Origin: Sphingomonas sp. SORGH_AS_0950
GTDB lineage: Bacteria; Pseudomonadota; Alphaproteobacteria; Sphingomonadales; Sphingomonadaceae
DNA length: 64,000 nucleotides
Assembly: GCF_030818415.1 (NCBI RefSeq)
Contig: NZ_JAUTAE010000001.1
Location: 2,630,001-2,694,000, forward strand
Direction: 5' to 3'
The notes beneath the pieces were generated by a model. It was given only the letters and a program-made list of their open reading frames with translations. It ran no database searches and was not told the origin of the DNA. Both the position numbers and the translations under genes were made by a program. Positions 1 to 64,000 of the stretch are shown one piece after another. Each line of letters starts with the position of its first letter. The stretch's first letter is position 1.

Positions 1-1985
1 GGCGTGACGATCGCGATCCTTGACACCGGCATCGATACCTCCGGCCGTGAATTCTCCGGCCGCATCTCGGCGGATAGTACGGCCTTCGACCAGAAGATGC
101 CCGCTGCGGCACCTGCGCCGCTGAGACGATCCGCTTCGAAGTGAAGGATGTGATTGGTCACGGCACGAGGGTTGCCGGCGTCGCCGCCGGTGCCCGCGAC
201 GGCAATGGGATTCAGGGTGTGGCGCCTGATGCCACGATCCTGGCGCTCAAGATCAGCGGGCCGGACATGTCGAACGTGACGCCCACATCCGGCGCCGTGC
301 CGGAAGGAAGTGGGCCGAACCCCGCGCTGCTTGCGCCCGCCATCCGCTACGCTCTCGACAAGGGGGCGTTCGTCATCAACCTGAGCGCCAACGGGAGCGT
401 CGCCGGACAGCAGGCGATCGACCAGCGTGCAGCGATGGACGCCGTGCGACAGGCCGATCGGCTGTTCGTGCAGTCCATCTCGAATTTCACCGACGAAGAC
501 AGCTTCACCGGTCAATTCGCCGAGAACCTCATTGGCGCTGATCGTGCCAACAAGGACTGGTTCCTGTTCGCGATCGGCGTCGACCGCAACGGCGATCCGC
601 GTAGCGCCAACGGAAACCCAGGCCCGCTCGCCGATCGCATGATCGCAGCGGGCGGTAACGCCGTGCAGACCATGGATGAAAACGGCGCGATCGTGACGGT
701 GACCGGCAACAGCTTCGCTGCTCCCGCAGTCGCCGGTGCGGCGGCGCTACTCAAGCAATATTGGCCGCAGCTTGGCGGCAAGGCGATCAGCCGCATCTTG
801 CTCGACACCGCCACCGACGCCGGTGCGCCGGGCGTCGATCCGATCTTTGGCGCTGGCATTCTCAACATCGAAAAAGCGATGCAGGCGCAGGCGCCTGCTG
901 CTGCCTTCGCGGCCGCGCAGACCGTATTGGCCCGCTACTCCTCGCTTACCGTCTCGGGTCCGTTCGGTGGTGGCGCCGGTGCGGCGGCGTTGGGCGACAA
1001 GGTTTCCGGCATGACAGTGCTCGACCGTTATGGCCGGGACTTCCACATGACGGGTGCATCCGGCATCCGCGCGCAGAGCTCTGGGCTCTTGGCCGGTGCG
1101 ATGCTGACGCCGGTCGATCCGCCTTGGCTGACGCCTAACCCGACCGATGCAAGGTTCGGCTTTGTATCGCCGGCGACGACCACGGGTTATTGGCAGGGCG
1201 CGCGATCCAACCGCCCGGCTTTTGCCTCCTTTTCTCCGGCACGGGGGCAGATGGTCACGCTGGGCGCGAACGTCGCGATTGACGGAGGTGCCAGCCTTAC
1301 CGGAACGCCGTTGCGCGGGATCGGCGCGACACCGGTCGGAATGACGTCGAGCTGGAGCGGCTCGGGCTGGTCGGCATCGTTCGCCTCCGGCATCTCGCGC
1401 GATCGTCGTACCGGGCAGCGCACTATCGCAGTGACGACGCCGCTTGGGATCGGCGTGGAGCTGACCAACCTTGCCGAGCATGGCCGGGCGCTGGGGATGA
1501 GCGGCGGCTTGGACCTCGGACTGGAGGGTGCCACGACGACGATGGCGACGCTGACGATGCGGCATACCATCGCGGGGGTGGCGCTTTCGGTGCGGTCAAC
1601 GGCTGCCACCACCCACGTTTCGGGCGGATCGTCCATGATGCGCTTTGACCAGCCACTGTTGAGCACTGCCTTCGCATTCGAAGGCTCGCGCGGCCTGCTC
1701 GGTGGTATGGCAACGCTCGGTCTGTCCTCACCCCTTCGTGTTGAACGCGCGCGGGCCACTATGCTGGTACCGGTGACCTACGACTTGATGTCGGGAGCAC
1801 TGGCAACGCGGATGGCGGTGGTCGATCTGGTCCCATCGGCGCGTGAACTCGACATCGAACTGGGCTGGTCGGCGGCACTTTCGCCGATGTCGTCGCTGCG
1901 CTTCGGCATCGCCCGCGCTTTCGATGCCGGACATATCGCAGGTGCGACGGACACGGCAGGATACGTGATGCTGGTGCTGCGATGA
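1..1985 (+). pseudogene. Subtilisin-like (S8) serine protease, frameshifted and cut by the window edge
   Basis: The S8 catalytic triad is visible but split between two frames. The Asp motif (IAILDTGID) is read in frame 1 from base 1, and that frame stops at 142-144. The His motif (GHGTRVAGV) and Ser motif (GNSFAAPAVAGAAALL) are in frame 3, which is open from before base 99 to the stop at 1983-1985. Frame 3 just upstream reads CGTCAAETIRFEVKD, so a single missing base near 90-99 restores one continuous protease. The last 300 or so residues are Gly/Ala/Ser/Thr-rich and resemble the non-catalytic C-terminal part of sphingomonad S8 proteins of the autotransporter kind; this is inference. As it stands, catalytic Asp and His/Ser cannot be made in one polypeptide unless the shift is a sequencing error. 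The 5' end is outside the window. Confidence 0.8.
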
Positions 1986-2125
1986 CCTGCCACCTCGCCG
2001 CACGCGCACCGCCCGGGGGCTGACGCCGCCAGTCGGCGACAAAGCCGAACACCACCAAAACTTGCGACGTCGGCACGGCTTCCCAGCGAACGATGTCGCG
2101 CGTCCAACGAACGAGGAAAGTGAAG

Positions 2126-2764
2126 ATGACGATGATCAGAACGATGGCGATCCCGACCATGATGTTGCTGGCGATAGGCGGTACGGTCAGCGTATCGAGC
2201 GCAGCACAGCCGGTGAAGATGGCACCCAAGCCGGCCAAGACGCTCGACATTGCCGGCATCCGCCCCGGCATGAAGACGGCCGACGCAGTGGCGCTGCTGC
2301 AGCGGACGGGGTGGACAGTGCGTGCCAATCCTGGCGACAGCTGGGCAGAGGTCGTAGCGGACGCGGTTGCCCGACGGCGCGATCAGATGCCGCCGAACTC
2401 CGCAAGATCCGGCGTGTATAGCTATAGCGCCGGCAAGGGCGAAGAGAGCGTCTCGCTCAATGTCACCCCGACGCCGGACGGTGGCCGGGTCGGCCTGGTC
2501 CAATATCGGGCGCCGCAAGCTGGCCGCAGTCACGAGCAGATCCGCGCCGGGGTGATCGCGCGCTACGGACCGTCGATCTATGGCCCGCGCCAACGGGTAC
2601 TGATCGCACCGCAGGGCAAGCTCGGCGAGACGATGTCGCTCGAGGTGGACTCGACCGGCATGCGCCTGACGCTGTCGCCAAGCAGCGCGGCGGACCGTGA
2701 AGCCCGCGCGCTGGTCGACCGGGCGGTGACGGCCCGGCTCGGCGCGGTCGGCACCTCTTTTTAA
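2126..2764 (+). CDS. Putative secreted protein of unknown function (212 aa)
   Basis: I do not recognise the family. The start at 2126 is chosen over an upstream ATG (2093) because GAGGAAAG lies just before it and the protein then begins with a signal-peptide-like stretch: a short Met/Thr/Arg head, a hydrophobic core (MLLAIGGTVSVSSA) and an Ala-rich cleavage region. The mature part begins with a segment ending GIRPGMKTADAVALLQRTG, a layout seen in small periplasmic proteins in which a short helix-loop module follows the signal peptide. No cysteine, metal site or catalytic motif stands out. It is the first gene of a tight three-gene run with 2777-3232 and 3229-3654, so the three probably work together at the cell envelope. 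Confidence 0.65.
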   Translation: MTMIRTMAIPTMMLLAIGGTVSVSSAAQPVKMAPKPAKTLDIAGIRPGMKTADAVALLQRTGWTVRANPGDSWAEVVADAVARRRDQMPPNSARSGVYSYSAGKGEESVSLNVTPTPDGGRVGLVQYRAPQAGRSHEQIRAGVIARYGPSIYGPRQRVLIAPQGKLGETMSLEVDSTGMRLTLSPSSAADREARALVDRAVTARLGAVGTSF

Positions 2765-2776
2765 GCGGAGCGGCAC

Positions 2777-3232
2777 ATGCCCTACCTCATCGGCATGATC
2801 CTCGGCGATGTGCTCGGGCGGATCGGGTTCTTCCGCGCGGCGGGCGCAGCGCTGCTGCTGGGCGGGGTCGCGTTCCTCGCCTATCGTCTGGTGGCGGCGA
2901 ACCTGGACCCTACGATGGCCCATGGCGCTGCGGCGGCTGCGCCTCTGGCGTTGTTCGGCTGGGCGATCTGGCATCCGGCGGCGTCGCGCTTCCGGCTGTG
3001 GATCGTCGACGGCGTCTATCTCGCCGCCAGGCTGGCAATGTGGTGGGCCGGCATCGCTTTCGTCCTGGGTCTGGTTGCGGCTGGGTTCCGTATCGACCGC
3101 TGGCTGACTGCCGAGTGGCCGCAGGCGGCGACTGCCGCCTTTTTCTGGCTGGTGCAGCGGGCACTCGGCGCGCAGGTCGCCCGCTCGCACCGGATCATGG
3201 GCGAGCGCAGCATCATTGAGGTGGACGCATGA
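2777..3232 (+). CDS. Small integral membrane protein of unknown function (151 aa)
   Basis: Family not recognised. At least three hydrophobic segments are evident: around residues 20-40 (AAGAALLLGGVAFLAYRLV), around 50-68 (AAAAAPLALFGWAIW) and around 85-105 (AMWWAGIAFVLGLVAAGF), with a possible fourth weaker one near 118-130. The start follows a GGAG seven bases upstream. It begins 12 bp after the preceding secreted-protein gene and its stop overlaps the next start (ATGA), so it sits in the middle of a translationally coupled operon. Role unknown; an envelope or export function with its neighbours is only an inference. Confidence 0.65.
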   Translation: MPYLIGMILGDVLGRIGFFRAAGAALLLGGVAFLAYRLVAANLDPTMAHGAAAAAPLALFGWAIWHPAASRFRLWIVDGVYLAARLAMWWAGIAFVLGLVAAGFRIDRWLTAEWPQAATAAFFWLVQRALGAQVARSHRIMGERSIIEVDA

Positions 3233-3654
3233 GGTATCAGCTGACGCTGCGCATAGTCGCGGTATTGATACCCACCGTCACAGTGGCTGCCGCACCTCGA
3301 CCGGTCGTGCTGGAGGCAACGACGATGGCCGACTGGCGGTCGGCCAAACTCGACGGGACCGGTTGCTACTGGTCGCCGCGTCGGGGCGGACCGATCCACT
3401 TCGTCGCTGCCGGTAACACGGCGATGACCAAAGTCGGCGGTCGCATCGTCATCCTGAAACCACGACGCGATGCAAAGCCCCTTTTCCCGTTCACCCATGA
3501 CGCTTGGCGGGCCGATGACCTGACCATGCGAGTCGTGGATACCGCCCGGATTCGGGCGATGGGTTACGAAACGGTCACTACCGACGCGGTACTGATCGTC
3601 ACCCATCGCAACGTGACGATCCGGCTGCGCGGATCGATGATCTGCGGCTCGTAA
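3229..3654 (+). CDS. Putative periplasmic protein of unknown function (141 aa)
   Basis: Family not recognised. The N-terminus has a short signal-like hydrophobic run (IVAVLIPTVTVAAA) followed by a small, beta-rich-looking domain. Two cysteines are present, one in GTGCYWSPRRGG near residue 47 and one in the last four residues (CGS), and could pair if the protein is exported. The start codon overlaps the stop of the membrane protein before it (ATGA), so the two are probably translated together. Confidence 0.6.
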   Translation: MRYQLTLRIVAVLIPTVTVAAAPRPVVLEATTMADWRSAKLDGTGCYWSPRRGGPIHFVAAGNTAMTKVGGRIVILKPRRDAKPLFPFTHDAWRADDLTMRVVDTARIRAMGYETVTTDAVLIVTHRNVTIRLRGSMICGS

Positions 3655-3668
3655 TCCTGATGATCACG

Positions 3669-3691
3669 AAGGTTTGACCAACCTTTTCCTG
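3669..3691 (+). terminator. Weak terminator-like hairpin
   Basis: A six-base-pair stem AAGGTT/AACCTT with a five-base loop is followed by a short T run, 15 bases after the end of the three-gene run. The T tract is poor, so this is only a candidate. Confidence 0.3.
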
Positions 3692-3805
3692 CATTCGGTC
3701 GAATGACGATGCGCCTTCATCGCGAAGGCGAAGGTAGACCGGCCGGCCCGGCCGGGATGATGGTTTGGAAGGTGCCTGCGGCTGTGCCGTAGAGGCGAAA
3801 TGATG

Positions 3806-3840
3806 GTGCGGGGCCGGCGAGCAGCCCGCCGCTCCCGCAC
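3806..3840 (+). other. GC-rich hairpin in the leader of the next gene
   Basis: GTGCGGG at 3806-3812 pairs perfectly with CCCGCAC at 3834-3840, with further imperfect pairing inside. It ends 16 bases before the start at 3857, so it could be a leader structure or an operator. No protein for it is known. Confidence 0.35.
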
Positions 3841-3856
3841 AATATCAAGGACTTCC

Positions 3857-4393
3857 ATGTACATCGTAAATCGAGAGCGCGAGCTCGCAAAGGCGCGCGC
3901 GCTATCCGCCGCGCTCGCCATCGCCGAGCGCGCCAGTTGGCGGATCGACCGTTCGGTGCCGATCCTGCCCATCCCTTTCCGAAATTTCCTTCACTTCACC
4001 GCCGCCGAATTGCTGCTGGTGCCGTCGATCGAGCCGTCACGCGGGGATCTCGACACCGTCGAGCGAGGAACCCGCGTCGCCAGGTGCGACGCACTGGTGG
4101 TGAAAGCGTCGAGTATCGGCCATCGGACCATCTACTGTGCCGTCGGCGAATGGCAGCGCCACGGCACCGTCTGGCACCACGCGCGTAGGTTGTGGCTGTC
4201 ACGCAGCAACGACGGTTGGCTGGTGCCTGACCCGGCGGAGCCGGACGAGAGCGGCGCGGTTTTCCGCCTTTCCCCCGGACGTCTTCGCCCGATGATGCCG
4301 GCCCGGCTGTCCGCCGCCGATGGCGTCTGCGATCTCGCGCCGGGACTGGCGAGGGCCGACGCTTTCCTCGCTGCCGTATGGGGGGATTGCTGA
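3857..4393 (+). CDS. Protein of unknown function (178 aa)
   Basis: Not recognised. A longer reading from 3800 exists, but the start at 3857 has AAGGA upstream and leads into a regular charged helix (VNRERELAKARALSAALAIAERASW). The rest is soluble and Arg/Asp-rich, with WQRHGTVWHHARRLWLSRSNDGW near the middle. There is no signal peptide or membrane segment. The stop overlaps the next start (TGATG at 4391-4395), so it is coupled to the relaxase-like gene that follows. The two may be partners, but nothing in the sequence states a role. Confidence 0.6.
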   Translation: MYIVNRERELAKARALSAALAIAERASWRIDRSVPILPIPFRNFLHFTAAELLLVPSIEPSRGDLDTVERGTRVARCDALVVKASSIGHRTIYCAVGEWQRHGTVWHHARRLWLSRSNDGWLVPDPAEPDESGAVFRLSPGRLRPMMPARLSAADGVCDLAPGLARADAFLAAVWGDC

Positions 4394-5016
4394 TGAGCAA
4401 GCCGCTGCCCTGGATCAGCCCGTCGGACGCCGACGACATGCTCTACGATGATCCAATGGGGTCGATGCCGGATTTTGGCTACGCCTTGCTGCGCAAAACG
4501 GCAAAGGGAAAGACCAATTTAGTCGCTGATCTGGCCCGCGCAAAACTCCAACCCAGCAAACCGAACGACCACGACTGGCTAGCGGATGGCCTATGGCCGA
4601 TCACCTGCGCATCACACCGCATCTTCACGGCGCCCGGTGTCGCGGTCGAACCCGGCGTGTTGGAGGGCATCTTCCACGACTACGACGCCAAAGCGAAAGC
4701 GCATCAGAAATTGCTGGCGGTCGTGCTGACGTACCGTTTCCCGCATAGCTGGCAACCCGCCGACATCCTGTCGCTGGTCGGCACGTACGCGCTAGAAAAA
4801 CTGGCGCTGCAGCGGCGGCTGACCAGCTTGACGGTCGTCCATATGCCGGGCGACGAACTGTCCGCCCGCCGGCCCCACGCTCATGTCGTGTGCCTGTCGC
4901 GCGTTCATCGCTCGTCGGGCTGGGGCGAGGTGCATCCGGACCTCACCGCCAATAACGCGCAGTTGGACTTCCAGCAAGAATGGGAAGCTTTTTACGACAT
5001 CTGGGTGCCACGCTAG
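4393..5016 (+). CDS. Small MobA/MobL-like (HUH-type) protein, stand-alone domain (207 aa)
   Basis: Residues around 115-180 look like the core of the MobA/MobL relaxase family: a helix (ADILSLVGTYALEKLALQRR), then a strand with VVHMPGD, then RRPHAHVVCLSR and a downstream Gly. In that family the PHAHV histidines bind the metal that helps nick DNA at an origin of transfer. Here the protein is only 207 aa, with no helicase or primase domain and no obvious tyrosine-rich N-terminus of a full relaxase. It may be a minimal nuclease, a degenerate relaxase, or a different HUH-fold protein. The assignment is from motif pattern only. It overlaps the preceding gene by one base. Confidence 0.5.
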   Translation: MSKPLPWISPSDADDMLYDDPMGSMPDFGYALLRKTAKGKTNLVADLARAKLQPSKPNDHDWLADGLWPITCASHRIFTAPGVAVEPGVLEGIFHDYDAKAKAHQKLLAVVLTYRFPHSWQPADILSLVGTYALEKLALQRRLTSLTVVHMPGDELSARRPHAHVVCLSRVHRSSGWGEVHPDLTANNAQLDFQQEWEAFYDIWVPR

Positions 5017-5134
5017 CCGCGATGGCTGACCCCTTGAGGGCGGGATCCGCAGCGGTCCCGCCCGCCTGCCGGGGGCAAGAGACGAAGGAAGGAGGACGGT
5101 CCCCGATCCGGGGATGAAAATGGAGAAGACGATA

Positions 5135-5629
5135 ATGACGACCGACAAGACCGCGATCATCCGCCGCTACACCGAAGCTGTCGCTCAGATGCTGGTCGGC
5201 AGCCGCACGATGAAGCCCGGCGCGGCGATCCTCGCCGGCGAAATGGGCGGAGCCGAAGGGCGGCTGCGGATGGGCGCCATCGCGCACAGCAGCGGCAACG
5301 ATCTGGTGTATCTGGATTTTGCCGATGGCAAAGACGGCTATCACCTGTCCAGCATCACGCTGTGCGCCGTTCGCGACGGCATTTGCCACCTGCAGACCGA
5401 CTGCCGCCTGTATCTGAGCCGCAATGGATCGCGTGCGATCATTCTGCCGCAGCCCGGCATCCGCAAGGCGTACCGACTGGCGCCGGGCGAACTGATCCAA
5501 CTGGCCCACCAGCCGGCTGACCGTGATGAGGGCATCGCCCGCGCCGAGGCGCGGCTCGCCAAGCTGGTCGCTCGCGACGCAATCTTCACCGATCGTGCTG
5601 CCGTCCGGACCCGACCGCTGGCGGCCTGA
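5135..5629 (+). CDS. Protein of unknown function (164 aa)
   Basis: Not recognised. A GGAG ten bases upstream favours the start at 5135 (MTTDKTAIIRRYTEAVAQML); an ATG at 5114 in the same frame is also possible, preceded by a purine-rich GGAAGGAGGACGG further away. The protein is soluble with alternating helices and strands. It contains two cysteines, CAVRDG and CHLQTDC-like, near the middle, and a helical charged tail (DEGIARAEARLAKLVARDA). It follows the relaxase-like gene by about 120 bases in the same direction and precedes the large inverted repeat at 5704-5806. Confidence 0.55.
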   Translation: MTTDKTAIIRRYTEAVAQMLVGSRTMKPGAAILAGEMGGAEGRLRMGAIAHSSGNDLVYLDFADGKDGYHLSSITLCAVRDGICHLQTDCRLYLSRNGSRAIILPQPGIRKAYRLAPGELIQLAHQPADRDEGIARAEARLAKLVARDAIFTDRAAVRTRPLAA

Positions 5630-5703
5630 TCCAAACTGACTGACACTGTCGGCCGATCATCGCGTCGGCCGATCCTTACGGCTCAACACCCCGGTGACAG
5701 AAC

Positions 5704-5806
5704 CTCTCTACCTATAAAGCGGACGACCTCACAAATTCGGACAGCGGCCAATAAATATTTCATGCTTCTGTCCGAGAATGCCGAGCCGTCCGCTTTATAG
5801 AGTAGG
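5704..5806. promoter_or_regulatory. Large imperfect inverted repeat upstream of the sigma-like operon
   Basis: TATAAAGCGGACG at 5713-5725 is matched exactly in inverted orientation by CGTCCGCTTTATA at 5787-5799. Further in, TTCGGACAG (5736-5744) is matched by CTGTCCGAGAA (5768-5778). Together they make an approximately 37-base imperfect arm around an AT-rich loop (AATAAATATTT). This is a far larger symmetry than a usual operator. It may bind a regulator, fold in the transcript, or be a recombination or mobility end. It overlaps the first ATG of the next gene. Confidence 0.6.
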
Positions 5807-6407
5807 GGAGGCCGTCATCTCAGCCGTCACACCGACAGCAACACCGGTTCAGCCGCCCGCCGATGTCTATTCGACTGCCGAGGTTAATGCGATGCTGGAG
5901 GCAATGACGACAACCGACCACAGCTACCTGCGGCGGCGGTCTCTCTATCTGGCGCAGGGGCATTACATGCTTGCCAGTGACCTGCGGCAGGAGGCGTTCG
6001 TCCGGGCGCTTGATGGTCGTCGCCAATGTCGGCGAGGCTATCAAATCGTCCACTTCCTGATCGGGATCATGCGCAGCCTGACCTCGCAGGAACGCGAAGC
6101 CGAACGCGACGGCCTGCACCCGGTCCCGCTCGACCTCGACGACGATACGCTGGCGATGGCCTCATTGGCGCCCAGCCCGGAGCAGGTCGGGCATGATGCG
6201 CTGCATTACCGGCGGACCCTGGCCGCGATCCAGCAGTCGATCGGGAACGACCCGCAACTGGTCACCTTACTGGATGCGGTGCTCGATGGCGAGAAGGGCA
6301 TCGCCTTGCAGAACCGGCTGGGGCTCGACGCGAAGGGCCTCGCATCGTTGCGCAAGCAATTGCAGCGCAAGCTGGCGGCCGCCGCCAAGGACAGGAGCAT
6401 ACCATGA
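5778..6407 (+). CDS. Sigma-70-like regulatory protein (ECF-type layout)
   Basis: Residues about 45-115 fit sigma region 2: a helix, then DLRQEAFVRALDG, then FLIGIMRSLTSQERE, the pattern that binds the core polymerase and the -10 element. The C-terminal part (QNRLGLDAKGLASLRKQLQR) resembles region 4 but lacks a clean helix-turn-helix, so promoter recognition may be altered. The start is uncertain. The ATG at 5778 lies inside an inverted-repeat arm. A strong GGGGAGG at 5805-5811 has no standard start codon at the right distance (only an in-frame ATC at 5817). The next ATG is 5892, just before region 2. The stop overlaps the next start (ATGA). Operon mates are a coiled-coil protein and an ImmA/IrrE protease. 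Confidence 0.6.
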   Translation: MPSRPLYRVGEAVISAVTPTATPVQPPADVYSTAEVNAMLEAMTTTDHSYLRRRSLYLAQGHYMLASDLRQEAFVRALDGRRQCRRGYQIVHFLIGIMRSLTSQEREAERDGLHPVPLDLDDDTLAMASLAPSPEQVGHDALHYRRTLAAIQQSIGNDPQLVTLLDAVLDGEKGIALQNRLGLDAKGLASLRKQLQRKLAAAAKDRSIP

Positions 6408-6754
6408 CCACCGATGTGGACGAACTGATGCAGCTGCGCCTGTTGGACGACTTCCTCGACGGTGAGGATGTCGAACCTGAACTGGCCGACCTGCAGGCCG
6501 AGATCGCCCAGGCACAGCTGGCAGTGAAGAAGGCGAACCTGCGCGCGATCCGCGCCAAACTCGATGCCGGCACCGACGCCCGGGTCGTCCCGATCGATCG
6601 GGCGCGTCTCCGGGCACAACTGCAGCAAGCCATGTCGGGCGATGCCGACCTGCGCATGACGCTCGCCGCCCGTGGCAACGATGACCATGATATCGACGAC
6701 CTGATCGATGATCTCGCCGAACTCGACCACGAAGCAGGCGACCGCCCTGCGTGA
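6404..6754 (+). CDS. Small acidic coiled-coil protein, possible partner or anti-factor (116 aa)
   Basis: Not recognised by family. The protein is strongly helical and acidic: residues 10-60 read like a coiled coil (LADLQAEIAQAQLAVKKANL), and the C-terminus is rich in Asp/Glu and His (DDHDIDDLIDDLAELDHEA). It overlaps both neighbours by four bases (ATGA at 6404, GTGA at 6751), so all three proteins are probably made together. Because its neighbours are a sigma-like factor and a regulatory metalloprotease, an anti-sigma or protease-target role is a reasonable guess but is not shown by any motif. Confidence 0.55.
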   Translation: MTTDVDELMQLRLLDDFLDGEDVEPELADLQAEIAQAQLAVKKANLRAIRAKLDAGTDARVVPIDRARLRAQLQQAMSGDADLRMTLAARGNDDHDIDDLIDDLAELDHEAGDRPA

Positions 6755-7491
6755 CGGACGCGGTTGATCCGCCTGCCGAACGTCTGCTGCATGACCTCGG
6801 CATCACTGAACCGGGCGAGATCGATGTCGAGGTCATCGCCCATGCCGTGGGCGCGGCGGTGCGCTATCGTCGTCTTGGCGTTGGCGATGCGCGGATCGTC
6901 GGTCTGGGCGACCGAGCGATCATCACGGTCGACGACCGGGCCAGCCGCGTCCGGCAGCGTTTCTCCGTCGCGCATGAACTCGGTCATTGGCACCATCATC
7001 GCGGCCAACGGCTGATCTGTCATGGCGCCGCCGAACAACAGGACGGAGCGGCGGGCTGCGAGCGCGAGGCGGACGGGTATGCTGCCGGCCTGCTCATGCC
7101 TCGCTTTATGCTGGAACCATTGGTCGCTGACATCCCGATGTCATTCGATCTCGTCTATCAAGTTGTCGCCATGTTCGGCGTCAGCACGATGGCTGCTGCC
7201 TTGCGGCTTGCTGAAGTTCATCCTGCGGCATTCGCCCTCGTCGTCGAAGAAGTGGGCGGGCGCCGATGGTTCAGACGGTCAGCCGCCCTGAATCATCGTT
7301 GGTTCGTCCGGTCGACAGTTTCAGACATGAGCATGACGGCCGATCACCGTGGATTGCCTCTTCCGAATTTCCCGTTCGCCGTACGGGCGCAGCAATGGTT
7401 CCTGGGTCATGGCGTTAAAGACGCGCAAGCGCTCTACGCCATCGACCGGATGGCATGCGGTCAGGCAATCCATCTTATTTTGGTGATATAG
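6751..7491 (+). CDS. ImmA/IrrE family metallo-endopeptidase
   Basis: The zinc-protease motif is clear: FSVAHELGHWHHH (HExxH form) near residue 77, with a third ligand likely in READGYAAGLLMP about 30 residues on, and a following helix that carries the usual LMP turn of ImmA/IrrE proteins. In this family (Bacillus ImmA, Deinococcus IrrE) the enzyme cleaves a repressor or regulator and so releases a stress or excision response. The start is GTG, overlapping the stop of the coiled-coil gene. At 246 aa it is longer than bare ImmA domains; the last 100 residues have no assignment. The upstream sigma-like or coiled-coil protein is the natural candidate substrate (inference). Confidence 0.85.
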   Translation: MTDAVDPPAERLLHDLGITEPGEIDVEVIAHAVGAAVRYRRLGVGDARIVGLGDRAIITVDDRASRVRQRFSVAHELGHWHHHRGQRLICHGAAEQQDGAAGCEREADGYAAGLLMPRFMLEPLVADIPMSFDLVYQVVAMFGVSTMAAALRLAEVHPAAFALVVEEVGGRRWFRRSAALNHRWFVRSTVSDMSMTADHRGLPLPNFPFAVRAQQWFLGHGVKDAQALYAIDRMACGQAIHLILVI

Positions 7492-7879
7492 TCCGAGAGT
7501 GAGCTACAGAAGATACCTTGGTGGGACGCTACCAGTCCGCTTCGGCATTCAGATCGCATTAGCGGACGCTCGTTCCGAGTGTGTCGATCGCCTTTGTCCT
7601 TACTCTGGTCGACGAGCCTGAGGGGTGCGTGCGTCGGCGACGCCTGACTGGCGGCGCAATATTCGAGGCCGTCAGGGCGCGGGAGAGCTGCGGCGACGTG
7701 CTGATCCGCGAAGACAGCCACGCGATGGGGGGATTCGGGAAGACCAACCGATAGAGATCGAAGGGGGACGCTCGCGATGTTTAGCGTCATCTGCGATGAG
7801 GGACTGATCAAGCAGCGAGCCATTGGCAACCCAAGGGCACGTGCCGCAGACCGGATCACGCAGGCCAATCATCCCAGCG
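7492..7879. other. 388-base gap between convergent genes, with one possible 57-codon ORF
   Basis: No recognisable gene. One short open frame runs from a GTG at 7581 to TAG at 7752-7754 on the plus strand (57 codons; LTLVDEPEGCVRRRRLTGG then FEAVRARESCGDVLIRED). It reads plausibly but has no clear ribosome site. A second one from the ATG at 7777, preceded by AGGGGGA, runs 48 codons into the end of the convergent gene. Either could be remnants of decayed genes. Confidence 0.3.
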
Positions 7880-9988
7880 TCAATCGACCGGCTCGCCGTC
7901 TTCGATCGCCTCGGAATGGCTAGGCTGGGTTTGGAGCGGCGTCAGGCGCTTCCGGCTCAGCCCAGCGGCATGCAGCGTGGCGCGGTTGCGCATCCAGGCA
8001 TCGTTGACGAGATCCTGCCATTGTACGACCTCGATCTGACCACGGTAGTCACCCTTCAGTTGGCGGATGCGTCCTTGACCGTTGGAGGTCGTGTCCCACC
8101 CCGAGAGTTGGAGGACGAGGTCGCCGACGATGTCGGCGACGACGTAGCAGTGGAACACGCAGTCCCTCGCTATCCTGACGCGCGTCCGGCCAAACGACTC
8201 GATCTCGCCGCCCTGAAGCTGGGCAAGGTAGCGTGTGATCTGCTGCTCGATCTGGTCCTTGGCGCCGCTGTAGGTCCGGCGGCCGGGCTTCTTGAACTCA
8301 ACCACCATCACGCTGCTTAGGGGCTCCGATAGGTCGACGGCGTCCGACTGGTCGGGGTCTGTTGAACCTAGTCCGTGCGCGAGGTCCCACAGGAAGAGGT
8401 CCGGTCGGTCCGCCGATCCCGCACTTACCAAGATGTCGTCGAGCCGCTTGTCGGACGAGAATGCACGCGTGAACGCCAGTCGCTCGTCGACGATCCAGAG
8501 TTCGTGGGCGCGGCCCTCGAGCCGGGTGGGGTCGTCACCGCGAACATTCATTGGGCAGATGAAAGAGTGGAGCGTGCGCTCGAGATGGAAGTCGTCCGAA
8601 GTTCCCTCTCGGACGCGGATCCGGGCTATTAGCTTCTCCAGCAGCTCCAGCGCGAGCTTGCGGCGAACCACGTGCTGGGCGAGGGCGAGCTGCTCTGACG
8701 CTTGGATCCCGCGAGCCGCCTCAACGATCGAGTCTTGGAAGCTGAAGCGCCCGTCGCTGTCGAGAGCGTCGATGAGCCGCTGCAGCGTGTCCTGCCGCTC
8801 CTCGTCGCGCCGTATCTGAAATTTGACTAGATAGGACGCGAATTCCTCCGGCGTCGTTGCATGGAGCGGGACGCGTCCGAGTTGAGTGTCGTCGTCGTCG
8901 AAGCCGTAAGTAGGGTAGCGCTCGACGAATGACTCGTACCGTTTGCGCCGTTTTTCTACGAACTTGCGGACTTGGTCGGGAAGCATCCGCTCCCGGATTG
9001 CGTCCATGCAAAGTCGGCTGATCTGCTTGAGTGTGCGCTCGGTCAGGTTGAACGCGGTGCGCCCCTCGTTGACCCGCAGGTCGAGGTAGTCGCCCGAGAC
9101 GCACCCATGAAAGGCTAGGTCCGTCTCCCCGTCGCGCTCTAGGGACTCGACGCCCAGCAGGTTGTCGACCTTGCGAGTCTCGACCGTCCGGCCGTTCGCC
9201 AGCAGATGAAGCTGATGCAGCCCTTCCAAGCCGGTGCTGGCTTCGGGGCGGCAGATGAATCCGACGATGCGTAGTTCGCCGAACTCCTCGCTTACCGCCG
9301 TGGTCTCCATCTTCGTGCCGACCACCAGATCGGAGACCGCCTTGGGGTATTCGGCGGCATCGCCATCGACGTCGAGCAGTATCGTCGGGCCGCTACCCAT
9401 CAGAAAGTCGGCGATAAAGTGCGCGCTGAAGTAACGCAAGAACGTGTCGGCGCGCTTTGGGAACGGGTCCGCGTATTCCTTCGTCCGGATGCCCCGGAAG
9501 TGCACACGCGTGCCGCGGTTCTCCTCAGGCAAAACGACCTGATCTTGGATGGTCGGAACGACTTGCTCGGTGTTATTGAGAGCGAAAGAGAATGCCCGCT
9601 TGGCCGTCGCGCCGGCGAGGCCGTAGGTGCTGTCCACCTCTATCTGGTCAAACGCATCGAGCCAGAACAGCCTTCCAACCCCCTTGCCGCCCTTGCTCTT
9701 CTTGAAGTCGGTGTCGATCTCGCAGAAGGCCGCGTAACGGTCGGCGTCGAGGCCGATGCCGTCATCCGCGACGACGATTGAGATCGCACTGGGATTCGAC
9801 AGCTCCGAGACTGTGATGTCGATCCGGCCCTTGCCGACGTCGTCTCCGTAGCGATCCTCGATCCCGAACATCGCGTTGCTAACCGCTTCGAACAGCGGCT
9901 GCAGGCTCTGCGTCGCATTCGACGGCTTTGGGAGTTTCCGGACGCGGTTCTCGATATTTGGGGTGAGTGCCGGCAATTCCGTCTCCAA
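7880..9988 (-). CDS. GHKL ATPase with C-terminal nuclease-like domain (MORC/MutL-like)
   Basis: The N-terminus has the GHKL (Hsp90/MutL) ATP-binding motifs in order: N box LFEAVSNAMFGIED near residue 33, G1 DDGIGLD near 75 and G2 GGKGVGRLFW near 100. Near residue 575, VMVVEFKKPGRR has the E-x-K core of PD-(D/E)XK nucleases, preceded by a strand with an acidic residue (DLFLWDLAH). Fusions of GHKL ATPases to such nucleases are known from predicted restriction-like and MORC-related systems, where ATP binding is thought to clamp DNA. The start is TTG; no ATG lies upstream in frame and the next would destroy the N box. It is transcribed divergently from the DUF3800 gene across about 140 bases. A phage-defence role is an inference. 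Confidence 0.75.
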   Translation of the reverse strand: METELPALTPNIENRVRKLPKPSNATQSLQPLFEAVSNAMFGIEDRYGDDVGKGRIDITVSELSNPSAISIVVADDGIGLDADRYAAFCEIDTDFKKSKGGKGVGRLFWLDAFDQIEVDSTYGLAGATAKRAFSFALNNTEQVVPTIQDQVVLPEENRGTRVHFRGIRTKEYADPFPKRADTFLRYFSAHFIADFLMGSGPTILLDVDGDAAEYPKAVSDLVVGTKMETTAVSEEFGELRIVGFICRPEASTGLEGLHQLHLLANGRTVETRKVDNLLGVESLERDGETDLAFHGCVSGDYLDLRVNEGRTAFNLTERTLKQISRLCMDAIRERMLPDQVRKFVEKRRKRYESFVERYPTYGFDDDDTQLGRVPLHATTPEEFASYLVKFQIRRDEERQDTLQRLIDALDSDGRFSFQDSIVEAARGIQASEQLALAQHVVRRKLALELLEKLIARIRVREGTSDDFHLERTLHSFICPMNVRGDDPTRLEGRAHELWIVDERLAFTRAFSSDKRLDDILVSAGSADRPDLFLWDLAHGLGSTDPDQSDAVDLSEPLSSVMVVEFKKPGRRTYSGAKDQIEQQITRYLAQLQGGEIESFGRTRVRIARDCVFHCYVVADIVGDLVLQLSGWDTTSNGQGRIRQLKGDYRGQIEVVQWQDLVNDAWMRNRATLHAAGLSRKRLTPLQTQPSHSEAIEDGEPVD

Positions 9989-10040
9989 AGCAATGTGCCC
10001 GCGCTGTTTTAGCTGTGGGGTTGGTGCTGGCCAAGGCCGC

Positions 10041-10108
10041 TGATCATTGGTTCGGCTTCACTCATCGCAGGGCTACCCGCAGTCGAGCCTGATCGTTGGT
10101 AACTTGAT
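10041..10108. promoter_or_regulatory. Direct repeats in the divergent promoter region
   Basis: TGATCATTGGT (10041-10051) and TGATCGTTGGT (10090-10100) are near-identical direct repeats 49 bases apart, followed at once by TTGATCAG. They sit between the divergent GHKL and DUF3800 genes, where a shared regulator would bind. No promoter boxes are clear. Confidence 0.4.
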
Positions 10109-10130
10109 CAGTGTGTGCGAAAATGGCGGT

Positions 10131-11027
10131 ATGAATAGTAGAACTGCCAGCGCCACGCCTCACCCTAGCGGGCACGGTGCGATCTACGTTGATGATTCCG
10201 GCAACCCCGGCGTCAAATCGGGGTCGGACTTCCTGCCTTCGACGCGCAAGTCGTGGACGGCCGTGATCGTGCCGTCGTCTGTCGCCGCTCAGGTCGAGGA
10301 TAGGATGGGCATCTTCCTCGCCGGAGTGCTCCGGGATTACGGTGCCGACGAGCTGCACTTTACCGAGATATGGAGCGGAGTCGGGCCGTGGGACGGAGTC
10401 GATCCCGGCGACCGCGCCAAGGTGATCGGGATCATGGCGGACCTCATGGAGGCATTTTCGTTCCCTGTCGTCCACCAGACCATCAGCGATGATACGCTGG
10501 AAGACCATCCGGCCTTCAGACGTTCGCTCGTCGGTGCGCGCGCAGGGGAGTGGAAACTGGACCGAATCGACCACTTTGGTCTGCTCACATTGTGTTCGAT
10601 GGTATCGAGGCACTTGATCGAATTGAAGGCAAAGGGACCGACGGACTTCGACCTGCCCCTGCCGCTCTTTGTGGACGAAGGCTTGCTTCCCGCTGGGCGG
10701 GACCGACCGTTGCCAAATTGGGAATCCGCGATCGCGGGGCCGAGGGCCTGCTTCCGTCGATCCTCGGATCTCGCGGGCCTGCAACTTGCGGACTTCGCCG
10801 CGTTCACCATCACGCGGTCGCAGTGGGAGATCGTGAAGCGGAAACGGCGACCAGCCTTTGCCCCGCCCGAGGTGGTGTTGCTGCGCGCAGCCTCGGCGCT
10901 TAATATCTTGAACCTGCCAATCCGCAGGATGGCCTCCGAGGGACTCGATCGGGCAAGCTATGAGCTATCGATGGAGGAGGATCGCGCGGCGAAGGGTCTT
11001 CCGCGTCGGCCACCATCCAAAGATTAG
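10131..11027 (+). CDS. DUF3800 domain protein (predicted RNase H-fold)
   Basis: The DUF3800 signature is present: AIYVDDSGNPG near the N-terminus (YxDESGN-type strand with acidic residues) and SSDLAGLQLADFAAF near residue 230. A middle segment with ELHFTEIW fits the same fold. DUF3800 proteins have an RNase H-like core and often occur in mobile or defence gene sets, but their biochemical role is not settled. The start at 10131 is chosen because the protein then begins shortly before the first strand; an open frame continues upstream to 10047, through the divergent promoter region. It is 298 aa, within the usual range. Confidence 0.75.
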   Translation: MNSRTASATPHPSGHGAIYVDDSGNPGVKSGSDFLPSTRKSWTAVIVPSSVAAQVEDRMGIFLAGVLRDYGADELHFTEIWSGVGPWDGVDPGDRAKVIGIMADLMEAFSFPVVHQTISDDTLEDHPAFRRSLVGARAGEWKLDRIDHFGLLTLCSMVSRHLIELKAKGPTDFDLPLPLFVDEGLLPAGRDRPLPNWESAIAGPRACFRRSSDLAGLQLADFAAFTITRSQWEIVKRKRRPAFAPPEVVLLRAASALNILNLPIRRMASEGLDRASYELSMEEDRAAKGLPRRPPSKD

Positions 11028-11094
11028 CATCTCGCGATGCGACTCCGACCGTCGACGCGTTGGCTATCGGGCGTGCTAATCCTATCTGTCCCGC

Positions 11095-12012
11095 ATGGGA
11101 AAGACCAAGTCGGAGCGCCACCACTGGTGGCCGGAATGCGTATCGGTGCGCTGGGCTGACGGTGCAGGCGGCGTGACGTGGCTGCTGCCGGACGGAAGTG
11201 AGCGCCGCGCGCGACCGGACGCTTTCGGCGTGATTGGCAACGGCCATTACATCAAGCTGTCGCGCACTGCGGGCGAGACGACGGTGTGGGACCAGAACTT
11301 CGAGGACGAGTTCCAAGACGCCGATGGGCAGTTCCCTGCGGTCATCTCTTGGCTGGAGGGGCTCGACTTCAAGGCTCGGCCAGACAGAGTCCGCCGCGAC
11401 CGCTTCGTACCGCAGCCGGCGACCGACGAGCAGTTCCGCCGGATGGTGGAGTCGCTGACGTCGCTCGCGATCCGGAGCCCGATGACACGCGAGGCCGCCG
11501 TGTCGATCGCCGAGCGGCTACGGGGACCACTGCCCGAGCGAGAGCGCAACACGCTCATTACGGCCAACCTGCGGGACATGCATCGCCGAGCCAAGCAGGC
11601 GGTGAGCGAGCGAGGCAAGGCGACCGCGATTCTCTCACCGGATCGGGAGTTTGTTTTTGGCGACGGCTTCTACCACAACATGACGTCGGGCGGCATGGCG
11701 CCGTCATCGCCACGGATCTTGGCGCCGCTCACGCCGCGCCTAGCGGTGCTCTATGCCATTCCGCGGAGCTACACCGTCGAACCGCGCCTCTCGACGCTTG
11801 TCATCGGTGCCGACGAGGCCGAGGCGCTGAACAAGGTCGTTCAGATCTATGCGCGCGAAGCGTTGTTCTATCGCGCTGATCGGCCTAAGCTCATCGAGGA
11901 GTTCCAGCGGGAGAAGCACTTGAGGTTCTCGTCCTCGCGCAACATCGTCGAGGAGATCGTCCACGACATGCCCGGGGTTCCCAATCGCGATACCTCCTTA
12001 GACTTTCTCTAG
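11095..12012 (+). CDS. DUF4238-like hypothetical protein (305 aa)
   Basis: The first residues, KSERHHWWPECVSVRW, match the opening pattern of DUF4238 proteins (paired His, then Pro, then an aromatic strand). The remainder is a soluble, mostly helical protein with an Arg-rich middle (RERNTLITANLRDMHRRAKQ) and a later segment with YAIPRSYTVEPR, similar in layout to the beta part of that family. The function of the family is unknown. It follows the DUF3800 gene by 67 bases in the same direction and may share its transcript. The call rests on pattern only. Confidence 0.5.
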   Translation: MGKTKSERHHWWPECVSVRWADGAGGVTWLLPDGSERRARPDAFGVIGNGHYIKLSRTAGETTVWDQNFEDEFQDADGQFPAVISWLEGLDFKARPDRVRRDRFVPQPATDEQFRRMVESLTSLAIRSPMTREAAVSIAERLRGPLPERERNTLITANLRDMHRRAKQAVSERGKATAILSPDREFVFGDGFYHNMTSGGMAPSSPRILAPLTPRLAVLYAIPRSYTVEPRLSTLVIGADEAEALNKVVQIYAREALFYRADRPKLIEEFQREKHLRFSSSRNIVEEIVHDMPGVPNRDTSLDFL

Positions 12013-12121
12013 GATATGATGTCGCGGAGAGGTTAGCGGCGAGGTTGCCCGATCGGATCGGCCGGAGCAGCTAAAGGTCGTCCCCGTTTTGGAAATGAGC
12101 GCAAGGTGTTTGGCCACCGCT

Positions 12122-12799
12122 TCAGGCTTCCGGCCGTTGCATCCGACCGCCAGCATAGATGGCGAAGCAGACGACCAGCAGGATTAGGCCGCACGCGATC
12201 TCGAAGACGGTTAGCGCCTGGACGATCGCGCCCTTAGGCACGAACCCGCCACCGCCGCTGGTCGTGATAGTCGAGGCGCTGTAGAACAGCACGTCGGTGA
12301 TATGCTTGGGCGGATTGGCGTTCGTGGTCTGCCACGCCTCGGCCGTCACAAGTGACAGCAGCATGCCGAAATTCAGGATCATCTCGGCGTAACTCGTGAG
12401 CGCGAGGCCAATGCGTCGCCTGCCTTGGAGATCGCTGCCCGGCTCCCTGTCCGCGAGCCGGTCGAAGGCGTCGCGGAAGAAGGCGTAGAAGACCTCGATG
12501 CAGCGCGACAGGCAATAGGTAGCGAGCAGGAAGGTCGCGCTCCGGAAAATCGTGCCGTCGTTCGACGGGTTCCACTGCAGGCACGCGATAGTGTTACCCG
12601 ACGCGACGATGATCGCCGCAACCAACGCCGCCGAGGCGACGAAGTAGATCCTGTTCATCTGCACGATTACGGCCGTCCGGTCTGGACCCTTGCGGCCCGC
12701 CTTCCGGAACTCGGCGAGCGCAAAGGTCCAGGAAATGAAGATGACCAGCCACGCTAGTAGCGGCCGCCCGTCTTGATCTTCGGCAGGTTCGTCAGTCAT
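12122..12799 (-). CDS. Channel-like membrane protein with an atypical pore loop (225 aa)
   Basis: There are about five hydrophobic stretches: LLAWLVIFISWTFAL (near 15-30), IYFVASAALVAAIIVASG (50-70), FLLATYCLSRCIEVFYAFF (88-108), a segment with MILNFGMLLSLVTAEAW (130-150) and a final ALTVFEIACGLILLVVCFAIY (190-212). Just before the last one is a pore-helix-like loop, VLFYSASTITTSGGGGFVP, laid out like the potassium-channel pore (TxTTxGYGD), but with a run of four glycines in place of GYG and no Asp. Ion selectivity is therefore unclear. The ATG at 12799 overlaps the stop of a short ORF upstream (12792-12908), which suggests coupling. Confidence 0.6.
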   Translation of the reverse strand: MTDEPAEDQDGRPLLAWLVIFISWTFALAEFRKAGRKGPDRTAVIVQMNRIYFVASAALVAAIIVASGNTIACLQWNPSNDGTIFRSATFLLATYCLSRCIEVFYAFFRDAFDRLADREPGSDLQGRRRIGLALTSYAEMILNFGMLLSLVTAEAWQTTNANPPKHITDVLFYSASTITTSGGGGFVPKGAIVQALTVFEIACGLILLVVCFAIYAGGRMQRPEA

Positions 12800-12908
12800 T
12801 GCCAAGCATCGTCTCCACGTCGAACTGCATCCATGGTCCATACACGCAACCGTGCCGCTCGACGACGCTGCCGAGCGCCTTCCGCCATGTCTCGTTCGAC
12901 TTCAGCAT
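12792..12908 (-). CDS. Short ORF overlapping the channel-like gene (38 aa or longer)
   Basis: On the minus strand a frame open from 12971 reads a well-composed peptide. From the ATG at 12908 it gives 38 residues beginning MLKSNETWRKALGSVVERHG and ending in FDVETMLGND. A TTG at 12926 would add six residues. Its TGA (12794-12792) overlaps the channel gene start (12799-12797), the usual sign of translational coupling. Upstream of the TTG the same frame reads CAGGHISGEL back to a TGA at 12974-12972, so it may be the tail of a decayed longer gene. No function is assigned. Confidence 0.4.
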   Translation of the reverse strand: MLKSNETWRKALGSVVERHGCVYGPWMQFDVETMLGND

Positions 12909-13035
12909 AGAGCGTCCGACCTGCAATTCGCCGCTGATGTGTCCTCCGGCGCACTTCCCAAGATACTCCGATCAAGCATAGATAAGGGTCATACGATGAC
13001 GGGAGTGGATTGGCGATGACGATCAGGATCGACGG

Positions 13036-13680
13036 ATGATGGCAAACAATGAGCAAGGTGGTCGCCTCGACTTCGTCGACGGGTGTGTGCGCACCTACGG
13101 GGCGGCCACGAGGTTCATTGGAGAACTCTATCTCAAGGAAGGTGGTCAGGAGATGCCCACCTTGTCGGGTCCGCCAAAGCAGCGTTACCAAGACGCGGTC
13201 AGCCTGTATGGAAACCTGATACGCGGCAAGGCCGGTCGAACCATACAGGGAGACCTTAAGTCCGCGGCGGCCGCGGATCCCGCACTGGCTGACCTCCTCT
13301 CGGACAGCGCCGCCGTCACGAAGGGCGAGGATCTGCACGACATCGACGACGTCCCTCCGAACGTCTTCAAGGACGCGATCTACGCCGAAGCCGCCGACCG
13401 AGCGCGAAAGGATGCGTTTGTCGACATGGACCTGACCGTCTTCCTTCGGAACGTCGTCGCGCGGACCATGGACGGCTTGGGTTGGCGGCGGCGTTTGAAC
13501 GTCGGTGCCAACCGGCACTTCCCCCGCATGCTGCAATGGCTGCGCGAGGTTGAGGAGGAGACCCTATATGATCGGGCGAGCGGACTGAGGCTGATGAATA
13601 GGGGAGGCGGTGGAAGGGTCGCTTCCGAACCGGGCGGTCCAGACGGACTGAAAGTTCGATTGAACGCGGACCTACTCTGA
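13036..13680 (+). CDS. Protein of unknown function (214 aa)
   Basis: Not recognised. The protein is soluble, with an acidic stretch near residue 100 (KGEDLHDIDDVPPNVFKD) and a long helical part after it (FVDMDLTVFLRNVVARTMDG, then a basic WRRRLNVGANRHFPRMLQWL). The tail is glycine-rich (NRGGGGRV). It has two ATG codons in a row; the first is used. It reads away from the channel-like gene, with about 130 bases between them. The last 20 or so residues look less ordered than the rest. It may belong to the same accessory set as its neighbours, but shares no motif with them. Confidence 0.55.
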   Translation: MMANNEQGGRLDFVDGCVRTYGAATRFIGELYLKEGGQEMPTLSGPPKQRYQDAVSLYGNLIRGKAGRTIQGDLKSAAAADPALADLLSDSAAVTKGEDLHDIDDVPPNVFKDAIYAEAADRARKDAFVDMDLTVFLRNVVARTMDGLGWRRRLNVGANRHFPRMLQWLREVEEETLYDRASGLRLMNRGGGGRVASEPGGPDGLKVRLNADLL

Positions 13681-14288
13681 CGAGCTACCTGGTGCATCGT
13701 TTTGCACTAGCGGCACATGGTAATTGCAAACGCACGCTTTCATAAAGTGCCCAAGCCGATCCGATCTTTCCGCCTGCCGCCTAGAGACGTCGTGCAATAT
13801 TCACTTTTTTCGACTTACTAGAAAACAGTTGCGGCCAGATTCTCACTACCGTGTTCAGGGATTGCAAGCGCATAAACCCCTAGTTTGAGCCGTTTTATAT
13901 TATACCTAAATATTCCATAGTACTCAATCATTTTGAGAAATTTGCCTAGCCTAGAGATTGTTATTGGCAAGCGGGGAAATCCACCTGAACCGGCGTCTGC
14001 TTTAGGCAAACCACAAGTGCAACCTGAAAGGCCGGTTATGGGGCTTGGTATCGGCCGAACAATTGATCGGGCAGCCGAGAGGGGTACGTCACCAGTTCGA
14101 GCGCGGCGCACATTGCGCGCCGGCGAAGCGTCGAAGAAGTCGCAGCCGGTTCTCCGCGAGTTCCTCGCGGAAGCGACCGGGCCTCTGGGCAACCGACCTC
14201 GCGACAGCTTTTCTTCCAACTTCAGTGCATTGCGCAACGGCCACTGGATGTCGGAACTAAGGGCAGTTGAGAACTGAGGATGTTGCCA
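13681..14288. other. 608-base stretch, AT-rich in its first half, with one doubtful ORF
   Basis: From 13690 to about 13960 the base composition is much richer in A/T than anything nearby (for example TTTTATATTATACCTAAATA around 13893), with no open frame. The second half holds the uncertain ORF 13933-14277 and a perfect seven-base-pair hairpin CCGCGAG/CTCGCGG near 14153-14169. The composition suggests foreign DNA or a promoter/origin-type region. Confidence 0.5.
13933..14277 (+). CDS. Doubtful ORF, 114 aa from TTG or 80 aa from an internal ATG
   Basis: The frame opens at a TTG (13933) in AT-rich DNA; an ATG at 14038 preceded by GAAAGG is the more likely start, giving a basic 79-80 aa protein with SKKSQPVLREFLAEATG. 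No family is recognised. It ends 11 bases before the 40-aa gene at 14289 and in the same direction, which slightly favours it being real. Composition is Arg/Ala/Pro-rich, which is also what random frames in this DNA look like. Confidence 0.3.
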   Translation: MRNLPSLEIVIGKRGNPPEPASALGKPQVQPERPVMGLGIGRTIDRAAERGTSPVRARRTLRAGEASKKSQPVLREFLAEATGPLGNRPRDSFSSNFSALRNGHWMSELRAVEN

Positions 14289-14411
14289 ATGACCGAAAAC
14301 CCACGCCGCCCGGGTCGCCCTAGCGGCGACGCGATTGATGACGACCGTCTACTGCTTGAGGTGGCTCGGGTCTTGCGACGGCGCGGCGGTAGCAGCGGGA
14401 GAAACGAATGA
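14289..14411 (+). CDS. Short ORF, 40 aa, with the look of a truncated DNA-binding protein N-terminus
   Basis: GAGGA at 14276-14280 lies eight bases before the ATG. The peptide reads MTENPRRPGRPSGDAIDDD then LLLEVARVLRRRGG. The PRRPGRPSG motif followed by a helix is typical of the start of small proteobacterial DNA-binding proteins, but the frame stops after 40 residues, before any helix-turn-helix. The stop overlaps the next start (ATGA at 14408), so it could act as a leader peptide for 14408-14938 or be a truncated gene kept because of the coupling. Confidence 0.5.
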   Translation: MTENPRRPGRPSGDAIDDDRLLLEVARVLRRRGGSSGRNE

Positions 14412-14938
14412 CGGTCATGCACACGACGCTATGGAGTGCGACCTCGACGTTCGGCCTGAACACGGCCGCCGCTATGGCTCACAAGGCGTGGCGGGACTAT
14501 GAACGGTTCAAGGCCGCTAGGACGACCGGCGACCGCATCGACGCAGCGCTGAACTGCGCCATCACGCTGTGGCACATGAGCGAGTGGGTTTGGGCCGGCA
14601 TCGCGGCGCACGACAGGCATTCGATGGCCGTTGCGGCTATCCTCGGCGTCAGCGGCCGTCCCATGGAGAAAGACGATGTGGTCAAGTGGGCGCTCCGGGA
14701 ATGCTCGTCGCTCGCGGTCTGCCAGTCGATCTGCAACGGCACCAAGCACGTCATATCCGATCGCTCGGTCACCGCCGAGATGATCGCGCCGGATGTCTCC
14801 GAACGACCCAAGGGTAATCAGCTCGTCGCCGATGCGGTTGTCGTGTCAGGCAACGAAACCCGTAAGATGGGTGGCGTTCTAATGGATGCGATCATCTTCT
14901 GGGAGCACCAGCTGACCAGCGAAGGCGCGATGCGGTAG
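14408..14938 (+). CDS. Helical protein of unknown function (176 aa)
   Basis: Not assigned. The first two thirds are helical, with AAMAHKAWRDYERFKAA then ALNCAITLWHMSEWVWAGI, a pattern I recall from uncharacterised accessory proteins of proteobacteria; the layout also resembles HEPN-type helical bundles, but I see no clear R-x4-6-H pair (KHVISDRS is the nearest). The last part is a beta hairpin (ADAVVVSGNETRKMGGVL) and a final helix. It is coupled to the 40-aa ORF upstream. Confidence 0.55.
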   Translation: MTVMHTTLWSATSTFGLNTAAAMAHKAWRDYERFKAARTTGDRIDAALNCAITLWHMSEWVWAGIAAHDRHSMAVAAILGVSGRPMEKDDVVKWALRECSSLAVCQSICNGTKHVISDRSVTAEMIAPDVSERPKGNQLVADAVVVSGNETRKMGGVLMDAIIFWEHQLTSEGAMR

Positions 14939-15132
14939 GTCGCAGTGAGCAGGCGAGCCTGCTCCGACCGGCTGAACGAGCGTCCAGATTTGAGCGAGCC
15001 CCAATGACTGGTGAATGTCCAAAACTGGGTCTTTTTCACTCCGATAAAGTCGTACGGTCGAGACGTTGTACACGGCGCGAGCGGAAGCAGTTTTTTAGTC
15101 TGGCTAAGTTGACGCTTGGAATCCTGCGATCC

Positions 15133-15151
15133 GCCATCGCTAGCGGATGGC
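15133..15151. promoter_or_regulatory. Palindrome over the start codon of the 57-aa gene
   Basis: GCCATC (15133-15138) and GATGGC (15146-15151) are inverted around GCTAGCG, and the ATG of the following gene lies inside the right arm. A TTGACG at 15109-15114 could be a -35 box. It could be an operator controlling the recombinase operon. Confidence 0.4.
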
Positions 15152-15320
15152 AGGCGAAAGCGATCACGAACAACGAGAGGTAGCGAACGTCGAAGCGCTG
15201 CTTCGATGCTGCCTCGACATGCCGCCTTCGTCTGGGCAACCCGCCGTCACCCGGCGGGAATGCATGCTCGTGCTCGACGCGCTCGCCGGTGAATTCGATT
15301 CACTGTTCGAACACAGATAG
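15147..15320 (+). CDS. Small protein upstream of the recombinase (57 aa)
   Basis: The frame runs from ATG at 15147 to TAG at 15318-15320 and gives a regular, helical, acidic 57-residue protein (NVEALLRCCLDM, then RRECMLVLDALAGEFDSLF). It ends 11 bases before the recombinase TTG start, in the same direction, so the two are probably co-transcribed. It has no helix-turn-helix; it might be a recombinase-directing or regulatory partner, but this is only from position. Confidence 0.5.
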   Translation: MAGESDHEQREVANVEALLRCCLDMPPSSGQPAVTRRECMLVLDALAGEFDSLFEHR

Positions 15321-15331
15321 GGACAGGAAAA

Positions 15332-16972
15332 TTGGCAAAAGCCACCCGCAGCCGGACCAGGGCTTTCGCGTATATGCGGTTGTCGGTCGACAAGGAGGGC
15401 GGTGCACCTCAGAGTATCGATGCCCAGCGCAGTGCCATTCTCGCCTACGCGGCCAAGCATGACATTATGATCGTTGAGGAGTTTGCCGACGCTGGCTTCA
15501 GCGGCCAGACCGACAAGCGCCCCGAATTTCAGCGGCTGGTGCAAAAGGCTACCGCGCCCGATCATCCGGTTGATCTGGTACTGATGTTCATGTTCAGCCG
15601 TATGGCCAGAAACATGCGTCTGTTCTTCGACGTAGTGGGCAAGCTGGACGACGCAGGCGTCGAGGTCCGGTCGATCACCGAGGATTTCGGCCAAGGCCGT
15701 GGCCAGCGGATCGGCCGGACGATCACGGCGATGATGAACGAGGAGCAGGCGCGCGACGCGGCAATCCTCACCCGGAAGAGCCGCAGAGAGAATGCGCGGC
15801 AAGGCTTTTACAATGGCGGTCCGGTGCCGTTTGGCTACCAAACCTATGTCGCCCGGCAGGACGGCGAGAAGGAACGGCGAAAGCTGGCGATCGTCGAAGC
15901 CGAAGCGGCGATCGTACGCCAGATCTTCGATTGGGCCGATGTCGGGCGTGGCGGGCGCTGGATCGTAAAGCAGTTGAACGAAGCGGGGCGGACCCTCCGA
16001 GGTGCGAGGTTCGCCAACAGCAATGTTGCCGGCATTCTGGCTCGCGAGGTCTATACCGGCGTCTATCACGATCGTACTGCCGACGACGATGGGATCACCC
16101 CGGACGTGGAAGATGCTATCGCGGTCACCTGTCCCCCGATCATTGCCCGGGATCAGTTCGATCGCGTGGCCGCTATGCGGGCAACACGCAATCCCAGGCG
16201 AATGGCGCCGCATGTCGCCGCCGGCACCACGCTACTCACCGGCGTCGCCCGCTGCGGTATGCCCGGCTGTTCAAGCGGTATGACGATCCGCACCGGAAAA
16301 GGTGGCCGCTATACCTACTACGTCTGCAACGACCGGGTGAACCGTGGCGGCACCTGCGCCTGTCCGAGCATCCGGCGCGAAAAGCTCGATGGCATGGTTC
16401 TGGATGCGATCGAGGCGAGGTTGCTGGCGCGAGATCGGCTGCGCACATTGCTCGCGGGCGTTCTCGATGTCTCCCAAAGCCGGCAGGCGGAACGTGAGGC
16501 GGAGCTTACCCGAAGCCGCTCTGAGCGGACGCGGTTGAACACCGCGATCAGCAATCTGCTTATCCTGATCGAAGAAGGGACGATGAGCGCGCGAGATCCC
16601 GCGTTTGTCGAGCGCATGGCGGCCAACCGAGCGGCACTGGCGGCGGTATCAAGCCGGATCGATGTGCTTGAAGCGCAACTGGCGAAGGGCAAGCGCAGGA
16701 TCGACGAGCAAACGATCGATCGTTTCGGCGACATGCTGCGTGACAAAATGCGAGGCGACGACAGTTCGCTCCGTTCGTCTTACCTTAGGATGTTCGTCTC
16801 GAACGTCAGCGTGTCGGATCACGAGGTCGTCATCTTGGGCCCTATGTCGAGCCTGGAAAATGGCGTCTCTGTCGGACTTCCCGTCAAAGAGGGCGCAGTG
16901 CCCATCTTTGACCGGGAGTGGTGCCCAGAAGAGGACTCGAACCTCCACGACCTTGCGATCGCCAGCACCTGA
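15332..16972 (+). CDS. Large serine recombinase (site-specific integrase)
   Basis: The N-terminal resolvase domain (residues about 10-150) has FAYMRLSVDKEG with the likely nucleophile Ser18, FADAGFSGQTDKRPEFQRL, and FSRMARNMR. The recombinase domain follows (GPVPFGYQ, then NEAGRTLRGARFANSNVAGIL), then a zinc ribbon with paired cysteines (ARCGMPGC and YYVCNDR to TCAC), then a long coiled coil. Total 546 aa fits the large serine integrase family that inserts phages and islands. The start is TTG, after GGACAGGA. The last 18 codons (from about 16919) are the complement of the 3' part of tRNA-Leu, giving the odd tail PEEDSNLHDLAIAST. The C-terminus therefore depends on the target DNA. Confidence 0.9.
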   Translation: MAKATRSRTRAFAYMRLSVDKEGGAPQSIDAQRSAILAYAAKHDIMIVEEFADAGFSGQTDKRPEFQRLVQKATAPDHPVDLVLMFMFSRMARNMRLFFDVVGKLDDAGVEVRSITEDFGQGRGQRIGRTITAMMNEEQARDAAILTRKSRRENARQGFYNGGPVPFGYQTYVARQDGEKERRKLAIVEAEAAIVRQIFDWADVGRGGRWIVKQLNEAGRTLRGARFANSNVAGILAREVYTGVYHDRTADDDGITPDVEDAIAVTCPPIIARDQFDRVAAMRATRNPRRMAPHVAAGTTLLTGVARCGMPGCSSGMTIRTGKGGRYTYYVCNDRVNRGGTCACPSIRREKLDGMVLDAIEARLLARDRLRTLLAGVLDVSQSRQAEREAELTRSRSERTRLNTAISNLLILIEEGTMSARDPAFVERMAANRAALAAVSSRIDVLEAQLAKGKRRIDEQTIDRFGDMLRDKMRGDDSSLRSSYLRMFVSNVSVSDHEVVILGPMSSLENGVSVGLPVKEGAVPIFDREWCPEEDSNLHDLAIAST

Positions 16973-17005
16973 AGCTGGTGCGTCTACCAATTCCGCCATC
17001 TGGGC
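16919..17005 (-). tRNA. tRNA-Leu, anticodon CAG
   Basis: Read on the minus strand, the acceptor stem GCCCAGA (17005 inward) pairs with TCTGGGC (rc of 16923-16929), followed by A and an encoded CCA (16919-16921). The anticodon arm is CCAGC-TTCAGGT-GCTGG, giving anticodon CAG, and the T arm contains GGTTCGAGTCC. The long variable arm expected of tRNA-Leu is present (CGATCGCAAGGTCG). The 3' half is overlapped antisense by the end of the serine recombinase gene, so the tRNA is the likely insertion target and has been kept intact. Confidence 0.95.
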
Positions 17006-17021
17006 ACGGGGTAGGCCCGCG

Positions 17022-17051
17022 CCTTTAGGGTAGGGTTCGAATCCTTGTCAA
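17022..17051 (-). promoter_or_regulatory. Promoter of tRNA-Leu
   Basis: On the minus strand TTGACA (17051-17046) is followed after 18 bases by TAAAGG (17027-17022), placing the start about 10 bases before the tRNA 5' end. The -35 box is a perfect consensus. Confidence 0.65.
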
Positions 17052-17111
17052 CGGCTTTTTTGCGAGGCAAAGGGGCGAAAGACGATTTTTCTCGAAAAAA
17101 TAGGGACGGTC

Positions 17112-18044
17112 ATGACGAACAAGCTGGTGACGCTGATTGGCGGCGGGGGCTTTCTGGGCCGCTATGTCGCACGCGAGTTGATGCGCACGGGCGCGCGGGT
17201 GCGGGTCGCGCAGCGCGATCCGCGTCAGGCCTATTTCCTGCGCACGCAGGGCGGGCTGGGCCAGACGCAGTTCGTCGCGGCCGATATCGCGCGGCCCGAC
17301 ACGGTTGCGCGGGCGGTCGAGGGCGCGGATGCCGTCGTCAATCTGGTCGGCGTGATGGGCGGCAATATGCAGCGCATCCATGTCGACGGCGCGCGCACCG
17401 TCGCCGAGGCCGCGCGCGCGGCGGGGGTCGAGGCGCTGGCCCATGTCTCGGCCATCGGCGCCGATTCGAACGGCGCGGCGGCCTATGCCCGGTCGAAGGG
17501 GCAGGGCGAGGATGCGGTGCGCCAGGCTTTCCCGAACGCCACGATCCTGCGCCCCTCGATCGTGTTCGGGCGCGAGGACCAGTTCGTGAACCGCTTTGCG
17601 GGCATGGTGTCGGCGCCGATCGTGCCGATCCTGCGCGCGGGCGTGAAGTTCCAGCCGGTGTTCGCGGGCGATGTCGGCCAGGCGATCGTCGCGGCGATCC
17701 TGGACGGCGAGACGCATGGCGGCCGCACCTATGAGCTCGGCGGGCCGGACGTGCTGTCGATGGGCGAGCTGGTCCGCTGGATCGCCGCGACGCTGGGCCG
17801 CAAGCCGAACTTCGTCGAACTGCCCGACTTTGCGGGCGCGCTGCTCGCCCGGCTGCCGGGATCGCCGATCAGCTGGGACCAGTGGCTGATGCTTCAGCAG
17901 GACAATGTCGCCGCCGCCGGTGCGCCGGGTCTCGCCGCGCTGGGCGTCACCCCGGCGCCGCTGGCGACCGTCGCGCCCGAATATCTGATCCGTTTCCGCA
18001 AGGCGGGCCGGTTCGGGCGGCGGGCGCAGACGCTGGCGGCCTGA
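17112..18044 (+). CDS. NDUFA9-like NAD(P)-binding protein (extended SDR family)
   Basis: The N-terminus has a Rossmann motif (LIGGGGFLGRYVARELM, GxxGxxG type), followed by AQRDPRQ and a conserved segment with DAVVNLVGVMGG, as in the atypical SDR group to which the complex I accessory subunit NDUFA9 belongs. A normal SDR would have YxxxK; here AAYARSKGQGED supplies a Tyr and Lys with that spacing. The role in bacteria is not settled; the family is linked to quinone biosynthesis or respiratory complex stability. The start follows AGGGACGG. A strong hairpin terminator ends the gene at 18092-18127. It is 310 aa, typical. Confidence 0.85.
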   Translation: MTNKLVTLIGGGGFLGRYVARELMRTGARVRVAQRDPRQAYFLRTQGGLGQTQFVAADIARPDTVARAVEGADAVVNLVGVMGGNMQRIHVDGARTVAEAARAAGVEALAHVSAIGADSNGAAAYARSKGQGEDAVRQAFPNATILRPSIVFGREDQFVNRFAGMVSAPIVPILRAGVKFQPVFAGDVGQAIVAAILDGETHGGRTYELGGPDVLSMGELVRWIAATLGRKPNFVELPDFAGALLARLPGSPISWDQWLMLQQDNVAAAGAPGLAALGVTPAPLATVAPEYLIRFRKAGRFGRRAQTLAA

Positions 18045-18091
18045 GCCGTCCCATAACGCCCCACGGGTCGCCGCTTAGGCGTTTCCCTGTC

Positions 18092-18127
18092 GGCCCCGTC
18101 GTCCTATGGCGGCGGGGCCAATTTTTT
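18092..18127 (+). terminator. Rho-independent terminator abutting the uppP ribosome site
   Basis: GGCCCCG pairs with CGGGGCC around a short loop, followed by AATTTTTT (18120-18127). The T run ends one base before the GGGGAC ribosome site of uppP, so a transcript reading through would carry the hairpin right next to the uppP start. Confidence 0.8.
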
Positions 18128-18137
18128 GGGGACGCTC

Positions 18138-18947
18138 GTGAACGATCTGCTAGCCGCCATCATCCTCGGTATCGTCGAGGGGGTCACCGAATTCCTGCCG
18201 GTGTCCTCGACCGGACACCTGATCCTGGCGGGCGCGCTGCTCGGCTATGACGATGCGCGGTGGCAGATGTTCAACATCGTCATCCAGCTGGGCGCGATCC
18301 TGGCGGTCGTCGTCCTCTACTGGCGGACCTTCTGGACCGTGCTGGAGGGGCTGTTCAAGCGCGATCCGGGCTCGATCCGCTTCGTGCGCAACCTGCTGAT
18401 CGCCTTCATCCCCGCCGCCGTCATCGGCGTGCTGGCGAAAAAGCATATCGAGGCGCTGTTGCTCCAGCCCAAGGTCGTCGCCATCGCGCTTATCGTCGGC
18501 GGCATCGCGATCCTGGTGATCGAGCGGCTGGTGAAGCCCGGCACGACGCGCGGCATCGCGGCCGTCCCGGCCAGGACGGCGCTGGGCGTCGGCTTCCTCC
18601 AGTGTCTGGCGATGATTCCGGGCGTCAGCCGCTCGGGCGCGACGATCCTGGGCGCGCTGACCCTGGGTGTCGAGCGGCGCACGGCGGCCGAGTTCAGCTT
18701 CTTCCTCGCCATCCCCACCATGCTGGGCGCCAGCGTGGTCGAGACGGCGGGGCATATGGATGCGATGCGTAGCGGAAGCAGCGTCGGGCCGATCGAGATC
18801 GGTGTCGGCTTCGTCGTGTCGTTCGTGGTCGCCTTGCTGGTCGTCCGCTGGTTCGTCGGCATCGTCGGCAAGCACGGCTTCGGCCCCTTTGCCTGGTATC
18901 GAATCGTCGCGGGCAGCATCGCGCTGGCGCTGTTGACGCTGCATTGA
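18138..18947 (+). CDS. uppP: Undecaprenyl-diphosphatase
   Basis: UppP (BacA) removes one phosphate from undecaprenyl diphosphate at the membrane so the lipid carrier can be reused for peptidoglycan and other wall polymers. Both signatures are present: GIVEGVTEFLPVSSTGHLIL near the N-terminus and IPGVSRSGATILGAL near residue 160, within a run of about seven to eight hydrophobic segments. The start is GTG at 18138, with GGGGAC just upstream; a TTG at 18126 lies inside the terminator T run and is unlikely. At 269 aa the length is typical. The gene lies right after a strong terminator, so it may have its own promoter or be expressed by read-through. Confidence 0.95.
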   Translation: MNDLLAAIILGIVEGVTEFLPVSSTGHLILAGALLGYDDARWQMFNIVIQLGAILAVVVLYWRTFWTVLEGLFKRDPGSIRFVRNLLIAFIPAAVIGVLAKKHIEALLLQPKVVAIALIVGGIAILVIERLVKPGTTRGIAAVPARTALGVGFLQCLAMIPGVSRSGATILGALTLGVERRTAAEFSFFLAIPTMLGASVVETAGHMDAMRSGSSVGPIEIGVGFVVSFVVALLVVRWFVGIVGKHGFGPFAWYRIVAGSIALALLTLH

Positions 18948-19100
18948 TGCCGGATCGGACCCATTTACTTGCGGGTCGCTCGCAATAAGGGCGTGCCAGC
19001 CGTAATTAAGGGGTTAAATAGGGCGCAGTTACTGTCCTATGTGTCGATTTGCCCGTGACATGGGGTCGTTCGCGCAATATCCGCATCTTCGGAGGCGCAT

Positions 19101-20552
19101 ATGGCGAACGATTCTATGCTGAAGTTTGTAGGCCGCGAGCAGGCTTATCCGGCCAAGCGGGCGGCTGAGGCGCGCGCGGAGGATTTCCGCGAGATCGCCG
19201 AGCGTTATGCGCCCCCGGCGGCGGAGGATCAGGCCGGGCGCTGCTCGCAATGCGGCGTGCCCTATTGCTCGGTCCATTGCCCTCTGCACAATCATATCCC
19301 CGACTGGCTGCGCCTGACCGCCGAAGGGCGTCTGCGCGAGGCCTATGAGCTGTCCAACGCCACCTCGACCATGCCCGAGATCTGCGGCCGCATCTGCCCG
19401 CAGGACCGGCTATGCGAGGGCAATTGCGTCATCGAGTTTTCGGGCCACGGCGCGGTCACGATCGGATCGGTCGAGAAGTTCATCACCGACACCGCCTGGG
19501 AAGAAGGCTGGGTCGAGCCGCTGGTCCCCGGACCCGCGCGCGGCCAGTCGGTCGCGGTGATCGGCGCGGGGCCTGCGGGCCTGACGGCGGCGGAATATCT
19601 GCGCGTCTCGGGATACGAGGTGCATGTCTATGACCGGCACGACCGGGCGGGCGGGCTGTTGACCTATGGCATCCCCGGCTTCAAGCTGGAGAAGCCCGTC
19701 GTCATGCGCCGGGTCGAGCGGCTGAAGGCGGGCGGCATCGTCTTCCACGAAGGCTTTGCAGTCGGCGAGGATGCCACGCTGGAGGATCTGCGCCGCCGCC
19801 ATGACGCGGTGCTGATCGCGACCGGCGTCTATAAGGCGCGCAATGTCGATGTGGATGGCGCAGGCGCGAATGGCGTGATCGCCGCGCTCGACTATCTGAC
19901 CGCGTCGAACCGCAAGAGCTTTGGCGATACGGTCGAGGCGTTCGAGAATGGCTCGCTCAATGCCGAGGGCAAGAATGTCGTCGTGATCGGCGGCGGCGAC
20001 ACCGCGATGGACTGCGTCCGCACCGCGATCCGCCAGGGCGCCAAGTCGGTGAAGTGCCTCTATCGCCGCGACCGGGCCAACATGCCCGGCTCGCAGCGCG
20101 AAGTGGCGAACGCCGAGGAGGAAGGCGCCGAGTTCGTCTGGCTCTCCGCGCCGCTCGGTTTCGAGGGCGGCGAGACGGTGACGGGCGTGCGCGCCGCCAA
20201 GATGCGGCTGGGTGCGCCCGACGCCAGCGGCCGCCGCGCGCCGGAGGCCGAGCCGGGTGCCGACCATCTGCTCGAGGCCGACATGGTCATCAAGGCGCTG
20301 GGCTTCGATGCCGAGGACCTGCCGAGCCTGTTCGGCACCGCCGAACTGGGCGTCAGCCGCTGGGGCACGGTGCTGGTCGACGGCCGCACGCTGATGACCA
20401 GCCTGGACGGCGTGTTCGCGGCGGGCGACATCGTGCGCGGCGCCTCGTTGGTGGTCTGGGCGATCCGCGACGGCCGCGACGTGGCCAAGGCGATGCACAA
20501 GTGGCTGAAGGCGCGGGCGAAGACCGCGACGCGCGAGAAGGTGGCGGCATGA
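19101..20552 (+). CDS. gltD: Glutamate synthase (NADPH) small subunit
   Basis: GltD passes electrons from NADPH to the large subunit GltB for making glutamate from 2-oxoglutarate and glutamine. The N-terminal iron-sulphur motifs are clear: CSQCGVPYCSVHCPL and CGRICPQDRLCEGNC. The FAD site is VAVIGAGPAGLTAAEYL (near residue 150) and the NADPH site is VVVIGGGDTAMDCVRTAI (near 295). The start follows TCGGAGG. The length of 483 aa is normal. The stop overlaps the region before gltB, so gltD-gltB is one operon in this order, unlike the gltB-gltD order of enterobacteria. Confidence 0.97.
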   Translation: MANDSMLKFVGREQAYPAKRAAEARAEDFREIAERYAPPAAEDQAGRCSQCGVPYCSVHCPLHNHIPDWLRLTAEGRLREAYELSNATSTMPEICGRICPQDRLCEGNCVIEFSGHGAVTIGSVEKFITDTAWEEGWVEPLVPGPARGQSVAVIGAGPAGLTAAEYLRVSGYEVHVYDRHDRAGGLLTYGIPGFKLEKPVVMRRVERLKAGGIVFHEGFAVGEDATLEDLRRRHDAVLIATGVYKARNVDVDGAGANGVIAALDYLTASNRKSFGDTVEAFENGSLNAEGKNVVVIGGGDTAMDCVRTAIRQGAKSVKCLYRRDRANMPGSQREVANAEEEGAEFVWLSAPLGFEGGETVTGVRAAKMRLGAPDASGRRAPEAEPGADHLLEADMVIKALGFDAEDLPSLFGTAELGVSRWGTVLVDGRTLMTSLDGVFAAGDIVRGASLVVWAIRDGRDVAKAMHKWLKARAKTATREKVAA

Positions 20553-20596
20553 TGCGCGACGCCACCCCGATGCAGGACGTTCCAGCAGGACAAGAC

Positions 20597-23500
20597 ATGA
20601 TGACCGACCAGCGCCAATATCTCGCCGAGCATGGCATGTACCGCCCCGAATTCGAGGGCGATGCGTGCGGCGTCGGCATGGTCGCGGCCACTGACGGCCA
20701 GCCCTCGCGCCGGGTCGTCCAGTCGGCGATCGACGCGCTGAAGGCCGTGTGGCATCGCGGCGCGGTGGATGCGGACGGCAAGACCGGCGACGGGGCGGGC
20801 CTGCATGTCGACCTGCCGCACCGCTTCTTCGACGATGCGATCGCCGCGTCGGGGCACAAGGTGCTGCCCAACCGGCTGGCGGTCGGCATGATCTTCATGC
20901 CGCGCACCGATCTGGGCGCGCAGGAGACCTGCCGCACCATCGTCGAGAGCGTCATCATCGAGGCGGGCTATACCATCTATGGCTGGCGCCAGGTGCCGGT
21001 CGACGTCTCGGTCATCGGGCTGAAGGCGCAGGCGACCCGGCCGGAGATCGAGCAGATCATGATCGCCGGGCCGATGCCCGACGAGGTTGATGCCGCCGAG
21101 TTCGAGAAGAACCTGTACCTGGTCCGCCGCCGCATCGAAAAGCGGGTGATCGCGGCGCAGATCAGCGGCTTCTATATCTGTTCGCTGTCCTGCCGCTCGA
21201 TCATCTACAAGGGGCTGTTCCTCGCCGAGAGCCTGTCGGTCTTCTATCCCGACCTGCAGGACCACCGGTTCGAGAGCCGGGTGGCGATCTTCCACCAGCG
21301 TTATTCGACCAACACCTTCCCGCAATGGTGGCTGGCGCAGCCCTTCCGCTGCCTGGCGCATAACGGTGAGATCAACACGATCCGCGGCAACAAGAACTGG
21401 ATGCTCAGCCACGAGATCCGGATGGCCTCGATCGCGTTCGGCGACAATTCGGAGGACATCAAGCCGGTGATCCCGGCGGGCGCGTCCGACACGGCCGCGC
21501 TGGATGCCGTGTTCGAGGCGATCTGCCGGTCGGGCCGCGACGCGCCGACCGCCAAGCTGATGCTGGTGCCCGAGGCGTGGCAGAAGGACCTCGACACGCC
21601 CAAGGCGCATGCCGAGATGTACCAGTATCTCGCCTCGGTGATGGAGCCGTGGGACGGCCCCGCCGCGCTGGCGATGACCGATGGCCGCTGGGCGGTGGCG
21701 GGCATGGACCGCAACGCGCTGCGCCCGCTTCGCTACACGCTGACCGCCGACGGGCTGCTGATCGTCGGGTCGGAAAGCGGCATGGTGGTGGTGCCCGAGG
21801 CGACCGTCACCGCCAAGGGCCGGTTGGGGCCGGGGCAGATGATCGCGGTCGATCTGGCCGAGGGCAAGCTGTACGACGACCGCGCGATCAAGGACCAGAT
21901 CGCGGGCGAACAGGACTATGCCGCGATGATCGGCGAGTTCCTGACCATGGACCAGCTGCCCGCTCCTTCGGAAGAAGAAGCACTGGTGCGCATGCCGCGT
22001 GCCGAAATGCTGCGCCGTCAGGTCGCCGCCGGTCAGACCATGGAGGATATGGAACTGATCCTGTCGCCCATGGCCGAGGGCGGCAAGGAGGCGATCGGCT
22101 CGATGGGCGACGACACGCCGCTCGCCGTCATCTCCGACAAGCCGCGCCTGATCAGCCAGTTCTTCCGCCAGAACTTCAGCCAGGTGACGAACCCGCCGAT
22201 CGACTCGCTTCGCGAACGCTATGTGATGTCGCTCAAGACCCGGTTCGGCAATCTCGCCAACATCCTCGACACCGAGGATCGGCGCGAGCGGGTGCTGGTG
22301 CTGCCGTCCCCGGTCCTGACCGGCGCCGACTGGCATAGGCTGAAGACGCATTTCGGCCGCTCGGCGGCGGAAATCGACTGCACCTTCGAGGCCGATGGCG
22401 GTCCCGACCGGCTGCGCGCCGCGATCCAGCGAATCCGCAACCAGGCCGAACAGGCGGTGCGCGAAGGGCGCTCCGAGCTGTTCCTGACCGACGAGCATGT
22501 CTCCGAAGACCGCGTCGCGATCGCGGGCGTGCTGGCGGCGGCGGCGGTGCACACGCATCTCGTCCGCCGGGGCCTGCGCTCTTACGCCTCGATCAACGTC
22601 CGGTCGGCCGAATGCCTCGACACCCATTATTACGCGGTGCTGATCGGCGTCGGCGCGACCACGGTGAACGCCTATCTGGCCGAAGCCGCGATCGTCGACC
22701 GGCATGGCCGCGGGCTGTTCGGCGACCTGACCATCGACCAGTGCCTGGCCAACCATCGCACCGCGATCGAGGATGGCCTCCTCAAGATTATGGCCAAGAT
22801 GGGGATCGCGGTGATCTCCAGCTATCGCGGCGGCTACAACTTCGAGGCGGTCGGCCTGTCGCGTGCGCTGGTCAACGACCTGTTCCCCGGTATGCCTGCC
22901 AAGATCTCGGGCGAGGGCTATAACTCGCTCCATTACTCGGCGATGGTCCGTCACGAAGCGGCCTGGGACCAGCATGTCGCGACGCTGCCGATCGGCGGCT
23001 TCTATCGCCAGCGCGATGGCGGCGAGACGCACGCCTATTCGGCGCAGCTGATGCACCTGTTGCAGACGGCGGTCGCGACCGACAGCTATTCGACGTACCT
23101 GCAATTCGCACGCGGCGTCGGCGACCTGCCGCCGGTCTATTTGCGCGACCTGCTCCAGTTCAACTTCCCGAACGAGGGCGTGCCGGTCGACCAGGTCGAG
23201 GCGATCACCGAAATCCGCAAGCGCTTCGTGACGCCGGGCATGTCGCTGGGCGCGCTGTCGCCGGAAGCGCACGAAACGCTGGCGATCGCGATGAACCGGA
23301 TCGGCGCGAAGGCGGTGTCGGGTGAGGGCGGCGAGGACAAGCTGCGCTATCAGCCATACGATAATGGCGACAACGCCAACTCGACGATCAAGCAGATCGC
23401 GAGCGGTCGCTTCGGCGTCACGGCGGAATATCTGAACGCCTGTGACGAGATCGAGATCAAGGTCGCGCAGGGTGCCAAGCCCGGCGAGGGCGGGCAGCTG

Positions 23501-25114
23501 CCCGGCTTCAAGGTGACCGAGTTCATCGCCAAGCTGCGCCATGCGACGCCGGGCGTGACATTGATCTCGCCGCCGCCGCACCACGACATCTATTCGATCG
23601 AGGATCTCGCGCAGCTCATCTATGACTGCAAGCAGATCAACCCGCGTGCGCGCGTCTGCGTGAAGCTGGTGAGCTCGGCGGGCATCGGTACGGTCGCGGC
23701 GGGCGTGGCCAAGGCGCATGCCGACGTCATCCTGGTGTCGGGCCATGTCGGCGGCACGGGCGCCTCGCCCCAGACCTCGATCAAATATGCCGGTACGCCC
23801 TGGGAAATGGGTCTGTCGGAGGTCAACCAGACGCTGACCCTGAACGGTCTGCGCGGGCGTATCCGCCTGCGGGCGGACGGCGGCCTCAAGACCGGGCGCG
23901 ACATCGTGATCGCGGCGATCCTGGGTGCGGAAGAGTTCGGCATCGGCACGCTGAGCCTCGTCGCGATGGGCTGCATCATGGTGCGTCAGTGCCATAGCAA
24001 CACCTGCCCGGTCGGCGTCTGCGTGCAGGACGAGCGGCTTCGCGCCAAGTTCACCGGCACGCCCGAAAAGGTCATCAACCTGATGACCTTCATCGCCGAG
24101 GAAGTCCGCGACATCCTGGCGCGCCTCGGCGTGCGCTCGCTGGACGAGGTGATCGGGCGCACCGAGCTGCTGCGCCAGGTCAGCCGCGGTGCCGAGCATC
24201 TCGACGATCTCGACCTCAACCCGGTGCTGGCGAAGGTCGATGCGACCGATGCCGAGCGGCGGTTCAGCCTGTCGACCTTCCGCAACGAAGTGCCCGACAG
24301 CCTGGATGCGCAGATCATCAAGGACGCGAGCGCCGTCTTCTCGCGCGGCGAGAAGATGCAGCTGACCTATTCGGTGCGCAACACGCACCGCGCGGTCGGC
24401 ACCCGCCTGTCGTCGGAGATCACCCGCAAGTTCGGCATGAGCAAGCTGGCCGACGGCCACGTCACCGTGCGGCTGCGTGGGAGCGCGGGCCAGTCGCTGG
24501 GCGCGTTCCTGTGCAAGGGCGTGACGCTGGAAGTGTTCGGCGATGCCAATGACTATGTCGGCAAGGGCCTGTCGGGCGGCACCATCATCGTGCGCCCGGC
24601 GGTCAGCTCGCCGCTGGCCAGCCAGAAGAACACGATCATCGGCAACACCGTCCTGTACGGCGCGACCTCGGGCAAGCTGTTCGCAGCGGGCCAGGCGGGC
24701 GAGCGTTTCGCGGTCCGCAACTCGGGTGCGACCGTGGTGGTCGAGGGCTGCGGCGCGAATGGCTGCGAATATATGACCGGCGGCGTCGCGGTGGTGCTGG
24801 GTCAGGTCGGCGCGAATTTCGGCGCGGGCATGACCGGCGGCATGGCGTTCATCTATGACGAAGAGGATCGCTTCGCCCGCCGCGCCAACCCCGAGAATAT
24901 CGTGTGGCAGCGCCTGGCGTCGGCGCATTGGGAAGGCGTGCTGCGCGACCTGGTCGAACAGCATGCCGCCGCGACCGACAGCAAATGGTCCAAGGGTCTG
25001 CTGGAGGACTGGGACCGGGTCGCCGGGCATTTCTGGCAGGTCTGCCCGAAGGAAATGCTGACCCGCCTGGCGCACCCGCTCGATGACAGCGTCGAGGCGG
25101 TCGCGGCGGAGTAA
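20597..25114 (+). CDS. gltB: Glutamate synthase (NADPH) large subunit
   Basis: GltB holds the amidotransferase and synthase sites. The glutaminase domain begins right at DACGVGMVAATDG, where the Cys becomes the N-terminal nucleophile after removal of a short propeptide. The synthase domain has the FMN loop GHVGGTGASPQTSIKYAG and the 3Fe-4S ligands in GCIMVRQCHSNTCPVGVC. The C-terminal part is the Gly-rich beta-helix domain (GCEYMTGGVAVVLGQVG). The start at 20597 follows CAGGAC; ATGs at 20549 and 20552 also exist in frame or nearby, and 20549 would overlap the gltD stop. From 20597 the product is 1505 aa, the usual size. Confidence 0.95.
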   Translation: MMTDQRQYLAEHGMYRPEFEGDACGVGMVAATDGQPSRRVVQSAIDALKAVWHRGAVDADGKTGDGAGLHVDLPHRFFDDAIAASGHKVLPNRLAVGMIFMPRTDLGAQETCRTIVESVIIEAGYTIYGWRQVPVDVSVIGLKAQATRPEIEQIMIAGPMPDEVDAAEFEKNLYLVRRRIEKRVIAAQISGFYICSLSCRSIIYKGLFLAESLSVFYPDLQDHRFESRVAIFHQRYSTNTFPQWWLAQPFRCLAHNGEINTIRGNKNWMLSHEIRMASIAFGDNSEDIKPVIPAGASDTAALDAVFEAICRSGRDAPTAKLMLVPEAWQKDLDTPKAHAEMYQYLASVMEPWDGPAALAMTDGRWAVAGMDRNALRPLRYTLTADGLLIVGSESGMVVVPEATVTAKGRLGPGQMIAVDLAEGKLYDDRAIKDQIAGEQDYAAMIGEFLTMDQLPAPSEEEALVRMPRAEMLRRQVAAGQTMEDMELILSPMAEGGKEAIGSMGDDTPLAVISDKPRLISQFFRQNFSQVTNPPIDSLRERYVMSLKTRFGNLANILDTEDRRERVLVLPSPVLTGADWHRLKTHFGRSAAEIDCTFEADGGPDRLRAAIQRIRNQAEQAVREGRSELFLTDEHVSEDRVAIAGVLAAAAVHTHLVRRGLRSYASINVRSAECLDTHYYAVLIGVGATTVNAYLAEAAIVDRHGRGLFGDLTIDQCLANHRTAIEDGLLKIMAKMGIAVISSYRGGYNFEAVGLSRALVNDLFPGMPAKISGEGYNSLHYSAMVRHEAAWDQHVATLPIGGFYRQRDGGETHAYSAQLMHLLQTAVATDSYSTYLQFARGVGDLPPVYLRDLLQFNFPNEGVPVDQVEAITEIRKRFVTPGMSLGALSPEAHETLAIAMNRIGAKAVSGEGGEDKLRYQPYDNGDNANSTIKQIASGRFGVTAEYLNACDEIEIKVAQGAKPGEGGQLPGFKVTEFIAKLRHATPGVTLISPPPHHDIYSIEDLAQLIYDCKQINPRARVCVKLVSSAGIGTVAAGVAKAHADVILVSGHVGGTGASPQTSIKYAGTPWEMGLSEVNQTLTLNGLRGRIRLRADGGLKTGRDIVIAAILGAEEFGIGTLSLVAMGCIMVRQCHSNTCPVGVCVQDERLRAKFTGTPEKVINLMTFIAEEVRDILARLGVRSLDEVIGRTELLRQVSRGAEHLDDLDLNPVLAKVDATDAERRFSLSTFRNEVPDSLDAQIIKDASAVFSRGEKMQLTYSVRNTHRAVGTRLSSEITRKFGMSKLADGHVTVRLRGSAGQSLGAFLCKGVTLEVFGDANDYVGKGLSGGTIIVRPAVSSPLASQKNTIIGNTVLYGATSGKLFAAGQAGERFAVRNSGATVVVEGCGANGCEYMTGGVAVVLGQVGANFGAGMTGGMAFIYDEEDRFARRANPENIVWQRLASAHWEGVLRDLVEQHAAATDSKWSKGLLEDWDRVAGHFWQVCPKEMLTRLAHPLDDSVEAVAAE

Positions 25115-25127
25115 CGGACCATATTTT

Positions 25128-25244
25128 TCCTCCCCTGCAAGGGGAGGGGGATCATGCGCAGCATGGTGGAGGGGTGTCACCCGATCGAGAGCGCGACACC
25201 CCTCCGTCAGCCCTTCGGGCTGCCACCTCCCCTCGCAGGGAGGA
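25128..25244. repeat. Palindromic GC-rich repeat, family B, copy 1
   Basis: It begins TCCTCCCCTGCAAGGGGAGG and ends with the complement-like CCTCCCCTCGCAGGGAGGA, with a conserved inner inverted GGTGGAGGGGTGT/ACACCCCTCC. The same design occurs inside truB (43301-43429) and at 52016-52123. Confidence 0.8.
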
Positions 25245-25257
25245 ATAGCCAAAACCT

Positions 25258-25288
25258 CCGTTCAGCCTGAGCGAAGTCGAAGGCCACG
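25258..25288 (+). repeat. Dispersed repeat, family A, copy 1
   Basis: Core TTCAGCCTGAGCGAAGTCGA followed by AGGCCACG. Ten copies of this core, in both orientations, occur in the window, nearly all between genes. This one forms an inverted pair with copy 2. Confidence 0.85.
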
Positions 25289-25321
25289 CGGATCGCTCTC
25301 CAAACGTGGGATCATCGGATT

Positions 25322-25354
25322 CCCTTGGCCTTCGACTTCGCTCAGGCTGAACGG
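25322..25354 (-). repeat. Dispersed repeat, family A, copy 2
   Basis: Inverted copy facing copy 1 at a distance of 33 bases, so the pair could fold into a hairpin in the transcript from gltB. Confidence 0.85.
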
Positions 25355-25464
25355 GGTGTAGGGCTGGATCGAATATTGGAGGTTCTCCCATCCTGGCCAA
25401 CCCCGATTACGGAACCGTTCCGTCGCCGTGACGGTTGGGGCGCGATGCAAAAGGGGACGGCAGC

Positions 25465-26544
25465 ATGACCATCGACCGCCATCGGATCGAGCGAGGGGGA
25501 TTCATCCTCTTCCTGGCGATCGTCACCATCGGCCTGATCGCGGTGATTTCGGGCTTTTTGATCGCGCTGCTCTGGGCGGGGCTGGCGGCGATCCTGTTTC
25601 GGTCGCTGTTCCAGTGGTTGCTGACCAAGACCGGCGGGCGGCGCAATCTCGCCGCCGGGCTGACCATGTTGATCATCACCTTTGCCGTGGTGGTGCCGAC
25701 CCTGTTGATCGGCAGCATGGTCGTCGACCAGGCGTCGGGCGTCTATCTGAAGATGCGCAGCGGCCAGATCGACTTCGCACAATATTTCCAGCAGGTCCGC
25801 GACGCGCTTCCCCAGCGGCTGCGCCAGGCGATGGACAATTCGGGCGTCGGCAGTTTCGAGGGGCTTCAGGCGCGCGTCTCGCGCACGCTCAGCAGCAGCG
25901 TCAGCCAGATCGCGACCCAGGCGCTGTCGATCGGGCGCAACGCCTTCGCCTTTGCGCTGGCCTTTGGCGTGGGGCTCTATGTCACCTTCTTCCTGATCCG
26001 TGACGGCGACCGGCTGGGCCCCGATTTCGTTCGCGCGCTGCCGCTGGACCGGGGCGTGGCGACACGGCTGGTCGATACCTTCGTCGCGGTGGTGCGCGCC
26101 ACCATCAAAGGATCGGTCATCGTCGGGCTGGTGCAGGGAGCGCTGGGCGCGATCACCTTCTGGATCGTCGGCGTGCCCGCCGCGCTGCTCTGGGGCGTGC
26201 TGATGGCGATCGCGGCGCTGCTGCCCGCGATCGGCCCCGCAATCATCTGGGGGCCGGTCGCCATCTATCTGCTCGCGACCGGCGCGGTCTGGCAGGGGGC
26301 GGTGGTCGTCGCTTCGGGCGTGCTGGTCATCGGGCTGGCCGACAATATCCTGCGGCCGATCCTGGTCGGGCGCGACACGGGGCTGCCCGACTGGATCGTG
26401 CTGCTGACGACGCTGGGCGGGATCGAGCTGCTGGGGTTGAGCGGCATCGTCGTCGGACCGGCGGTCGCCGCGCTGTTCCTGGCGGGATGGCGCATCCTGA
26501 GCGAGCAGCGCGGGGCGGTCCCGGCTGCCGAAACGGCGGCCTGA
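25465..26544 (+). CDS. AI-2E/PerM-type membrane transporter
   Basis: The protein has the layout of the AI-2E transporter (PerM/YhhQ-like, PF01594) family: paired hydrophobic segments at the N-terminus (FILFLAIVTIGLIAVISGFLIALLWAGLAAIL), a long polar middle, then a cluster of transmembrane segments ending in GGIELLGLSGIVVGPAVAALFLA, with the family motif PAIGPAIIWGPVAIYLL. Substrates in this family include autoinducer-2 or ions, and differ among members, so the substrate here is unknown. The start at 25465 has AGGGGACGG upstream; an earlier ATG at 25435 is less likely. 359 aa is usual. Confidence 0.85.
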   Translation: MTIDRHRIERGGFILFLAIVTIGLIAVISGFLIALLWAGLAAILFRSLFQWLLTKTGGRRNLAAGLTMLIITFAVVVPTLLIGSMVVDQASGVYLKMRSGQIDFAQYFQQVRDALPQRLRQAMDNSGVGSFEGLQARVSRTLSSSVSQIATQALSIGRNAFAFALAFGVGLYVTFFLIRDGDRLGPDFVRALPLDRGVATRLVDTFVAVVRATIKGSVIVGLVQGALGAITFWIVGVPAALLWGVLMAIAALLPAIGPAIIWGPVAIYLLATGAVWQGAVVVASGVLVIGLADNILRPILVGRDTGLPDWIVLLTTLGGIELLGLSGIVVGPAVAALFLAGWRILSEQRGAVPAAETAA

Positions 26545-26635
26545 CCACGCGCCGCCGCGGTTTGCACGGCAGCAAGCCGATCCCTATGGTCCGCCGCCAC
26601 GGGGGCAGGGGTGCGCCTGGGGCAAAGGGACGGTA

Positions 26636-27163
26636 ATGAGGGTGCGATCGGGCGGGTGGATGGCGATCATCGGGCTCGCGGTGGTGCTGGGCGGATGCCG
26701 CGAGCGCACGTCCGCAACGGCCAGCCGGGGAACGGTGATCGAAGTGCCCGTGCCCGAGCCCGCTTCACCCGCCCGTCCGGCGGAGCCGCGATCGGACGCC
26801 GTCGCGGGCCGGGTCGGCCCGACCATCGGCTTTCCCCAAGGCGGCGCGGCGCTGAACGCCGAGGCCCGCGCCGCGCTCGACCGGCTGGCCGGCGACCGGG
26901 CGGCGGGGCAAGGGCGGATCGTCCTGCGGGGCCATTCGGACAGCGAGGGCGATGACGACTCCAATCGCCGCATGTCGCGCAAGCGCGCGGAGGCGGTGCG
27001 CGACTATCTGGCGGCGCGGGGCATCGCGCCCACGCGGATCGAGGTGATTGCGCTCGGCGAGACGCGTCCCATCGCCCCCAATGCCAAGCCCGATGGCAGC
27101 GACGACAGCGCGGGTCGTGCGCGTAACCGCCGGGTCGAGATCGAAATGGACCCCGCCGCCTGA
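26636..27163 (+). CDS. OmpA-family lipoprotein
   Basis: A lipobox (VLGGC near residue 23) after a hydrophobic stretch marks a lipoprotein. From about residue 70 the sequence has the OmpA C-terminal peptidoglycan-binding pattern: FPQGGAALNAEARAALDRLA, then RIVLRGHSDSEGDDDSN, and NRRVEIEMDP at the end. The domain binds diaminopimelate in the cell wall, anchoring the outer membrane. Between lipobox and domain is a short Pro/Glu-rich linker. It is 175 aa and stands alone, downstream of the transporter. Confidence 0.85.
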   Translation: MRVRSGGWMAIIGLAVVLGGCRERTSATASRGTVIEVPVPEPASPARPAEPRSDAVAGRVGPTIGFPQGGAALNAEARAALDRLAGDRAAGQGRIVLRGHSDSEGDDDSNRRMSRKRAEAVRDYLAARGIAPTRIEVIALGETRPIAPNAKPDGSDDSAGRARNRRVEIEMDPAA

Positions 27164-27230
27164 CCGTCGACGGAATCGCGCCGGTCACCCCGAATTGCGG
27201 ACCGGAGCGCCGCCCTTTAGGGGGATGGGC

Positions 27231-27587
27231 ATGGCCAAGGCTGATCGACTTGCTCGCCTCGACGCGCACCGCGTGGATATGGAAGGCGAATATCGCGAGG
27301 CGCTGATCGCCGCGCTGCGCACCACGGCGGCGGGCAAATGGGGGCTGTTCGATCATCGCAAGGACCGCGCGGCGCGGGCGGCGGCGGCACCGGTCGTCGC
27401 GCAACTGACCGAGATCGGCGAAAGCATCGACGACGCGCGTGAGCAGCTGGGGCTGCCGCCGTTCGGCCTTCATGCGGAGTTCCTGGCCGCGCGGGGGCCG
27501 GTCGGGCTCGAGGCGGTCGGCGAACCCCGGCAGGCGCAGGCCTGGCTCGACCGCCTGCTGGCGGCCCCGCCTCTGACCGACGGATGA
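27231..27587 (+). CDS. Hypothetical protein of sphingomonad type (118 aa)
   Basis: Family not recognised. The chosen start at 27231 has GGGGGA six bases upstream; a longer frame back to 27048 lies inside the preceding gene and is not supported. The protein is soluble and helical (RVDMEGEYREALIAALRTTA, then KWGLFDHRKD). The motif GKWGLFDHRKDR with a charged helix on either side is the most regular part. It ends 12 bases before the convergent threonine aldolase. Confidence 0.6.
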   Translation: MAKADRLARLDAHRVDMEGEYREALIAALRTTAAGKWGLFDHRKDRAARAAAAPVVAQLTEIGESIDDAREQLGLPPFGLHAEFLAARGPVGLEAVGEPRQAQAWLDRLLAAPPLTDG

Positions 27588-27599
27588 CCGGCGGGCGGC

Positions 27600-28670
27600 T
27601 TACGCCGCCTCCAGCCCCTCCATCGCGACCGCCGCGATATCGTCGCCCAGCTGGTCGACCCGCGCTGGATCGGCGTCCCAAGCGAACATGAACCGCGCGC
27701 CCCCGCCGATGAAGGTATAGAAGCGCCAGCCGCGCGCGCGTAAGGCTTCGAGGACGGCGGGCGGCGCGCTCAGGAACACCGCATTGGCCTCGACCGGGAA
27801 CATCGGCGCGATACCGGGCAGGCCCGCCACCCGGTCGGCCAGCCGCCGGGCACAGCCATTGGCATGGGTCGCGTTGGACAGCCAGGCGCCGGTGTCGAGC
27901 ATCCCGATCCACGGCGCGGCGAGGTAGCGCATCTTCGACGCCAGCTGCCCCGCCTGTTTGCAGCGATAGTCGAAATCCTCGGCCAGCACGGGGTCGAAGA
28001 ACAGGATCGCCTCGCCCACCGCCATGCCGTTCTTGGTGCCGCCGAAGCACAGCACGTCGACCCCGGCGCGCCACGTCATGTCGGCGGGCGAACAGCCGAG
28101 CGCGGCGCAGGCATTGGCGAAGCGGGCGCCGTCCATGTGCAGGCGCAGCCCCAGTTCGCGACAGGTCGCCGACAGCGCATGGATTTCGGCCAGCGTATAG
28201 ACCTGCCCCGTCTCGGTGGGCTGGGTGATCGTCACCGCGCGCGGCTTGGGGAAATGGATGTCCGACCGGCCGGTGGCGAGCGCGCGCACCGCGTCGGGGG
28301 TCAGCTTGCCGTCCTCGGTCTGCGCCACCAGCAGCTTGGAGCCGTTCGAGAAGAATTCCGGCGCGCCGCATTCGTCGGTCTCGACATGCGCCGAGGCCGA
28401 GCAGATGACGCTGTGATAGCTCTGGCACAGCGCGGCGAGCGCCAGCGAGTTGGCCGCCGTGCCGTTGAAGGCGAAGAACACCTCGCACTTGGTCTGGAAC
28501 AGCGTGCGGAACGCGTCGGCGGCGCGGTCGGTGAACGGGTCCTCGCCATAAGCGGGGACATAGCCCTGGTTCGCCTCGGCCATCGCCGCCCAGGCCTCCG
28601 GACAGATGCCCGCATAATTGTCGCTGGCGAATTGCTGGGGGGCAGGGTGTTGGGGAATGGCCGCGTCCAT
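27600..28670 (-). CDS. Low-specificity L-threonine aldolase family enzyme
   Basis: The protein follows the beta-eliminating-lyase / threonine aldolase fold: FASDNYAGICPEAW at the N-terminus, the PLP-binding lysine in VLCFGGTKNGMAVGEA (near residue 205) and a preceding aspartate in LHMDGARFANACAALG that contacts the pyridine nitrogen. These enzymes split L-threonine or L-allo-threonine into glycine and acetaldehyde. The start at 28670 has GAAGGA upstream; the ORF extends further to 28748 without support. The 356 aa length is usual. It is transcribed convergently with its left neighbour. Confidence 0.9.
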   Translation of the reverse strand: MDAAIPQHPAPQQFASDNYAGICPEAWAAMAEANQGYVPAYGEDPFTDRAADAFRTLFQTKCEVFFAFNGTAANSLALAALCQSYHSVICSASAHVETDECGAPEFFSNGSKLLVAQTEDGKLTPDAVRALATGRSDIHFPKPRAVTITQPTETGQVYTLAEIHALSATCRELGLRLHMDGARFANACAALGCSPADMTWRAGVDVLCFGGTKNGMAVGEAILFFDPVLAEDFDYRCKQAGQLASKMRYLAAPWIGMLDTGAWLSNATHANGCARRLADRVAGLPGIAPMFPVEANAVFLSAPPAVLEALRARGWRFYTFIGGGARFMFAWDADPARVDQLGDDIAAVAMEGLEAA

Positions 28671-28931
28671 CACAAATCCTTCGTGCCTATGGGCGAGTCG
28701 GGATGAGGAAAGTGGCTGATCGTCCCGTTGTTGCCGGTCTGGCCACATCCCTCTCCGAAGGGGAGAGGCACCACCTTGCCGGGAGGCAGGTTGGTGCCGG
28801 GCGACGGCCCGACTCTTGATGCTGCGTCGCCCCTAGCCGCGCGGCGGGGGGAAATCAAGCCGCGCGGCCGGATCGGACTAAGCCGACCAAAATAGCGCAA
28901 AGCATTGCGTATCGTCGCCGAAAGGTGGAAG

Positions 28932-28944
28932 CGTAAACGTTATG
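28932..28944. promoter_or_regulatory. Candidate LacI-type operator at the lacI start
   Basis: AACGTT (28936-28941) is a symmetrical core flanked by TA and AT, directly before the ATG of the regulator. Only the core is symmetric, so this is weak. Confidence 0.3.
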
Positions 28945-30009
28945 AGCATCAGGACCTCGCGCCGCGGCAGCAGCGCTCCCACGATCAGCGATGTCGCGCG
29001 CGCGGCGGGCGTGTCGCTGATGACCGTATCGCGCGTCATCAACAACGAGGCCAATGTCCGCCCCGCCACCCGCGAAAAGGTCGAGGCGGCGATCGCCCAG
29101 CTGAACTATGCGCCCAACCCCGCCGCGCGCAGCCTGGCGGGCGCGGCGCAGATCCGGGTGGGGATGCTGTACAGCAACCCCAGCCAGGGCTTTCTCAGCG
29201 AATTCCTGCTCGGCACGCTGGACCAGGCCTCGCGCCTCGACATCCAGATGGTGGTCGAGAAATGCGAGATCGGCGAGCATGAGGTGGAGGTCGCCCGGCA
29301 CCTGATCGCGGGCGGGATCGACGGCGTGATCCTGCCGCCGCCCCTGTGCGAGGCGGATGCGGTCCTGTCGCTGCTGGGCGAGGCGGGGGTGCCCGCCATC
29401 GTCGTGGCGACCGGCGTGCCCGCCGAGGAGATGCCCGGCACGACCATGGCGGTCCAGATCGACGACCGCGCCGCCGCCGAGGAGATGACGCGCCACGTCA
29501 TGACGCTGGGCCATCGCCGGATCGGCTTCATCTGCGGCAATCCCAATCTGTCGGCCAGCGCGCGCCGGTATGAGGGGTTCCGCGCCGCGCTGGAGGCGGC
29601 GGGCGTGCCCTTTGACGAGGCGCTGGTGGCGCCTGGCCTCTATACCTATCGCTCGGGGCTGGACGCCGCCGAGCGGCTGCTCGACCTGGCCGAGCCGCCG
29701 ACCGCGATCATCGCGTCGAACGACGACATGGCGGCGGCGACGGTCGCGGTGGCGCATCGGCGCGGGCTGGACGTGCCCAGCGACCTGACGGTCTGCGGGT
29801 TCGACGACACCACGCTGTCGACCACCATCTGGCCCGAGCTGACCACCATCCACCAGCCGATCGCCGACATGGCCCGCGCGGCGGTGGAGATGATCGCGAC
29901 CGTGATCCGCCAGAAAAGCGCCGAGGCGGTCGACCATCGCCTGCTGGATTACAGCCTGATTCGCCGCCAGTCGGATGCCGCGCCGCGCCGCCGCCCGCGC
30001 GAAATCTGA
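28942..30009 (+). CDS. LacI-family transcriptional regulator
   Basis: The N-terminal helix-turn-helix is typical: TISDVARAAGVSLMTVSRVINN, then NVRPATREKVEAAIAQLNY and a hinge with NPAARSLAGA. The rest is the periplasmic-binding-like effector domain (IRVGMLYSNP, then GHRRIGFICGNP, ending with SDLTVCGFDDTTLS and TTIHQP). It probably controls the sugar porter gene that follows in the same direction, and the effector is likely a sugar or its derivative. The ATG lies next to AAACGTT (28935-28941), a palindromic core common in LacI-type operators, so it may repress itself. 355 aa is usual. Confidence 0.9.
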   Translation: MSIRTSRRGSSAPTISDVARAAGVSLMTVSRVINNEANVRPATREKVEAAIAQLNYAPNPAARSLAGAAQIRVGMLYSNPSQGFLSEFLLGTLDQASRLDIQMVVEKCEIGEHEVEVARHLIAGGIDGVILPPPLCEADAVLSLLGEAGVPAIVVATGVPAEEMPGTTMAVQIDDRAAAEEMTRHVMTLGHRRIGFICGNPNLSASARRYEGFRAALEAAGVPFDEALVAPGLYTYRSGLDAAERLLDLAEPPTAIIASNDDMAAATVAVAHRRGLDVPSDLTVCGFDDTTLSTTIWPELTTIHQPIADMARAAVEMIATVIRQKSAEAVDHRLLDYSLIRRQSDAAPRRRPREI

Positions 30010-30070
30010 CGACGGTGCGGGCGGCGGCCGCGAATCCGTCCGGCATGGGACAGGATGCGCGCGCGCCCGC

Positions 30071-30104
30071 TTGACGAAGCGATGATTTAAGATAGCGTTA
30101 CCAC
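30071..30104 (+). promoter_or_regulatory. Candidate promoter and operator of the sugar porter
   Basis: TTGACG (30071-30076) is a good -35 box. Downstream, GATAGCGTTACC (30091-30102) is an imperfect inverted repeat (8 of 12 positions), the kind of site a LacI-family protein binds, at the place of the -10 to +1 region. The -10 box itself is not obvious. Confidence 0.4.
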
Positions 30105-30191
30105 GGAAGGCCGGTCGCATCTTGGACCGGTGACAGGACGAGTTCGTGCGGATAGGCGAAGACGCCACGCAGCGACGAGGAGAGGGCCCGA

Positions 30192-31616
30192 GTGACCGAT
30201 AATGCGAGAGGGTTGACCGCAGGCAGCGTCAACCATGGATTCATCGCCGCCATCGTCGTCGTCGCGACGATCGGCGGTTTCATGTTCGGATACGACTCGG
30301 GCGTCATCAACGGCACCCAGAAGGGGCTGGAGGCCGCGTTCGACCTCGGCCGCCTGGGCGTCGGCGTCAATGTCGGCGCGATCCTGGTCGGCTCGGCGAT
30401 CGGCGCGTTCGGCGCGGGGCGGCTGGCCGACGCGATTGGCCGCCGCAACGTCATGATGCTGGCCGCGGGGCTCTTCCTGGTCAGCGCGCTGCTGGCCGGT
30501 GCGGCGGGCAGCTCGGCGATCTTCATCCTCGCGCGCATCATCGGCGGCCTGGGCGTCGGCGCGGCCAGCGTGATCTCGCCGGTCTATATCTCCGAAGTGA
30601 CCCCCGCCTCGATTCGCGGCCGCCTGTCGAGCGTGCAGCAGGTGATGATCATCACCGGCCTGACCGGCGCCTTCGTCGCCAATTTCGCGCTGGCCCGCTA
30701 TGCCGGTGGCTCGACCGCCGAATTCTGGCTGGGCTTCCCCGCCTGGCGCTGGATGTTCTGGCTCCAGGCGATCCCGGCGGCGATCTATTTCGCGGCGCTG
30801 TCGATCATCCCCGAAAGCCCGCGCTTCCTGGTCGCCAAGGGCCGCGATGCCGAGGCGCATGCCGTGCTGACCAAGCTGTTCGGCGAGGCCGAGGCGACCC
30901 TCAAGGTCGCCGATATTCGTGGCAGCCTGGCCGCCGACCAGCACAAGCCCAAGCTGTCCGACCTGGTCGACAAGGCGACCGGCCGGATTCGCCCGATCCT
31001 GTGGGCGGGCATCGGCCTGGCGGTGTTCCAGCAGCTCGTCGGCATCAACGTCGTCTTCTATTACGGCGCGACCCTGTGGGAAGCGGTCGGCTTCTCGGAG
31101 GATTACGCGCTCCAGACCAACATCCTGTCGGGCGTGCTGTCGATCGGCGCCTGCCTGTTCACCATCGCGACCGTCGACAGGATCGGGCGCAAGCCGCTGT
31201 TGCTGATCGGTTCGGCGGGCATGGCGGTGACGCTGGCGATCGTCGCCTATGCCTTTTCGACCGCCGTCACCGGCGCGAACGGCGGCGTGACCCTGCCGGG
31301 CAACAACGGCGTGATCGCGCTGGTCGCGGCGAATCTGTACGTCATCTTCTTCAACGCCAGCTGGGGCCCGGTCATGTGGGTCATGCTGGGCGAAATGTTC
31401 CCCAACCAGATTCGCGGATCGGGCCTGGCGGTGTCGGGCTTTGCCCAGTGGATCGCCAATGCCGCGATCTCGGTCAGCTTCCCCGCGCTGGCGGTGTCGC
31501 CGGGGCTCAGCGTCACCTATTTCGGCTATGCCTTCTTCGCGGCGGCGTCGTTCTTCTTCGTCAAGGCGATGGTGAACGAGACCCGTGGTCGCGAACTGGA
31601 AGACATGGCGGGCTGA
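30192..31616 (+). CDS. Sugar porter (MFS transporter)
   Basis: The protein is a twelve-segment sugar porter of the XylE/GalP type. Family motifs are present: GYDSGVINGTQ near the N-terminus, GRLADAIGRRNVMM between helices 2 and 3, PESPRFLVAKGRD after helix 6, and PMWVMLGEMFP-like GPVMWVMLGEMFPNQIRGSG near helix 10. It would import a sugar with protons. The start is GTG, with GAGGAGAGGG upstream. It follows the LacI regulator and is ended by a terminator at 31640-31672. The convergent ROK protein gene and the sugar dehydrogenase nearby suggest one sugar utilisation locus. Confidence 0.92.
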   Translation: MTDNARGLTAGSVNHGFIAAIVVVATIGGFMFGYDSGVINGTQKGLEAAFDLGRLGVGVNVGAILVGSAIGAFGAGRLADAIGRRNVMMLAAGLFLVSALLAGAAGSSAIFILARIIGGLGVGAASVISPVYISEVTPASIRGRLSSVQQVMIITGLTGAFVANFALARYAGGSTAEFWLGFPAWRWMFWLQAIPAAIYFAALSIIPESPRFLVAKGRDAEAHAVLTKLFGEAEATLKVADIRGSLAADQHKPKLSDLVDKATGRIRPILWAGIGLAVFQQLVGINVVFYYGATLWEAVGFSEDYALQTNILSGVLSIGACLFTIATVDRIGRKPLLLIGSAGMAVTLAIVAYAFSTAVTGANGGVTLPGNNGVIALVAANLYVIFFNASWGPVMWVMLGEMFPNQIRGSGLAVSGFAQWIANAAISVSFPALAVSPGLSVTYFGYAFFAAASFFFVKAMVNETRGRELEDMAG

Positions 31617-31639
31617 TCCGCAGGTCCCAGACCTGGCGA

Positions 31640-31672
31640 GGCCCGCTCCCTCCGGGGGGGCGGGCCTTTTTC
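31640..31672 (+). terminator. Rho-independent terminator of the sugar porter
   Basis: GGCCCG pairs with CGGGCC around a 15-base G/C-rich loop, followed by five T. It begins 24 bases after the stop codon. Confidence 0.75.
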
Positions 31673-31687
31673 TATGCGCGCGCCCGT

Positions 31688-31720
31688 CCGTTCAGCCTGA
31701 GCGAAGTCGAAGGCCAAGGG
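31688..31720 (+). repeat. Dispersed repeat, family A, copy 3
   Basis: Full core plus AGGCCAAGGG. It is paired with copy 4 in inverted orientation, with a partial family B-like G-rich stretch between them. Confidence 0.85.
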
Positions 31721-31758
31721 AATCCCTCATCCCAGGGGGCAGGGGAGAGGCTGGGGGC

Positions 31759-31787
31759 GTGGCCTTCGACTGCGCTCAGGCCGAACG
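31759..31787 (-). repeat. Dispersed repeat, family A, copy 4
   Basis: Inverted copy with two substitutions (TGCGCTCAGGCCGAACG). It lies between the converging sugar porter and ROK genes. Confidence 0.8.
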
Positions 31788-31801
31788 AAGGGGTGTGCCC
31801 C

Positions 31802-33046
31802 TCAGCCCCGCCCGGCCTGGATCAGGATCGAATCGGAGGGCAGCAGCCGGTCCATGAAGGGCAGCATCGCCGCGCCGATGGCGGGGGCGTCCTGCGCCAT
31901 GCGGGCGGGGCGGATTTCGGGGCGGGCGGGCAGCTCGATCGCGGCCAGCGCCTGTTTCAGCCCGTCGGCCAGCCGGACGATCAGCCAGCCGGGAAGGCGT
32001 CCGCCGATCAGGATGGCGTCGGGGTCGAACAGGGTGGTGACCGCGACGAAGGGCTGGGTCAGCGCCGCGACCGAGTCCTGGACCCATTGGTCGATCACCG
32101 CGCAGACGACCGGATCGTCATGCTCGCCCAGCGTCTCGGGCGACCCGAAGGCGCGGCCCGCCGCCGCCAGCCGGACGCGCAAGCCCGCCAGCGACACGGT
32201 ATCCTGCACGATCGCCCCGGCGCGCCCGGCGCTGGGATCGGGGATCAGCCCGATCTCGCCCGACCGGCGATGCGCGCCGCGATGATAGGAGCGGTCGATG
32301 ATCAGCCCGCCGCCTAGCCCCGCGGTGATCAGCAGGTAGAAGAAGCTGGGGCAGGAGAAAGTCTCGTCATATTGCGCCTCGCCCAGCGCGGCGGTGGCGG
32401 CGTCATTGTCGCGCAGCACCGGCCAGGGCAGCACCGGGGCGAGCAGCGCGTCGAGGTCGACCGCGTCCCACTGGGCATAATCCTCGGGCTGGTCGGGCAG
32501 CGAGCGGCCGAGCCCGTCGGGCATGGCGACGCCGACACCCAGGATGCGCGCCCGGTCGACCGCCCCCTCGGCCAGCGCCGCGTCCAGCGTCTCGCGCAGG
32601 AAGGCGACCACCTCTTCCGGCCCGGCAAAGGCGATCTCACGGGTGGCGCGGGCGCGCACCGTGCCGCTCAGGTCGAGGATCGCCAGCGACAGATGATCGC
32701 GGTCGATGGTCAGCCCGATCCCGAACGCGCCCTCGGGGCACAGCTCGATCTTGAGCGCCGGCTGGCCGCGCCCGCCATGCAGCCGCCCGGCGGTACGGAC
32801 CAGCCCCATATCGGTCAGGCGGCCGGTGATGTTGGCGATGGTCGGCGGCGTCAGCCCGGTTTCGTTGGCGATCGCGACTCGCGTGGTTTCGCGGTGGAAG
32901 CGGATGACCTGCAGGACGGTGCGCAGATTATAGTCGCCCGCCCGCTCCAGATTGGTGCCCGACAGACCGCGCGACAGGCGGGCGTCGCGGGCATGCCCAT
33001 CGGCAGGTCGCCCGCGCTCTGGCGACAGGAGCGGCACCGCTCGCAT
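31802..33046 (-). CDS. ROK-family protein with N-terminal helix-turn-helix (sugar repressor or kinase-like regulator)
   Basis: The N-terminal part has a MarR-like winged helix typical of NagC/XylR-type ROK regulators (NLRTVLQVIRFHRETTRVAIANETGLTPPTIANITGRL). The ROK domain follows with GIGLTIDRDHLSLAILDLSG. The ATP-site motif SPSFFYLLITAGLGGGLIID and a histidine/cysteine zinc region near HRRSGEIGLIPDP are altered: the CxCG zinc motif of true ROK kinases is not evident. It is likely a regulator of sugar genes. The start at 33046 has GGGAG nine bases upstream; two ATGs further up are less well placed. 414 aa. Confidence 0.85.
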   Translation of the reverse strand: MRAVPLLSPERGRPADGHARDARLSRGLSGTNLERAGDYNLRTVLQVIRFHRETTRVAIANETGLTPPTIANITGRLTDMGLVRTAGRLHGGRGQPALKIELCPEGAFGIGLTIDRDHLSLAILDLSGTVRARATREIAFAGPEEVVAFLRETLDAALAEGAVDRARILGVGVAMPDGLGRSLPDQPEDYAQWDAVDLDALLAPVLPWPVLRDNDAATAALGEAQYDETFSCPSFFYLLITAGLGGGLIIDRSYHRGAHRRSGEIGLIPDPSAGRAGAIVQDTVSLAGLRVRLAAAGRAFGSPETLGEHDDPVVCAVIDQWVQDSVAALTQPFVAVTTLFDPDAILIGGRLPGWLIVRLADGLKQALAAIELPARPEIRPARMAQDAPAIGAAMLPFMDRLLPSDSILIQAGRG

Positions 33047-33213
33047 ATGATCCATCTCCCTTGTGAAGCGGACCCCCATCCGCTCCCTGTTATACGCTTG
33101 GATCGGCGGGATGGACCGTCGAGGTCAAGTGGTATCGTAGAATATCGCAAATGGTATTGCCGCAGGGCCGCCCGGCCAGCGTCCGGGCGACCCCGCCTTG
33201 CGGGTCGGTGCGA

Positions 33214-34419
33214 TCAGGCGGCGGGTGTCAGGCGGATCAGCCGCCCCTGCGATTCGCCGCCATCCTCCAGCACATAGATGGCGCCGTCGGGGCCCTGCTC
33301 GACCTCGCGGATGCGCGCGCCCATGTTCCATTGGTCGCCCTTGGCCGCGCTGGTGCCGTTCAGGTCGACGCGGACCAGCGCCTTGCTCGACAGGCCGCCG
33401 ATGAACGCGTCGCCGCGCCACTGCGGGAAGAGCGATCCCGAATAGATCATCAGCCCGCCCGGCGAGATCACCGGGTTCCACGAGACCTTGGGCGCCTCAT
33501 AGCCATCGCCCGCGCGGTGGTCGGGAATGTCGCGCCCGTCATAATGCGATCCGTTGGAGGCATTGGGCCAGCCGTAATTGCGGCCCGGCAGGATCAAATT
33601 GACTTCGTCGCCGCCCTTGGGCCCCATTTCCTGTTCCCACAGATTGCCCGAGGCGTCGAACGCGAGGCCGAGCAGGTTGCGATGGCCATAGGACCAGACG
33701 GCCGGATCGAAACCCTGGGCGGCCAACGGATTGCCCGGCGCGGGCTTCCCGTCCGGGGTCAGGCGCAGGACCTTGCCCAGCGTCGCCTTGGGGTCCTGGG
33801 CGGGGGTGAATTTCTGCCGGTCGCCAGCGGTGAAGAACAGATATTGGCCGTCGGGCGAAAAGGCGATGCGGCCCGAATAATGGCCGTCGCCGGTGACGGC
33901 GGGGCTGGCGCTCCACAGGGTCTCGATGCCCGCCAACTGCGCGGTGCCGTTCGTTTCACGCAGCGTGCCGCGCGCCAGCACGACATGCTTGCCGCCCTCG
34001 GTCGCGGCCGAATAGCTGAAATAGACGCGGCCGCTCTGTGCGAAATCGGGGGCGAGGACCACGTCCATCAACCCGCCCTGGCCCGCCGAATCGACGCCGA
34101 TCCGCGCGATCGTCTGGCGCTGTTGCCCGTCCGCGCCGACCAGCAGCATCCGGCCGTCCTTCTCGGTGACGAGCATCCGCCGGTCGGGCAGGAAGGTCAT
34201 CGCCCAGGGCGCGTCGAAATCGGCGACGACCGTGCGGCCAAAGGGCTGGCCGTCGACCACGGTGGCGGGCGGAGTGGCCGAGGGGGAGGGCGTCGGGGTC
34301 GGCGTGCCGCCCGGCGTCACCGCGACCGACGGGGCGTTTCCGGTCTCGTCGGGCCCCGGCCCGTTGCCCGAACAGGCGAGAAGCGCCACCGGCAAGGCGG
34401 CGAGCAACGGCAGTTTCAT
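33214..34419 (-). CDS. PQQ-dependent aldose sugar dehydrogenase-like lipoprotein
   Basis: The protein is a soluble aldose sugar dehydrogenase of the YliI/GDH-B type: a six-bladed propeller that oxidises sugars in the periplasm with PQQ. Motifs are PWAMTFLPDRRMLVTEKDGR near residue 70, GGLMDVVLAPDFA near 115, the conserved GHRNLLGLAFD (His and Arg near the cofactor) and QEMGPKGGDEVN near residue 260. The N-terminus (PVALLACSG) is a lipobox, so it is anchored in the membrane. A Pro/Thr-rich linker follows. It sits by the ROK regulator, supporting a role in sugar use. Confidence 0.88.
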   Translation of the reverse strand: MKLPLLAALPVALLACSGNGPGPDETGNAPSVAVTPGGTPTPTPSPSATPPATVVDGQPFGRTVVADFDAPWAMTFLPDRRMLVTEKDGRMLLVGADGQQRQTIARIGVDSAGQGGLMDVVLAPDFAQSGRVYFSYSAATEGGKHVVLARGTLRETNGTAQLAGIETLWSASPAVTGDGHYSGRIAFSPDGQYLFFTAGDRQKFTPAQDPKATLGKVLRLTPDGKPAPGNPLAAQGFDPAVWSYGHRNLLGLAFDASGNLWEQEMGPKGGDEVNLILPGRNYGWPNASNGSHYDGRDIPDHRAGDGYEAPKVSWNPVISPGGLMIYSGSLFPQWRGDAFIGGLSSKALVRVDLNGTSAAKGDQWNMGARIREVEQGPDGAIYVLEDGGESQGRLIRLTPAA

Positions 34420-34480
34420 GATCTACTCTCCCGGTTGGCCCTGTCGGCCCGATGGGCCGCCAACGCTTCGGCATGGATGC

Positions 34481-34509
34481 TTGTTTCGTCAGGGGGATAT
34501 GTGTATAGA
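34481..34509 (+). promoter_or_regulatory. Promoter of the rimP-nusA-infB operon
   Basis: TTGTTT (34481-34486) and TATAGA (34504-34509) are spaced by 17 bases. This leaves a leader of about 75 bases before rimP, with an imperfect stem around 34552-34575 (GCTGC/GCAGC). Confidence 0.6.
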
Positions 34510-34591
34510 ATGCGGCATTCTCTTACATCGTCGGGTGAAAGAGGCTGCGGGACGGGTTCCGCGGCAGCGCACCGGCACATCTGGAGCTTTC

Positions 34592-35170
34592 ATGGCGGAC
34601 ATCGCCCTTCTGACGCAACTCATCGAACCCGAGGCGAAAGCGCTCGGCTTCGAGCTCGTGCGCGTGAAGATGTATGGCGGCACGTCGGACCCCACGCTCC
34701 AGGTGATGGCCGAGCGTCCCGACACGCGCCAGTTGAACATCGACGATTGCGCCGACCTGTCGCGCCGCATCTCGGACGTGATGGACGCGCTGGAGGCCGA
34801 GGGCCGCGACCCGATCGACCATGCGTACCGGCTGGAGGTCTCCTCGCCCGGTATCGACCGCCCGCTGACCCGGCTGAAGGACTTCGCCGACTGGGCGGGG
34901 CATGAGGCGCGGATCACGCTGGCTGAGAAGCTGAACGGCCGCAAGCAGTTCAAGGGCGACCTGAACGGGGTCGAGGGCGAGACGGTGGCGATCACCGATG
35001 CCGAGGGGGTTCGCCACGAACTGCCCTTCGCCGCGATCGAGGACGCCAAGCTCGTCATGACCGACCGGCTGATCGCCGCGACGGTGCCGCTGTCCTTCGA
35101 GGGCGCGGAAGAGGTTTATTATCAGGACGCGCCCGAACAGGACGGCGCCACCACGGAAGGACGGCACTGA
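34592..35170 (+). CDS. rimP: Ribosome maturation factor RimP
   Basis: RimP is needed for 30S subunit assembly. The N-terminal domain begins LIEPEAKALGFELVRVKMYG and the typical family motif YRLEVSSPGIDRPL lies near residue 75, followed by the SH3-like C-terminal domain. The start at 34592 has GGAGC upstream; the longer frame from 34166 lies over the divergent gene and is not used. It is followed directly by nusA, with the stop overlapping the nusA ATG (TGATG), as in most bacteria. 192 aa is slightly long because of an acidic tail. Confidence 0.95.
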   Translation: MADIALLTQLIEPEAKALGFELVRVKMYGGTSDPTLQVMAERPDTRQLNIDDCADLSRRISDVMDALEAEGRDPIDHAYRLEVSSPGIDRPLTRLKDFADWAGHEARITLAEKLNGRKQFKGDLNGVEGETVAITDAEGVRHELPFAAIEDAKLVMTDRLIAATVPLSFEGAEEVYYQDAPEQDGATTEGRH

Positions 35171-36786
35171 TGGCTACCGCCATTTCCGCCAACAAGGCGG
35201 AACTGATCGCGATCGCGAATGCGGTCGCCTCGGAAAAGATGATCGACAAGGGCATCGTCATCGAGGCGATGGAGGACGCGATCCAGCGCGCCGCCCGCGC
35301 CCGCTATGGTGCCGAGAACGACATCCGCGCCAAGCTCGATCCGAACTCGGGCGACCTGCGCCTGTGGCGCGTCGTCGAGGTGGTCGAGCAGGTCGACGAC
35401 TATTACAAGCAGATCGACCTGAAGGGGGCCGAGAAGCTGCAAAAGGGCGCGAGCGTCGGCGACTTCATCGTCGATCCGCTGCCTCCGATCGAATTCGGCC
35501 GCATCGCGGCGCAGGCGGCCAAGCAGGTCATCTTCCAGAAGGTCCGCGACGCCGAGCGCGACCGTCAATATGACGAGTTCAAGGACCGCCAGGGCGAGAT
35601 CATCACCGGCGTCGTCAAGCGCGTCGAGTTCGGTCACATCGTCGTGGACCTGGGCCGCGCCGAGGGCGTGATCCGTCGCGACCAGCAGATCCCGCGCGAA
35701 GTCGTCCGCGTGAACGACCGCATCCGCTCGCTGATCCTGAACGTGCGCCGCGAGAATCGCGGGCCGCAGATCTTCCTGTCCCGCGCGCATCCGGACTTCA
35801 TGAAGAAGCTGTTCGCGCAGGAAGTGCCCGAAATCTATGACGGCATCATCGAGATCAAGGCCGCCGCGCGCGATCCGGGCAGCCGCGCCAAGATCGGCGT
35901 GATTTCGCACGACTCGAGCATCGACCCGGTCGGCGCCTGCGTCGGCATGAAGGGCAGCCGCGTCCAGGCCGTCGTGCAGGAAATGCAGGGCGAGAAGATC
36001 GACATCATCCCCTGGTCGCCCGACACCGCGACCTTCGTGGTCAACGCGCTCCAGCCCGCGAATGTCAGCCGCGTCGTGATCGACGAGGAAGAGGACCGGA
36101 TCGAGGTCGTCGTCCCCGACGATCAGCTCAGCCTCGCCATCGGCCGTCGCGGCCAGAATGTCCGTCTGGCCAGCCAGCTGACCGCCAAGGCGATCGACAT
36201 CCTGACCGAGGCCGACGCGTCCGAGAAGCGCCAGAAGGAGTTCGTCGCCAACTCCGAGATGTTCCAGAACGAACTGGACGTGGACGAGACGCTGGCCCAG
36301 CTCCTGGTCGCCGAGGGCTTCGGCGCGCTGGAAGAGGTCGCCTATGTCGAGCTGGACGAGCTGGCCGCGATCGAGGGCTTTGACGAGGATCTCGCGCAGG
36401 AGCTGCAGAGCCGTGCGCAGGAAGCGCTGGACCGCCGCGAACAGGCCGCCCGCGACGAGCGTCGTGGCCTGGGCGTCGAGGACGCGCTGGCCGAGATGCC
36501 CTATCTGACCGAGGCGATGCTGGTCACGCTGGGCAAGGCGGGCATCAAGACGCTCGACGATCTCGCCGACCTGGCGACCGACGAGCTGGTCGAGAAGAAG
36601 CGCGCCGAGCCGCGTCGTCGCGGCGACGATACCCCGCGTGCCGCGCCCAAGGGCGGCATCCTGGCCGAATATGGCCTGAGCGACGAGCAGGGCAATGAGA
36701 TCATCATGGCCGCGCGCGCGCACTGGTTCGGCGACGAGGACGAGCCCGCCGTCGAGGCGGCGCAGGCGGAGGGCGACGAAGCCTGA
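35170..36786 (+). CDS. nusA: Transcription termination/antitermination protein NusA
   Basis: NusA binds RNA polymerase and nascent RNA and controls pausing, termination and antitermination. The N-terminal domain is followed by an S1 domain (ITGVVKRVEFGHIVVDLGRAEG), then KH1 (GACVGMKGSRVQAVVQEMQ) and KH2 (LSLAIGRRGQNVRLASQLTA). After residue 350 come two helical acidic repeats of the alphaproteobacterial type (LAQLLVAEGFGALEEVAYVE), ending in an acidic tail. 538 aa is usual for the group. It overlaps rimP by one base and the tautomerase by one base. Confidence 0.97.
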   Translation: MATAISANKAELIAIANAVASEKMIDKGIVIEAMEDAIQRAARARYGAENDIRAKLDPNSGDLRLWRVVEVVEQVDDYYKQIDLKGAEKLQKGASVGDFIVDPLPPIEFGRIAAQAAKQVIFQKVRDAERDRQYDEFKDRQGEIITGVVKRVEFGHIVVDLGRAEGVIRRDQQIPREVVRVNDRIRSLILNVRRENRGPQIFLSRAHPDFMKKLFAQEVPEIYDGIIEIKAAARDPGSRAKIGVISHDSSIDPVGACVGMKGSRVQAVVQEMQGEKIDIIPWSPDTATFVVNALQPANVSRVVIDEEEDRIEVVVPDDQLSLAIGRRGQNVRLASQLTAKAIDILTEADASEKRQKEFVANSEMFQNELDVDETLAQLLVAEGFGALEEVAYVELDELAAIEGFDEDLAQELQSRAQEALDRREQAARDERRGLGVEDALAEMPYLTEAMLVTLGKAGIKTLDDLADLATDELVEKKRAEPRRRGDDTPRAAPKGGILAEYGLSDEQGNEIIMAARAHWFGDEDEPAVEAAQAEGDEA

Positions 36787-37022
36787 TGCCGTTCGTCTCG
36801 ATCCGTCTGGCGGGCACCGCCTCCAAGCAGCAAAAGGCCGAGATCGTCGCCGACGTGACTCGTTCGCTGGTGGAGCGGCTGGGCAAGAACCCGGCCGCCG
36901 TCCAGATCGTGATCGAGGAGGTCTCGACCGAAAATTACGGCGCGGGCGGTCAGCTGATCGCCGACCGTGATGCGCCCACCACCAAACCCCCGGGAGACGC
37001 GCATGCGGAACCGGGACAATGA
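36786..37022 (+). CDS. 4-oxalocrotonate tautomerase family protein
   Basis: The protein begins MPFVSIRLAG, and the Pro after the initiator Met is the catalytic base of this family; a typical length of about 60-65 residues is followed by an extra 15-residue polar tail. The family isomerises unsaturated keto acids and forms small oligomers. Its place between nusA and ylxR is unusual: the start overlaps the nusA stop (TGATG) and its last 20 bases overlap the ylxR start at 37003. It must therefore be translated with the nusA operon, though a functional link is not evident. Confidence 0.85.
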   Translation: MPFVSIRLAGTASKQQKAEIVADVTRSLVERLGKNPAAVQIVIEEVSTENYGAGGQLIADRDAPTTKPPGDAHAEPGQ

Positions 37023-37806
37023 GCGCGCTGGCGTAAATAATGCTCCGGCCAAGAAGGGCCGGGGCCCCAGAGACGCCGCGAAGGCGGCCCGTGAGTCGAT
37101 CGACGGGCCGGTCCGCCGCTGCATTCTGTCCGGCGAGCATGACGCGCGGCCGCATCTGATCCGTCTGGCGCTGGCGCCCGACGGACGGGTGCTGCCCGAT
37201 GTCCGTGCGAAGGCGCCGGGGCGCGGCGGCTGGATCGGCGTGACCCGCACCGAGCTGGAAGCCGCGATGGCGAAGGGGCGGTTGAAGGGGGCACTGGCGC
37301 GCGCGTTCAAGACGGGCGAGTTTGCGATCCCCGACGACCTGCCCGCGCTGATCACCGCCGCGCTGGAGCGCAATGCGCTCGATCGGCTGGGACTCGAGTC
37401 GCGCTCGGGGATGCTGCTGACCGGATCGGACAAGATCGCGACGGCGGCGCGCTCGGGACAGCTGCACGCGCTCTATCACGCCGCCGATGCGGGCGAGGAT
37501 GGCTGTCGCAAGCTGGCGCAGGCGTGGCGCGTCGGATCGGACCGTGAAGGTTCCGATCTGAAGGGGTTGGCGTTGCCCGCCACACGCCCCATATTGTCAT
37601 TGGCGTTGGGCCGCGAAAATGTGGTACACATCGGCCTGACAGATCGTAACGCGGCAAAGCGGGTGAGCGAAGCGCTCGACCGCTGGCTGCATTTTATCGG
37701 ACCCGACCCTGTGGCAACGCCTTGCGAAACGGCCTCGCAAGGCGCATCGGCGTCCGACCTTACTGGTGACCGACCGGCCGTGACCGTACACGAGGATTTT
37801 GAGTGA
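37003..37806 (+). CDS. YlxR-like RNA-binding protein fused to an L7Ae-like domain
   Basis: Residues about 35-110 fit DUF448/YlxR (RnpM): CILSGEHDARPHLIRLALAPDG, then KAPGRGGWIGV. In other bacteria this is the nusA-linked protein that modulates RNase P or related RNAs. The last half (NALDRLGLESRSGMLLTGSD, then AARSGQLHALYHAADA) resembles the L7Ae-like ribosomal protein found after nusA in Gram-positive bacteria. Two separate genes elsewhere are fused here. The start at 37003 has GGGAGACG upstream, better than an earlier ATG. The stop overlaps the infB GTG. Confidence 0.85.
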   Translation: MRNRDNERAGVNNAPAKKGRGPRDAAKAARESIDGPVRRCILSGEHDARPHLIRLALAPDGRVLPDVRAKAPGRGGWIGVTRTELEAAMAKGRLKGALARAFKTGEFAIPDDLPALITAALERNALDRLGLESRSGMLLTGSDKIATAARSGQLHALYHAADAGEDGCRKLAQAWRVGSDREGSDLKGLALPATRPILSLALGRENVVHIGLTDRNAAKRVSEALDRWLHFIGPDPVATPCETASQGASASDLTGDRPAVTVHEDFE

Positions 37807-40691
37807 GCGAGACCGACAACGACAAGCCGAAACTCGGAATGCGCCAGCCCCTGGGGCTGAAGCGCACGGTCGAGACCGGCAAGGTGAAGCAGAGCTTCAG
37901 CCACGGCCGCTCGAACACCGTGATCGTCGAGACGAAGCGCCGTCGCGTCCTGGGCCCGCAGGGGGGAGCGCCGGAGACGGCCGCCCCCGCGCAGGCCCCC
38001 GAACCCGTGCCCGCAGCGCCCGTCGCCGCGGCGCCGGTCGCACCGCGTCGCCCGGTGCCGTCGAACGAGACGGCACAGGAGCGCCAGGCGCGCCTGCTGC
38101 GTGAAGCCGAGGAACAGCGCCTCGCCATGCAGGAAGAGATTCGTCGTCGCGAGGACGCCGAGCGTCAGCAGCGCGCCGAGGACGAGCGTGCGCGGGCCGA
38201 AGAGCGCGCGCGTGCCGCCGCCGAGGCTGCCGCCGCCCCGCCGCCCGCGCCGGAACCGGCACCCGAGCCTGCGCCCGCGCCCGAGCCGACCCCGGCGCCC
38301 GCGCCCGTCGCGGCGGCGGAACCCGCCCCGGCTCCGGCCGCGCCGACCATCTCGGTCCAGCCGCGTCCCTTCCGTCCGGTCGAACGCCCGGTGATCCCGG
38401 CGCCGCAGCCCAAGGCGGAAGAGCCCAAGGTCGAGGCACCCGCCCCGGCCCCGGCTCCTACCCCCGCGCCGGCCCCGACGCCCGCCCCCGCTCCGGTGGC
38501 GGCGAAGCCCGCGCCTGCGCCCGCTCCGGTGGTGTCGACGCCGCCGATCCTGGGTCGCGATCCCTCGATGCCCGCGCCGCGTCGCTTCTCGCCGGTGCAG
38601 CGTCCCGAGATTCCGAAGCCTGCGCCCAAGCCCGCGCCTGCGCCCGCCGCAGCCGCGACTCCGGCCGCCAGCGCGCCGACCAACACCACCGCCTCCGCTC
38701 CGTCGGGTGGCGCGCCGCGTTCCATGCCTTCGGGCCAGCCGACGCCGCGCAACGCGCCTCCGGGCCGTCCGCAGCAGCGCGATCGCAAGGGCGACGAGCG
38801 TCGCGGCGGCAAGCTGACCGTCACGCGCGCCCTGAACGAGGACGGCGCCCGCGCCCGCTCGCTTGCCGCGCTGAAGCGTGCCCGCGAGAAGGAAAAGCGT
38901 GGCTTTGGCGGCCCGCGCGAGCCGCAGGTCAAGCAGGTCCGCGACGTGCAGGTGCCCGAGGCGATCACCGTCCAGGAACTGGCCAACCGCATGGCCGAAA
39001 AGGGCGCGGATCTGGTCAAGGCGCTGTTCAAGATGGGCATGCCCGTCACGATGACGCAGACCATCGACCAGGACACGGCCGAGCTGCTGGTGACCGAATT
39101 CGGCCACAACATCGTCCGCGTCTCGGACAGCGACATCGACCTGGCGCTCGACACCAGCGAGGATGCGGCGGAATCGCTGCAGCCGCGCCCGCCGGTCGTG
39201 ACGATCATGGGCCATGTCGACCATGGCAAGACCTCGCTGCTCGACGCGCTGCGCGGCACCGATGTGGTGCGCGGTGAGGCCGGTGGCATCACCCAGCATA
39301 TCGGCGCCTATCAGGTCACGCTGAAGGACAAGTCGAAGATCACCTTCCTCGACACGCCGGGCCACGAGGCCTTCACCCAGATGCGCGCGCGCGGTGCCGA
39401 CGTCACGGATATCGTGGTGCTGGTGGTCGCGGCCGATGACGGGCTGATGCCGCAGACGATCGAGGCGATCAACCACACCAAGGCGGCGGGCAAGCCGATG
39501 ATCGTGGCGATCAACAAGATCGACAAGCACGACGCCAATGCCCAGCGCGTCCGCGAACGCCTGCTCGAACATGACGTGCAGGTCGAGGACATGGGCGGCG
39601 AGACCCAGGACGTCGAGGTGTCGGCGCTCAAGAAGATCGGTCTGGATACGCTGATCGAGAAGATCCAGCTTCAGGCCGAACTGCTCGAACTGGCCGCCAA
39701 CCCGGACCGCGCCGCCGAGGGCAGCGTGGTCGAGGCCAAGCTCGACAAGGGCCGTGGTCCGGTCGCGACCGTGCTCGTCACGCGCGGCACGCTGAAGGTC
39801 GGCGACGTGTTCGTCGTCGGTGCGGAAAGCGGCAAGGTCCGTGCGCTGGTCGACGACAAGGGCCGTCAGGTGAAGGAAGCGGGTCCGGCGATGCCGGTCG
39901 AGGTGCTCGGCCTGTCGGGCGTGCCGCAGGCGGGCGACCTCCTCCAGGTCGTCGAGAACGAGGCCCGCGCCCGCGAGGTCGCCGAGTACCGCCAGAGCGT
40001 GCTGCTCCAGAAGCGCACCACCTCGGCCCCGGCCAGCCTGGAGTCGATGTTCTCGGCGCTGAAGGCGAACCAGGCCAAGGAATATCCGCTGGTCGTGAAG
40101 GCGGATACGCAGGGCACCGTCGAGGCGATCGTGGCGTCGATCAACAAGATCGCGTCCGACCTCATCAAGGCGCGTATCCTGCACTCGGGCGTCGGTGGCA
40201 TCACCGAGTCGGACGTGACGCTCGCCGCCGCCAGCGGTGCGCCGATCATCGGCTTCAACGTCCGTGCGAACGCCAAGGCGCGCGAGATCGCCGAGCGGAA
40301 CAAGGTGGCGCTGAAATATTACGACGTCATCTACGACCTGATCGACGAGATCCGGGCGGGCATGGCGGGCGAGCTGGGCCCCGAGGCGTTCGAAACGGTC
40401 GTCGGCCGCGCCGAAATCCGCGAGGTCTTCTCGGCGGGCAAGATCGGCAAGGCCGCCGGTCTGCTGGTCACCGAGGGTGTCATCCGCAAGGCGCTCAAGG
40501 CGCGCATCACGCGCAACGACGTCATCATCTACCAGGGCGAGATCAACTCGCTCCGCCGGTTCAAGGACGATGTCGCCGAGGTTCGCGCCGGTCTGGAATG
40601 TGGTGTGACGTTCACGCAGAACTTCACCGACATCAAGGCGGGCGACTATCTCGAAACCTTCGAGGTCGAACTGCGCGAGCGTTCGCTCTGA
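37803..40691 (+). CDS. infB: Translation initiation factor IF-2
   Basis: IF-2 places initiator tRNA on the ribosome. After a short N-terminal domain (residues 1-60) comes an unusually long Pro/Ala/Glu-rich linker up to about residue 320, made of repeats such as [16 protein letters not shown], then the IF2N domain ([19 protein letters not shown]), then the GTPase with [22 protein letters not shown] and NKIDKH. The C-terminal domains follow with a normal ending. The start is GTG at 37803, overlapping the ylxR stop. 962 aa is long because of the linker. The linker is also where large spurious opposite-strand frames arise. Confidence 0.97.
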
Positions 40692-40792
40692 TGCGGGCAG
40701 GGTGGTGGGATCGCTCCTGCCGCCCGCCTCTGCCGGACATGATCGCGGTCGCCTGCCCGGCGGCCGCGATTTCCGTTTGAAGAAGAACTATC

Positions 40793-41194
40793 ATGGTCCA
40801 AGCCAAGAACCCCGCCGAACCCTCGGTCCGCCTGCTCCGCGTCGGCGAGCAGGTGCGCCACATCCTGTCCGAAATCCTGGCGCGCGGCGACGTGCATGAC
40901 GAGACGCTCGCCAAGCATATGGTCAGCGTGACCGAGGTGCGCATGTCCCCTGACCTGCGCCACGCCACCGTCTTCGTGAAGCCGCTGCTCGGCAAGGACG
41001 AGGAGGTGGTCATCAAGGCGCTGCGCACGAACACCGCCTATCTCCAGCGCGAGGTCGCGCACCGGGTGAAGATGAAATATGCCGCCAAGCTGAAGTTCCT
41101 GGCGGACGAGAGCTTCGACGAGGGAAGCCATATCGACTCGCTCCTCCGCTCGCCGAAGGTGGCGCGCGATCTGGAGGAGGGGGACGAGGGCTAA
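40793..41194 (+). CDS. rbfA: Ribosome-binding factor A
   Basis: RbfA helps mature the 16S rRNA 5' end and is required for growth in the cold. The motif [20 protein letters not shown] at the N-terminus and [15 protein letters not shown] in the middle are typical of the KH-like fold. It lies 101 bases after infB in the same direction. The length, 133 aa, is usual. The 3' end is followed by repeats, not by truB as in many bacteria; truB is separated here by yceI and tdk. Confidence 0.95.
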
Positions 41195-41206
41195 AGGACC
41201 CTCGCT

Positions 41207-41279
41207 CCGTTCAGCCTGAGCGAAGTCGAAGCCTGTCCTGAGCGCCTGCCTTGGCAGGCAGTCGAAGGGGCCAAGGGAA
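41207..41279 (+). repeat. Dispersed repeat, family A, copy 5 (extended form)
   Basis: The core is followed not by the usual GGCC tail but by about 40 bases with TGTCCTGAGCGCCTGCC and TTGGCAGGCAGTCGAAGGGG, an internal inverted CTGCC/GGCAG. This looks like a longer variant of the same element. Confidence 0.75.
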
Positions 41280-41282
41280 AAG

Positions 41283-41525
41283 GTTCGCGCAGAGGCGCAG
41301 AGGGCGCAGAGAAGAAGCGCCCCACGTTCAAACCTCGCCCCACCCCGGCGAAGGCCGGGGCCCAGTCTCCCTGTCGTAGATGGCGCGTTGCGCCGAGGCG
41401 GGGGAGGCAAACGTCCTGCGCCGCCGCCTGCCCGTGGCAACTGGACCCCGGCCTTCGCCGGGGTGGGGCATTGGGGGCGATTCGGAGAAGACTTCTCTGC
41501 GTCCTCCGCGCCTCTGCGCGAACCC
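41283..41525. repeat. Nested inverted repeats, families C and D
   Basis: Outer arms: GTTCGCGCAGAGGCGCAGAG (41283) and its inverse CTCTGCGCGAACC (ending 41525). Inner arms: CCCGGCGAAGGCCGGGGCC (41345) and the inverse CCCCGGCCTTCGCCGGGG (41446). The middle holds GGAGGCAAACG, which recurs in the composite copy at 49551-49823. Confidence 0.8.
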
Positions 41526-41556
41526 CTGTCAGCCGGAACGGTCGTTGCGAGAAACT

Positions 41557-42162
41557 CTAACCCCGCCCCGGCACCAGATCGGCGTCGATCGTGATCGTCA
41601 CCTGTCGCCCGACGATCAGCGGATAGGCGGTCATTCCGAAGTCCCGTCGGTCGATCCGCGTCGACGCTGCGATATGCACCGGCTCGCGCCCGGTCATCGC
41701 GGCAAAGTCGCGTGAGAAGTCGACCGCCAGTGTCGCCGGACGGGTGACGCCGCGCGCGGTGATCGTCCCTGCGACCTGCGCGCCATGCGGTCCGGTCCGG
41801 GTCATGGTCGAGCCATGGAAGATCACGCGGGGGTATCGCTCGACATCGAAGAAATCGGGTCCGCGCAGGCGGGACCGGGTCAGCGAATCCCCAGCCTCCA
41901 GCGCCTGCGCATCGATCCGCACGTCCAGCGTCACCGCTTGCGCATCCCGGTCCGACAGGGCGACGCGACCCTCCAGCCGGGGAAAACGCGCCGTCTTGCT
42001 GCCCAGGCCGAAAAAGCCGACCTTTGCCTGCACGTGCGCATGGGCGGGGTCGATGCCATAGGCGAGCGAGCCGAGCGCGGTTGCCGATCCGGCGCCACCC
42101 ATCCCTATGGCCACCACCGCCATCGCCATTCGCGTGCCAACCCACATGCCGGTTCGTCCCAT
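41557..42162 (-). CDS. YceI-family lipid-binding periplasmic protein
   Basis: YceI proteins form a lipocalin-like barrel that holds a polyisoprenoid. The family features are present: YGIDPAHAHVQAKVGFFGLG (the first strand), FFDVERYPRVIFHGSTM in the middle and DRRDFGMTAYPLIVGRQVTI near the end. The N-terminus has a hydrophobic signal peptide (MAVVAIGMGGAGSATA). The start at 42162 is chosen because a longer frame to 42207 would run into the divergent tdk start; even so only 37 bases separate the two genes. 201 aa is usual. Confidence 0.85.
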   Translation of the reverse strand: MGRTGMWVGTRMAMAVVAIGMGGAGSATALGSLAYGIDPAHAHVQAKVGFFGLGSKTARFPRLEGRVALSDRDAQAVTLDVRIDAQALEAGDSLTRSRLRGPDFFDVERYPRVIFHGSTMTRTGPHGAQVAGTITARGVTRPATLAVDFSRDFAAMTGREPVHIAASTRIDRRDFGMTAYPLIVGRQVTITIDADLVPGRG

Positions 42163-42199
42163 GCTCGAAATGGCGGCTCCCTTCCGATAAGGGCGGCGG

Positions 42200-42808
42200 A
42201 TGGCCAAGCTCTATTTCTACTATGCCAGCATGAATGCCGGGAAATCGACCATGCTGCTGCAGGCCGATTTCAACTATCGCGAGCGGGGGATGAACACGAT
42301 GCTGTTCACCGCCGCGATCGACGATCGCTTCGCCTATGGCACCATCGCCTCGCGAATCGGCCTGTCGCAGCCCGCGACGCCGTTCCAGGCGACCACCGAT
42401 CTGGAGGCCTGCGCGCTCGACCGGCACGGACGCACGCCGCTGGCCTGTATCCTGGTCGACGAGGCGCAGTTCCTGACGCCCGAACAGGTCGATCAGCTGG
42501 CGAGGCTGGCCGACCGGCACCGGATTCCCGTGCTCTGCTATGGCCTGAGGACCGATTTCAAGGGCCAGCTCTTCCCCGGCTCGGCGCGGTTGCTGGCGCT
42601 GGCCGACACGCTCAGCGAGATCAAGTCGGTCTGCGTCTGCGGGGCCAAGGCGACGATGAACCTGCGCGTCGATGGCCAGGGCCAGGCGATCGCCGAGGGC
42701 GCGCAGACCGAGATCGGCGGCAATGACCGCTATATCGCGCTGTGCCGCCGCCATTTCGGCGAGGCGCTGGCGGGCGGCACGGTGCTTGAGGCACCGTCCT
42801 TGAGATAG
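42200..42808 (+). CDS. tdk: Thymidine kinase
   Basis: Type II thymidine kinase phosphorylates thymidine to dTMP for salvage. The P-loop is YYASMNAGKSTML (near residue 10), the Walker B element is ILVDEAQFLTPEQV (near 88), and the cysteine pair of the zinc lasso is seen in SVCVCGAKA, with a further Cys in ALCRRHF. The length is 202 aa, normal. It lies between yceI (divergent) and truB (same direction, 27 bases on), in a place where most relatives have no gene, so it is an insertion in the rbfA-truB block. Confidence 0.93.
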   Translation: MAKLYFYYASMNAGKSTMLLQADFNYRERGMNTMLFTAAIDDRFAYGTIASRIGLSQPATPFQATTDLEACALDRHGRTPLACILVDEAQFLTPEQVDQLARLADRHRIPVLCYGLRTDFKGQLFPGSARLLALADTLSEIKSVCVCGAKATMNLRVDGQGQAIAEGAQTEIGGNDRYIALCRRHFGEALAGGTVLEAPSLR

Positions 42809-42835
42809 GGGCCAAGCCCGACTAACGCCCGTCCG

Positions 42836-43837
42836 ATGCATGGATGGATCATACTCGACAAGCCGCTGGGGCTCGGCTCGACGCAAGGGGTGAGCGCGGT
42901 CAAGCGCGTGCTGCGCCAGGGCGGCTATGGCAAGGGGATCAAGGTCGGCCATGGCGGCACGCTCGACCCGCTGGCGACCGGCGTGTTGCCGATCGCGGTG
43001 GGCGAGGCGACCAAGCTGGCCGGGCGGATGCTCGACAGCGACAAGGTGTACGACTTCACCATCCGCTTCGGCGCGCAGACATCGACGCTGGATGCCGAGG
43101 GCGAGGTGGTCGCTGAGAGCGATGTCCGCCCGACTCGCGCGGCGCTGGAGGCGGTGCTGCCGCGCTTCACCGGCCCGATCGAACAGGTGCCCCCCGCCTA
43201 TTCCGCGCTGAAGGTGGATGGCGAGCGCGCCTATGACCTGGCGCGGGCCGGGGAAGAGGTGGTGCTGGCGAGTCGCAGCGTTACGATTCACTCCCTCAAA
43301 TCCTCCCCAAGCTCGCTTGGGGAGGGGGACCATCGCGCCAGCGATGGTGGAGGGGCGGGACGGACCGGCGATGCCCCTCCACCACGCCCTGCGGGCGCGG
43401 TCCCCCTCCCCGAGCAAGCTCAGGGAGGATTGGAAGACATCACCCTCACCGCGCATGTCTCCAAGGGCACCTATATCCGCTCCCTTGCGCGCGACATCGC
43501 GCTGGCGCTGGGTACGGTGGGCCATGTCACCATGCTCCGCCGGATCAAGGCGGGGCCGTTCACCCTGGCCTCGGCGATATCGCTGGACAAATTGAACGAA
43601 ATGGGGCAGGCGCGCGGGCTTGAAGAGATACTCCTGCCGCTGAGGGCGGGGCTGGACGACATCCCGGCTCTCGCGCTCGACCCCGACCAGGCAGGGGCGC
43701 TCCGTCAGGGGCGTGTGCTGGTCGGGATTGCCGCTGACGATGGCCAATATTTCGCGATGCTGGGCGACCGCCCGGTGGCGCTGGTGGAGGCGCTGGACGG
43801 GGACGTCCGGGTCGTGCGCGGTTTCAACCTCGATTAA
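42836..43837 (+). CDS. truB: tRNA pseudouridine(55) synthase, with an in-frame repeat insertion
   Basis: TruB makes pseudouridine at position 55 in the T loop of most tRNAs. The catalytic Asp is in HGGTLDPLATGVLPIAVG (near residue 42) and the YDFTIRFGAQTSTLDAEGE and PPAYSALKVDGERAYDLAR segments are typical. The C-terminal part holds HVSKGTYIRSLARDIA. Between SVTIHSLKS and LEDITLTAHV lies an insertion of about 43 codons (43301-43429), rich in Gly/Pro/Arg/Ser, that is a copy of the family B palindrome. It sits on a predicted surface loop and keeps the frame. Total length 333 aa, near 290 without it. Confidence 0.93.
   Translation: MHGWIILDKPLGLGSTQGVSAVKRVLRQGGYGKGIKVGHGGTLDPLATGVLPIAVGEATKLAGRMLDSDKVYDFTIRFGAQTSTLDAEGEVVAESDVRPTRAALEAVLPRFTGPIEQVPPAYSALKVDGERAYDLARAGEEVVLASRSVTIHSLKSSPSSLGEGDHRASDGGGAGRTGDAPPPRPAGAVPLPEQAQGGLEDITLTAHVSKGTYIRSLARDIALALGTVGHVTMLRRIKAGPFTLASAISLDKLNEMGQARGLEEILLPLRAGLDDIPALALDPDQAGALRQGRVLVGIAADDGQYFAMLGDRPVALVEALDGDVRVVRGFNLD
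43301..43429. repeat. Family B palindrome inside truB
   Basis: It begins TCCTCCCCAAGCTCGCTTGG and ends GAGCAAGCTCAGGGAGGA. It shares the inner GGTGGAGGGGC and CCCCTCCACC blocks with the intergenic copies at 25128 and 52016. The length is 129 bases (43 codons), with no stop in the truB frame, so the protein is kept open. Confidence 0.85.
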
Positions 43838-43849
43838 GAAAGGACCACG

Positions 43850-44119
43850 ATGTCGATCACCGCTGAACGCCGCCAGGAAATCATCAAGGACCATGCCCGC
43901 GCCGAGGGTGACACGGGTTCGCCCGAAGTCCAGGTCGCGATCCTGACCGAGCGGATCCAGAACCTGACCGGCCACTTCAAGACCCATGCGAAGGACAATC
44001 ATTCGCGTCGCGGTCTGCTGATGCTGGTCAACAAGCGTCGCTCGCTGCTCGACTATCTGCGTCACAAGGATGGCGACCGCTATCTGGCGCTGATCGCCAA
44101 GCTCGGCCTGCGCAAGTAA
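43850..44119 (+). CDS. rpsO: 30S ribosomal protein S15
   Basis: S15 binds 16S rRNA early in 30S assembly. The protein has the full family sequence, with [20 protein letters not shown] and [23 protein letters not shown], and 89 aa, the normal size. The start has AAAGGACCACG upstream, 12 bases after truB. A terminator follows at 44143-44178. The adjacent pnp gene is typical: in many bacteria rpsO and pnp form one unit. Confidence 0.98.
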
Positions 44120-44142
44120 GACGCGGGGCGCGCCAAGCGACC

Positions 44143-44178
44143 AAAAAGGGCACTCCCATCAGGGGGTGCCCTTTTTTT
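44143..44178 (+). terminator. Rho-independent terminator of rpsO
   Basis: AAAGGGCAC and GTGCCCTTT form a nine-base-pair stem with a loop of about 12 bases, followed by seven T and preceded by five A, so it may work in both directions. Confidence 0.9.
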
Positions 44179-44305
44179 ATCGGCTGGTGTATGAAGCACC
44201 GGGCCGACCGGATGCCGCAAGGGCGCATCCCCAAAGCCTCTATGTCATCAAACCCGACGATAGGGTCGGGCAGGATCGGAGGATCGGCAATTCGGTCGAC
44301 CTCCA

Positions 44306-44321
44306 GAGCCAATCTTGGCTC
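44306..44321 (+). other. Hairpin in the pnp leader
   Basis: GAGCCAA and TTGGCTC pair perfectly around TC, 48 bases before the pnp ATG. In enterobacteria a pnp leader stem is cut by RNase III and then controlled by PNPase; a similar mechanism here would be inference only. Confidence 0.4.
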
Positions 44322-44369
44322 AACCCATAGGCCCCGGCGGGATAGGCCCGTCGGAGTGAAGGATATTCC

Positions 44370-46694
<2,325 letters not shown>

Positions 46695-46712
46695 TCCTTT
46701 GCCATGAGGCAG

Positions 46713-46746
46713 GAAAAGGGCTCGGGGGAAACCCCGGGCCCTTTTT
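46713..46746 (+). terminator. Rho-independent terminator of pnp
   Basis: AAAAGGGC(T)CGGGG pairs with CCCCGGGCCCTTTT around a short A-rich loop and ends in five T. Confidence 0.85.
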
Positions 46747-46774
46747 CGTTTGGGGCGAATGCGGGTGGGTGATT

Positions 46775-46807
46775 CCCTTGGCCTTCGACTTCGCTCAGGC
46801 TGAACGG
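46775..46807 (-). repeat. Dispersed repeat, family A, copy 6
   Basis: Full-length inverted copy, starting CCCTTGGCC and ending GAACGG. Confidence 0.85.
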
Positions 46808-46836
46808 CGTTCGGGAATGGGTCTGGACACGAAAAT

Positions 46837-46867
46837 CCGTTCAGCCTGAGCGAAGTCGAAGGCCACG
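46837..46867 (+). repeat. Dispersed repeat, family A, copy 7
   Basis: Full-length copy facing copy 6 at a distance of 29 bases, so the two could pair as a hairpin. Confidence 0.85.
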
Positions 46868-46999
46868 CCCCGACCCCCGCCGCGTGCGTTCCGGAGTCAA
46901 GATTCCCGTGCGAAAGTCAGCCCGCTACCACCACCCTGACGAACGCTGGGTAAGTCCCGCAGGAGCGGATGCGCCCGCGCCGGACCCGCGCGAGGGCGG

Positions 47000-47992
47000 T
47001 CAGGCGGGGTCCTTGGCCCCCTCATGCGCGCTATAGCCCAGCCGGGCATGGCCCTGCACCGGCCCCGCCACATCGGCGACCAGATAGAGCGGCCGCCGCT
47101 TCGATTCGATATAGAGCCGCCCCAGATATTCGCCGATCATGCCCAGCACGAACATCTGCACCGCGCCCAGGATGACGGTGACGAGCATGGTCGAGGTCCA
47201 GCCCTGCACCGCCGAGCCGGTCAGCCAGCCGATCGCGATATAGACCAGCAGCAACAGCGATGCCGCCGTCAGCGCCAGGCCGATATGGCTGGCCCAGCGC
47301 AACGGCGCGGTCGAAAAGCCCGTCACCGCGTCGAAGGCCAGCGCGATCATCTTGCCCAGCGGATAATGGGTCTCGCCCGCATGCCGCTCGGCGCGGTCAT
47401 AGGGGAAGGGGACCTGGCGGAAGCCGACCCAGGCGACCATGCCGCGAATGAAGCGCGCCTGTTCGGGCAGCGACTGCAACGCGTCGAGCGCACGGCGGCT
47501 CATCAGGCGGAAATCGCCGGTGTCGAGCGGGATCGGCGTGTCGGTCAGCCGGTCGAGCATCCGGTAGAAGATCGCCGCCGTCGCCTTCTTGAACAGCGTT
47601 TCTCCGGCCCGCTTGCGGCGCACCGCATAGACCACGTCCGCCCCCTGCGCCGCCATGGTCGCGCGCATGTCGGTGAGGAGTTCGGGCGGGTCTTGAAGAT
47701 CGGCGTCGATGATCAGGATCTGCTCGCCCGCGCACAGGTCGAGACCCGCGGTCAGCGCCAGCTGGTGGCCGTGGTTGCGCGACAGGTTGATCGCGACCAG
47801 ATGCGGATCGGCGGCGGCGAGCCGCTGCATCACCGGCCAGCTGTCGTCGCGCGAGCCGTCGTTGATCAGGACGATCTCGTAATCCTCGCCCACCGCCGCG
47901 CGCGCGGCACCCGAGATACGCGCGTGCAGCACGTCCAGACAGGCGGCTTCGTTATAGCAGGGGACGACGACGGACAGGGCAGGGCGCTTCAT
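47000..47992 (-). CDS. Polyprenyl-phosphate glycosyltransferase (GT2 with C-terminal membrane domain)
   Basis: The protein is a family 2 glycosyltransferase of the DPM1/GtrB/ArnC type that attaches a sugar to a polyprenyl phosphate carrier at the inner membrane. The N-terminus has LSVVVPCYNEAACLDVLHAR, the metal-binding LIIDADLQDPPE near residue 95, and RGMVAWVGFRQVPFPYDRAER near 195. The C-terminal part has two membrane segments (HIGLALTAASLLLLVYIAIGW and MLVTVILGAVQMFVLGMIGEYLG). The sugar and the target polymer are not visible from sequence. 330 aa is usual. The neighbours give no polysaccharide context. Confidence 0.9.
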   Translation of the reverse strand: MKRPALSVVVPCYNEAACLDVLHARISGAARAAVGEDYEIVLINDGSRDDSWPVMQRLAAADPHLVAINLSRNHGHQLALTAGLDLCAGEQILIIDADLQDPPELLTDMRATMAAQGADVVYAVRRKRAGETLFKKATAAIFYRMLDRLTDTPIPLDTGDFRLMSRRALDALQSLPEQARFIRGMVAWVGFRQVPFPYDRAERHAGETHYPLGKMIALAFDAVTGFSTAPLRWASHIGLALTAASLLLLVYIAIGWLTGSAVQGWTSTMLVTVILGAVQMFVLGMIGEYLGRLYIESKRRPLYLVADVAGPVQGHARLGYSAHEGAKDPA

Positions 47993-48026
47993 GACGCCGC
48001 CGGTTTAGCGGCGTCCGAAGCGTCCG

Positions 48027-49442
48027 TCACCCATTCACGACCAGCTTGACCAAACGACCCGGCATCAGCGCTTGTTCCGAATCGAGCCCGTTCAGCGTCA
48101 CGAACCGCTCGCGCTTGTAATCGGGAAAGGCCATGCGCGCCGACAGGCTGTCGATCGTGTCGCCCTGGCGGACGGTGACGATGCTGATCTTCTTGCCGCG
48201 GATGGCGTTGGCCTCGGCGGTCGAGAGCGGCGCGACCGAGGCGAGCAGCGGCTGGAACGGTCCGATGCCCGAGCCCGCCGGCGTCACGAGCGTGAAGGTA
48301 TAGGTCGCGGCGGGGAAGCGATAGGCGACCACCGTCGCATCGACCGCGCGGTTGTTGGCGGCGGCGCGGGTGGTGACATAGGCATAGGGGATGCCGTTGG
48401 CGGTCCCGTTCTGCACCTGGCCCGAAGGGGTGCCGGTGCCGAGCTGGCCGAAGCGCTGCGCGATCGCCTGGCCCAGATCGCTGCCCTGACCGAGACGCAT
48501 CTCGGCCTGGCCGCCCTGACCGGCGATGGTCACCGCATCGCTGCCATTGGCGATGGCATAGCCGGTGGGCGCGGTGAATTTCAGTTTCAGGCCGGGATGG
48601 CGGAAGCTCTGGCCGTCGACCACGCCCTCCTTGGGATCGTCGCCATAGGGCAGGCCGTCGAGCATCCGCAGGAAGGCGGTGTCCTGCGGCGGGGTGGTTT
48701 CGGGGCGGCCGGTTTGCTGGGCGAGCGAAGCGGCGCGGCGGACCCGGTCGGCGCTGTTGGGATGGGTCGAGGCCCAGGTCGGAATGGCGTTGGCGTCCTT
48801 GCCGGATGTGCGCGCGGCCAGATTGCTCGACGCGGCCAGCGAGGCGAGCATGTCCGCCGAGGCATAGGGATCATATCCGGCGGCGGTCATGTAACGGATG
48901 CCGAGGCCATCGGCCTGATATTCCTGATCGCGGCCATATTTCAGCGTGTAGAGTTGTGCGCCGGTGCCCACCAGCTGGGTGGCGATATTGCTGCCGGTCA
49001 GCAGCCCCGCGCCCGCCGCCAGGATCGAGCCGATGGTCGAGCGGGTGTTGCGGCTCTGCGAATGGCGCGCGGCGACATGGCCGACTTCATGGCCCAGCAC
49101 CGAGGCGAGCTCGGCCTCGGAATTCATCAGCGCGAGCAGCTGGCGGGTGACATAGATATAGCCGCCGGGAATGGCGAAGGCGTTCTCGACCGGCGAGTTG
49201 AGCGTCGTCACGACGAAATCGCCCTGCGCGTTGGACAGGCCGGACTGGACCGCGACCCGCTTGCCGACCCGTTCGACGAACGCGGCCTGCGGGCCGGTGT
49301 AGCGGCCGCCATATTGCTTCACCAGTTCCGGGTTGGCCTGTGCCCCCTGCGCCTTGTCCGAGGCGGAGATCGACCGGGTCTGCTGGGCGATGACGGGGGC
49401 CGCGACGAGCGCGAGCATGGCGGCGGCGGTGACGAAACGCAT
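48027..49442 (-). CDS. M48-family metalloprotease with LysM-like C-terminus
   Basis: A signal peptide (MRFVTAAAMLALVAAPVIAQQ) precedes a periplasmic protease domain with HEVGHVAARHSQ near residue 135 (HExxH) and a downstream acidic ligand (QEYQADGLGIRYM). Relatives of the BepA/YfgC group check outer-membrane protein assembly. The C-terminal 60 residues (ISIVTVRQGDTIDSLSARM, then LVKLVVNG) resemble a LysM peptidoglycan-binding motif. The start at 49442 is the ATG before the signal peptide; the frame upstream to 49643 is in a repeat cluster. 471 aa. Confidence 0.88.
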   Translation of the reverse strand: MRFVTAAAMLALVAAPVIAQQTRSISASDKAQGAQANPELVKQYGGRYTGPQAAFVERVGKRVAVQSGLSNAQGDFVVTTLNSPVENAFAIPGGYIYVTRQLLALMNSEAELASVLGHEVGHVAARHSQSRNTRSTIGSILAAGAGLLTGSNIATQLVGTGAQLYTLKYGRDQEYQADGLGIRYMTAAGYDPYASADMLASLAASSNLAARTSGKDANAIPTWASTHPNSADRVRRAASLAQQTGRPETTPPQDTAFLRMLDGLPYGDDPKEGVVDGQSFRHPGLKLKFTAPTGYAIANGSDAVTIAGQGGQAEMRLGQGSDLGQAIAQRFGQLGTGTPSGQVQNGTANGIPYAYVTTRAAANNRAVDATVVAYRFPAATYTFTLVTPAGSGIGPFQPLLASVAPLSTAEANAIRGKKISIVTVRQGDTIDSLSARMAFPDYKRERFVTLNGLDSEQALMPGRLVKLVVNG

Positions 49443-49823
49443 GTTAAGGCTCCCCTGTTTGGGGTCTCCAAAGCGCAGGCGCGTCGGGGGTTCCAGCTTT
49501 TTGTTACGCAGGCGTCCTCCGGATGTCAGGAAATCCAATGCCGCATTGTTCCCCGGCAAAGGCCGGGGTCCAGTTTCCTCGCGGCCAAAGGCGCGCGAAA
49601 CGATGCGTGGGAAGGCAAACGCCCCGCGTTCTCGATCATTCACCCCTACTGGGCCCCGGCCTTCGCCGGGGAACGAAGAAGATTCTGTTCGCGCAGAGGC
49701 GCGGAGGACGCAGAGGGGGTTCGTTCAACCACCTTGGCGACGGTCATCATGCACCGTCGAAGATGACAGGACGCGCGTTCCGCGCGCCGGACCTCTCTGC
49801 GTTCTCCGCGCCTCTGCGCGAAC
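49443..49823. other. 381-base intergenic stretch filled with repeats
   Basis: It holds the second composite of families C and D: D inverted pair at 49551-49576 and 49649-49674, then C copies at 49687-49718 and, inverted, 49793-49823. The last repeat reaches the end of the Rel/SpoT gene. Confidence 0.75.
49551..49823. repeat. Repeat families D and C, second composite copy
   Basis: D arms CCCCGGCAAAGGCCGGGG (49551) and CCCCGGCCTTCGCCGGGG (49653) face each other around GGAAGGCAAACG, the element also present in the copy at 41283. C arms are GTTCGCGCAGAGGCGCGGAG (49687) and its inverse ending GCGCGAACC (49823). In this copy the C pair follows the D pair instead of surrounding it. Confidence 0.75.
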
Positions 49824-51923
49824 CTAAACCCGCTCGACCGAACTCACCACATCCGCCGCGCGCAAGGCGGCGATCAGGCGCATCAGGTGTTGCAGGTCAT
49901 GCACCTCCACATCGATCAGGTTCGTGTGGAAGCGCGTGTCGCGGGTATCCAGCCGGACGTTGATGATGTTCGCCTTATGCTGGCCGATGATCGTCGCCAG
50001 GATGCCCAGCGCGCCGGGTTCGTTCTTGACCATCACCGAGATTCGCGCGGTCGCGCCCTCGCTGTCGTCGCCCCAGGACACGTCGACCCAGTCGGTTTCC
50101 TCGTCGGTCCGGTCGGCCAGCTCGGCGAGGACCGGGCACTGGATCGCGTGCACCTCGATCCCCGCATCCGGCCGCCGCAGCCCGACGATGCGGTCGCCCG
50201 GCACCGGGTGGCAGCATTGCGCCAGGTCATAGGCGACGCCGGGCGTCAGCCCCTTGATCGAGATGGCGCTCGACTGCGGCGGCAGCGCGGCGACGTCCGC
50301 GCCTGCCGAGCCCGGCATCAGCGCCTCCATCACCGCGGCATCCGACACGGTCCGCCTGGCGATCGCGATCATCAGATGCGCCTCGTCGGGCATCTTCAGC
50401 CGTTGCAGCGCATGGGTCAGCGCGTCCGCGCCGATCTGGGCGGGCAGACGCCGGACGATATCCTCGTACAGCTTGGTGCCCAGCGTCACCTGCTCGGCGC
50501 GCTCGGCATGGCGCAGATGGCGGCGGATCGCGGCCAGCGCCTTGCCGGTGATCGCCAGGTTCAGCCAGTTCGCCTGCGGCGTCTGCCCGGCTGAGCGCAG
50601 GATCTGCACCTGGTCGCCATTGGAGATGACGGTCGACAGCGGCACCACCCGCCCGTTGAGCTTGGCCCCCACCGCCTGGTCGCCCAGATCGGTGTGCACG
50701 GCATAGGCGAAGTCGATCGGCGTCGCGCCCTTGGGCAGCTGGATCAGCTCGCCCTTCGGCGTGAAGGCGAAGATGCGATCCTGGTACATCGCCATCTTCG
50801 TATGCTCGATCAGCTCCTCGGGGCTGTCCGAGGTGTCGAGGATTTCGACCAGGTCGCGAATCCAGCTCACCTGCGCATCGTGGCGGGTCGCCTGTTTATA
50901 GGTCCAGTGCGCCGCCAGACCGAAATCGGCCTCGGCATGCATTTCCGGCGTGCGGATCTGGATTTCGATACGCGCATTGTCGGCGTGGATGACGCTGGTG
51001 TGGAGCGAGCGGTATCCGTTGCGCTTGGGCGTCGAGATATAATCCTTGAACCGCCCCGGCACCATCGGCCAGCGGCGATGGATCAGCCCCAGCGCGCGGT
51101 AGCAATCCTCCTCGGTCGGCACGATCGCGCGGAACGCCATGACGTCGGACAGCTGCTCGAAGCTGATGTGCCGCTCGTTCATCTTGCGGAAGATCGAAAA
51201 GGCCGATTTCTCGCGCCCCGTCACCTCGGCCTCCACCCCGCCGCGCGACATCAGCAGCTTCAGTCCCGAGGCGATCTTGGAAATCCGGTCGCCGCCGCCT
51301 TCCTTCATTTGCGCCAGGCGAAGCGTGATCGACTCATACGCCTCGGGTTCGAGCTGCTGGAAGGAGAGCATCTGCATCTCCTTCATGAACTCGTACATGC
51401 CGATCCGCTCGGCGAGCGGGGCATAGATGTCCATCGTCTCCTTCGCGATGCGGCGGCGCTTCTCCGGCTTCGCGATGTGATGGAGCGTGCGCATATTGTG
51501 GAGGCGATCGGCCAGCTTGACCAGCAGGACGCGGATATCGTCCGACATGGCGAGCAGGAACTTGCGCAGATTCTCGGCGGCGCGTTCGCTCTCGGTCTGC
51601 GCCTCGATCTTGGACAGCTTGGTGACGCCATCGACCAGCCGCGCGACATTGGGACCGAACAGCCGTTCGATCTCGTCATAGGTGGCGACCGTGTCCTCGA
51701 TCGTGTCATGCAGGATGGCGGTCGCGATCGTCTCGTCATCCAGATGCAGGTCGGTCAGGATGCCGGCCACCTCGATCGGATGGCTGAAATAGGGATCGCC
51801 CGAGGCACGTTTCTGGCTGCCATGCGCCTTCATCGAGAAGACGTAAGCGCGGTTCAGCAGCGCCTCATCGGCCTGGGGGTCATAGTCGAGCACGCGGTCG
51901 ACGAGTTCATACTGGCGGAGCAC
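49824..51923 (-). CDS. Bifunctional (p)ppGpp synthetase/hydrolase (Rel/SpoT)
   Basis: Rel/SpoT enzymes make and break the alarmone (p)ppGpp during stress. The hydrolase domain has HPIEVAGILTDLHLDD and TAILHDTIEDTVATYDE (HD motif, residues about 45-90). The synthetase domain has RFKDYISTPKRNGYRSLHTSV (near residue 290). A TGS domain follows (IFAFTPKGELIQLPKGATPIDFAY) and an ACT domain ends the protein (RISVMVKNEPGALGILATII). The frame can start at an ATG at 51962, but the GTG at 51923 begins the usual alphaproteobacterial N-terminus (LRQYELVDRV); neither has a good ribosome site. 699 aa from the GTG. Confidence 0.95.
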   Translation of the reverse strand: MLRQYELVDRVLDYDPQADEALLNRAYVFSMKAHGSQKRASGDPYFSHPIEVAGILTDLHLDDETIATAILHDTIEDTVATYDEIERLFGPNVARLVDGVTKLSKIEAQTESERAAENLRKFLLAMSDDIRVLLVKLADRLHNMRTLHHIAKPEKRRRIAKETMDIYAPLAERIGMYEFMKEMQMLSFQQLEPEAYESITLRLAQMKEGGGDRISKIASGLKLLMSRGGVEAEVTGREKSAFSIFRKMNERHISFEQLSDVMAFRAIVPTEEDCYRALGLIHRRWPMVPGRFKDYISTPKRNGYRSLHTSVIHADNARIEIQIRTPEMHAEADFGLAAHWTYKQATRHDAQVSWIRDLVEILDTSDSPEELIEHTKMAMYQDRIFAFTPKGELIQLPKGATPIDFAYAVHTDLGDQAVGAKLNGRVVPLSTVISNGDQVQILRSAGQTPQANWLNLAITGKALAAIRRHLRHAERAEQVTLGTKLYEDIVRRLPAQIGADALTHALQRLKMPDEAHLMIAIARRTVSDAAVMEALMPGSAGADVAALPPQSSAISIKGLTPGVAYDLAQCCHPVPGDRIVGLRRPDAGIEVHAIQCPVLAELADRTDEETDWVDVSWGDDSEGATARISVMVKNEPGALGILATIIGQHKANIINVRLDTRDTRFHTNLIDVEVHDLQHLMRLIAALRAADVVSSVERV

Positions 51924-52015
51924 GGGATCAGATTTGCGTGGGTGGGATGACCATTGCAACATTTTTGATGCGATCAGGGTGATCGGGTGGGCTTCTCAAG
52001 CCGCTTTCTTCTTCA

Positions 52016-52123
52016 AGCCCCTCTCCCGGCAGGGGGAGGGGTTGGGGAGGGGCAAGAGCCACGAGGGCTGGTCTCTGTGAGACCCCGTGCCCTCCCCCAT
52101 CCCCTCCCGCCTGCGGGAGGGGA
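52016..52123. repeat. Palindromic GC-rich repeat, family B, copy 3
   Basis: It begins with CCCCTCTCCCGGCAGGGGGA and ends with CCCGCCTGCGGGAGGGGA, an inverted pair, with GGTCTCTGTGAGACC as a central small hairpin. The inner part differs from the copies at 25128 and 43301, so this is a divergent member. Confidence 0.7.
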
Positions 52124-52156
52124 GCGGCTAGAGGTGAGGAAGGCCTATACCAACCT

Positions 52157-52191
52157 CCGTTCCGCCTGAGCGAAGTCGAAGGCCACGGGAA
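52157..52191 (+). repeat. Dispersed repeat, family A, copy 8
   Basis: Core with one substitution (TTCCGCCTGAG in place of TTCAGCCTGAG). It ends one base before the stop codon of the helicase gene. Confidence 0.8.
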
Positions 52192-54603
52192 TCACCCCGC
52201 CATCGCCTCCGCCGCCAGAGCCTCCGCCTCGATCAGCAACTCGTCGTCCGCAGTCCCCGTCGCCACCTTCTCGCGCCCGATCAGCACCAGCACCGGCACC
52301 GCCAGCGGGCTTACCCGCTCCAGATCGACATGCAGCATCGTGCCGCCCGCCCGGTCGAGCAAATTCGCCAGCCGCCCCACATCGGTCATCCGCGCCCGCG
52401 CATCGTCCCACGCCGCCTGGAGCAGCAGATGGCCGGGCTCGTACTTGCGTAGCACGTCGTAGATCAGGTCGGTCGAGAAGGTCACCTGCCGCCCGGTCTT
52501 GCGCTTGCCGGGATGCTGGCGGTCGACCAGCCCGCCGATCACCGCGACCTCGCGAAAGGCGCGCTTGAGGAGGTGCGATTGCTGGACCCAGTCGACGAAC
52601 TCGTTTTCCAGAATGTCGGGCGAGAAGAGGCTGGCCGGGTCGGTCACCTTCTCCAGCCCATAGCATGCCAGCGCATAGTCGCTGGCGACGAAGCCCAGCG
52701 GCTTCAGCCCCTGCGCCTCCATCCGCCTTGTGATCAGCATCCCCAGCGACTGGTGCGCGTTCCACCCCTCGAAGCTGTAGGCGACCATATAATGCCGCCC
52801 CTCGCGCGGGAAGGTCTCGACCAGCAACTGGCCGGGGCGGGGCAGGACCGAGCGGCGGTCCTGCATCTCCAGCCAGGCATGCACGTCCGCCGGGAAGCGA
52901 TCCCACTCGCGCCGGTCGGCCAGGAATTCGCGGACCCGGTCGGCCAGGCTGGTAGACAGCGGCATCCGGCTGCCGCCATAGGTCGGGATGCGCGCAGGGC
53001 GGGAGGTGGCGCGGACGATCAGGTCCTCGCCGTCGATCGATTCCACCTCCAGGCTCAACCCGGCGAAGAAGAAGGTGTCGCCCGGCGCCAGGGTCGCGGC
53101 GAATCCTTCCTCCACCCGGCCCAGCTGGCGGCCGTTGCGGAAGCGGACCTTCAGCATCGTCGCTTCCACGATGATCCCGGCGTTCAGCCGGTGCTGCGCG
53201 ACGAATTGCGGATGGGTGACGCGCCACGTCCCGTCCGGCTGCTGCACCAGCCGCTTGAACCGGTCATAGGCGCGCAGGGCATAGCCGCCGTCCGCGATGA
53301 AGCGCAGCACCCGGTCGAACGTCTCATCGTCCAACGCCGAATAGGGCATGGCCGAGCGGATTTCGCCCAGCAGCGCGCCCTGTTCGAACGGCGCGGCACA
53401 GGCGCAGGCCATGACATGCTGCGCCAGCACGTCGAGCGCGCCGGGGCGGAAGAGGTCGGGGTCCAGCTCGCCCGCCTCCACCGCGTCGAGCGCGGCGCGC
53501 GCCTCCAGATATTCAAAGCGGTTGCCGGGGACCAGGATCGCGCGGCTCGATTCGTCCAGCCGGTGATTGGCGCGACCGATCCGTTGGAGCAGGCGTGACG
53601 AGCCCTTGGGCGCACCCATCTGGATCACGCAATCGACATCACCCCAGTCGACGCCCAGGTCGAGGCTGGCGGTCGCGACCAGCGCGCGCAGTTGCCCGTC
53701 GGCCATCGCGCCTTCCACCTTCTGCCGCGCTTCCAGGGACAGCGAGCCGTGATGGACGCCGATCGGCAGGCTCTTGTCGTTCGCCTTCCACAGATCCTGG
53801 AAGATCAGCTCGGCCAGGCTGCGGGTGTTGCAGAAGACGATGGTGGTCCGGTTCGCCTCGATGACGCGCATGACCTGCGCGGCGGCATAGCGGCCCGAAT
53901 GGCCTGCCCAGGGAATGCGGTCCTCGGGCAGCAGGATCGCTATGTCCGGCGGCGCGCCGGGCTCGCCCGCGACGAGGCCGACCGCGTCGATATCGCCATC
54001 GGGCGCGAGCCAGGCGCGATAGCCGTCGGGGTCCGCCACCGTCGCCGACAGCGCGACCCGTCGCAGACCGGGCGACAGGTGCTGCAACCGCGCCATGCAC
54101 AAGGACAGCAGGTCGCCGCGCTTGCCGGTGGCAAAGGCGTGGACCTCGTCCACCACGATGGTCTTGAGTCCTGCGAACATGGTCGCGGCATCGGGATAGC
54201 TCAGCAGCAGCGACAGCGATTCGGGCGTCGTCAGCAGGATGTGCGGCGGCTTCACCCGTTGCCGCGCCTTCTTGTCCGACGAGGTGTCGCCGGTCCGCGT
54301 CTCGACCCGGATGTCGAGGCCCATCTCCTCGATCGGGGTCACGAGGTTGCGGCGGATATCGACCGCCAGCGCCTTCAGGGGCGAGACGTAGAGGGTGTGC
54401 AGCCCCTCGCTCGGTTGCTCGATCAACTCGGTCAGCGTCGGCAGGAACCCCGCCAGCGTCTTGCCCGCGCCCGTGGTGGCGACCAGCAGCGCGTGGCGGC
54501 CGGCGCGGGCTTCCTCCAGCATCGCCAACTGATGGGTGCGCGGGTGCCAGCCCTTGGCGGCGAACCAGTCGGTCAGGGCGGGCGGAAGGGAACCGGGGAG
54601 CAT
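52192..54603 (-). CDS. Ligase-associated DNA-damage-response DEXH-box helicase
   Basis: The protein is a superfamily 2 helicase of the Lhr type found beside ATP-dependent ligases in many bacteria. The Walker A motif is LLVATTGAGKTLAG (near residue 40), the DEVHA box is at TIVVDEVHAFATGKRG and the SAT motif at VALSATVADPDGY. Motif VI appears in SSRLLQRIGRANHRLDE near residue 345. The C-terminal part fits the Lhr core. The start at 54603 is chosen because the frame to 54630 would overlap the divergent exonuclease start (54623). Only 19 bases separate the two genes. The associated ligase is not in the window. Confidence 0.92.
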   Translation of the reverse strand: MLPGSLPPALTDWFAAKGWHPRTHQLAMLEEARAGRHALLVATTGAGKTLAGFLPTLTELIEQPSEGLHTLYVSPLKALAVDIRRNLVTPIEEMGLDIRVETRTGDTSSDKKARQRVKPPHILLTTPESLSLLLSYPDAATMFAGLKTIVVDEVHAFATGKRGDLLSLCMARLQHLSPGLRRVALSATVADPDGYRAWLAPDGDIDAVGLVAGEPGAPPDIAILLPEDRIPWAGHSGRYAAAQVMRVIEANRTTIVFCNTRSLAELIFQDLWKANDKSLPIGVHHGSLSLEARQKVEGAMADGQLRALVATASLDLGVDWGDVDCVIQMGAPKGSSRLLQRIGRANHRLDESSRAILVPGNRFEYLEARAALDAVEAGELDPDLFRPGALDVLAQHVMACACAAPFEQGALLGEIRSAMPYSALDDETFDRVLRFIADGGYALRAYDRFKRLVQQPDGTWRVTHPQFVAQHRLNAGIIVEATMLKVRFRNGRQLGRVEEGFAATLAPGDTFFFAGLSLEVESIDGEDLIVRATSRPARIPTYGGSRMPLSTSLADRVREFLADRREWDRFPADVHAWLEMQDRRSVLPRPGQLLVETFPREGRHYMVAYSFEGWNAHQSLGMLITRRMEAQGLKPLGFVASDYALACYGLEKVTDPASLFSPDILENEFVDWVQQSHLLKRAFREVAVIGGLVDRQHPGKRKTGRQVTFSTDLIYDVLRKYEPGHLLLQAAWDDARARMTDVGRLANLLDRAGGTMLHVDLERVSPLAVPVLVLIGREKVATGTADDELLIEAEALAAEAMAG

Positions 54604-54622
54604 CCCGAAGGATATAGGTATC

Positions 54623-55621
54623 ATGGTCAAGCTCGGCGACTGGATACAGCCCCATAAACATGGGATTTACGTGGCCCCCGCCGATGTGTGGGTGGACCCG
54701 TCCGAACCGGAGGCCAAGGCGCTGGTGACGCACGGCCATGCCGACCATGCGCGCGGCGGGCATGGCACCGTCTGGGCGACGCCCGAGACGCTGGCGATCA
54801 TGGCGGCGCGCTATGGCCCGCAGAACGGCGTCGAGGTCGCTTACGGCGAAACGATCCGGCTGGGCGAGGTGGAGGTCGGCTTCGTGCCCGCGGGGCATGT
54901 GCTGGGATCGGCGCAGATCGTGCTGGATTATCGCGGCGAGCGGGTGGTGGTGTCGGGCGATTACAAGCGCCGCTCCGACCCGACCTGTGCGGCCTTCGAG
55001 CCGATAAAGTGCGACGTCTTCGTCACCGAGGCGACCTTCGCGCTGCCCGTCTTTCGCCACCCGGAGACGGGGGACGAGATCGACAAGCTGATCGCGCGGC
55101 TCCACGCCAATCCGACGCGCTGCGTGCTGGTCGGCGCCTATGCGCTGGGCAAGGCGCAGCGGGTGATCGCCGAGTTGCGGGTGCGTGGGCATGAGGCGCC
55201 CATCTATCTCCACGGCGCGCTGGCGCGGCTATGTGCGCTCTATCAGGAGCTTGGGGTCGATCTGGGCGAACTGCGCATGGTGGCCGACACGCCCAAGGCG
55301 GAAATGGCGGGGCATGTGGTCATGTGCCCGCCCGGCGCGCTCAACGATCGCTGGTCGCGGCGGCTGCCAGAGCCCATCACCGCCATGGCCAGCGGCTGGA
55401 TGCGGGTGCGCCAGCGCGCGCGGCAGAAGAATGTCGAACTGCCGCTGATCCTGTCCGACCATGCCGATTGGGACGAACTGACCCGGACGCTGACCGAAAT
55501 CGCCCCGCGCGAGGTGTGGGTGACGCATGGGCGCGAAGAGGCTCTGGTCCACTGGTGCGAGACGCGTCAGATGAAGGCGCGGGCGCTGGCGCTGGTGGGG
55601 TTCGAGGATGAGGATGATTGA
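54623..55621 (+). CDS. Ligase-associated DNA exonuclease (metallo-beta-lactamase fold)
   Basis: The protein is a beta-CASP-type metallo-beta-lactamase, predicted to trim DNA ends in the ligase-associated repair set with the divergent helicase. The metal site is visible: ALVTHGHADHARGG near residue 35 (HxHxDH), a further His in VGFVPAGHVLGSAQI, an Asp in VVVSGDYKRRSD, and a late His in LILSDHADWDEL. The start at 54623 is the only one that avoids running through the helicase gene. 332 aa is usual. A family A repeat (inverted, 55634-55663) follows just after the stop. Confidence 0.9.
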   Translation: MVKLGDWIQPHKHGIYVAPADVWVDPSEPEAKALVTHGHADHARGGHGTVWATPETLAIMAARYGPQNGVEVAYGETIRLGEVEVGFVPAGHVLGSAQIVLDYRGERVVVSGDYKRRSDPTCAAFEPIKCDVFVTEATFALPVFRHPETGDEIDKLIARLHANPTRCVLVGAYALGKAQRVIAELRVRGHEAPIYLHGALARLCALYQELGVDLGELRMVADTPKAEMAGHVVMCPPGALNDRWSRRLPEPITAMASGWMRVRQRARQKNVELPLILSDHADWDELTRTLTEIAPREVWVTHGREEALVHWCETRQMKARALALVGFEDEDD

Positions 55622-55633
55622 GGGGGCGGGAAC

Positions 55634-55663
55634 GTGGCCTTCGACTTCGCTCAGGCTGAACGG
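55634..55663 (-). repeat. Dispersed repeat, family A, copy 9
   Basis: Full-length inverted copy beginning GTGGCC, 12 bases after the exonuclease stop. Confidence 0.85.
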
Positions 55664-55680
55664 AGATTTGTCCCTTAACC

Positions 55681-55711
55681 CCGTTCAGGCTGAGCGAAGT
55701 CGAAGCCCAAG
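55681..55711 (+). repeat. Dispersed repeat, family A, copy 10
   Basis: Copy with two differences (CAGGCTGAGCGAAG and AAGCCC), facing copy 9 and just before the end of opgH. Confidence 0.8.
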
Positions 55712-55719
55712 GCAATCCC

Positions 55720-57519
55720 TCACACCAAGGCCAAAGGCCGGGCAGGATCCGCCACCACCGACCCCGGCACCGCGAACACGCCCTTCTTCGCCAACCGCTC
55801 GCCGGGCCGGACCTTGGCCGTCTCCATCGCCAGCCACGGCGCCAGCAGCAGCCCCAGCGTCACCGGCGACAGCCACGCGCCCAGCACCGGGTTCAGGAAC
55901 GACACCCCCAGGAACACCACGCCCAGCGCCAGATGCCAGCGATAGCGCGGCATCGCATCCGCCGCCGCCAGCCCGTCGCGCACCCGGCTCTGCGGGTTCC
56001 AGCCCGATGGCTTGCCGCGCATGATGTTGACGAGGTCGATCGTCTGGGTCAGCGCGATTCCCGGCGCGGTCAGGATCGACAGCGGCACGTCGAGCGCCAC
56101 CGAGGCCAGGATTGCGCGCGCGCCGCCATAGCTGGCCCGGCGTTCGCGGTCGGCCATCGCCCAGACGATACTCAGCAGCTTCGGCCCGAACAGCAGGATC
56201 AGCGTCACGACCAGCACCCGCGCCGACGTCACCGCACGCACCGTCGCGGCATCGTCGGACAGGCTCTGCGCGATCGAGGTGGCGATCAGGATCAGCCAAG
56301 CGGGCGAGGTCAGATAGGCCGAGGCGCCGATCAGCAGCTGCAACCGGCTGATCCAGTGGAAACCGCTCGCGCCCAGCAGTTTCAGATGCTGGGTATTGCC
56401 CTGCGCCCAGCGCCGGTCGCGCACCGCCTGGTCGATCAGCGTGGGGGGATATTCCTCGAAACTGTCCTCGACCATCAGCATGTGCAGCCGCCAGCCGCGC
56501 CGCCGCAGCAACGCCGCCTCGACCATGTCATGGCTCATGATCGTGCCGCCGAAGGGCGGACGGCCGGGCAGGTCGGGCAGGCCGCAACTCTCGGCAAAGG
56601 CGCGGATACGGATCAGCGCGTTATGTCCCCAGAAGGTCGATTCGGATCCCGACCACCAGACCAGCCCGGCGGTCGAGATCGGGCCGTAGAACCGGCTGGC
56701 GAACTGCATCCAGCGCTGGAAGAAGGTCGTCGCGCCGATGATCATCGGCACGGTCTGGAGAAGCGCGATCGAGGGGCGTTGCTCCATGATCTGCGCCATG
56801 CCGACGATGGTGTCGCCGCCCATCAGGCTGTCGGCATCGAGCATCAGCATGAAGTCGTAGGCCGCACCCTGGTTGCGGATCCAATCGGCCACATTGCCGG
56901 GCTTGCGCCCGACATTCTCGGTCCGGCGGCGATAATAGAGCGGCACCGCCAGCCAGGGGGCGAGCTTTTCCCAGGCGGCGCGCTCCTCGGCCTCGGCGGC
57001 TTCGCCCGAATCGGACAGGACGAAGAAGGCGAAACGGTCGGCCGCCCCCGCCCGGTCGATCATGACGGCCATGCGCGCGATCCGGTCGAACACCGCATCG
57101 ACATCCTCGTTATGCACCGGCACCAGCACCGCAGTCCGCGCGGTCGGCGGCGCCGCCCCCTTCGGCGCGGGGGTGATGCCCGGATGCGCGCGCGAGATCA
57201 GCAGGACGAAACCGATCGCCGCCGTCACGAAGCCGAACGAGATCCAGGCGAACAGCGGAAAGAACAGCAGCAGCAACAGCCCGTCGAGCAGGTTCAGCCC
57301 GTCGCTCAACAGGGCTTCCTTGACCGCGGCCGAGGCGGCGGTCGCCAGCAACCCGGTCAGCAGCACCAGCAGGAGCCGGCGGGTCAGGATATCGTCGGGC
57401 GCCAGATTGACCCCGGCGCGCGGCTCGGGCGCGGAGTGCGGCGGCGGCGGGCCATCGAAACGCTGCACCGCCATGGTCAGCGGTGCGGGCGGCGGCATGA
57501 TGGCGCGCGGATGGGTCAC
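55720..57519 (-). CDS. opgH: Glucans biosynthesis glucosyltransferase MdoH/OpgH
   Basis: OpgH elongates the glucan backbone of osmoregulated periplasmic glucans at the inner membrane. It is a GT2 enzyme with the DxD-type motif in DFMLMLDADSLMGGDTI (near residue 210) and a QxxRW-like DRRWAQGNTQHL near 350. Membrane segments lie at the N-terminus (LLLVLLTGLLATAASAA, then LLLLFFPLFAWISFGFV) and in the C-terminal third. The start is the GTG at 57519, overlapping the opgG stop (GTGA); an ATG at 57498 is also possible. About 599 aa, shorter than the roughly 850 aa enterobacterial protein because N-terminal and C-terminal extensions are absent. Confidence 0.9.
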   Translation of the reverse strand: MTHPRAIMPPPAPLTMAVQRFDGPPPPHSAPEPRAGVNLAPDDILTRRLLLVLLTGLLATAASAAVKEALLSDGLNLLDGLLLLLFFPLFAWISFGFVTAAIGFVLLISRAHPGITPAPKGAAPPTARTAVLVPVHNEDVDAVFDRIARMAVMIDRAGAADRFAFFVLSDSGEAAEAEERAAWEKLAPWLAVPLYYRRRTENVGRKPGNVADWIRNQGAAYDFMLMLDADSLMGGDTIVGMAQIMEQRPSIALLQTVPMIIGATTFFQRWMQFASRFYGPISTAGLVWWSGSESTFWGHNALIRIRAFAESCGLPDLPGRPPFGGTIMSHDMVEAALLRRRGWRLHMLMVEDSFEEYPPTLIDQAVRDRRWAQGNTQHLKLLGASGFHWISRLQLLIGASAYLTSPAWLILIATSIAQSLSDDAATVRAVTSARVLVVTLILLFGPKLLSIVWAMADRERRASYGGARAILASVALDVPLSILTAPGIALTQTIDLVNIMRGKPSGWNPQSRVRDGLAAADAMPRYRWHLALGVVFLGVSFLNPVLGAWLSPVTLGLLLAPWLAMETAKVRPGERLAKKGVFAVPGSVVADPARPLALV

Positions 57520-59027
57520 GGCAGGAAGACCGGGGTAAGCACCGTCTCGGTCAGCGCCCTGGTCCCGCGCTTCAGGAACAGGCGGACATCGGCGGGGCCC
57601 TGACCTTCGGGTGCGATGTCGGCGGTGACGCGCCAGCGATTGGGCTGTCCCACCACCGGATAGGCGGCCTGGGTCAGCAGCTTGCCGCGCGTGACCGAAA
57701 TATCGGCCGTCACGCCGCTCTGCCGGTCGAGCCCGGCCAGCACGGGGCCGGTAAAGTCGACCACCAGCTTGCGCGCGCCCGGCGTCGGCTCCGCACCGGG
57801 CCGCCCGGCCGCGCCGGTCCACAGGTCCACCGCATGGGCGACGGCCGGGACGATGGTGGGATCGGTCGATCCCCAGCTCAGGCGATAGTCGAACTGCCGT
57901 TTCTGCCCCGCCTTGGGCGCATCAGCGGGGTTCCAGAAGGCGACGATATTGTCGACCGTCTCCGATGCGGTGGGAAAGGCATAGAGCATCACCTGGCCCC
58001 GGCCCCAATCGCCCTGCGGCTGGACCCACAGATTCGCGCGGCGGTCGTAAAAGGCCCCGTCGTCCTGGTAATGATCGAAGTCCCGGTCGCGCTGGAGCAG
58101 GCCGAAGCCGCGCGGATCGGTGTCGGCGAAGCTGTCGAGCGTCGGGCGCGGCGGATTGACCAAAGGCCGCCACAGCCGCTCGCCCGCGCCGGTCAGCAGC
58201 GCGAGGCCGTCCGAATCGTGAATCTCGGGCCGCCAGTCGCTGCCCGCCGCCCGGTTGCCCTCGCCATACCAGAACATGCTGGTCGCGGGCGCGATGCCCA
58301 GCCGCTCGACATCGCGGCGGAAGAACAGCACCGCCGAGACGCGCTGCTCGACGCCCGCCGCACCCTTTTGCGACTCGATCCGATACGCCCCCGCGACGCT
58401 GGGCCCGTCGAGCAGTGCATGGACGGTATAGCCTTGCGCGCCGGTCCGCTCGATCCAGAAGTCGGTGAAGGCGGGAAATTCCTCGCGCCCGTCGATGCCG
58501 GTGTCGATCGCGATACCCCGCGCCGACAGGCCATATTGGTCCTGCGCGCCCGCCGTGCGGAAATAGGAGGCGCCCTGAAAGGCCAGCCAGTCGCTCTTGC
58601 CGTCGGCCGTCATCGCGCGGAACCCGGCGATGCCCAGCGGCGGCGCATGGCCCGCCTCGGCGGTGAACAGCGCGGGCGAGAAGGGCACGGCGCGCGCCTG
58701 GCCGTTCGCGACGATGTTGATGCCGACCGGATTGGGGGCATAGCGGCCCAGCGGGAACAGGCGGATGCCGCCCGCCAGCGTGCGGTCGTCGCGATACCGG
58801 ATCGTGCCCACCGCGTCATAGTCGATCGCCGCCGCCGCCTCGACCTTGACCTGGGGGCGATAGGGCTGGCGCGCCAGTTCTTCCGCCCGCCTTTGCAGCG
58901 CGGTCCAGGAAAAGGGCTGGGGGGCGCCGGTCGCGCCACCGGGGGCAAGCGCCTGGGCGGCGAGGCGTGGCGATACGCCCAGAATGGCGAGGGCCGCGAC
59001 CAGTTCACGGCGATTGGCCTGCATCAT
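57516..59027 (-). CDS. Periplasmic glucan biosynthesis protein MdoG/OpgD-type, Tat-exported
   Basis: The protein is of the OpgG/OpgD family, which shapes or branches the osmoregulated periplasmic glucans made by OpgH. It begins with a signal containing twin arginines (ANRRELVAALAILGVSPRLA), as in OpgD proteins that use the Tat pathway. The family core is seen in TGAPQPFSWTALQRRAEELA and SDWLAFQGASYFRTAGAQDQYG, and QPQGDWGRGQVMLYAFPT near residue 310. The start at 59027 (two ATGs in a row) has GGAGACG upstream; the frame to 59078 is less likely. Its stop overlaps the opgH start. Confidence 0.9.
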   Translation of the reverse strand: MMQANRRELVAALAILGVSPRLAAQALAPGGATGAPQPFSWTALQRRAEELARQPYRPQVKVEAAAAIDYDAVGTIRYRDDRTLAGGIRLFPLGRYAPNPVGINIVANGQARAVPFSPALFTAEAGHAPPLGIAGFRAMTADGKSDWLAFQGASYFRTAGAQDQYGLSARGIAIDTGIDGREEFPAFTDFWIERTGAQGYTVHALLDGPSVAGAYRIESQKGAAGVEQRVSAVLFFRRDVERLGIAPATSMFWYGEGNRAAGSDWRPEIHDSDGLALLTGAGERLWRPLVNPPRPTLDSFADTDPRGFGLLQRDRDFDHYQDDGAFYDRRANLWVQPQGDWGRGQVMLYAFPTASETVDNIVAFWNPADAPKAGQKRQFDYRLSWGSTDPTIVPAVAHAVDLWTGAAGRPGAEPTPGARKLVVDFTGPVLAGLDRQSGVTADISVTRGKLLTQAAYPVVGQPNRWRVTADIAPEGQGPADVRLFLKRGTRALTETVLTPVFLP

Positions 59028-59160
59028 CGGCTCGGCGTCTCCATCGGTGAATCCATCCGTCCCTCGCTGGCGGGACATGGCTCGTGGTGCAACGCAGCAT
59101 GCGATGATCGGTTGCTCTGTTACTGTCGAACCAACGGCAGCAAAGGAAAGTATAATATAT

Positions 59161-59189
59161 TTGACCGGGCTGACGGGATCGATTATGAC
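59161..59189 (+). promoter_or_regulatory. Candidate promoter of the orphan transcript
   Basis: TTGACC, 17 bases, then TATGAC (59184-59189). The -10 box matches four of six positions. It reads toward the terminator at 59427. Confidence 0.35.
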
Positions 59190-59426
59190 TAAGGCAAATC
59201 AAGAGGGGGGCTCTTGAATGACCGAAAAGTGCAGGCGGATCCTGTGTTCGATCCGTCCGTCGCGTTCCCTTACATAACAGACAATGATGAAGTCGCGCAT
59301 CCTTGCGATGCGCCGACGATGTTGTTCGGCGGCCGATGGCTGGCGCGGCATCTGTTTGTCTTGTCAGGACGAAAGCGGGCGAGCGCCGTTTGCGATCCGC
59401 TTCGTCGACCGTTTACCCCAGCCTGT

Positions 59427-59459
59427 CCCGCCCGGTTCGTGCCGGGCGGGGCTTTTTTC
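59427..59459 (+). terminator. Rho-independent terminator without an upstream gene
   Basis: TCCCGCCCGG and CCGGGCGGGG form a strong stem around TTCGTG, followed by CTTTTTT. On the other strand no T run follows, so the plus strand is the likely direction. Confidence 0.8.
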
Positions 59460-59516
59460 GCGTATCGCGAACGGCGCTCCCCCGCCGGGTATCAAATATT
59501 TCCGTCGCTGTGACGG

Positions 59517-60131
59517 TTATTTCGCCTCGGACAGCAGTTTCTGGGCCTCGGCCCCGGCCCAGTCGAATCCGCCCGTCACCCGCCAGATCTCCTTGCCGTC
59601 CGCGCCATAGAGGATCGTGGTCGGCAGATTGGCCTGGTAATGGACGCTCAACCCCAGCTTGGGGTCGAGATAGACGGGCAGCGCGTCGAGCGTCCGGCCC
59701 GCCAGGAACGGCTTCACCTTGGCCGCCTCGTCCTGCGCGACCGCGATCACCGCGACCTTGCCCTTCAGCCGCTCGGCCGTGGCGGCCAGCGTCGGCATCT
59801 CGGCGACGCACGGCCCGCACCAGGTCGCCCAGAGATTGACCAGCACCGGCTTGCCCCGGAAATCGGCCAGCGTCGTCGGCTTGCCGTCGAGCGTGGTGAA
59901 GCCCAGCGTCGGAGCCGCTTCGCCCTTGTGGCTGCGGTTCACCGCCCCGGCGGGCTTGGGCGCGTCGGGCGTCGAGGCGACTTCGCCGCCGATCACTTCC
60001 CCGCCGGTCACTTCGCCGCTCGAAACTTCGCCGGTGGCGGTGTTGGCGGCTTGCTCCGGCGCGGGGCTTTGCTTATCGCACCCGGCGACCATCAGCCCCA
60101 GGAGACAGGCGATCACGGTACGCGACGACAT
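59517..60131 (-). CDS. TlpA-like thiol:disulphide reductase lipoprotein
   Basis: The protein is a thioredoxin-fold reductase of the TlpA type, which acts on disulphides in the periplasm, often for cytochrome maturation. The active site [15 protein letters not shown] lies near residue 105. A lipobox (LMVAGC) in the first 18 residues anchors it in a membrane. Before the domain is a low-complexity repeat with [20 protein letters not shown]. The start (60131) is the ATG before the lipobox. It overlaps head-to-head with the argH start at 60130, so the two genes have almost no promoter space between them. 204 aa. Confidence 0.88.
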
Positions 60132-61515
60132 GGGCGGCTCCAACGCAATGTGGGGCGGGCGCTTCGCAGAAGGTCCCGCCGCGGTGATGCGCGAGATAAA
60201 CGCGTCCATCCCCTTCGACAAGCGACTGTGGAAACAGGACATCGCCGGGTCGAAAGCGCATGTCGCCATGCTGGGCAAACAGGGCATCGTCTCGGCCGAG
60301 GACGCCGCGACGATTTCCGCCGGGCTGGACCGGGTCGCCGAGGATTATGCCGCGAACGGCGTGGCCGAGGACCTGACCCTCGAAGACATCCATATGCAGA
60401 CCGAGGCGAAGCTGGCCGCGCTGATCGGCCCGGTCGCGGGGCGGCTGCACACCGCGCGGTCGCGCAACGACCAGGTGGCGACCGATTTCCGCCTGTGGGT
60501 GCGCGACGCGATCGACGAGACGCTGACTGCGCTGGGCGCGCTGCGCGAGGCGTTGCTGATCCGCGCGGAAGAGCATGCCGACAGCGTGATGCCCGGCTTC
60601 ACCCATCTGCAATCCGCGCAGCCGGTGACCTTGGGCCATCACCTGATGGCCTATCACGAGATGATCGTGCGCGACGCCAGCCGCTTCGCCGATGCGCGTG
60701 TGCGGATGAACCAGTGCCCGCTGGGCTCGGCGGCGCTGGCGGGGACGGGCTTTCCGGTCGATCGGCACATGACGGCGGCGGCGCTGGGCTTCGATGCGCC
60801 GACGCGCAACTCGCTCGATGCGGTCAGCGACCGGGACTTCGCGATCGACTATCTGCAGGCGGCGACCAACTGCTCGCTGCACCTGTCGCGGCTTGCGGAA
60901 GAATTCGTGCTCTGGGCGTCGCAGCCCTTCGGCTTCGTGGCGCTGTCCGACCAGTGGTCGACCGGCAGCTCGATCATGCCGCAGAAGCGCAACCCCGACG
61001 CGGCCGAACTGGTGCGCGGCCATGCCGGGCGGATCATGGGCTGCATGACCAGCCTGATGGTCACGATGAAGGGCCTGCCGCTCGCCTATTCCAAGGACAT
61101 GCAGGACGACAAGCCGCCGGTGTTCGAGGCGCACGACCTGCTGGCGCTGTCGATCGCGGCGATGACGGGCATGATCCAGAGCGCGACCTTCCGCACGGAA
61201 CGGATGCGCGGCGTCGCCGAGGCGGGCTTCTCGACCGCGACCGACCTGGCCGACTGGCTGGTGCGCGTCGGCGGCATCCCCTTCCGCGAGGCGCATCACA
61301 TCACCGGTCGCGCGGTGAAGCTGGCCGAGGAGAAGGGCTTGATGCTGCACCAGTTGGGAATCGACGAGCTGACCGGCATCGACGCGCGCATCGATGAGCG
61401 CATCTATGACGTGCTGTCGGTCGACGCCTCGGTCGCCAGCCGGGTCAGCTTCGGCGGCACCGCGCCCGCCAATGTCCGCGCCGCCATCGCGACCGCGCGG
61501 GGCCTTCCCGCATGA
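60130..61515 (+). CDS. argH: Argininosuccinate lyase
   Basis: ArgH splits argininosuccinate into arginine and fumarate, the last step of arginine synthesis. The sequence starts [15 protein letters not shown], and the fumarase/aspartase superfamily signature [16 protein letters not shown] is near residue 285. [16 protein letters not shown] and [16 protein letters not shown] are also typical. The start could be the ATG at 60130 or 60148 (MWGGRF). Neither has a clear ribosome site, and 60130 overlaps the divergent tlpA-like start. 461 aa is usual. The downstream small lipoprotein gene overlaps by four bases and lysA follows, so argH-lysA form a unit. Confidence 0.96.
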
Positions 61516-61748
61516 GGCGGGCGCTCGTCCTGCTGGTCGCGCTGGGCCTGAGTGCTTGCGGCGCGGCCAACCGGCTGCAACCGCCCAAGGGCGAGCAACT
61601 GCCCGTCGCGCCGCGCGGCGCCACCGTCCGCCCCACGGCGCAGCAATTGCTGACGCCGACCCCCCAACAACGCCCGCAACGCTCCGACGAACTGATGACC
61701 CAGTCGCAGGAACGGCGTTCGGACGAATTTGATTTGCCCCCCCGCTGA
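61512..61748 (+). CDS. Small LptM-like lipoprotein
   Basis: A 78-residue lipoprotein: signal peptide ([14 protein letters not shown]) with a lipobox Cys near residue 16, followed by a short polar Pro/Gln/Arg-rich tail. The position between argH and lysA is shared with LptM/LppL-type lipoproteins in other proteobacteria; LptM helps assemble the LptD lipopolysaccharide translocon. The [11 protein letters not shown] segment only loosely resembles the conserved segment after the Cys, so the assignment is moderate. It overlaps argH (ATGA) and lysA (TGATG). Confidence 0.65.
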
Positions 61749-63010
61749 TGGACCATTTTCATTTCCAAGACGGCGAACTCCATGTGGAGGACGTGGCCGT
61801 GTCCCGGATCGCCGCCGAAGTCGGTACGCCGGTCTATATCTATTCCGCCTCGACCTTCCGGCGGCATGCGCAGGTGTTCCGCGAGGGGCTCAAGGGCCTG
61901 CCGCGCGTCCACCTGGCCTATGCGATCAAGGCGAACCCCAATCTCGCCGTGCTGCGCGTGCTGGCCGATGAAGGCTATGGCGCCGACGTCGTCTCGGTCG
62001 GCGAGATGCGCCGCGCGCTGGCGGCGGGGATGAAGGCGGAGGACATCGTCTTCTCGGGCGTCGGCAAGACGAAGCGAGAGCTGGTCGCCGCGCTGGAAGC
62101 CGGGATCGGCCAGTTCAACCTGGAGCTGGAGGAAGAAGGCGCGGTCCTGGCCGAGCTGGCGCATGAGCGCGGGCTGGTCGCCCCCGCCACGCTGCGCGTG
62201 AACCCGGACGTGGATGCGGGGACGCACGCGAAGATCTCGACCGGGCGCAAGGAGAACAAGTTCGGCGTGCCGATCGACCAGGCGCTGGGCATGTTCGACC
62301 GTCTGGCGGGGCTGCCCGGCATCGACCTGAAGGGTGTCGCCTGCCACATCGGCAGCCAGCTGGGCGATCTCGCGCCGCTCGAGGCCGCCTATAAGCGCGT
62401 CGGCGAGCTGGTCGCCGAGCTGCGCGGGGCGGGGCACCGCATCACCCGGGTCGATCTGGGCGGTGGTCTGGGCGTCCCCTACAAGCCCGGCGACGTGATG
62501 CCCGCCCCCGCCGCTTATGGCGAGATGGTGGCGCGCGTGACCAAGGACTGGGATGTCGAGCTGATGTTCGAGCCGGGCCGGGTGATCGCGGGCAATGCGG
62601 GCGTATTGGCGACCGAGGTCGTCTGGGTGAAGCCCGGCGTCGCCAACCCTTATGTCATCGTCGATGCGGCGATGAACGACCTGGCGCGCCCGGCGCTCTA
62701 TGATGCCTGGCATGACTTCGTCGCGGTCCGGCCGACCGGCGAGACGATGATGGCGAATATCGCGGGGCCGGTCTGCGAGACGGGCGACACCTTCGCGATG
62801 AACCGCGAGATCGATGTGGTGAAGTCGGGCGACCTCGCCGTATTCCGCACCGCAGGCGCTTATGGCGCGACCATGGCGTCGACCTATAACAGCCGCCCGC
62901 TGGTGCCCGAGGTGATGGTCGAGGGCGACCGCTTCGCCGTCGTCGCCGACCGCATCGCCGCCGAGACGATCATCGCCGCCGAGCGCGTGCCGGAGTGGCT
63001 GAAGAAGTGA
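61748..63010 (+). CDS. lysA: Diaminopimelate decarboxylase
   Basis: LysA makes lysine from meso-diaminopimelate with PLP. The PLP lysine is in HLAYAIKANPNLAVLRVL near residue 60, the conserved HIGSQLGDL near residue 200, the cofactor loop TRVDLGGGLGVPY near 235 and FEPGRVIAGNAG near 280. The catalytic Cys is in IAGPVCETGDTFA near residue 340. The start overlaps the lipoprotein stop (TGATG). 420 aa is usual. Downstream is a short repeat pair and then a siroheme-type gene, so the operon may end here. Confidence 0.96.
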   Translation: MDHFHFQDGELHVEDVAVSRIAAEVGTPVYIYSASTFRRHAQVFREGLKGLPRVHLAYAIKANPNLAVLRVLADEGYGADVVSVGEMRRALAAGMKAEDIVFSGVGKTKRELVAALEAGIGQFNLELEEEGAVLAELAHERGLVAPATLRVNPDVDAGTHAKISTGRKENKFGVPIDQALGMFDRLAGLPGIDLKGVACHIGSQLGDLAPLEAAYKRVGELVAELRGAGHRITRVDLGGGLGVPYKPGDVMPAPAAYGEMVARVTKDWDVELMFEPGRVIAGNAGVLATEVVWVKPGVANPYVIVDAAMNDLARPALYDAWHDFVAVRPTGETMMANIAGPVCETGDTFAMNREIDVVKSGDLAVFRTAGAYGATMASTYNSRPLVPEVMVEGDRFAVVADRIAAETIIAAERVPEWLKK

Positions 63011-63037
63011 TGCGCCGGGCGGGGTCGCCGTCTCAGC

Positions 63038-63120
63038 CGTCATCCCAGCGCAGGCTGGGATCTCTGACTGCTTTCGGAGCCTCCGTCGCCATAGGCCCCA
63101 GCCTGCGCTGGGGCGACGGT
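63038..63120. repeat. Inverted repeat, family E
   Basis: GTCATCCCAGCGCAGGCTGG (63038) and CCCAGCCTGCGCTGGGGCGA (63096) are an inverted pair around about 30 bases. The element lies between lysA and the following gene and was seen only once in the window. Confidence 0.65.
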
Positions 63121-63134
63121 GCGGGGGCGGGGCG

Positions 63135-63908
63135 TTGAGCCTCGCCAGCCTGCCGCTGTTCGTCCGGCTGGGTGGCCGTCCGGTGATCCTGCTGGGCGAG
63201 GGCGAGCCCGCCGAGGCCAAGCGCCGCCTGCTCGACCGGGCGGGCGCGCTGGTCGTCGGTGAAGAGGCGCAGGCCGCGCTCGCCATCGTCGCGATCGAGG
63301 AGGAGGACGAAGCGCAGGCCGCCATCGCCCGGCTGAAGGCGCGCGGCGTGCTGGTCAATGCGGTCGATCGCCCGGCGGCGTGCGACTTCACCCTGCCCGC
63401 CATCGTCGAGCGGGGGCCGGTCATCGTCGCGGTCGGAACCGGCGGCGTGTCGGCCGGACTGGCGGCGGCGCTGCGCCAGCGGCTGGAGGCGTTGCTGCCC
63501 GCCGGGCTGGGGGCGCTGGCCGAGGGACTCTATGCGGCGCGGGCGGGTTTGCGCGCGCGCTTTCCCGACGGGGCGGAGCGGCGGCGGGCGATCGGGGCGG
63601 CGCTGTCGCCGGGCGGGCCGCTCGACCCGCTCAAGGCGGAGGGCGATGTCGCCGCCTGGCTGGCGGGGGCCGACCGGCCTGCGGCGCGGTTCGAGGCGTT
63701 CGTGCTGACCTCGACCGATCCCGACGACCTGACGCTGCGCCAGGCGCGCGCGCTCGCTGCGGCGGACCGGGTCTATCACCGCGCCGACGTGCCGGGCGCG
63801 ATCCTCGACCGCGCGCGCGCCGATGCGGTGCGGATCGCCAGCGACACCGCCCCCGCCGATCCGGGCGAGGGGCAGGTGGTCGATCTGGCGATGGCCATCC
63901 CGGCATGA
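63135..63908 (+). CDS. Siroheme-synthase N-terminal domain protein (precorrin-2 dehydrogenase-like)
   Basis: The first 110 residues fit the NAD-binding domain of CysG: LPLFVRLGGRPVILLGEGEPAEAKRRLL, then LVNAVDRPAACDFTLPAIVERG, the classical loop before the catalytic strand, and GPVIVAVGTGGVSAGLAAALRQRLEA. That domain oxidises precorrin-2 to sirohydrochlorin. The rest (PAARFEAFVLTSTDPDDLTL) resembles a start of the methyltransferase domain but is too short for it, so the protein would need a separate SUMT. Start TTG at 63135. 257 aa. It overlaps the next gene by four bases (ATGA). Confidence 0.82.
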   Translation: MSLASLPLFVRLGGRPVILLGEGEPAEAKRRLLDRAGALVVGEEAQAALAIVAIEEEDEAQAAIARLKARGVLVNAVDRPAACDFTLPAIVERGPVIVAVGTGGVSAGLAAALRQRLEALLPAGLGALAEGLYAARAGLRARFPDGAERRRAIGAALSPGGPLDPLKAEGDVAAWLAGADRPAARFEAFVLTSTDPDDLTLRQARALAAADRVYHRADVPGAILDRARADAVRIASDTAPADPGEGQVVDLAMAIPA

Positions 63909-64000
63909 CCGGCTTTGCCTATCGCGTCGATCAGGGCCAGGCGACGACGATCCCGATCCGCGAGGCGGTCGCGACCCAGGCCCGGCTGGTCTGGGTGCAT
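63905..64000 (+). CDS. Probable CorA-family metal transporter, 5' end only
   Basis: Only the first 32 codons lie in the window: MTGFAYRVDQGQATTIPIRE, then ATQARLVWVH. The pattern of a short beta start with WVH resembles the cytoplasmic N-terminus of CorA/ZntB magnesium or zinc transporters, but the rest of the gene is needed to decide. It overlaps the preceding gene by four bases, so it is co-transcribed with it. Confidence 0.45.
   Translation, partial: MTGFAYRVDQGQATTIPIREAVATQARLVWVH

Follow-up and report, generated by a model that had tools for sequence, protein, structure and literature searches.

The closest described systems are the Rickettsia palindromic elements (RPEs) and a group of REPs. 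RPEs are palindromes of 105-146 bp that lie outside genes and also in frame inside them (Ogata et al. 2000, 2002, as related in the accessible parts of PMC2229807 and PMC10969869), and in the accessible part of PMC2229807 a Rickettsia gmk product with an RPE insert is described as still active, with a changed substrate affinity. The accessible text of Di Nocera et al. (2013; PMC3733652) reports that the truB genes of S. maltophilia, 'E. lithoralis' and S. alaskensis contain REPs, the last two species being sphingomonads, and recalls RPE-1 in truB of R. conorii. The same text calls the effect of REPs on pseudouridine synthases unclear and states that, recB excepted, REPs in genes of one functional category occupy different sites. 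It treats CGTC repeats as lacking a transposase and offers two views of such families, namely that they are going extinct or that they are moved by other transposases. That truB is hit by repeats in sphingomonads is thus already known, and the sequence-only reading, which knew of no such case for a sphingomonad tRNA-modifying enzyme, was mistaken here. As far as that text goes, however, the truB loop is not named and truB sites are not compared across species. Here we examine a truB gene of Sphingomonas sp. SORGH_AS_0950 within a window of 64,000 nucleotides (the whole stretch of DNA analyzed) and compare the same loop in related genes.

A palindromic repeat in the reading frame of truB

The gene product belongs to TruB by its equivalog model (TIGR00431, 215 bits against a cut-off of 151) and by its predicted fold; PF01509 lies at residues 36-156 and PF16198 at 215-272. 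The inserted element (table 1) is exactly 129 nt long, begins on a codon boundary and encodes 43 residues in the truB frame, as the sequence-only reading had proposed. It is an imperfect palindrome whose arms, by inverted-repeat search, are 86% complementary. The folding energy of positions 43290-43440 was -107.5 kcal/mol, compared with -66.9 (sd 4.2) for 200 dinucleotide shuffles, none of which folded as well (z = -9.6). Rfam found no family at the insert. In the AlphaFold model, residues 162-195 are predicted to be disordered within a beta-hairpin loop, between strands 147-156 and 201-208, and the predicted fold around them is E. coli-like and intact; the model thus favors the earlier suggestion that the insertion sits on a loop and spares the enzyme core.

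Table 1. Features of the window, in window positions
Feature	Position	Strand	Remarks
Thymidine kinase gene	42200-42808		Precedes truB
truB, tRNA pseudouridine(55) synthase	42836..43837	+	333 aa including insert; ORF and TIGR00431
Inserted palindromic repeat	43301..43429	+	129 nt, residues 156-198 (SSPSSLGEGD...QAQGG)
Palindrome left arm	43296..43331		Repeat finder, pair I19; extends 5 bases outside the element
Palindrome right arm	43399..43434		Repeat finder, pair I19
rpsO (30S ribosomal protein S15)	43850..44119	+	TIGR00952; starts 12 bases 3' of truB
pnp (polyribonucleotide nucleotidyltransferase)	44370..46694	+	TIGR03591
Family A copy outside truB	25125..25250		Alignment score; clusters with family A truB inserts
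Family J repeat	52011..52135		Related to L102 truB insert at the laxest clustering threshold only
SAM-I/IV riboswitch	28717-28827	-	52.9 bits against a cut-off of 41.1
Repeats with CCGTTCAGCCTGAGCGAAGTCGAAGG and its inverse	25258-25354, 31688-31798, 46771-46886, 52157-52206, 55627-55730		Further family
Inverted repeats with GTTCGCGCAGAGGCG arms	41282-41524, 49687-49824		Separate family

Relatives of the element are numerous in the host genome. At least 76 blastn matches (E<=1e-3) were obtained, a rough number that includes double hits of the palindrome on both strands and rests on the best 40 of 103 first-look candidates. The best other copy is 90% identical over query positions 6-138, and copies elsewhere in the host genome reach 90-92% DNA identity over 112-133 nt. 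The search for further in-frame copies, which the sequence-only reading had called for, was run on 21 copies including that of truB; only the truB copy was open with coding-like composition on both sides, and by this test none of the 20 others lay inside a gene. An open frame is easily had, because 68 of 90 frames of copies outside genes were open.

Two intergenic repeats of the window had been named as members of one family with the insert. The one at 25128 is indeed a relative (local score 57, against 33 for the best of 500 shuffles that moved pairs of bases). The one at 52016 is not; its score of 22 was reached by 98 of 500 such shuffles, which rules it out as a relative, and at the laxest clustering threshold it joins family J, seen in truB of another genome (L102). 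The 'family B' of that reading therefore lumps two families. Two more repeat families were seen in the window. The truB insert of L173 matches two copies of the CCGTTCAGCCTGAGCGAAGTCGAAGG family at the laxest threshold only, and the family with GTTCGCGCAGAGGCG arms was matched by no truB insert in the clustering.

In size and palindromy (length, arm complementarity and fold) the element agrees with the accessible descriptions of RPEs, as it does in placement, with 20 copies outside coding frames and the truB copy in frame. The likeness seen is one of form and placement, so that the element is RPE-like and is not counted among the RPEs. Moreover, RPEs are described in those sources from many unrelated Rickettsia genes, whereas here several families concentrate on one truB loop. 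The CGTC-tagged REPs of alphaproteobacteria, as the accessible text of PMC3733652 presents them, are paired inverted units without a known transposase, and the same holds here. Most truB inserts of families B, C, E and F and the H insert start with CGTC or TGTC, as in CGTC REPs, and several loop families start with CGTCAT, which recalls the AT given in that text for the first two stem positions of the CGTC REP. The window element, of family A, starts T-CCTC-CCC, a variant of the CGTC tag listed there, and does not have AT at the stem start. In contrast, GTAG REPs and REPINs with a RAYT go with a Y1 transposase in the genome. PF01797 (Y1 transposase) gave no match in the host genome, while the control search was positive in 5 of 14 genomes, which rules out a resident PF01797 transposase as the mover of the repeats.

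Distribution and turnover of inserts at the truB loop

From 162 truB loci (L031-L192) we obtained 139 distinct genes, after setting aside 18 duplicates and five loci without an anchor, one of them because of a contig edge before the loop (L053) and four because of the strict pattern (L068, L070, L098 and L142). Loop length was bimodal, with 15-29 residues in 54 genes and 37-84 in 85. The comparison of truB length among relatives, proposed earlier as a check that the 43 residues are not simply shared by all of them, therefore found 54 of the 139 genes empty. All 85 long loops are in frame and without a stop; the frames had been picked as open frames, and only the five anchorless loci failed. 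The four genes from other families of the order all have empty loops. The insert folded with z <= -5 in 71 of the 85 long loops, while in the 54 short loops the median was near -0.1 (range -4.8 to 1.6). The remaining 14 inserts fold weakly, among them that of L066, which resembles no repeat. Variability of the loop extends to genes without an insert.

When an empty-loop TruB was used as the query, 288 of the 295 genomes of the genus matched. By a count of these matches, the query was covered by a single piece in 112 genomes and by several pieces or in part in 176; the latter may reflect an insert or a contig end, and two one-piece genomes, G022 and G077, hold inserts. No TruB match was seen in seven genomes (G191, G219, G229, G274, G295, G298 and G300), two of them listed as 99% complete, and this may reflect a limit of the search, in which the best 8 first-look candidates per genome were scored. 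A Sphingopyxis query gave 120 nearest TruB proteins, of which 119 could be used; 43 of these were filled, with loops of 38-68 residues. Outside the order, all 66 measured truB genes of Pseudomonadota (56 with strict and 10 with looser anchors, from the 70 loci L237-L306; L277, L297, L303 and L304 were unmeasured) had no insert. At L053 (G019) and L207 (G086) a contig ends in or beside the truB loop, which could stem from the effect of a repeat on assembly or from the chosen start of a circle.

The 85 inserts fell into 12 DNA clusters (E<=1e-5, 30% cover), in which L066 forms one cluster and families A and C share another, for which the C+A tandem of L050, hidden by its label C, is the probable link. 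This clustering replaced a first one that had chained 79 inserts through shared flanks. Family A, to which the window insert belongs, accounts for 59 of the 85; the label was at first the remainder after other patterns, and clustering then placed all 59 together. At the thresholds used, families B, D, G and others have no similarity to A. Seven families (A, B, C, D, E, G and K) are multicopy in host genomes, counted as matches on both strands. Family B has 29 matches in G024, 3 in G077, which itself bears a B insert, and none in the genome of the window. At least 67, 72, 61, 56 and 61 matches were found for family C in G197, G005, G101, G134 and G260, respectively; at least 82, 91 and 80 for D in G148, G022 and G134; at least 82 for E in G023; at least 39 for G in G031; and at least 73 for K in G074, with up to 96% identity to other sites of that genome over about 140 nt. 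These counts, except that of B, are rough, at most the best 40 candidates per genome having been scored. Inserts of families I and J could be matched to window repeats only when the laxest threshold was applied.

A tree built from the truB core, excluding the loop, requires at least 46 changes of insert state and at least 27 between filled and empty; both counts are uncontrolled by shuffles, and recombination of truB could inflate them. Well-supported sister genes differ in their inserts: L102 (J) and L175 (A), L089 (A) and L171 (C), L043 (A) and L108 (empty). Of strains named S. kyeonggiensis, L086 is filled and L087 empty. Among the 117 of 120 proteins whose cores were compared, the filled P0023 is separated from the empty P0043 by 2 of 271 core residues, and P0003 from P0007, which bears a different insert, by 1 of 271. 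Proteins that their sources name S. sanguinis include a filled one (P0028) and two empty ones (P0037 and P0042), each 4 of 271 core residues away, so that even under one species name the extra residues are not a constant part of the protein. Loops were less than 75% identical in 49 of the 93 gene pairs whose cores share at least 92% identity, and not in the other 44. Related inserts swap whole hairpin modules (L160, L074), and the short loops of L148, L192, L085, L082 and L093 resemble, by eye, hairpin remnants. Directly 5' of the insert in L124 (positions 1948-1970) there is a 9-base tandem duplication of the flank. The near-identical proteins with different inserts, together with the 96% identical copies, point to recent movement. 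The site has been repeatedly entered and left by sphingomonad repeats. The sequence-only reading was right that a repeat lies in the frame, but its picture of a single insertion does not hold, the site having been reused by different repeat families.

Frame bias and competing explanations

The inserts are not placed at random with respect to the frame. The 3' phases of the 59 family A inserts were distributed 52/3/1 (3 unread) and the 5' phases 44/13/0 (2 unread); the window insert, L158 and L166 are the three in the second 3' phase. Stops in other frames were ruled out as the cause, since in family A copies outside genes the three 3' phases are open equally often (21/21/22 of 28), and so was mean hydropathy (GRAVY -0.73/-0.72/-0.78). 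The truB inserts are poorer in hydrophobic residues (0.129 against about 0.19). A non-random frame requires more than bare tolerance, or else descent from few events. Few cases were found in other genes. The composition test was passed by two of the 14 selected stretches that carry an element. In one, a family A element is in frame and separates the two domains of a methylmalonyl-CoA mutase (L193, G016:C4:137893-141105, minus strand); the other, L203, has a frame without a recognized protein and was set aside as antisense-like. When proteins of 415-1320 aa were searched with the mutase insert, four turned up, an undercount because the search used a single frame of a single family. Three are methylmalonyl-CoA mutases with similar inserts (P0121-P0123, one named S. 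aquatilis), and the fourth (P0124, 908 aa) is methionine-synthase-like and contains a family-A-like peptide. So few other in-gene cases may mean that truB is favored, beyond mere tolerance.

We consider it likely that the TruB loop is permissive and that selection acts on the frame and the enzyme only. A palindromic repeat resident in many copies would place one of them in the loop joining two TruB beta-strands, where, as the model suggests, it would be read through as a disordered excursion rich in Gly and Pro. Insertions at other positions in genes would mostly be purged, whereas the truB loop, as a permissive landing site, may tolerate any repeat that keeps the frame. Exchange would proceed by new insertion, by deletions of which short hairpins remain, and by gene conversion, which in family A would swap hairpin modules between copies. 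Selection would thus bear on the frame and TruB function and little on the peptide. The frame bias, the few other genes hit, the 14 weakly folding inserts and L066 are points against simple tolerance.

The frame bias could instead be the trace of an actively refilled cassette, whose stem is functional in DNA or in the truB-rpsO-pnp message, or into which several palindrome families are targeted without a RAYT; as a whole we hold this to be unlikely. Its first form, in which any palindrome would serve and the stem is kept and refilled for its work, for example in message processing or stability, appears unlikely as well. It would account for the refilling of one site by several families, for the biased frame, and for the family A arms, which hardly differ among species, in contrast to the variable middle. 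It also draws on sequence likeness: the inserts of the window gene, L158 and L166 are 97.7% identical, their core third codon positions 80-83%, and the insert surpasses third codon positions in similarity in 82 of 83 pairs. But these pairs were chosen by insert identity (>=0.80), which favors that result, and when set against the whole core the insert is the more similar of the two in only 41 of them. The likeness may be due to recent arrival, to selection on the stem or to conversion between copies, which would likewise keep the arms similar, and the empty genes, some of them close relatives of filled ones, speak against a needed stem. Some as yet unnamed machinery inserting palindromes of several families at truB, the second form, is improbable. 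The several families at one loop, the few other genes found hit and the frame bias would suit it, but the elements start 10, 13, 14 and 16 nt from conserved codons in L036, L031, L034 and L033, so that there is no fixed insertion base, and the host genome lacks a PF01797 transposase.

A single old family A insertion, inherited and reshaped by conversion and deletion, would fit the predominance of family A in mostly one 3' frame and the swaps of hairpin modules. At the clustering thresholds used, however, it is excluded for the non-A families, and it may hold for some of the A inserts; the family differs between sister genes, and the window's group lies in another 3' frame, so that as a general account it is very improbable. 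Intervening sequences in some rRNAs are cut out of the transcript, and the very stable stem might suggest the same for the truB insert, which would then never be translated; yet none of the 85 long loops breaks the frame or contains a stop, a constraint that would be unneeded if they were removed, and we give this hardly any credence. That TruB merely has a naturally long, variable loop resembling repeats finds some support in the variability of empty loops. It is refuted by the empty genes with their 15-29 residues, by the DNA identity to other host copies and by the fold z-scores, and its probability is close to nil.

The permissive loop thus remains our preferred reading. The rapid exchange of repeat families at one TruB loop was not found in print in the open-licence literature searched, supplements aside. 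The filled and empty truB genes provide ready pairs of enzymes with and without a disordered loop, and in the insert they offer a stretch of protein whose exchange outpaces amino-acid change in the core. For the sphingomonads, the truB loop is a natural recorder of the recent movement of repeats without a known transposase.
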